From Candidatus Omnitrophota bacterium (GTDB lineage: Bacteria > Omnitrophota > Gorgyraeia > Gygaellales > Profunditerraquicolaceae): a stretch of 41,572 nucleotides of DNA. The translations under genes were made by a program, and so were the position numbers. The stretch is taken from the NCBI GenBank assembly GCA_026387405.1, contig JAPLLV010000029.1, positions 1 through 41,572 on the forward strand, in the 5' to 3' direction. This document shows, piece after piece, positions 1 to 41,572 of this stretch. Each line of letters opens with the position of its first letter. Position 1 is the first letter of the stretch. The notes beneath the pieces are model-generated. The model was not told the DNA's origin and did not search any database. It saw only the letters and a list, made by a program, of their open reading frames with translations.

Positions 1-265
1 ATTGATAAATACGGGCAAACATCGACACACGACGACCAAAATGGTCGCGCCAACTACCGCTAAAAAGAACCTGTCTATGTCACTGCTGCCATCACCGGGG
101 GAAAATCCAGCCACCCCAAGCGGAATATACGCATTCTTAGCGCCTAACGTATCAGCAGAAGGCAAACCCTCTGCCAGCGGCGCGGCGGTGATGGCCTGCT
201 GGGCAGCCTCGGCTAAGCCAGTGCCAAAGAACAACGCGCCGAGGGCAAAGACAATGACGGAAACG
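1..265 (-). other. Two hydrophobic TM/signal-like segments at the C-terminal edge of the window
   Basis: KEIVSVIVFALGALFFGTGLAEAAQQ and DIDRFFLAVVGATILVVVCRCLPVFIN. Confidence 0.75.
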
Positions 266-3200
266 ATCTCCTTGGACGACAGAGACCGAGGATGCTTTTT
301 ACGAGGATACTGTTTACGCGGCACCTTCAAAACAGGCTTGCCCTCTTTGCCGATAGGCGCGATAAAAATTGTTTTGCCTTCCCTTACCACCCTATACCCA
401 AACACCCGCTTTCTATTAGGGTCTCTTTGCACGGCAGTATGTATTACCTTAAACGCCTGTCGCAAAACATTATCAATTTTCCCGCTTTGTACGCTTATCT
501 CTGCAACGCGTTTATTATCATAAAATATCTGCAACACTTCATTCTGATATTTGCAAACCATATCTTTAAGCATATAAGAAATAATTAACCACAGGCCTAC
601 CCAACTGTACGCATGCATATCCTTGAATAAAGAATCATCAGACATCCCCACCATCCCGCAGAACGCAAACATTCCCCCCAACGAAGCAGCAGCCGGATGC
701 CAGAGATTACCAATAGCCGCAAACGCGAGCAATTTTGCGATAATAAACGTTACTGCCTGCGGGATTTCCGGCAACATAATTATTATGATGATAAAAACAG
801 TGGTGAAAATCAAAAACTTCAGCAACGGATCAAATATCTTATCCGGATCAACACTGGCTTTCTCTATTATTGACCGGGGATGAGAAAAAATCCCCCAAAT
901 GATAGAGGGTGATGAGGTAGAAAGCGAATCCAATATCTTATCCGGATCAACACCGGATTTCTTTATTATTAATTGAGGATGAAAAAGAATCCCCCAGATA
1001 ATATGGGGTAATGAGACGAAAAGGGGGAACTGCGTCTTAACAAGATCGATGCCGAGAAAGATCAAGATGCCAAAAAACTCCAGGAAGAGGAAAGTTAACA
1101 AGGTAAGTTCAAACAGGGAACGATAAAACGCAGGCTTATACTTTTCCTCAAGGCCGGTCAATGAAAATCCCTGTTTATGCAGAAGATAATACCTTAGGCA
1201 TATCAATAGTGCGAGCCGCGCGAAGTGTGCGATGCCAAAATCATAGGCGAAACCACACAAACAGGCAATACCCCAATCAACCAATACGATAAAAACTAAG
1301 GATTCAATTATTACCGGCAGGATAATCCAGCCAATCGTATACCCCAATTTCCCTGCAGCCCCACGATATAACCAATACATCAAGGGCCATGCGCCGCCAA
1401 ACGTAGAATCGGCACGCACGGTTACCGGTTCTGAAGGTACGACGCCTCTTGTCCCATCAATTTCCTTAAGCCCGTGAAAAGTCAGGGCAAGACAGGCCAG
1501 AAAGAAGACGAAACCTATGGCCAAGGCGCACAAGTCAATCTGAATACTCCAAAAAATAAAGGTATTTGCATACCACACCAGGGCCGGCCAAGCCAACATC
1601 AAAAGGAGTTTATTGCCTAAGCTTTTTCCTAATATGATTTGTTTTTGCGGATCGGCTTTTTTCAGGCAGGCAAAGACAATGATATTAAAATACGGCGTTG
1701 CCAAGCCGACGAGTATTACCTGAACCGGTTCGGAAAAGCAGGAAAAGATAATACCTAGGGCTATTATCCAAAAAGGTATGCAGATTTTTAGAATCCTCTT
1801 GGCGTTCCAGAGGGATTGCGGCAAAAAACTCTCCATGGGAGGACAGCCTTTCGACAGCCAGAGGGCGTAAAAGAGCAGCGCCAGAGAAATAGGCGAAGTG
1901 GTCATCTGATCAGGAAAGCCGGTCAAATACGCAGGCAGGTGACCCCTCCATAAACAAAAGCCCATCGGCCAAAACCAGCCATTGATGGCGAAAAAGAGCA
2001 GCGCTATCGTCGCTACTTCTTTCCAGTCTATGTCTATTTTCCAGCTAAACGTGCCTTTCCATTCGTTTGCTTTTCTGATTCTTATATACTGCCCCAGAAT
2101 ATTTCCTAAGACAGCGTAAGCAATTAGACTGCCACAATTCTTCAAATTCACTAACCACAGGAGCGGGTCCAGATCTATCCACTGCGCAAGCCATCGCGGA
2201 GTCTGACTAAAACCAAGGCTTCCCAGCGAAGTTTCGGGTAAACTTACGAACATTAACACCAATGCAGGCACTACTATCGCGGTAATAAGAACCCAGGCAA
2301 AATTATTCTTAATGAAATTAATCACTCTATCTAAAATAATCCCTAGGGACCGTTTCCCCCTATCCTTTTGAGGCGCTTTCGGTTGCGGATGAACTGTCCC
2401 CAATATTCCCGCGCAGGCCAAAAACTTCGCCGCGGCAGCCGTCTTCACATTTTCCCCACCCTCAAGTCCAATGATAATAAGCTTCAGAAAATTTCCTATC
2501 CCCTGCCCGAGCGTATCTATCACATGCGGACACACAATGATCATTATAATCACGGTAAAAAAACAGGCAAATGCGCCGCTCCATAACCATGCCTCACGGT
2601 TCCGGCGCGCTTCTTTCGCTTCCTCAAATTTCATTTCGCACAGCATCATCGCGGCATACCATGTGAAAATACACAACGCACTCATCTTATCTATTCTCAA
2701 CAACTTGATGGCCGTGATAAGCACTAACGGCATCCAAGGCAAATGCGTCATCCATGCCATTAAGTCCCCAATTAAATGGCTTGAGAAACCGCCTTTAAGA
2801 TTTTTGGGATCAGGGCTAAATTTATCCTTGAGATCCACAGGCAGGCTGTATATTTCTCTGTCGCACAGACGGGAAGGCACGTACAATTTTTTCCTTGTGT
2901 CAATAGCAGTAAGTATCTCCTGTTTCTTATTAAATATCTTGATTGATAACGACGCCAGCGCTTTCGGCGGGATCGTTTGAGCTTTAATAAAACGGATTAT
3001 TGTGTCGTATGCGCCGGCATATATATCTGTAGAACGCATCTCTCTGGCAATAACCCCCATATCTTCCAACATTTGCTGCGAATACTGCGCATGATCTCCC
3101 TGGCTTTCCCTGAAATTTGTGGCGCCAAGATAAAGATTGTATAGCGCGCCGTTGTTGACAGGTTTGCTAAATTTTTCGTACGGCAACGCACTGCATATCG

Positions 3201-6200
3201 ATAAAAGAAAAAATATCACTGCCTCGCGCAACTCCTCTCTGAAAGTCTCTTCTTGTATATCCCCGATTATAATATCCGTAGGCTTATTCATATACTGCCT
3301 GTCAGCCGTGGAAAAAAGCGGTTGTTTACGGTGCAGCCTGCTTAATTCCAGATACATAAGATAACCGCATGCCTTACGCACGGCGGGAGAACGCAGCTGT
3401 ACGATGTTATCCTGAATGATCCGTAACTGCCTGGTTACCTCGCGGTATGATTGTGTATATGCGTCAAAGACTCCTACCGCGCGAAAGGCTACTGCTTGCG
3501 CTTTAAGCGCTTGCCACTCATTGCCCTTTTTGCGGTGTGTATGCTCATGAACATGATCAAGAGAGTTGCGGGTAAAATCTGAAAGGGCCAAGCCGCCATT
3601 CGGTAAGGGCCATTTACCGCACGGCTGGGTATTTGCTACCGGCAGGATAAACGCGAGGAAAAGAATTGCGGAAAGAGTTACGGGAAAAAGAAGAATGAGT
3701 AAAGGATACGTGATCAGGCGCAACAGAGGCGGCCCGCGGATAATCAGACCTGCAAGATAACGGATTTTTGCTACATAGCACTCCCATCCCACGCGTAAAA
3801 ATCCCTTTATCACCGCCGTGTTCCCTTTCAAAATACCAAAAATTACTGATCCTAAAAGCTGAGTGATAACACGGCAATGTTGGCGGGACGCAGGTAAGTT
3901 ATCGCTATGTTGTGGTAATCCTGATCCTGATCCCGATTCCGGTTTTACCCGCAGCCTGGATGTTTCCACGCTTCCTGTGATCAACGGAAGCACGATGGTT
4001 AATTGCGCTCCGCCGCCAGGAAGATTTTGCGGCTCCAGTTTGCCGCCCCATTGTCCGACCTCTCTGGTCGCCTGCACCAAACCTAAACCATGCTGCAAAC
4101 CATCAGAAACAGTAGTGCTGAAAAAACGCTCTACCTGAGAAGTAGCGGACAGCTGCTCTAAGACTTGAGGATCGATTCCCGGCCCATTATCGCAAACCCG
4201 AATAACAGTATGCGCATCGTCCCGATAACGGTCGAGGCTCACAGTAAGCCTTCCATCCGGATTATTTGCTTTATTTAAAGCCTTGGCAGCATTCACCATC
4301 AGGTTCAGCATCACCCGTAAAAACCCGCCTTCCTGCAGTTGGACTATCAACGGCCCCGACAGAAGCTGAAATATTACTGTTAACGACGGATGATGTTTTT
4401 TTGCCCTTTTCTCTAACCAGCGACGATGTTCCTGCAGCACAACCGTTAGATCCATTGGTTGCATCGGTAGCAGCTCCCCCCGTAGCTCAGCCAACATATC
4501 GCTAAGCACCGGTAAAGTGCCAAACTGCTCTTCTTTCCAAGCCTGCAATATTTCTTTATGCTGAAAAACATCCTCACCATACCCAAAAATCTGTTCAAAT
4601 AAAGCAATATACTGGACAATAAGCCTGATCGCGGCATTTATAATTTGGCCCTGCCTGCCGAAAGAACGAGTAGTTACAAATTCCCTCTTTGTAAGATTTA
4701 CTCCATGTAGCGTATTCTTAGTTTCTTGCTCCGGAACAGTTACCTTCTCGCCATCTCCTAATGCGTCTACTATAGCCTCTACACCGGCTAAACTATTTCT
4801 TAAATCATGCTCAACCTGATCCACTAAAATTAACTTGCTCCTAAGCCCTGCCAAAACCTCCTCCAGTCTGTACTGTTCCGCAACAGTAGCACTCTTATCA
4901 AGGAGTTTCTCGGAAATATGGGCTAAGCCGTGAATTTCCTCCGGGCTTAAACCGCTTCCCTCCAAAATAACAGCAGTATATTCATGCTGTAAAGACTGCA
5001 GCAGCCGAATCAATAATGCATCTAAGCGCGCGCAGTGTTGAAAATCTCCGGCAAAAAGTTTGGCAAAATCCGGATGGAGGATGATCACAACATAATCATC
5101 ACTATGAATAAAATAAAAAGCCCAAAACTCTCTTTCTACTGCTCTTTCCAAACCAGAGAAGGCTTCTTCCGGGCCAATAAAAATTATCCTGTTTTTAGTT
5201 AATAAATCTATTTGTGCAGCGTATTCAGAGAACCTATCTTGCAATAGCAAAAAATCCGCCGTATCTCCATTTAGCAACCCACCAAGGACCGTAGTATTTT
5301 TTATCTGGGCTTGAAATCTCTCTCTTTCTTCTGCGGTCAAAGCCGCGCCTTCTTTATCTTTGGTGCAAGTTTGATCAGCGCCGTTTCTTACTACGGGATA
5401 ATGCGGGACATCTCCTGTTGAGATTGCCTGTCTGCCAGGTGAAATCGGATTAGAACAAAGAGGATGCGTATCGCCATTTAAACAAATAGTAGTAACCCGC
5501 TCGCGGAATGGCTCATCCCAACGTATCCTGCTCCAAGTGCCATTTTTTTCTTCTGCCCACATTGTTAAACGCCCATCTTTGATCGCTTCCAACAACCTCA
5601 ACGTAAACCCGATCTCCACGCTTTGCGCTCCCAAATCTAACACACCCGTCTCAAACTGGGCAAAGAGGTCCAATGTATCAAGAACTCTGCCATTTTGGGA
5701 CGCGTGCAAAGGGGACGCCTTAGACGCTTTGGGGCCATTGCTATCGCTAGAGTTAGAGATCGTCCCTACAACAAGTGGGGTTCCGGCAGCCATCGCACCG
5801 GCTGCGCCTAAACCGGGTATTCCAAGCCCGCATTGGAATCCCTCCTGCACAATACGCATTTGCGTAAAGGTACCCGCGGCCCAGAACCCAAAGACGCAGG
5901 CGCAGACAACGAGGACAAGCCCCAAAAATAGAAACGGCACCGATTTTCCTACGGCAGAAAACCCTGATCCCCCATTAGAGAACTTGCCCGGATCCGGCGG
6001 CGCCCCTGGATCAAAACCGTTCTCCTTGATCTTAGCGGCAAACTCTTCAAAGGTATAAATGCTGCCTCGATAGCCATTGCTGTTGTGGTTATTGCCGTTG
6101 TGGTGATTGCCGTTGGAGAAGTCTCCCAGGATGCGAGTTAAATTCCCCATTTGTTTGTGGCTGAATCGTCCTGCCCAAAAGGCAACCATGAGCTTTCTGC

Positions 6201-9200
6201 GCAGATATTTTTTTTGGGCGCTATTGGGCACCACATAGGCATAATGATGCCCTGCGTTTATTCCCCAAAGCCAATATTTGAATCTCTGGCTGATACTTTG
6301 ACTTGGCCGGCAGAAAACCCGGCTTACCTCCTGGTCAAAAACAACCAGGGCATATCCGGATAGGGCAGAAATTTTGTCCAGGCGGACGATCTCCTTTTGA
6401 GAATATATCCTTAAAGGGGGCGGTGCCAGGCGCGGGAAAATAAACCTTAAAAAGAATAAAAGCAAATAAACTAGAATATACACCGGTAGAAATAAAAGGT
6501 AAGTGTATAACGCTCCGGGGAACTTCTGCTCAAAAATAATTCCCTCTAATTCCCGGAGGCCGGTGGCATAAGCAAACGGCCTTTCAGATTTGCTTATTTT
6601 CTGGCTAAAACAGCGAAAATGTTCCATCTCTTCCGGGGTTAATGACTTGGCGTCTAAATCCAATTCTATTTTTTCTTTAGCGTGCGGGACAGGTGGGGCG
6701 GCCGGGGCAGGCTTGTGTTGTTTAACTTTCTTAGGGACTGGGGTTTGCGCATGGGCCTCTTCCTTGATTTTCCTCGTAGGAAGAATAACTTTTTCCGCTG
6801 CCTCTTCCGTCTCAATTTCCACAACCGGCTCCCTGGAAGATTCCCTGACAATGACAGACTCAATTTCTTTGACAGCTATGCTTTGCACGCCGCGAGAGAC
6901 ACGCCCTGCACGGAAACCACCATAAAGCAGCCGTATTTCTCCGGAGGCGGTTCTCCTGTAACCGAGAAAATTACCCGGTCCAAGAACCTGCTGCGGCTTA
7001 GCGGGGCTAGGCCGTCTTAACTCAATAAGGATAAGAAGCATTCCCCCTTTTTCCGGAGAATCAGGCGGATAAACTTGCATAAATTTATCAGCCGGTATCC
7101 TTTTGCCGGCGAAACCAAGCCACCGGGCCGGCGGCGCCTTCTTAGGAAGCTCTGCGTGACGCCTTGGTTCTTCTTTAACTGGTGAATCCTGTTTTTCCTT
7201 CTCGGCGGTTAAATTGGCTTCGGCTCGATGCAAAAGAATATTCACTGCCACCCTTTCTTCAGAACCTAAATCCTGCTTTTGTCGAGCTGCAGCTACGGTT
7301 TGAATAAAATGCCTTAAAGCTAAATCTAAATCTTCCTTATGCTTAGTAAGGAGGTATTCTATCACCTGCATCTTCTGGCCTTGAGAGAATAAAGGTAACT
7401 GATTAAGCTCTAAAATCAGCTGTGACAGCTGCTCCGGCATTCTTACAGGAATTATTTCCACAGGGATTTCGCCTGCTTTAAGCTCCTGTTGGCTTACTTC
7501 TTCTATCTTTGTTATTGATTTTTTGTTTAAACCCCGAACCACTAATGCCTCTATCAGTCGAGGAATAAATTGATCTTTATCTGCTAATCTTACAGCGCGT
7601 ATGTGTCGCATAATTGGTTTAACTTCATCTTTCTCACGGATTATTACATCAGAAGAGGCAAGAATCAACAATAAGGCCTGCCTTCTTTGTACCGGGCTGA
7701 TATTCGGTAAAACGGAATTTAAAACCATCAAAACCCTGCTTATCTGATCACTGTATACCGCGCCTATCCATTCATCGGCGCACACCACTGCCGGAAGGAG
7801 AGTAAGAATAATTACCTTATCCCTGTTAGTAAAATTATTTACATTATTTAAGTCGCTTACTGCCTGTGGCAGGTTGGGAAAAGTAGAATTGGGACGACTG
7901 GCATTAGCCAGGAGGACCTGGAAACGGTCAAAGATATTTAATTTTAACTCCTTCAGGCAATTATCACCTACAGCGATGTTGGCCATAGACTGTTCATCTG
8001 GAAGCCTTGCCATCATCTGCTGGATCTGGCTGGGATAAAAGCCTTCTCTTTGCAGATACTCTTCTGTCTGTGCTGCTAATTCGGGATGTTTACTGCCATT
8101 TTCTACCTGGGCGGCTCTCACTACCGGCGGCAGATCCTCTTCTTTCTCCGCCCTGTGGTCAACTGGTTTTACATGCTTCTTGGCGCTCTTGTAATAAGAT
8201 TGGCGGCGGCCTAGATCATGCTTGAGATCACTCATAAATTCATTATCCTCGTGTTCGGTATGCTCCAGGGCGGCAAGGAGCTCGTGCAGGATATCGGCAG
8301 GCTGGAATTCTTCGGTGAGATAAATATTGATGATATCTTCGGTTTTACCGTATAACCAAAAAGCCGGCCATTTGGGGTGGGGCGGAGCACGGATAAAATG
8401 GATTTGTTTCCTTGCGGCGCTGACTTTATTGCGGGTTAACTCTTCATAGAGACGGATGCCTTCATTGATCTTGGTAAGCGCAGGACCTGTTCTTATCTCT
8501 CCCCATTCCCACCTTGGATAACGCTTTTGCAGTTGCGCGAATTCCTTTTTTGCCTCTTCTTCTGTTGCCCCGCCCGAGGCGTGGTCAGGCGCGGGGGAGA
8601 CGGCAGATGCAGAAGGCTCATCTTCTATGAATCCCCAGCGCCCACCCTGACTAGGATCAATACCCTGGATATCTCTTAGCTTGCATGAAAAAAACTGGGA
8701 AAATATATCCGCTAAAAGCTGCGCCTGATCTTCAATCAATCTTTGCCTCTCTGCAAGCATTGAGACTATGATCTTCGTTAACTGATTAAACTGCCCTGAT
8801 AATGCACATTGCTCAAACGGGGTCGGAGAAACAGCAAAGCCTGGCTGCGATAGTGAAAGAAGCCCTAAAAGCGGTGAAAGATACCGGCTGAGACACTCTT
8901 CATGAAGAACAGATTCCGGAAAACCTGCCTCAATAAGCAAAAGATTAACCTCCGCTCTCCACTGCCTTATCAATAAATCTCTATTATCGTGTTGTATCGC
9001 TGCTTCTTGCATCGCTGTCTTTAGCGCCGACTTATACGCGCGCAGAATAGGCAATCGGCCATCAACGAGCGCGCCGATGCGAGAAATCTTCTCACCCGCT
9101 GAAGATAAAGGTTTTCTTGTCAATATACAAGCCACTGCTACTTCTTCGTAGAACTCCCCCGGAGCTACGCCAGGACTATGCATTGTCCTGACATTGCCAT

Positions 9201-12200
9201 GGATATCAACACAGCTATTTGCTTCTCTGGAGAGAGAATGAGGAGCGCCGCTTTCGTCATAAAAGATATCATGCCTGTTTTCTCTCGAACCGACATTAGA
9301 ACGGAAAACCTCGCCGTTATAGAGGATTTCAAATCCGGCGCGTCTAAGACACCAGGCGAGCTTCAAATTAAAATAGTGGTTAATATCAAGGGTGTAAACG
9401 CCTAACGTTTGCATGCATTGCTCGGAACACCGCGCGTATTCAGCCGATCCAGGTCCATGTATTTCCAATGCCTCCTGTAAGGCTTTTTCGGCTTGGTGCA
9501 CCCTTATAAACCCTTCTTGTGAGATGAAAAAAACCGGCATGCAATCGCAGGTCCTATAGCCTAATGCCTTTAATTCCGGAAATAATGCTAAGGCTTCATT
9601 TTTCATAGTCTGGAAATTAATAAAAACACTTCCCGGAGCCGCAGCGGCAAAGAGTTTTTCGGCCGCGATATCCGGCCGTATGAGCGTATCCCAGCCATCC
9701 ACGCTTATGTATACATCTGCGACTTGGGCCTCTTGAGGATAATCGCGCTCTACACTGCCGACCACACACCAAGGAGCTAATCCCAGCCGCCTTGCTGTAT
9801 CAAGGTGCGCCTGACTATGATCAAATAGAAACACGGAATTATTTTGAAGGAACTCTTTTCCTAAAACCTCCTCCAAAAATCCTTCTCCGGCCATAAGGTC
9901 AACGAGGCACAAGCCTCTCATAGGAATACCAAATTGTAAAAACGGCGCTTCCAGCGCTTTGCGAAACGCCTTGATTCGTATAAGCCGGCCTATCCCTGCT
10001 TTAACTTCTTTACGCTCGGAGGTCCATTTACTACGAAGACGCAGGTCAGCTTCTTCTGTAGATGAAAGCGCGTAAGGCCTGTATGTCTTAAGCCGACGGG
10101 GAAGAACATTGGTTGTCGCAGCAGCATCCTGGCTTGGGCATATCGCGGGATGAATTGCCGCGCTACCCTTCTTAGCCGTCCGCATAATCCACTCTACGAT
10201 ATCATCATACGGGTTACCGGATACTGCAGGATATTTTCTGTGTTCGCCCTTACGGCAACCATAATCTGCCATCGCCACCGGGGGGCCGGGTTTTTTGCCG
10301 GACAACACTCCCTGGTTGTGCAAGGCATGCAAGTTATTGGCAACTAAACAACAGGCCTTTATTTCTTTTTTATCACCCTGGTCAAGCGCCTCTATAAGTC
10401 CATCAAACCACTTTTCTTTTTTAACCACTGCGCGCAAGGCCTGTAATTCTTCAGGAGTTAAGACGGCTTTATGGTCCTCGAAAAACTGCTCTAACCCGCC
10501 GCCTCCAGGCTTGATAAAGTAACGCCGCGTCTCCCGGTAAGGGGCAATATCCACGGCAATAAAATCAGCTACCGGCCCAAGTATTTTATGCCACCAGCGC
10601 TTACCGCGTTTTATCCACCAGTAAAGCCGGCCATACCAACCACGACAGGCAACACCAGGGACAACAGCAAGCCTCTCTACCCTTTCTATGCAGGCTTGAG
10701 TTTCATCTTCTCCCGGCTCGCCAAGCAGTTGCGTAAGGCCGGCTCTCATATTACCCAGTCTGGCGAGCACCTGCGGGTCTAGAGCAGCAGGGCCTTGCGT
10801 CTCTAAACCGGAAAGGTAAGCCGGGATCTCCTGTTCGCGAAATCGAGCCAGCCTTGCTTCAAATCTAAATGTATCGGCAACAAACCAGGGATCCTGATGC
10901 GGGATGAATGCAAAGGCTTTTCTTAGCGCTTCGTCTTTTTGTAAACGGCATTCCGTGGAAAGTTGATGCGCGAGCAAGGAAAAGCGCGCTATGAGAACCT
11001 CCGCGCCGGAGATACTCCTTCTTTTCATAAGCAAATGCTCGCTTACTCTTTGCAGCTCATAGAATTTTGCCAGCGCTTCTTCCTTGGTTACCTTACCCTT
11101 GGGATCAGCCATGCGCGTCAAGAGCGCAGCCACCTCATGTTCCTGCCGGGATATACAGGAAGCCCACCATTCTCTATTTGGATCCAGGATGCGCACGGAA
11201 AAATCAGACAATCTTCGCTCAAACTGCGCGGTCCAGAAATATTGTTCCTGGCGGGTTAATTCCCCGAGTATATCCTGAAGGTGATTAAAAATATTTAACG
11301 CTTGCTCAAGGCTCTGCGCCTGGGCCATACGTTCCAGGTATTTATCCATCCATCTCTCGGTAAATCCCTTGTCTTCTTTCTCAAAATCGCCGTCGGCCCC
11401 GTGAATGATCCAGGTGAGCTGGCTGATAAGCTCCGGGGCACCAGACAGATCCTGATGGCGCGCAAAACAAGCCCTTAAATACTCAAACTCAAATAACCTA
11501 TTCAATACCTCTTGCGTAGTTAATTTGGCATCCTGATCAACTACGCGCTGCATGAGAACCCTTAGCTGAGGCATTTGGCCTTGCAGACACAAATTCCACC
11601 AGTCGCTATCAAAAATCCGGCGCTCCAGCGCTATTGTTTTCGCTATGATACCTTCTGCCTGCGATAACTGCGTGCGCTCATTATCCGTAGAATTTAACCC
11701 GCAGCTTGCCGGCGCATGGCTAAAGGCCCTTCTTATATCCTCAAGCTCCTTGATCGCCCTGAACACCCCCTGAAACACTTCTTGCTCCAGCGGCGCATTG
11801 CCGGTAGCAACCATCTGCCCTCTCAATGCCTGCACATTTTGCTCTTGGCAAGATAAACATACTTCCCAATACCTGCCGGAGACAAATCCGGTTTTAAGAT
11901 CCTCTATCGATGTGATAAGGCCCTGCGTGCCGGGCAATTGCCTGCGTTCAGAAAGCATAGCCTGCATCTGATTCAGCTCATCAAGTATATCTAATGCCTC
12001 CCTGGTAACATTTTGTATGCCGTGCCCGGGCCGCTGGGCATAACCCCCCTGGGCAAAGAGCGCGTTAATACGGCATTCCTGGCCGCCTATACCTGCCAGC
12101 CATAATTCCGGGGCAAAGTGCTGGGCAATGATCCGGCTCAAGTTTTCTATAAGCTGCGCCTTTTGCGGTAACGTTGAATGCGCAACCAAAAACCCGCGCA

Positions 12201-15200
12201 TCTGCCTAAGTTCATTCACTGTTGCCAGAAGCTTTTTTGCAGACGCTTCCGCCGGGGAAAAAGCCATTTCGCGGATGCGCCGGCGGCAAGAGTCCAGATA
12301 AGCCTCCCACCATTGCGGTTGAAAACTCAAAAGCACCCTCTTGGCGGCGGCCTGGATCGCAGCAGATACAGGACAAGCTCCCCTTCTCTCTTTTAATACC
12401 CGTTGCATTTCATCAATTTCATCAAGCACTGCCAACATCGCCGATAAACTCAAACCGCTGCCGGGCGCGGCTATCGATTCCAGCAGCTTATTAACGCGGA
12501 GCGGTATCCCCTTATCCGTAAAATACCAGTGCCACCATTGGATACCCTCTCTCTTCCCTGTTTTTTCCTCCATGGCCCCTATTAAATTTCTTAATAAAAC
12601 ATACTTATTTATAATACGGCCGCGCCGGGTAGTTTCAAAATAATAAAGTAATGTGTCATTAAAACTCAGGTAGATCTTAAATTTTGCCAGCAGTTGCGCA
12701 ATCCTGACTACGTCTTTATCCTGCAAGGCCTGATAAATTTCCTGTAATACGTTGCGCATAAGCGCTTCCAAAAGCCCTATATTCTGGTGTATTATCAGCA
12801 GCAAAACCAGAATTATATTATTTAGCGGCATCTCCTCTTCGGGAAGCTTACGATACTCCTCAAAGGGAGCATTTAATCTGGCTTTAAAATAAGGATCCTC
12901 CTTTAAACCGTCAATATAGCGCAACAGATCCGCATAATCCGCATTCCTGCCTGGCTCCACGCGGCATCTTGTCTTCTCATTAATATCGGCCAACTCTGCT
13001 ACTATGTGGTCTATCTTGCTATCTATATCTCTCCAGTTTATTTCCCGGGCTTTCACCGGGCGCCCGACTAATACAACTTCTCTTCTCTCGTCTGTGGCTA
13101 TATCGCTTTTATGCACTGCGCGCCGGGCCAGAAATTCATCCGTCCTTACTTCTAAGGAGGGTGTAGCATTGGTGTGGTTTCCCGGAAAAACCCTCTTCCT
13201 TTGTTCAAGGGTAAAATAATGCTCTTCGTCCAATTGCACAAGGATAAACTCCGCGGCAAAAACCAGCGGCAGACCCTCCACCATCTCTGCGCAGAAATAC
13301 CAGGTTTCCTGGCTGCCGGTTGCTTGAGGAGCGCGGAAACTAAAAATAGGCCGGACATTTTCCGCCTGTTGCGGCATAATTACAGGGCACTCCTTCCAGC
13401 GGATCTCTCCGGCCTTAGCTGCCAAGGCGCAGTAAGGCTCCCCGACAATAGGCAGGGCCCTTACAGTTGCCACCTTTGCCTGTAAGAGACCGACTATTGC
13501 CTCGCGCCTGCGGCTGAATATCGGGCTGAATTCATCTTCCCCATCAAGGCCGCGAGCTGCCATGAATTGTTGCGCTTGGCAGGCAGCCTGGGCCTGGGTT
13601 TCTCTTTCAAGGCATATCCTGGCCTGGGCGTCCTGTTGGGCAATTCCTAATTGACGCTCTAATTCAGCTCTTCTCTCTGGATGAACAAAAGGAGAATCAT
13701 GTATCTTGATTTCCTCAAGCCTGCGCAGCCACGCATCAGGCGCTCCTGATCCCGCAGCATCATTAATAAGTTTCTGCACGCGGGCTATCTCCTGCGACTC
13801 TATGGCCTGCTCAAGGGCATCTGTGAGCTCCTTGCTTAGATCATTTAACTGCGCGATATTGATAAAGAGAGTTTCATCGATCTTGATTGCCCGCAGCGCC
13901 TGGATCCGGGCATGATGATCTGTTAATTTTCCGGTCTCTGCAATGCACTGCCGCACCCGGGCGATCTCCCGGGCCTCTATTGCATTCGTTGCTTTTTGTC
14001 TGGCAGTGTTTAACGCGGCCTGCAGATCACCCAGCGTTGCCGGGCTAAGACAGGGATTTATCGTAATTGCCGCGAGTTGCTCCAGCGCTGAACGAGGACT
14101 TTTGTCCGTTACTGCTTGAGCCCCGGCAATAGCTACCCTCGCCTGTCTTTCTACTATCCCCGCGGCTTCCTGCCGGGCAGCTTCTATTTTCTTACCCAGA
14201 GAGTCTCTTGCTCTGGGATCGCTAATACATACGGCAGAGATCCCGCAAAGGGCGGCAAGTTTTTGCCCTGGTTTTAATCCCAGGGAATTTTTATAGGCGC
14301 TCTCCACCTTATCGATAGCCCTGATTTCAGCCTGGGCCAGTTGAATGGTAAATGCTAATTGCGCGCTTAAAGCAGTGTTTAGTAACGGGGAAAGAGTCGA
14401 AGCTTGTTGCCCGCCAAGAGGAAAAGATTTTTCTCTTAGCGCGCAAAGCGCCTTGGACCTTGGCCCTAGCTTCATCCCTGAAGCTTCTTGCATCGCCGTT
14501 TCTATGCGCGCAACCTCTTGCCCTTCTGCGCGCCGGAAGGCCTGCCGGTTTGTTTTTTCCGCCTCTTGTAACTTAGGCTGCTGGGCCTCAATATCAACAA
14601 TCTCTTTTTTCATCAGCACAACCTGCTGCGTTTTACTAGTAATGTCAGATATACTGGCTGCTTCTGCCTGAAGATGCGCCTGTCTTAACTCAAACACAGC
14701 AAGGGCTTCCCGGAGAATTCTCAACTCGGCGCTGAATGCCTCTTGACCTGAGTATTGACCACTCAACCTCTGCGCCGTTGCTATCAATCCCGCAGGTGGG
14801 GTTACCTCTTGCGCAGTAGCGGTATCCAGGAGCTTTAGCGCTATATCTATCAGTTCTTCCCTGGGCTGATCCCTGGCGGCCTCTTCCTGCTTTTGCCTCA
14901 GGCGCCCTAAAGCTGTTTCTGACTCCTGCCGGAGTTGTGCTTTGAGGCCTGCCGCAGCCTGCCTCAATTGATCTCGCGCCCCCTGCAAATCATCCTGCCG
15001 GCAGCCAGCTTTCTGCAGCTGCTCCTCTTCCCGGGCCCGGGACAGCCTTTCCGCTTGCAGATTCAACTCTGCGATTTTTTCCAACGCTGATTTTTGCTGC
15101 CCTGCCAAGGCAGACGCCAGGGGATGAAGGTCTTTCTCGGAGCCATTACCTGCGCCATTTACCATAAATTGCTTAAAATAATCGCGATGGAATGCTATAG

Positions 15201-18200
15201 GTATGCCGCAGACTATCGCCTTAGGGTCAATTTGCTCCGTCAGTATCTTTGATGCCTGCTCATAACTCACAGGCCCTTCTGCCATCACCTCTAACGCATG
15301 CACATAGCTGCTCAATGCCAGGATACTCTGGTCTTCAGTAAATAAAATTCCAGCTTCGCTGATAATTTTTTTTGCTTGTGCCAGATCAGCCAAGCCCAGG
15401 GCTGATCGATAGATCAATAACTCCGTCAAAGCAATATACGCGTAAGGAAATTGCTGGATACATTCCTGGACGCCTCCGGAATCGCTCAAGATCGCCAATA
15501 CCCTTTCTCCCTGGTCATCCTCGGCAATGACGTGGATAGTGGAAGGGTGGCGCTGCAGAAAGCCCATTAACATACCCCGACCATTATCGGGATCAAGGGA
15601 AAGGTTTATCTTTACGAAAATCGCTCCGGTAAAGGCATCGCTAAAAACATCTTCTATATACTTCTGTTCAACGATTATTCTCTGGGCAGTCTCGGCATCA
15701 CCGGCCCTATAATAGGCATTGGCCAGGCGGCCCAGCCAGAAAAGGTTTTGTATGAAGACTTGTTTTTCTTTATCTTTCTTCTTTTGTGCGAGAATTTGCT
15801 GCACATCGCTCCGGCAGGATTCCAGCAAAGTAATGCCTTCAGGATTTCCCCGTTTGATCAACCTTTCCGCACGGTTGATCCTATCAATGACTGTGCGCAC
15901 TGCAGGCTGCGCCTGATTTAATCTTTGCGTTTCAAATTCTTTTCTGCATCCACAAATATATTTTTCTACTGTGCAAACGCCTGCCTTAGGACCATTTCCC
16001 GCGGAGGATGCGGATACTTCTGTTTGTATCGCTGACTGCGTTTCTCTCTCTATCCCGGCTAAAGTGTCCTGAATAGCGGAGATTAAAAGCGCGGCGAGAG
16101 TAACCTGGCCCGCGGAAGCAACGGCAAGCAGATCATCTAACTGGATAGCGCAAAGCATGCGCAGTCTCTCTGTTGCAGGCGCTTGCGCGCTATCTGCAAT
16201 CGCCTGGCGCACGCGCAGGACCTCCTGCTCTTGCTTGTTGAGCCGTTCGGCAGCTTCCGCCTCAAGCTGGACGCGCTTTGCAGCCAACTCTGCTGCGGCA
16301 AGGGCATCCTGGAGTATTTGCACCTCGGGGATGAATGCCTCTTGGCCTGCGTATTGACCGCTCAACCTTTGAGTAGTTATTCTTAATTCCGCAAGCGGGG
16401 TTACCTCTTGCGCAGTAGCGATATCCAGAAGCTTTAGCGCTGTATATATCAATTCTTCCCTGGCCTGATTAGCGCTGACCAGCTCTGCCTGTTCTTGTCT
16501 CAAAGCTTCGCTGGCTGCCTGCAGAGACTGGCTTACTCTTGCCCTTAATTCTTCTGCGGCCTGCCTTTGTTGAGACACTAAAACAAGTTCAGCCGCCTTT
16601 TGCTCTTTCCGGGCAGCCTCTTCTTTTTGCTGCTGCTGCAAGGTCTGGGTTTGGGTTTTCAACTGGGTATTCAGCTCTTCTAATCTGCACAACGCGGCTT
16701 GCCTTTGGCCGGCAGCAGCCTGCACCTGGGGATTGGTATCTTTCAGGAATGCATCCAACCTGGAAGGATCATTAATCCTATTTATTCTTTCGATAACCTG
16801 TTCTACTCGTCCAGATTCCTTGCCTGCCAGCTCTTTGGCTTTTGTGCCGGCTTCAGACACAAGACAGACAAGCTTACTGCCATTGCCTGCGGGCAAACTA
16901 ACTAATCCTAAGGCTGCCAGGCTGCTAAAATCTATATCCGGCGCAAAAAGCCTCTGTAAATTCTCCCAGGCCATAAGCTCCAACTCCAGGTTCAGGCCTT
17001 TTACCCATCTTAGCGCCAGCTCTGCCCTATTCTTAAACCAGGCATTATAAGCTCCCGGTTGCTTATCCTTTAATGGAGCAGGCGGTAGTGTTCTAAAATA
17101 TTGCATCAGCTCCTCCAGGCTTCCCGAAGGCAACGCCTGCAACACAGCTAATAACGCAGCATTAATCTCCCGCGTGGGATGGCGCTCGATAAGGCCTAAA
17201 TTATTCAGCATCGTAAAAAAGTTATAACCTAGCAATTTATCGCGCCTGGTAGCAATAAGCTCATGGGGAATTTTTTGCTCCGCAGGCCATTCTCTGATCA
17301 GGGTTTCCTCGGGAAACAGATTTGCTGCGGCTGAAGGATCTTCTACGCACTTGCCGGTTTTTATAGGGCACCGCTCTTGGGCGCCCAGGAAAACCGGGAT
17401 AGTAAGAATAAAAACGCGGCTGCCGCCTGAATCGGATCCAAGCAGCGCGGGTAATTGTTCTTCAAACACCTGCCTAATGCGCGCCTGTTCAACCCGCTTG
17501 AGGGCCTGAAGGGCAATTGCGGACAACTCCAGGCATTTATCTGACCCGTGCATAAACTCTCTCAAAGCGTCATCCCGGGCAAAACCAGCCCGGCCAAAAT
17601 CCTTGACCATACCTATATTCTGTTGTTCAAAAACCAGCTTAAGGCGTTGATTACCCCGGATCTCCTGGGCAATACAATGCACTAAACCTTTTAAGAAAGG
17701 AGGAGGAGTGAAATTAAGTCCCCGCTCGGTTAATTTGATCTTACTATCAACCATAACGCATAGCTCTTCCCAACTCCTCCCCTGGAATGCGCAAGATAAA
17801 GAATCGGCTGCCTTTAAACGTAAATCAGCTGCGCGATCAAGTTCGGGGTCAGGCTGTAAGTAGGAAGTCTTCATAAGCTGCTGGTGATATGCTTCATCCA
17901 TGCTAAAACAGCCGAACTCAAAAAGCAGATACACATCCCCCTCTCCTTCATCAAGGAAGGCCTGTAACTCGCTGACAATACGCGCTTTATTCGCCGCAAA
18001 ATCAGGAGAGGCCTCTTTGTAAATATGCATTAGCTTCCATTGCGCGGTGAGCCCGGATGATCCCTGGGCAACCCTGGAACACTCCAAAACCGCATTAGCT
18101 ATATTCATAAAAATCTGCCTGGCCTTGGAGGATGGGCTAGAAGGAGATTGCCGGGCCTCATCTAAATCCTCATATAATCTTTTCCTGCTCGCGGAAGGCC

Positions 18201-21200
18201 TTGCAAGGCATGCGATGCTAACATCTGCCTGCTGGACATATACAGGATGACCTTTTACATAAAGCTCCCGCCCCATTGCGCATTCGAAATCCTGGTCGTC
18301 TAGCGCCGCATTTTCTACTTGGGCTAAGAAGGCTTGCGCTCTCTGCCAATACCCATCGGTCAAGGAAGCCCGCTCAAGATCCGGCTCGCTCAACAGCCCC
18401 CGCGCAGTTTCCGCCAATTCTAATATCTCCGGCTTTACTTTTTTTACTCCGGGTTTCGGGTGCTGATCCTGAACCGCGCAAATAAAAGGAAAGACCGGCC
18501 AAGCCGCGGTTACTATGGCAGAATGAGCGGAATAAAACTGCGAACCAAGGTAAAATATCCCGTATAAAGCTGCAAAAACGAAGGCTATAAGCACCATTTT
18601 TAGATATCCTGTTCTCCTCAGGCTATCTAAGCACTTTTTAAAAGTTATTAATAAGCTACGCAAAGAGACCTTTATGCTTTGGATTATGCCAGGGTTTACA
18701 CCTATCCCGAAGCTGAAATCGCGCACCCGGCCGAACCCGCCCCTGCCCCTGATAAGGGCCCGGATATTTATATACCTCCGGAAATCTGACCGTTCTAAAT
18801 CTTTAAAGTTCCCTTGATCAATTAATTCATTCTGCTCGTGATCCACAGAGAATAAAACGGCCTGGATTTCGTGGGCGATTTCTGCGGGAGTGGTATTTTT
18901 AGGCAGGATAACGAAATATGCGTATTTTTTTAGCTGGGGGGCAAAGGGGTTTTGTCTAACGATGATACAGGCGCCAAAAGGCCCATTAGTAACTCCTTCA
19001 TCCCAATTATCCGGGGCGCGCGCGAAATAAACATTGCGCCTTTTAAGAAGTTGATAGATTATTTCCCAGTCTGTTCCCAGATGGCCGGCAGCAAGCTGTA
19101 TGCCTTCTTTTATCTGGCCTTCCCGCCACATCTCCTGCTCTAATATCTTTATGCCGCTAAACTCGCCTTTCATTCTAAAATGCTCCCTTACTTCTTCCCT
19201 TGACCTGCCCCGGGAAGAGGCGTCTTCTATGCCATCCAATCCCAAACATTCTTGCAACATCTGCATACAGCTACTTCCACTTACTAAGCGGTAATAAATA
19301 TCACTCACGCGCCTGGAAAATTCCGGGAATTCAGCATTAAGATCAACGCCCCATTTTGCTTTATCAGCCAAAACCTTTCTTACTGCTTTCACAACTTCCT
19401 CTTTTTCTTTGCTGAACATCCCCAGCAAGCATTCTGCCACGCCCGGAGGCTGATAAGCATCAAGAAACTCGAAATTATATTGCCTCGCCCAGAGTTGCCG
19501 GTTACTTGCCTTAGCGTATACATAATCTTCCCTGGGCCTTGAATGATCGTCCGTCTTGCCTATGTATACTCCGCCATCCCGCTTCTCTACTGCAGTCAAA
19601 TACCTGAATATGGAAGCGACTGCAAAAGCCATAACCCAAGATACCTGGCCATTATTGGCCATAACGGTGGGCAGAAGCCGCTGAAATATCTTTAAGGCGC
19701 TGTTCTGGCCGATAGTAAAGTGCATATGCGGGATGTTGGGATTCCTTAAACGCCTGATCCACTCCGCGTAATATTCTTCTGCCCTCATCCCCTCTATAGG
19801 CATATCGTTGAGTGCCGGAAGGATATCCGAATAGAATAAGGAATTCAGGTACCGCTCAATAATCGGCTCGGCAATACCTTCTCTGGTGAACTTAAAGCCG
19901 CTTAAAGCCGCAACCGGCACCATCGCCGTGTGGGTCGCATTCAGTATGCGCAACTTCCAGGCTTCGTACTTTTTGATCAGGCCTGGCTTGCGGCAAATGA
20001 TCACCGGCCGGCGGCCCTCCACTTCTATCCTGTCCAAAGGAATGGGGAATCTTCCATGGGGATCATCTATACAAAGCCTTATCATGGGAACCGGCTCTGC
20101 CACAATAGGATCCTGCGGCCGCTTAGGAGAATCCACTATCCTGTCAACCATAGTATTATGAAAACTAACCCCCTCATTCAGCCACCGGAGGAATTGCGGA
20201 TCGCTTCCGGCAACATCCAAAACGCCTTCTTTGATTTTATCGCCGTTGTCCGCTGCGATATCTGTGCAGAGAATAGACAAAACTGCCTTGCTGCCGTGAA
20301 TACGAAAATAAGCCTCCAGAAAATCCTTTAGGTCCTTAATCGCCGGGGAGCCCTTAGTTATCCCCTGCTCAGTAACTCCTATGCCGATAACATCGAGTTT
20401 GAGTTTGGCATAATCTAAAAATCTTTGCCGGTCATTTTTGATGGCGAGGCATTCGGCAACACAGTTAACCTCCTGAGTAGTTTCTCTGCCGTCCGGATAC
20501 TTAGTAATTATCCGGTATACTCTGCCGTTCTTATGAAGGTATTCTGCGGTTTCTGTGCCTCGTGGCTGAATAAGCACAACCCTGCCGTTATATAATCCTC
20601 TTTTGCGAAGCTCATCTATCATCCCCACCAGCTCCGCCCTGATAAAACCTCCTGTTCCTATAACCAACACCTTGGGCGTTTTACCCGGCGCTAAGTTAAG
20701 CAAGGATTTCCAGAAGAAAGCCAACCGACGCAATATTTCTATAACCAATGGCAGAATAAAGATTTGCGTAAAGCGCCTGCCATGTTCAATTCCCGCCAGA
20801 TAATCCTTGGGCGTGATCAGGCTGCCTCGCTGCGCTATGAGTTCGTCATAGGTGTAGCGCGGCTTCCCAGCGGGAATGCCGGCTTTATCAAGCGTGGCAT
20901 GCCAAGTGCATCGCCCACTACGAAAGAAACAGATACCCTGGGTAGAGAGAGTAACTCTTTTTCCTTTACTTGCTTCCTCCAGCGCTTCCACAAAGTCATT
21001 GAAGAGGATTTCCTTCCCTCTCTTTAAGGTGCCGGGTTTACGCAGATTAAGCCCGGCATCTTCTAATCTGGCGCGCGCCTGGCTGCGGCTAAGATTATTC
21101 CTTTTAGCCAGCACCTTAATGCCGCAGTTATAGCGCACCATACCGGTGAAGGTTAGTTTTGCTTCTCCAAACCACTTCGCCTCAGTATCCCTCTTCATTG

Positions 21201-24200
21201 CCTCATAGTCTGTTTCTATTCCCAGAATCCGTAAGAGATGGTCCACGTTGGTCTTCACTGACATCGGCATTCCGGTAAAGGCGCGCACTCGGGGGTTTTG
21301 CTTGCGCACCAGGTTCAGGAATTGCGAACGGCCGATATCAACTACTATGGCATTATCACGGATATTTCCCAAAACATGGGCATATCCAGTCAGGCTGTTA
21401 TTGTCAGTAGCGTTAATAATCAGATCGGCAACAGAGAAATACGCGGCTGTTGCGTTTTTGTCCCGCAGGTTTGATATTTTAGTCTCAAGGTCAACGTCTA
21501 ACTCTTTCAATTTGGCTTCCAGGCTGGCCGCGTTTGCCGCCCTGGCGTCAAAAAACGCGATTTCCATGGGAACTTCGTCCGCCAGGCGCGCGGCAATTGA
21601 CCGGCCTGCCCCGCCGCAGCCAATGAGCAGAATTATTTTTCCCCTTAATATTCTTTCCTGGCCTGTCTCCGCGTCCAATGCCTCGACAAAACCATCTCCG
21701 TCGTTATTGCGGCCTTCAAAATGGCCGTCAGGATATTTCTTCACCTGATTCACTGAACCGATATCTGCGGCAATACCGATTAATTTATCCGTCTTACCGG
21801 CCCTAAGGATGCCGGCGGCCTCAATTTTATAAGGGGCGGTAACCACAAATCCTTTTATCTGCGGATGTAAGCGTATTGCCTCAATGACACCGGGTAAGGC
21901 TTTTCTATTTTTCACCGCGTATGAAACCACCGCGGCGTCACACCCCATCCGCCTGAAGGCGGGCATAAACCATTCATGTATATTCAGGTATTTCCCTCCT
22001 AAAAGCACGATGACTTGAGTTTCAGGCATGAGCTTGACTCTTTTCTGTATGGCCTCATCCAAAAGCAAGACTTGCTCAGCGTCTTTTGCTTGCTCGGATA
22101 ACTTACGAGATAAAGCTGGGTTATTATGGAAACTAATTGTTATTAGCTTCTCTAATCTTTCCCTCCTGTTCCGTACTCGTACTATCTTTCTATGCGTAAA
22201 AAGAGCGAGAAGAGCCAGGCTTATTATAATTATTATAAATATCCCCGCTACCGCGCTTGCCCGTGAGAACGCGCAGGTCAGAAGCGCAAGCGGCAGGATA
22301 ATCAATTTGGCTGCCTTGCGCAAGGCTATCCGCGATGCGTTTTCTTCAGGAAAAGAAGATATCTGGCCCGCTCCGGAAACGGTTTCTCGATAAGAATCCG
22401 CTGTTCTTACGGCGCCGCCGGCAACCTTATCCAGGCTATCTGCCCTAATATCCAATATCTTTTCAGCCCAGGTAATGTTACGCTGCTCCATTTCTTCTTT
22501 TGAAACCGCATGCCACTGACGCAACCCGGTCTTATAGGCAAAGATTTTTTCGCTCGCGCTTGCAAATTCAGTGGCACGCAAGATTACTTGCAGGGGGCCT
22601 ACTAAAATTGACCTGCCGGAGATAATTTCTTGCTTTCCATCTTGGCTATGAAGCCTTTGACGTAATACAGACTTCAGCGGGAGCGGGCCAAAAAGCCGGA
22701 AGAAACAATTGATCGCATAAGGTAACGCCCACAGGGTTTCTTCCGGAGCAAAGGCATCATCTCCTGCGCTAACAAATTCTCCTACGGTGATTATATAAGT
22801 ATGTGGACTCTGTTCTTTAATAGCGGTGGTTAATTTCCGACCATCTAATTGCAACCCGGAATCTGTGATCACAATATCAAAACCTCCCGGCTCTTTGCAG
22901 AATAACTCCCAAGCCTTGTCAGCATTGGGTGCGGTTTTTATCTTGAGTGCTGCGTCCTGCATCTTCAATGCTCTTGCAAATATGCCGGCGCGCGTTTTCT
23001 GGCTTAGCGCTATCAATATTTTTTCTGGTTCTCCGGCAAGATAAATGCCATACTTTTCCGGATTACTTAACACTTCCTGCCAGGACCGGCTGCATTCAGG
23101 ACAGCTTTTTAAATAAGCATAGATAAATTCGTGGTCTTCTTTTTCGCTGGGCCTTTTGTCTTCAGGCATCCTCAAGGAGAGTAAATGGCAGAGCTCATCT
23201 AAACAGGTCAGGAAAATAAGCCTCTGCCAATCCGGATCTTCGGGCGGCGCCCGGGTTAAGGCCGCATAGCGGAAATTAATGGTTTTATCATTTAGAGTGC
23301 GGGCTAATTTATCTTCTTTTACGGTAATACTAACGAGGTTTAAGTTAAACACATCTCCCATATACTTGGTAAAATCATCAGGACGCTTTTCCTTTAATTT
23401 TCTCAAGGCATTTTCTAAGTTTACCACAAATGCCTCGGCGCGGCCTTCTGACTGGGGAACAGGCATTAGTTGGCGGCGATCCTGGGTTTTTCTTCCGGAA
23501 AGCCATTGATAGATATTATTCCTTAAGTCATTCCTGTTGGTTATCCGAGCTTCTGAATCAAATTCTACCGTGAGCATTGGCGGCTTACTTAACCCTGACT
23601 CATCCTCTCTTTTTTCCGCATTAAATAAAGAGTTGCGGGTGCTATCAGTAACGTCCGGCAAAGGTCCCGCAGGCGCTGGCTCACGCTTTTTAAACAACGG
23701 GCCGTAAACATCATTTGTATGTCTACGCTCCATAGCCTTGGCAGTAACTTTCTTACTGGCAAGGTAAGACTTGAGCATAAGGTTTTTCCACTCTTGCGCA
23801 TTACCATAAAATATGGAAGATAACACCCCTAACTTCTCAAGGATATCTAACGGGCCTTGCTTAAAGAACTTGTCTCTGTCTACCTCTTTCCTGCCATCAA
23901 CCTCCTTCAGATACGGCCCAAACAATAAGCTGATTCCCTGATCGGTCTTGACCTCCCCATACCAATCCTTAGGACCGGCGCCATTAAGCGCGATGTTGAT
24001 CCCGCCGCCCCTGCCTGTCCTCTGGTCGGAGGTCCCGCAGGCTTCACCCAGCGGCAATGGACAGTTAACACAGATATCCGCGGCAATTGCCTGCATCTTT
24101 AATACCCGCGGCTCAAAATGTTCGATATAGACAAACCTGCCTTGCAATCCCGGTTTTTTGGCCCATTCTTTAAATCGTTCCGCCCAATATTTTCCGTCAT

Positions 24201-27200
24201 CATCCACGATAGGCCCGCCGGTTACTACCTGCATACCCAGTCCGCATATCTCCTCCCGCTTAGTAGGAAACAGGATTTTCTGGATCGCTATCGCCAGGTC
24301 ACACACCCCGTTACGGTAACCATTATCCTTGATCTCCGGTATATCCTGTTCCCACAAGTTCCACAACTCGTCTATAGTAAATTTTTTATCGCGGTCGGCG
24401 CAGATTATACGCACTATAAAGCGCAACATAGGATATATGCTCTTATATTCAATAAACCTGCGCACCAGCCAGGCAGTAGGCCTGCTGGGCTCAAGGGTAA
24501 CGCCCGTACGATGCCTGATCTCTTTATAAACTTCGAGCTTATTTTCCTCATGGATATCCCAAAGCTCTTTGGCGGTAGGCTCTTTCTTCTGCCTCTCCAT
24601 GACCAATAATTTATCGCTTACCCAGTAATCCCCCGAGCCATTGAGCACGGCGATCACCTCTTTATCAAAATCACTGCCATAAACCCTTTTAAAGAGCTTG
24701 GCTGTTTCTTGCGCGTGTTCTTGGCTCACGCCGTTAATTACATCCGCCAGTTTCATTGCCGCCTTACAGAAATCAATCAAGAAATTATCCCGGATAAAAT
24801 AACGCACAAACTCTTCGTAGTGGTCGCCATTAAGCCCTATCTGATATATCATGCGTCCGCAACTGACCCCCAATGACGGCCAGTGGAACCTTTCCAATCC
24901 CCCCTCTATTATGGTATGGTTGGTATAAACGACCTTGGGATTATGTCTATTGCTCTTGAGGATCGCGGCCACGGTTACCACATGCGCTTCGTTGAGATGC
25001 ACGATATCGGGAATGATATCCAACTCCTTCATCACCTCATACGCGGCTTTTCCAAAAACCGTCTCCTGTGTGAAACGGTGGATCGCGGCGCTACGCAGGT
25101 CTCCGTGGTGCGTTTCCTTGTCCGGATAAAGGATGTCGAATACCTGCGCATTATCCCCGCCGCTTTTTTTTCTTTCCGGGGTCATTAAAATATAACCCGG
25201 AGTTCCGGCGCGATCAATCACCCAGACTTCAACCTCAACCTTGATATTTCTCTCCAGGTTGTGTTCATCCCAGGTCTGCACGGTAACGGTAAGGGGCAAC
25301 CCGTCCTTATGCACCCTTTTAAGGATACCTCGCTCTTTAAGCGGACCGTAATCGATTTTTTGCCAGCCATTTTTGTGGGTGAACACATGACTGTAACCCG
25401 GCTGCATGCCAAACGCCCTGCCAATACCGAGTTTATGCAAACCCTCCAGTTTATCTCCGTAATAAGCTCCTAGTCCGCCGCGGGTATTCGCATTCTGGGC
25501 GTCGGCAACGCTCTCAAGCTCCGGGATATTACCTTCCATACAGAAAGTTCCGATGGATTTCCCGAATAGCTCCGGGTGTTTTTCGGTAAACCAGAAGAAA
25601 TTATCCGTATCCTCCATCGCGGCGTTATCCTTATCGGATAGGCCTAAGACAATGTGGCTGATAAACTCATGATAAAGTACTTTAATTTTCTCTTTGGAAC
25701 TAAACCAGGAGGGGTGGATATAAACGGTTTTGGCACTGATATCGCAGGAGGCTATGCAGATATTTCCCTGATCATCTGTAAGCAGGGATTCGTCGGTAGT
25801 AAAGACCAGGCGGGCATTTCTGGCTTTTTCCATGATTCCCGGAGGGCCGCGCAGGGTCATAGTGACCCAGAGTTCTTGAAGCTGGGAGTGTATTACGCTA
25901 AAGTCAAGACGCCTATCCCAGGAAGCAGTTTTTTTATTCAACAAGATATCCGAAACATCAACTTCCTGCGACTGCCAGTTTTTGCCGAACTTTCTTTCTG
26001 CCTGACCCAATCTTCTCTCATCAATAATCTTGGGAAAATTATTTCTTTCTTCCGGAGCAAGAAAGGCGATCTCGGTGAATTCCGTCCTTCTGTTTAAATA
26101 TTCTGTGAGCGTGATAAAATCTAACAACCCGTTTTCATGCGGAGGATTAAAGCCGCTGCGCTCATCATAAACGACATACATCTTAGATTCGCTGCTCAAA
26201 GCCCAGCCTACCAAACCGGCAGGATGCATAAAAAGGTAAGGCGCGGCAAGCGCTTCAGTTCTTAACTCTGCCTCCTCCGGCTCAAAGCGAATAAAATCAT
26301 TACCCACCTGATACACTATCCCGCAGCGCGCAGTTTTCTTAAAAAACACTCCCTCTATAAGCGTAACGGTATCCTCTGTCACCGCGCACTGCCACCAATC
26401 CTTACAATTTTTCCCTGCCTGCCGGAAGAGCGCTATTTCCCGGGAATACGGCCAAAGCAGGCGATATTCCGGATTAAAATCTTCTGCTATACAGAGTATG
26501 CGGGAGAAACGATTATGGAACTTAGGCTTATTTGCCAGGTCTAAGAATCCCTTGTCCACCACAAACCTTAACTCCCCTTCTTGCGTCTTAACCACCCCTA
26601 ATAACGGCGGCTGGCCGGAGTAATCAGCTTGTTCCAGGGAAGTCATGCCACCTAAGAAAGAAATACTGGTGTTGGCCCCGAACTTAATGTAATTGTCTGC
26701 CTTAAAACCCGCATAGAGATGCCTATTGAACAAAATGATCTCCATCTGCGGCGAGTGGACATCTTTAGGGTCTAAGGCCAGGCGCACGCAGGGAGAGCCA
26801 TTACGGTCAGAAACTTCCAGATCAAATGCTTCTTTGATAGCATCAAATACCGCGCTATTAACTTCGGTAGGAACTAAAGACCGACTCTTATCAAGCAGGG
26901 CCTGCATCCATTGCGGGGCAGCGAGCTTTGGTGGAGCAATTGGTTTTGGCGGAGCAACGGGATTTGGTGAAACAACTGGTTTTGGCGGAGCAACGGGATT
27001 TGGTGAAACAACTGGCTTTGGCGAGGCAGCATCACTTTTATTTAAACAGGCGTTTAAATCTACCTCTGCCTGGGGCATTTTTGCTTCATCCAATACCGAA
27101 TATTCTTTTCTCCCGCTCGAATCTGCCGTGGCAAACACAATCGTGAGCGTGGTATTAACCATATTCATAGAAACCGTAATCCCTGTTTTAAAATTATTGT

Positions 27201-30200
27201 TTTCCCGCAACATAACTATATTTTCATGATTTAATTCCAGGTCAACCTCCTGGCTCTCGCCTTCTATCGAACAGCGCGCGGTCCACTGTCTTTTATCTGC
27301 GAGCTTAATAAGTTTTATTTGGGTAACATTCGATAATGAAGGAATTTTAGCTTTAGCCGTGGGGGCTAGGGTAGCAGGAGTTGGAGAGGGAAGCGGAGCC
27401 TGGACCGCCCGCGAATCCACAGGAGCTGGTGGGGAAGTAGACGGTCTTCTCGGGACATCCATACAAAGGATAAATTGCTGCTTGAAAGCCCTGATGGCCG
27501 CCTCTTCATTTGTAAGATGTATATCCACTCCAGCGATAGATCTGATGGTGCCGTCCGGATAAAAAACAATAGACGGAGGCCGGAGCAGCAAGGCGCGAGC
27601 CTGCCAGGAATTCCAATTAGTATTTTGCATCACAACCTTAATCTCTCCGCGATACGACACCCTAAACACCTTAATTGAACCTAGTGTTATTATTGTCACG
27701 CCTAATTCGGGAAGGGGATCAATATACTCTTCTGCCCCTACCCAAACCTTAGCCAGGTCTTTTGCTTCGGCAAGGACTGCGGCAAGCGTGGTTTCGCCGC
27801 CCTGGCCGTTTTCCGGAATATGGTAGACTTCGATGCCGTCTGCAAAACAATGACTCAGTTTTAGAAGCGGAACCCCTCGATTATCTCTGGGTATTTCTCT
27901 ATCCAAGGCAGTGCCTCGAAACGCAGGCGCTTCTAAACTGATCGTTGTTCCTTGCTCAGTCCTAAAACACATCTGACATTCTCCGAGCTGCGCATTATTA
28001 ACCAAATTATCGGCTATTTGAGGAGCGCCAGCCTGATAGTAGCGCACAATACAAGACCCTCTTAATGCGCGTTCGTCCAGGCCTTTTATTTTAACCCCCA
28101 GGTTGTATTCTGCCCTTGCGCCTGCGTGAACGGGAATCATTTGCGGTGTGCTAACGCCGCCAGAGCAAGCACCATAAGTAGATGCCTGCGTTACATCCCA
28201 TGTATCAAACGTAAGAGAAACCGTCTTTCCACTATTTGCTCCACAAACCAGATTCTGATCTCTTACTCTCTTAAAACACCTCTCGATTTCCCTGATGACG
28301 CTCCGCGCACTCCAGTGCAAGACTTCTTCTCCATCCTGCCATTCCTTCTCCGCGAAACTTTCCGGTAAAGTGATCCTTACTATATTCCCTGGATCCCGAC
28401 AGGCCGGTATCGCGGATACCGCACTTTCAAAAATACGCTCTAAGAACACATAGAAGTTTTCTAATGCTTTATCGCACGCCTTTTCAAAAGTATCCATAGG
28501 GTGCGCCATCATGTAGTAAAGCGGAATTTTACCGGTAGACAAGAATATATCTACGCTGACCTTATCATCCCTGAGCATGCTTAGCAATATGCGCACTTTA
28601 GTGTCCAAGGCGCCATTATTCTTATAGGTAAAGGAGTGCCGGTAGAACTTCCTTGTATTCGCTAATCTGTTTATATAGGTTTTTGCTTGGATAGGATTAT
28701 GTATCGGGTGGGAAAGCGCAAAGATCCTGTAGAGTATATCTTTAGGAGCAGCGCCGCAGGGTATGATCACTAAGGCTTCATTATCAAGATAACAATGCTC
28801 AACACCCGCATCCCACTCAGGAGGAGCCCTGACAAAACGGACACCCCTCCGCATAAGTTCGCTTACCATTTCGTTGAAGCCAAAGAAATCCAACGCATCC
28901 AGCGGAAATTCTTTCAATTCCCTAGTCAATAAATCGGCGAAAGAACTATTTTCAAAATTAAAGTGTTCGTAACGAGACATCTCCTGCTTTATTTCTTCTA
29001 TATGCCTATAAACCTGTAAAAGCCTGGCCTTATAACCGCTATCAAGTTCAATTTTCCCTTCTCTATCCAATTCCAGGAGCCTGTCTAATTCCGGGAGCGA
29101 ATTGGCAAAAGAATAATACAATATACTTCCCTCCTGGGCAGCTTCATCACTGCCAAAGATCAACTCTCCCAACTCATGCCGGATAACATCAAGCCCAACC
29201 CCGGCCTTACGCAAGCAGGACCAAGTTATCTGAATATCATTTCCAATGCAAGCGCCTAAATTAGTCCTGTGCGCAGATGGCCTTTGGGATGTAAAAGGCA
29301 AAATAATAAAGTTTATGCTCCTGCCGACAACGGGGTGGTCTATTGTGGCAGAAGAAAGCTCAAGGGCAACTTGAAATCTACCCAGCCTTTTCTTAGCCAT
29401 TCTCCTTGATTCTTTCGGTAATTCATTAATTATCTCCCGATCCCAGATAAAAGCGGGCTTGCCATCTTCGTCAAAGGCTACTTCGACCTTGAGTGCCGGC
29501 AGCCCCTGCTCTTTTTCTGACGGTTCAGTTGTCCCGGGATAATTGCGCTGCCTGGCAGCAGCAACTGCGGCTGACGGCGCAACGCCACTAACCTGCTTAC
29601 CTTGGGCCGACTCAACAGGCACCTCTAAAATATTCCGGACTTGCTTGCCTGCACCGGCTTTTTCTTGCGCGTCTTTAGGATCGCTCGCGGGGAAGGCGTG
29701 TAAACAATTATCCCTGTCATTCCAACAGACGAAGATATATTTGGCATCAAGTCTTAATGCCCTATCACTTTTTAAAGACCATTGCACCGCTGAAAAATCA
29801 AGGAACCTGCCATCAAAAACCTTCGCTAAAGAGCTGGATTGTTCAAGTGCCTGCTGCTTCTTTTGTAGTTTATTAAAAAGTCTCCTACGCAAGAAATTAT
29901 TACCTTGTGAACGGGGTACGCAGTTTAAGCAAAAGCCCAAAGTATTATCGTCAATTTCTTCTCCGGACCAATAATAATCGATACCTCTAATTAAGCTAAG
30001 ATACTTACTTCTCCAACAATCAGGTCCGTGACACATATACACCATAAAGGTAGAATGATAATCCTTTTTAATTGCTTCTATTAATCTAAGCCCTCCGCCT
30101 TCAGGAAGATTATCCGGATCGATATCTCTCTCTGTAAAAACAACATCAAAACGTTTTCCTTGCCCAAATAATGCCATTGCCACTGAAAAACTATTAGCCC

Positions 30201-33200
30201 CTATGATTTCGAATGGATATTGAGGATGCTTTTGTAGTATAACTTGTAACTTCCTCAATATACTCTCGAGCCGCCGATCATCGTTATCCACCACCAACAC
30301 GCGCAGGGGGAGCTCTGCTGCGCCGACTTGAGGAGGAAGTTTTTCCCTAAAGTTTCCAAATCCTTCTGCTTGTCTTCGTCCCGTTTTCCTTACGGCAACG
30401 ACAGCTTTCGCCAAAATTTCTTCTATTTGTTTTAAATTAGGACGAAGCTTGCCCTGTATATTTTGTTTATTAGTTGTTATATCACTATGGAGCGACCTCA
30501 ATTCCTGCAAACAGGCATTGGCATTTTCACCAAAGAAATAAGCAGTTTGAACAGCTTGGAAAAGCACACTATAATTTATATCCTCTCTGCGCTTTAATAC
30601 CTCGTTCAATACAGGGCAAACTTTACCAGCCAAATCTTCAATTTTTGTAACTTTAACTGCGGCAAAAATTGCAGCCAGATGGTCTTTTCTACTTATTGGA
30701 TGCTCTTTCGTACTTCTAGTTCTCCAATTAACATCTTCTATATAGCTATTTTTGTGCCTTGCCACCTTACCTAAGTCCTTGAGGAATCTAGCAAACTGAT
30801 TTTCCTTCTTTTGTTCAAATAATAGTTTATTGCTTCTCATCAGCTGGCAAATTAATTCAATTTCTTCTTCATGGCCAGTAGCATAGAATAGGTCTTCAGC
30901 AGTCCCAATGGGGTCGTTGGTAGCTACCGGTATATGTACATTGGGGTCTCCGCAAACCATAAATTCAATGTGCCGAAGAACCGGCGGCGGATTGGCAGAG
31001 GGCACTGGAAGACCCGAACCAACAAGTTTGACATGTTCCGCCAATCCGGGCAAGACAGGAACGACATCAGGTTTTTTTATTTCGGTTCCCGTAGCACTTA
31101 TCATAGAGAGCATTGATCCAATATCATTATCGAGCGACGGCTGAGCCTCTGCCGCTGCTTGACTTTTATTTCTATCTGCGATTTCTTTAAGAAAACATTC
31201 TATTGCGGGCACAAAGGCAGCGATTTGTTCGGCTAAAACACCCAAGGTCAAAATTGCCCCGCTGCGTTCTATGGGAGGCGAGCTTTCCTTAAGAATTATT
31301 CTTGCTTGTTGTGTAAACTCTATAGCGGTAGGTAAAATAATCTTTATTTCAGAGTTAGGGCACAACATGAGGCCTAAAATCTTTTTTACAAACGCAGTCC
31401 TTAGGCCGGCTAAACCCTTTTTTAAAATTTTTTCTAAAATTATCACTAAAAAAGAGTTTACAGTGTCCTTAAATGGAATATTGGGCTGTGTCCAGGCAAT
31501 TAACCTTGATACTGCTTTAAAGCGCTCTTCATTAGTTTTGCCTGCATCAAGAATTATTTTTGCGCTCTGGGAAAAATCAATAGCCATCAACAGTACGGAC
31601 TTTATATCAGAATCCACCCGTAACGCTTCAAATATCACGCATACAGCATCAGGCTTCCATCCTAAAACAAATAAATCATTTTCCAGAATTTCCTTGGCAA
31701 TTAATTCCAGATAAAGATCTACAGCCGGTTTAAAGGTGCCCTCACATGCGGATAAACGCGAAGCTACTGCGGCCCGAACATCATAAGGCTCATTTTCATC
31801 GAGGATTGTTCTTGTGCTTTGGGCAAGATCAATAGCCATAAGCAGAATTAACTTTTTATCAGCTTTGCTATTTAATAATAAACCGGAAATATCATTTACA
31901 GACTCGCGCTTAATCCCCAAATCAAATAATTCTTTTTCTAAAATTTCCTTGGAAATTAATTTTAAAAGCAAGCAGATAAGCGGTTTAAATGCGTCGTTAT
32001 TTTTAGTCAATTCTCCTACCGCGTTTACGCGTTCCGCGCAAGGTTTCTCCCCATCAATTATTGTTGTTACGATTAAGATGAATTTTATAACGGCTATTAA
32101 ATCTTTAGCGGCTTCGTATCTTGGCTCAAGCATAGAATTCAAAATACCCCTTACATATGGTTCCCTCAAAGCCAAAAGAGCTAAAACAAAACCCGCCTTT
32201 GCACGCACATCACGATGTTGTTCTACATTTCGTAAACGTTGGAGGGCGGATATAATAACCGTGCTTCTAAGGTGAACCGGATCCCTATTCTGGCCTTGTC
32301 TTATTACACTCTTAAATAGCTTTAAGATTAATGGCACAAGAGAACCTCCAGAGTGCCTTCCGTTCTCTGTGCTCTCTGCCAGAGTATCTCCAAGAAGAGC
32401 CATAAGACTGCCATCAACCGCCTCTTCCACCACAGCCGGAGCTGTCAATTCCTGATCTATTGGTTTTTCCTGAACAGCCTCCGCTGTTGTTTTTTTGGGT
32501 TTACTCTGATCCGGTCTTTGCGGCTGTTTTTTGAGCGGCCTTTTAATGGCTGGTTTTTTTGCCAGCGGTTTTGATCCAGGAAATAAATCTATAAGAATAA
32601 ATTTTCCCTTATCATCTTTCGTCATTACGACAGACATTTCAGCGGAGATTTTTTCCATTGCCTCTGTATCGTTAATGCCTGTCTTAAAAAATTCAAAATA
32701 ATACCGGATATTTCTCCCTCTAAGAAACTCCAGCGCTTGAGGTAATAGCTTTTTTCTCTCCGCAACCAGCATACTGCCAATAATCACCCCTTGGGCAATT
32801 GAAGATATTTTAGGTTCACCTAATGCTTTCGGCAGGCTTTTCCGTGCCGGGTGAAAAAGAATAAACATTCTTAAGGTTGTTTCGCGCTTGAACGGCCAAA
32901 CCTTGATAATTTCTGCCCCGCGAGTTCCGATTTCTCCCAAAGCTCTTTTTGCCCGCTCTAATAAGTTAAACTCTGAGCTGCCTGAAGCGCTTGTCCCCGC
33001 AAATAACGCCCCGTTACAAAGTAGCGAATACACCCCACCAGCCACGGAAGGAGACGATTCGCTAAATAATACTGACTTTGTAACGGGGCACGGAAGGCAA
33101 GCTAAAAATATGATTACCCCACAGCAGACAACGATTATCAATACTGTTGTTATTATTAAACTTCCTCTTGCCCAAGTTACTACCCCTCCTGCCCCGCGAA

Positions 33201-36200
33201 ATTCCACCGCGGGTCTGGAAGCGGGAGCCGGGGCTTTCGCTCTGGCGTTTCTCTGCAATAAATACCATATTCCTACGGCAAGCAGCGCGGCACAAACCAC
33301 CCCAATCAGCACCAGGCCTATCATAGACCAATGAATAGCTGCCAAAACTCCTGCTCCTGTGGAAGCCTTGCCCGGTAATCCTACAGCCAGGACTAATAAC
33401 AAATGAGCGCCGCCGTTTCTCCCTCTCTTATTATTAGGGTTATTTCTCCCGGTGCTACCCCCTTTCTTTGCTCTATGTCTATTGCCTTGCTTTGCAGCGC
33501 TCCCCACAACTCTATTACTTACCTGAATTTGCTTAACTATTTTTCTGCCCCGCCGTAACCAATACAGACTCGGTAACAACACAGCTAAGCCGCCTCCTGC
33601 CCCATACAACCAATACTTTGCAGCCGGGGATTTAACAGCAGGCTCTATCTGGACACTTGAGGCTTCTCTCTGTGTCTTAAGAGGTTTTATCGCCTCTCTT
33701 TCAAACCAGGCCCGTGCTTCTTTAGGAATATCGAGACTTATTTCAGGTAAAGGACCGAAATGCTCCTCAAACATATCTCCGGCCCAATGCTTAATAGAGG
33801 TAACAGGGGTCTTCAGAAGAATATCGCGGCATATTTGCGGCTCCAACATATTAGTGGACTTTGTCTCTTCCTGAACATCCAACTCAATTGAGCGTAACTC
33901 ATCTTCCGTAGGCCCACGGCCGTACTTTTGCTTAAATTCCTGGATAAACCCTTCGCGCACAAGATTGGCATAACCCTGCCCAACCAAGAAAGTCCGGGTG
34001 ATAATATCCCCCACAAACACATAGGCTAATCTCCGCCCTCTAGGGTATGGTAAAAATCCTAACCGTATCATCGGCAGGTCTTTTGAAAAAGCGTACATAT
34101 CTGCCAGGGTGATTTTAGGAATATCGCTTTCATGAATTTGAACCCAATAGGCCCCCAATTCTTTTCTGGCATTATGCCGGACAGTAGCGGGAACTTGATA
34201 GGCATCAAATACGTTGCTAAGATTGATACTCGGTGGAGTAAACTCCATAGGTAAGGCGGTTAAAGCATGGTATATTTCATGAATAGTTATTTCGCGTAAG
34301 CGGCTCTCCCATACCTCTCTAAACGACCTGCCCTTGAAAGATTCAAGCCACCCTTCATGCGTTCCTCCCTGCGCCTCACGCACCTGCCTAAAGATGATAT
34401 TCATTTTTATAAAAACGTGCCCAGCGCAGTGGTTTGCTTCTGTGATAAGATTAGCGCTCTGGCTTTCCACGAAATGCAATTTTATTGCCTGTCCTTTAAT
34501 AACAATGTCGCGGCTGGTGATAATTTTAGATTCACTAAATAACTGCTGCAGGAACAAACATTCATACAAAGCATTTATATTAAGCCGCTGCGGCTGATTA
34601 ACCGAGCTATCGGGGTAATCGTGCAGATGTTCCTGAATAAACTCTTCTGTCCCGCGCTTAAGTTGTTCCTCGGTAAGATTCATTTCTCTGTGGTTGGCGA
34701 ATTGCCGCGCAATGGTAAGTATATTGTTAGTATTTGCGCCTTCACCAATAGCGAATATCCATATCGCTCCAGATCCAGAGGGAGCCCAGTCATATGAGAA
34801 TTTCAGATTTTCAATACTGGTGTTGATAATCTGCGGGCCAATATTGGTTGATTGGGCTATTGCCTTATGCGCTAAAGGCTGGGCTAAGAAAAAGGGTATT
34901 ATCCCGAGAGCGAACATTCGTCTGATTATTGAGCTTCGCGGAAGCCTTGCAACCACTCCCACCGCGGGTCTGGAAGCAAGAGCTGGGGTTCTCGCTTTAG
35001 CGTTTCTCTGCCATAAATACCAAATCCCCAGGGCAAGCAGCGCGGCACAAACCATCCCGTTCAGCACCAGGCCTATCATAGACCAATGAATAGCTGCCAA
35101 AACTCCAGTAGAAATCTTTGCCCCCGGTAATCCTATTGCCAGGCCGGATAATAGCTGGGCGGTACCCGGGGCTGGACTTAAATATTCCCTGATCGCTGTG
35201 CGCAACTTTTTTATATCATCATTGGCGTGCTGAATTGGATTGCCATAGCCGGGATAGTGCGAAAGCTTAGTCAAGGAATCGTTAAATTGAGTGGGCTTTA
35301 TTTTTGCAAGGTATGTTTCGATCTCCCTAAGGCTCTGGTCGATTTGAGGAAAGACTTCTTGCGCCCGTTCTAATGTTGCTCTTGCCTCCTCCCTGGTAAT
35401 ATTGCGGTTGCCCAATCTTTTTGCCCTTAATTCTGATATCATGCCCCCGATCGTTGCATCAAGGGTTTTTATCCCGCCTTCTATCTCCCCAAATTCTTGA
35501 AATAAGCCCCGCGCAGCGCTAAGAGCGTGAAGGACCCCCACGCCTCTCTGCATTAATTCTGCCTGAGGCCCGGTCACGCGTTGCTCTTCAGGTATGGGAT
35601 TTTCTTGCACTGGAGCAATTTTTGCCCCGATCTTCTCACCTGCCAAGCCCCTGGACAATAAATCTACTAAATCCCCTATTGTCGGCGGCTTTCCAAGAAA
35701 TGCAATACCTAATTTTTGCATATCTGCCTGCTCAACAGCCTGAAGTTCTGCTACTACCCTGCCGGTATGCAATATGCACACGGAGTCATCAAGGACTTCT
35801 TTACCAAGCTCTCCAAACATCCACATGCCTGTTTCTAGCAGCGTCATATCATAATCCGCGATTATAACTTTGAAGGGCTCGTCTGCAAAGAGCACCTTAT
35901 TAAGCCCCTCTCTCCCATTTGTTGCTTCTTCAACTTGTGTAATGCCAATTTTATTAAGCCGCTTAATAGTCTGGGGTCGATATTTTTTATCATCATCCAC
36001 TACTAGCGCGCGGATGTCTAAGAGTTCTACGCTTAAACTTTCGGCAGTAGTATGATCTTTTACTAGTTCGATTCTTTCGTGCAGGATGATCTGATTAGGG
36101 GTCTTTTTTGTAAGCCAGGGCCTTTGAATATAGAGGGTTCCATCGAGGATACCATGTTCGCCATAAACAAGATAGGCTCCAAAGGTGCTCTCCACTACTT

Positions 36201-39200
36201 CTATAATTCTGAAGCGTTGCACTTGCGGAGGGCCTTTGATGCGCCCCTTCTTTACCGCAGCCTTTAACAAGCCGTTGGTGAAAGTATCGGCCATTTTCAG
36301 AGACCTTACCAAAGCCTGCTCCGGCTCATTTACGCTGCCCGTTATTGCTTCGGCTTCCTTTATCTGACGGATGATCTCTTCCCTTGATAGTGTTCCGGTC
36401 CCGCCCTGCGGCCCTTCCTGGCCTGGTATTGAAGTAGGCCTTGGATTAGACCTATCTAAGGCCCGGCGGGGAGAACGCTCGCGATCCTGGGTGCGGGCTT
36501 GCTCCAAAGGCCACTTCTGGGCATAGATATAGGCAGCTAGGGACAGAAGCGCAATAAACCCGACTATAATCAAAACGGCCGCTGCGCAGACTGCCCCCAC
36601 CAGCCACGGAAGGAGTGCAAGTCCGATATTCCGCAGCGGCCGAATGAATGAAAACGCTTTCTTTTTGGCGAAAATAAAAAGTCCTGTTTGTCTCCTCGCA
36701 GAAGACCGGCGGGCGCCGCCGGAGGTACGGGCCTGATTAGGATCTAACGAATGAGTAGCTTGGACACCTTTAATCGCATCCTGCAAACTTAATGCCTCAT
36801 TCCGCTTCACCCCCGAGGTCTGGCTCCTTAGGAGGTGCTCATCTTTGGCTACGGTGGTTACTGCGGCTCCGGGAGGTCCCATCTTTACTCCATCGGGAAT
36901 ACACTTTATACCGGATGTCTGAGTAGCAAAGGTCGCCTGAGAAAAGACATCAAGGGATGATAAATCACTCAAAATTTTCTTTTCCAGGAACGCCGCCACA
37001 TCCGTCGCTAATTTCTTATATCTTCCTCTTTTAAATTGAGCGACGGCCTTGTTTAATAACGGCACCATCTCTTCTTCAAACTCGACTATCTCACTTAAGG
37101 TATAATTAGTAAAAATATCCGCTTTTATATCTTGCCCCGGGACCAGCACAACATCCCTCTCGGCATCGCGGATCCTATTACACCAGGCAAGAATGACCTG
37201 CTTTAATATATACAGCCGCTCCCTATCAGACATAGAAATCCTGAAACTGCGATTAGCCCTCCTTAACAACCGCAATTCCTCCGGGACATCAAAAAACACT
37301 TTTACCGTTTCTCTTTTCTTATCGCTCAACCAACCTAACAACCTTCCATCTAACGCAAATAGCGAGTCAATGCATAAAATGGAATCTTTAGATAGCGCTA
37401 TTCTTTTTCCGGAATGGCGCTTACTATTGCCCGTATCTTTATCATGCGAAGGCAAGTCTATTTCTTTGCCTTCCAACAACGCAAACAGATCTTCTCTCAC
37501 CCATTCCCAATTAAGCGCTTCCGGATGCTCCCAGTTAGCTTTACCAGAGGCGGTCTTGGGAGCGTCTTTTGATGATTTATAATACCTGTCTAAAGACCAT
37601 CGGACAATAACGCCCTCTGCGCTATTTTTAAAATCTTCTCCCAATGCCCTTATAAAAGTAGTCTTGCCTGAGCCGGTACGGCCTCCTAAACAAAAGATTG
37701 CTTTCGCGGTTAGTCTTCTGCGTATCGCTTGATATCCAAGGCTGTTTTTCACTAACAACATCCTTACCTTCTTTTTTTGTATGCTTATTTTTGCCGCTTC
37801 TATCGAAGAACCTATATGGCTTAATCTCTCTACAATACGCTTAAGCAACTGATGTGACATAAAGCCGCCATAAAAGCCTAATAATCTCCTATACCAGCTT
37901 CTCGCCATCCTGCCTTCCTTAAATAAGCGCGCAAACTGTATGCAGGTAACCAGCCTGGTCAATTGTAAAATATTAGCATCTATTTCTTTGGGATTACGGG
38001 AGAAAATACTGGATACCGCCGTGTCTATATCAATATCTTCCAGGGGAAGGTGATGCAAGAGCAAGAAGAATAATATCGCCTGATCGGCCAAGCTCTCAAT
38101 AAACCTAACATCTATGCCTAACATATACCAAATTACATCGTGATGCCGCTCCAGTATCCTCCAATTACGATAATCGCCAAACACGGCTTGCATATCGCCC
38201 CTAACAGCCTTCACTCCTGATAGCGCGGCTAAATCGGATAAACCGACAGCCTCAAAAGTGCTTAGGCAATCCCTAATTTTCTTAATAATAAATCGTACCC
38301 TTACTTCATTAGAGTCATACATATACTTACTCAACTCAGACCTTATCAAACGATAACAATCGGCGATCTTAGCGGAACTTAAGGTATCTGTCTCGTGGAC
38401 CACAAGAGGCGCCTCAGATGCGTATTGCGCGGTATTCCCCACTTTTGCAAAAGGGATGTACTGCGCAAAATCCTGAGTCAATATCCTTGTTCCGAAAGAC
38501 GCGGGGTTGTCGCCCCATTCAGAACCCGGATAAGGAACAGCGACTGAAATCCCTACATTGGTAGGGTCTGCTGTCTTCACAAATTCAATGGTCTTCCTCA
38601 CATCTTCTTCTGTTTCCCCCGGGAGCCCGACCATTATAAACAACCTGACTTCTTCGATTCCGGATTTTTTAGCTAAACTTATGGCCTCAAGATTTCCAGC
38701 GACGGTTGTTCCTTTGCTGTTTCTATCTAATACCGCTTGGGAGCCGCTCTCAATCCCAAATGACAGATGAATACATCCGGCTTCTTTCATCTTACGCAAT
38801 AATTCATCATTCACCTTATCCGTCCTCACCGTTGCCTTCCAAAATATCTCAAGCCTCTCTCGGATAATCATTTCGCACAAGGCCATTATCCTCTTGGGAT
38901 ACACGCCAAACCCATCATCTATAAACGCAAAATACCGGTAGCCTTTTAGATAATAATGCCTTATTTCCTCCATAATGCTTTCCAACGTCCTGTTTCTTAT
39001 GATGAACCCAAAAACGCATTTTGCGCAAAAGCTGCATCGGGAAGGACAACCTCGGGAGGTCAAAATTGGCACCGCTTTATTCTCGGGATTAACAATCCAG
39101 AAATCATAACGCTCTAACTCTTCAGGAGGGATACGGGGGAAGGGAAGTGAGCCTAAATCTCTTATCATCTCAGGCGGCCCGGTGCTCATTATTTCTCCCC

Positions 39201-41572: not shown

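Follow-up and report, generated by a model that had tools for sequence, protein, structure and literature searches.

The giant open reading frames (ORFs) of Omnitrophota are among the longest genes known. In this study, we describe short mobile hairpins that, on our preferred reading, form a class-wide Omnitrophota family, occur chiefly in the linkers between the domains of giant genes and are preserved as structured RNA of the coding strand; we give this reading a probability of about 0.52. Our starting point was a single stretch of 41,572 nucleotides (the window) from Candidatus Omnitrophota bacterium, in which a giant ORF occupies positions 1 to 41571 of the minus strand, with at least 13,857 codons and open at both contig ends. 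Its domains include Methyltransf, B12-binding + Radical SAM, PRK, Response_reg, Glyco_transf_5 and mannitol DH. As one open frame spans the minus strand, the biologically relevant strand of the core discussed below is CTCCTTCCGTGGCTGGTGGGG.

The first-pass annotation of the window had pointed to two palindromes with a common 21-nt core inside this ORF, and both cores are indeed exact (CCCCACCAGCCACGGAAGGAG at 33033-33053 and 36595-36615, where shuffles expect 0) and flanked by arms. Copy 1 (33008-33089, minus strand; family-I arms CCCCGTTRCAAAG) has the outer arms GCCCCGTTACAAAGT and ACTTTGTAACGGGGC (33008-33022 and 33075-33089) and an inner stem TAGCGAAT/ATTCGCTA; the pairing of its arms is perfect, as had been reported, and extends over 15 bp instead of the 14 bp then given. 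The outer arms of copy 2 (36576-36642, minus strand) are CGGCCGCTGCG and CGCAGCGGCCG (36576-36586 and 36632-36642) and represent family II (CGGCCGCTGCG). Our covariance model R1 matches both copies on the minus strand (33025-33062, 39.1 bits, E 8e-11; 36587-36624, 38.2 bits, E 1.7e-10), and RNA fold z-scores of their coding strands are -5.9 and -4.6, respectively. The two cores are also read in different codon phases, as had been proposed, with the coding strand CTCCTTCCGTGGCTGGTGGGG translated as SPSVAGG in one of them and as LLPWLVG in the second. Copy 2 overlaps a hydrophobic stretch, LLPWLVGAVCAAAVLIIVG, and beside it, at 36650-36661 on the minus strand, sequence reading identified GAAAACGCTTTC, a variant of GAAAGCGCTTTC; GAAAGCGCTTTC-type segments appear to recur just upstream of family-II copies in relatives (L087, L096, L112, L120).

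Searches of relatives and a covariance model, both suggested by the earlier annotation, revealed that the element is widespread. With up to 2 mismatches, the core occurs in 25 of 98 related genomes (reversed control, 0), and a 17-nt core pattern with 1 mismatch finds it in 50 of 129 genomes within the order, where the reversed pattern hits 1; a chance repeat was therefore rejected. At E <=0.001, model R1 matches 72 of 392 genomes of the phylum, all in one Omnitrophota class and including families beyond the order, some of which carry a longer loop variant (CCTCTTCC or CCTCGTCC). An exact scan for the 21-nt core across 85,488 species genomes gave matches solely in Omnitrophota records. In the window's own genome, neither the pattern with <=3 mismatches nor the covariance model found a third copy. 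Such a shortage had been named as an argument against a mobile element; the genome does hold only 2 copies in at least 41.6 kb, yet the many copies in relatives overturn that argument. More than half of the order's genomes have no strict-pattern copy, and the element is therefore not essential. A known RNA family was ruled out, as the Rfam covariance models gave no hit on the element, whether at E <=5 or at the gathering score; the hairpin family is thus previously uncatalogued with respect to Rfam and the open-licence literature that we searched, a description elsewhere being possible. A viral origin was likewise rejected, since the 19-nt core has 0 matches in IMG/VR viral contigs; the 98 stretches returned by a 15-mer scan of IMG/VR were regarded as the background that such a short word would give.

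One architecture is common to the copies. The outer stem varies and is followed by an asymmetric internal loop; the inner stem also varies, with covariation, and is capped by an almost unchanging apical loop, CCUUCC-GUGGCU-GGUGGGG. On the coding strand, an outer arm of 8-17 bp is followed by an A/T-rich asymmetric 5' spacer, an inner stem of about 6-8 bp and the loop region [UA]CC-UU-CC-GUGGCU-GG-UG-GGG, the whole unit measuring about 66-102 nt. Strong arms (score >=9) are present in 41 of 74 copies and in 0 shuffles. The arms had been described as unrelated between copies, which is too simple, as they recur in families (CCCCGTTGSAAAG, GGCCGCTGCGG and others) with compensatory changes. In a gapless alignment of 61 distinct copies, 85% of inner-stem cells are paired and the covariation score is 0.543, against 0.200±0.016 when shuffled (0/500) and <=0.19 in slid registers; the same alignment holds 170 double-change cells versus 66. 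Some arrays contain five to seven hairpins in succession, in which the stems differ and the loop is constant.

Several observations identify the strand on which this structure matters. In 63 of 63 copies, and in 66 of the 71 hits found later by the covariance model, the sense strand gives the more stable fold of the two strands. Beyond the core, G·U pairs are far more frequent than A·C oppositions, at 71:12 for the outer arms and 48:9 for the inner stem (119:21 in total); as selection on the antisense strand would reverse this ratio, the folded and selected strand is the sense RNA. All 133 copies located in long ORFs (upwards of about 500 codons and in most cases thousands) carry the motif on the coding strand (74 pattern copies and 59 model hits) and none is antisense, two opposite-strand rows of the pattern search being 3-mismatch hits that were dropped as chance. 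Stop codons were rejected as the cause of this orientation, given that antisense frames are open in about 34% of cases versus about 44% for unforced sense frames. All three reading phases are used, with counts of 35/14/25 in the pattern set and 17/20/19 in the later model set, and this mixture means that the peptide is not the conserved thing; the suggestion of a nucleic-acid-level element inserted in frame is thereby supported. The later set, in which 59 of 71 hits lie in sense ORFs, 0 are antisense and the other 12 are not in long ORFs, was found by the model itself and is independent for orientation and phase, not for the presence of stems.

The genes concerned are extremely long. Host ORFs run across the entire 10-19 kb fetched around copies, and they reach 48,300 codons in a complete case (G100), more than 39,957 in another (G051) and 30,185 in a third. 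A 275-kb sample of the window's genome, itself without the element, has about 8% of its length in ORFs of >=1,500 codons; against this background, a rough binomial estimate puts the share of copies that lie in long ORFs, 133 of about 147, well beyond chance. The restriction to giant genes is strong, not absolute, as the 12 later hits outside long ORFs indicate. The few intergenic copies mostly lie 50-400 nt after a co-oriented gene. Within the giant genes, copies sit between domains, for example PFK, galactokinase, RelA/SpoT, response regulators and HEAT repeats, and in none of the 30 copies tested does a best Pfam stretch cover the element. The idea that the element helps to expand its host gene is true only trivially, at about 28 codons per copy.

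The mobility proposed for the palindrome is supported by arm-bounded units at different sites and by nested insertions. Pairs of copies in the same genome match up to their arms and not past them (a 66-nt unit in G014; also G067, G003 and G065), and the orthologous loci of G104 and G044 are distinguished by a single 84-nt unit inserted in the loop. Window copy 1 is itself a nested insertion in an older, degenerate element. The inserted 84-nt unit (33009-33092, minus strand) runs CGTG-CCCCGTTACAAAG...CTTTGTAACGGGG between a 5' flank CCTTC and a 3' flank CGTTATTTGCGGGG, and it splits an outer element that we recognised by reading the sequence for its nested signature (32989-33102, minus strand), whose stem GCTTG/CAAGC (33098-33102/32989-32993) encloses, in order, CCTTCCGTG, copy 1 and CGTTATTTGCGGGGA. 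Six such loci are known to us, with units of 84 nt (the window, L133, L103, L101 and L259, all identical in length and in the CCTTC^CGTG junction) or 102 nt (L214). The units lie between CCTTC/CCTCTC and CGTG(GCTGG) with CGTG on each side, the 3' repeat of the window having decayed to CGTT, and the insertion point in the loops of other copies is exactly CCTTC^CGTG. In G429, one outer element exists both uninterrupted (L215) and interrupted (L259). The CGTG that borders nested family-I copies may represent a target-site duplication, though no evident one accompanies the non-nested pairs. For the proposed comparison with insert-free orthologues, searches in two genera gave no orthologues of the flanks, as the linkers of giant genes are not conserved, and nested pairs took the place of wholly empty sites. 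One orthologous pair, L138/L251, is clearly informative: identity is 95.9% for the element and 80% and 66% for its flanks, which suggests constraint after insertion, with gene conversion between copies as an alternative; in the other close pair, L104/L105, high similarity in element and flanks alike leaves the two indistinguishable.

Several known systems resemble this family in part. REP/BIME sequences, with their RAYT (Y1) transposases, are short mobile hairpins whose loops can be insertion targets, and REPs are extragenic. The element shares with them the short mobile hairpin and the loop as insertion target, and differs in being mainly intragenic, in conserving the loop rather than the stem foot, and in lacking a Y1_Tnp association. 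The GC clusters and byp elements of yeast mitochondria are mobile hairpins in coding sequence for which nesting has been reported; byp elements, however, are untranslated, whereas the frame continues through every long-ORF copy of the hairpin described here. Integron attC sites have conserved R boxes at the stem base and occur in cassette arrays; inspection of the arms by eye showed no conspicuous R-box consensus (RYYYAAC/GTTRRRY). MITEs such as ERIC/RU-1, Correia and YPAL are non-autonomous stem-loop repeats, some with target-site duplications, open frames or orientation-dependent effects on mRNA (PMC2229807). Like their terminal inverted repeats, the arms bound the repeated unit; MITEs, in contrast, are mostly intergenic and conserved over their whole sequence, while here the arms diverge with compensation and the loop alone is conserved. 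The packaging signals of single-stranded RNA viruses (MS2, STNV) are many dispersed sense-RNA stem-loops in coding regions, whose stems vary around a conserved loop motif (PMC4751978, PMC3593212), and these two features recur on the sense RNA in our family; the viral signals have a known coat protein, whereas the Omnitrophota element comes without a virus or coat-like partner.

The closest likeness is with the Rickettsia palindromic elements (RPEs), small palindromes of 105-146 bp that lie in frame in protein genes, including ordinary conserved genes, as well as in RNA genes and intergenic regions, are translated through and lineage-specific, and have an unknown mobiliser (PMC2229807). RPEs and their Wolbachia analogues share with the Omnitrophota element the in-frame coding palindrome, some intergenic copies, translation through the insert and lineage specificity. 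The Omnitrophota element is set apart by length (66-102 nt), context and a core that the genome scan matched only in Omnitrophota records, and moreover by its concentration in giant genes, its invariable sense orientation, its conserved apical loop, its covarying stems and its nesting in its own loop. The analogy drawn by the first-pass annotation is therefore apt insofar as both are mobile, work much alike and insert in frame in several frames; it falls short where the Omnitrophota element is fixed in sense (133:0) under an RNA-level pairing constraint, and is not only orientation-neutral selfish DNA.

A purely selfish, RPE-like palindrome would nevertheless account for part of our data. The hairpin, as RNA or as sense-strand ssDNA, would then be the substrate of a mobiliser, the conservation of loop and stem would reflect mobilisation, and giant genes would simply tolerate in-frame inserts; arm-bounded units at unrelated sites, the nesting at a specific site with a CGTG repeat, seen in several families, recurring arm families and a patchy presence all agree with this. 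We regard this explanation as possible but on balance doubtful, since under neutral tolerance one would expect intergenic copies to be numerous and both orientations to occur, while intergenic copies are rare and those in long ORFs never antisense, and since the orthologous copy evolves slower than its flanks. It is also weakened by the missing matches in viral contigs and by the candidate mobiliser genes: among 129 genomes, some incomplete, the element is in 9 of 18 without Y1_Tnp versus 41 of 111 with it (the Y1-less carriers including G044 and G104, which differ by an insertion), and RVT_1, present in 23 of the 129, likewise has no association with the element. Of the candidates checked, a Y1 or reverse-transcriptase mobiliser was thus rejected.

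That the hairpin loop acts as ssDNA, a landing site for domains or hairpins comparable to attC or REP loops that drives domain shuffling in giant genes, appears unlikely. Insertion does occur always at one loop position, copies do lie between domains, and L117, L121 and L122 have only upstream or only downstream neighbours in common; however, the loop inserts observed are further hairpins and never a domain, three reading phases would make cassette exchange frame-unsafe, the arms stay matched across the loop, so that crossovers there are rare, and the richness in G·U points to RNA. The loop contains the E. coli Chi octamer, GCTGGTGG; a Chi site was rejected, as it would account neither for the remaining loop sequence nor for the hairpin or the confinement to giant genes. 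Every copy is open in frame and window copy 2 lies within a hydrophobic stretch, which would suit a conserved linker or membrane motif (PSVAGG/LPWLVG/FRGWWG), but the same nucleotides give three peptides and it is they, not the residues, that are conserved; phase use refutes such a peptide-level feature, which we hold to be extremely improbable, and excludes a paralogous protein segment as well.

Returning to the maintained RNA hairpin, we read the element as a mobile palindrome that has turned, or is turning, into a cis-acting mRNA element. Copies would arise through insertion and be retained between domains, where translation through them is possible, and the RNA fold is under selection on the sense strand. 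The invariant GUGGCU apical loop may be recognised by a trans-acting partner, such as an RNA-binding protein, RNA polymerase or a ribosome accessory factor, and this recognition could influence how transcripts of up to about 145 kb are elongated or handled, or how stable they are; such a role for giant mRNA is what the sequence patterns lead us to propose. The recent nested insertions resemble ordinary transposition, which speaks against this account. In a bolder and rather speculative version, which we think more probably wrong than right, the hairpins would be recognition sites of a dedicated factor for transcribing, protecting or translating messages of 40-145 kb (for example by processive antitermination or mRNA coating), an RNA-level code specific to bacterial giant genes and disseminated by a mobile hairpin whose insertion target is its own loop.

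The roles of Omnitrophota giant ORFs are poorly understood, and no catalytic RNA domains were found in them (Seymour et al.; PMC10066038); the element described here is a structured RNA, not a demonstrably catalytic one. It provides a clear example of mobile DNA under RNA-level constraint within coding sequence, and its loop-targeted nesting makes the insertion history readable. The hairpin can also serve as a sequence tag in the search for a possible binding partner. A conserved, covarying RNA structure inside giant ORFs, independent of frame, always in sense and class-wide, offers a handle on how these messages are made and handled.

The giant ORFs of the window (1-41571, minus strand) and of two relatives' genomes, G100 (C26:29654-174553) and G051 (C62), string unrelated enzymes and regulators into chains, whose members include methyltransferase, B12-radical SAM, PRK, response regulators, glycosyltransferase and mannitol dehydrogenase, with PFK, GAPDH, galactokinase and RelA/SpoT elsewhere. 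These ORFs look like fused operons or polyproteins. The window's giant gene also carries duplicated module pairs of 90-172 nt and 84-90% identity (33204-33351 and 34959-35106; 36798-36887 and 41352-41441; 14699-14870 and 16298-16469), some of which encode a transmembrane segment and linker. Throughout, the inter-domain linkers contain recurrent SSP(V/L/I) peptides (for example in relatives' loci L081, L089, L090 and L123), a possible processing or linker motif.

Family-II elements, named for their outer arms, repeatedly have a GAAAGCGCTTTC-like palindrome immediately upstream (window 36650-36661; L087, L096, L112, L120). At about minus-strand position 18,960 of L101, a family-I-like palindrome, CCCCGTTAGAAAT...ATTTCTAACGGGG, lacks the conserved loop and adjoins nested elements, beside which it is an insertion.

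Complete elements also occur between genes, in the same orientation as their neighbours (L109:8471-8508, minus strand; L125:3331-3368, plus strand), and the L109 copy ends in a terminator-like T-run. Some small genes that follow c-di-GMP-I riboswitches carry, in their leaders and near the start codon, an exact or near-exact complement of the element loop (L097:8003, L131:4030, L110:8013, L134:3317). These complements could base-pair with loops in the giant mRNA.
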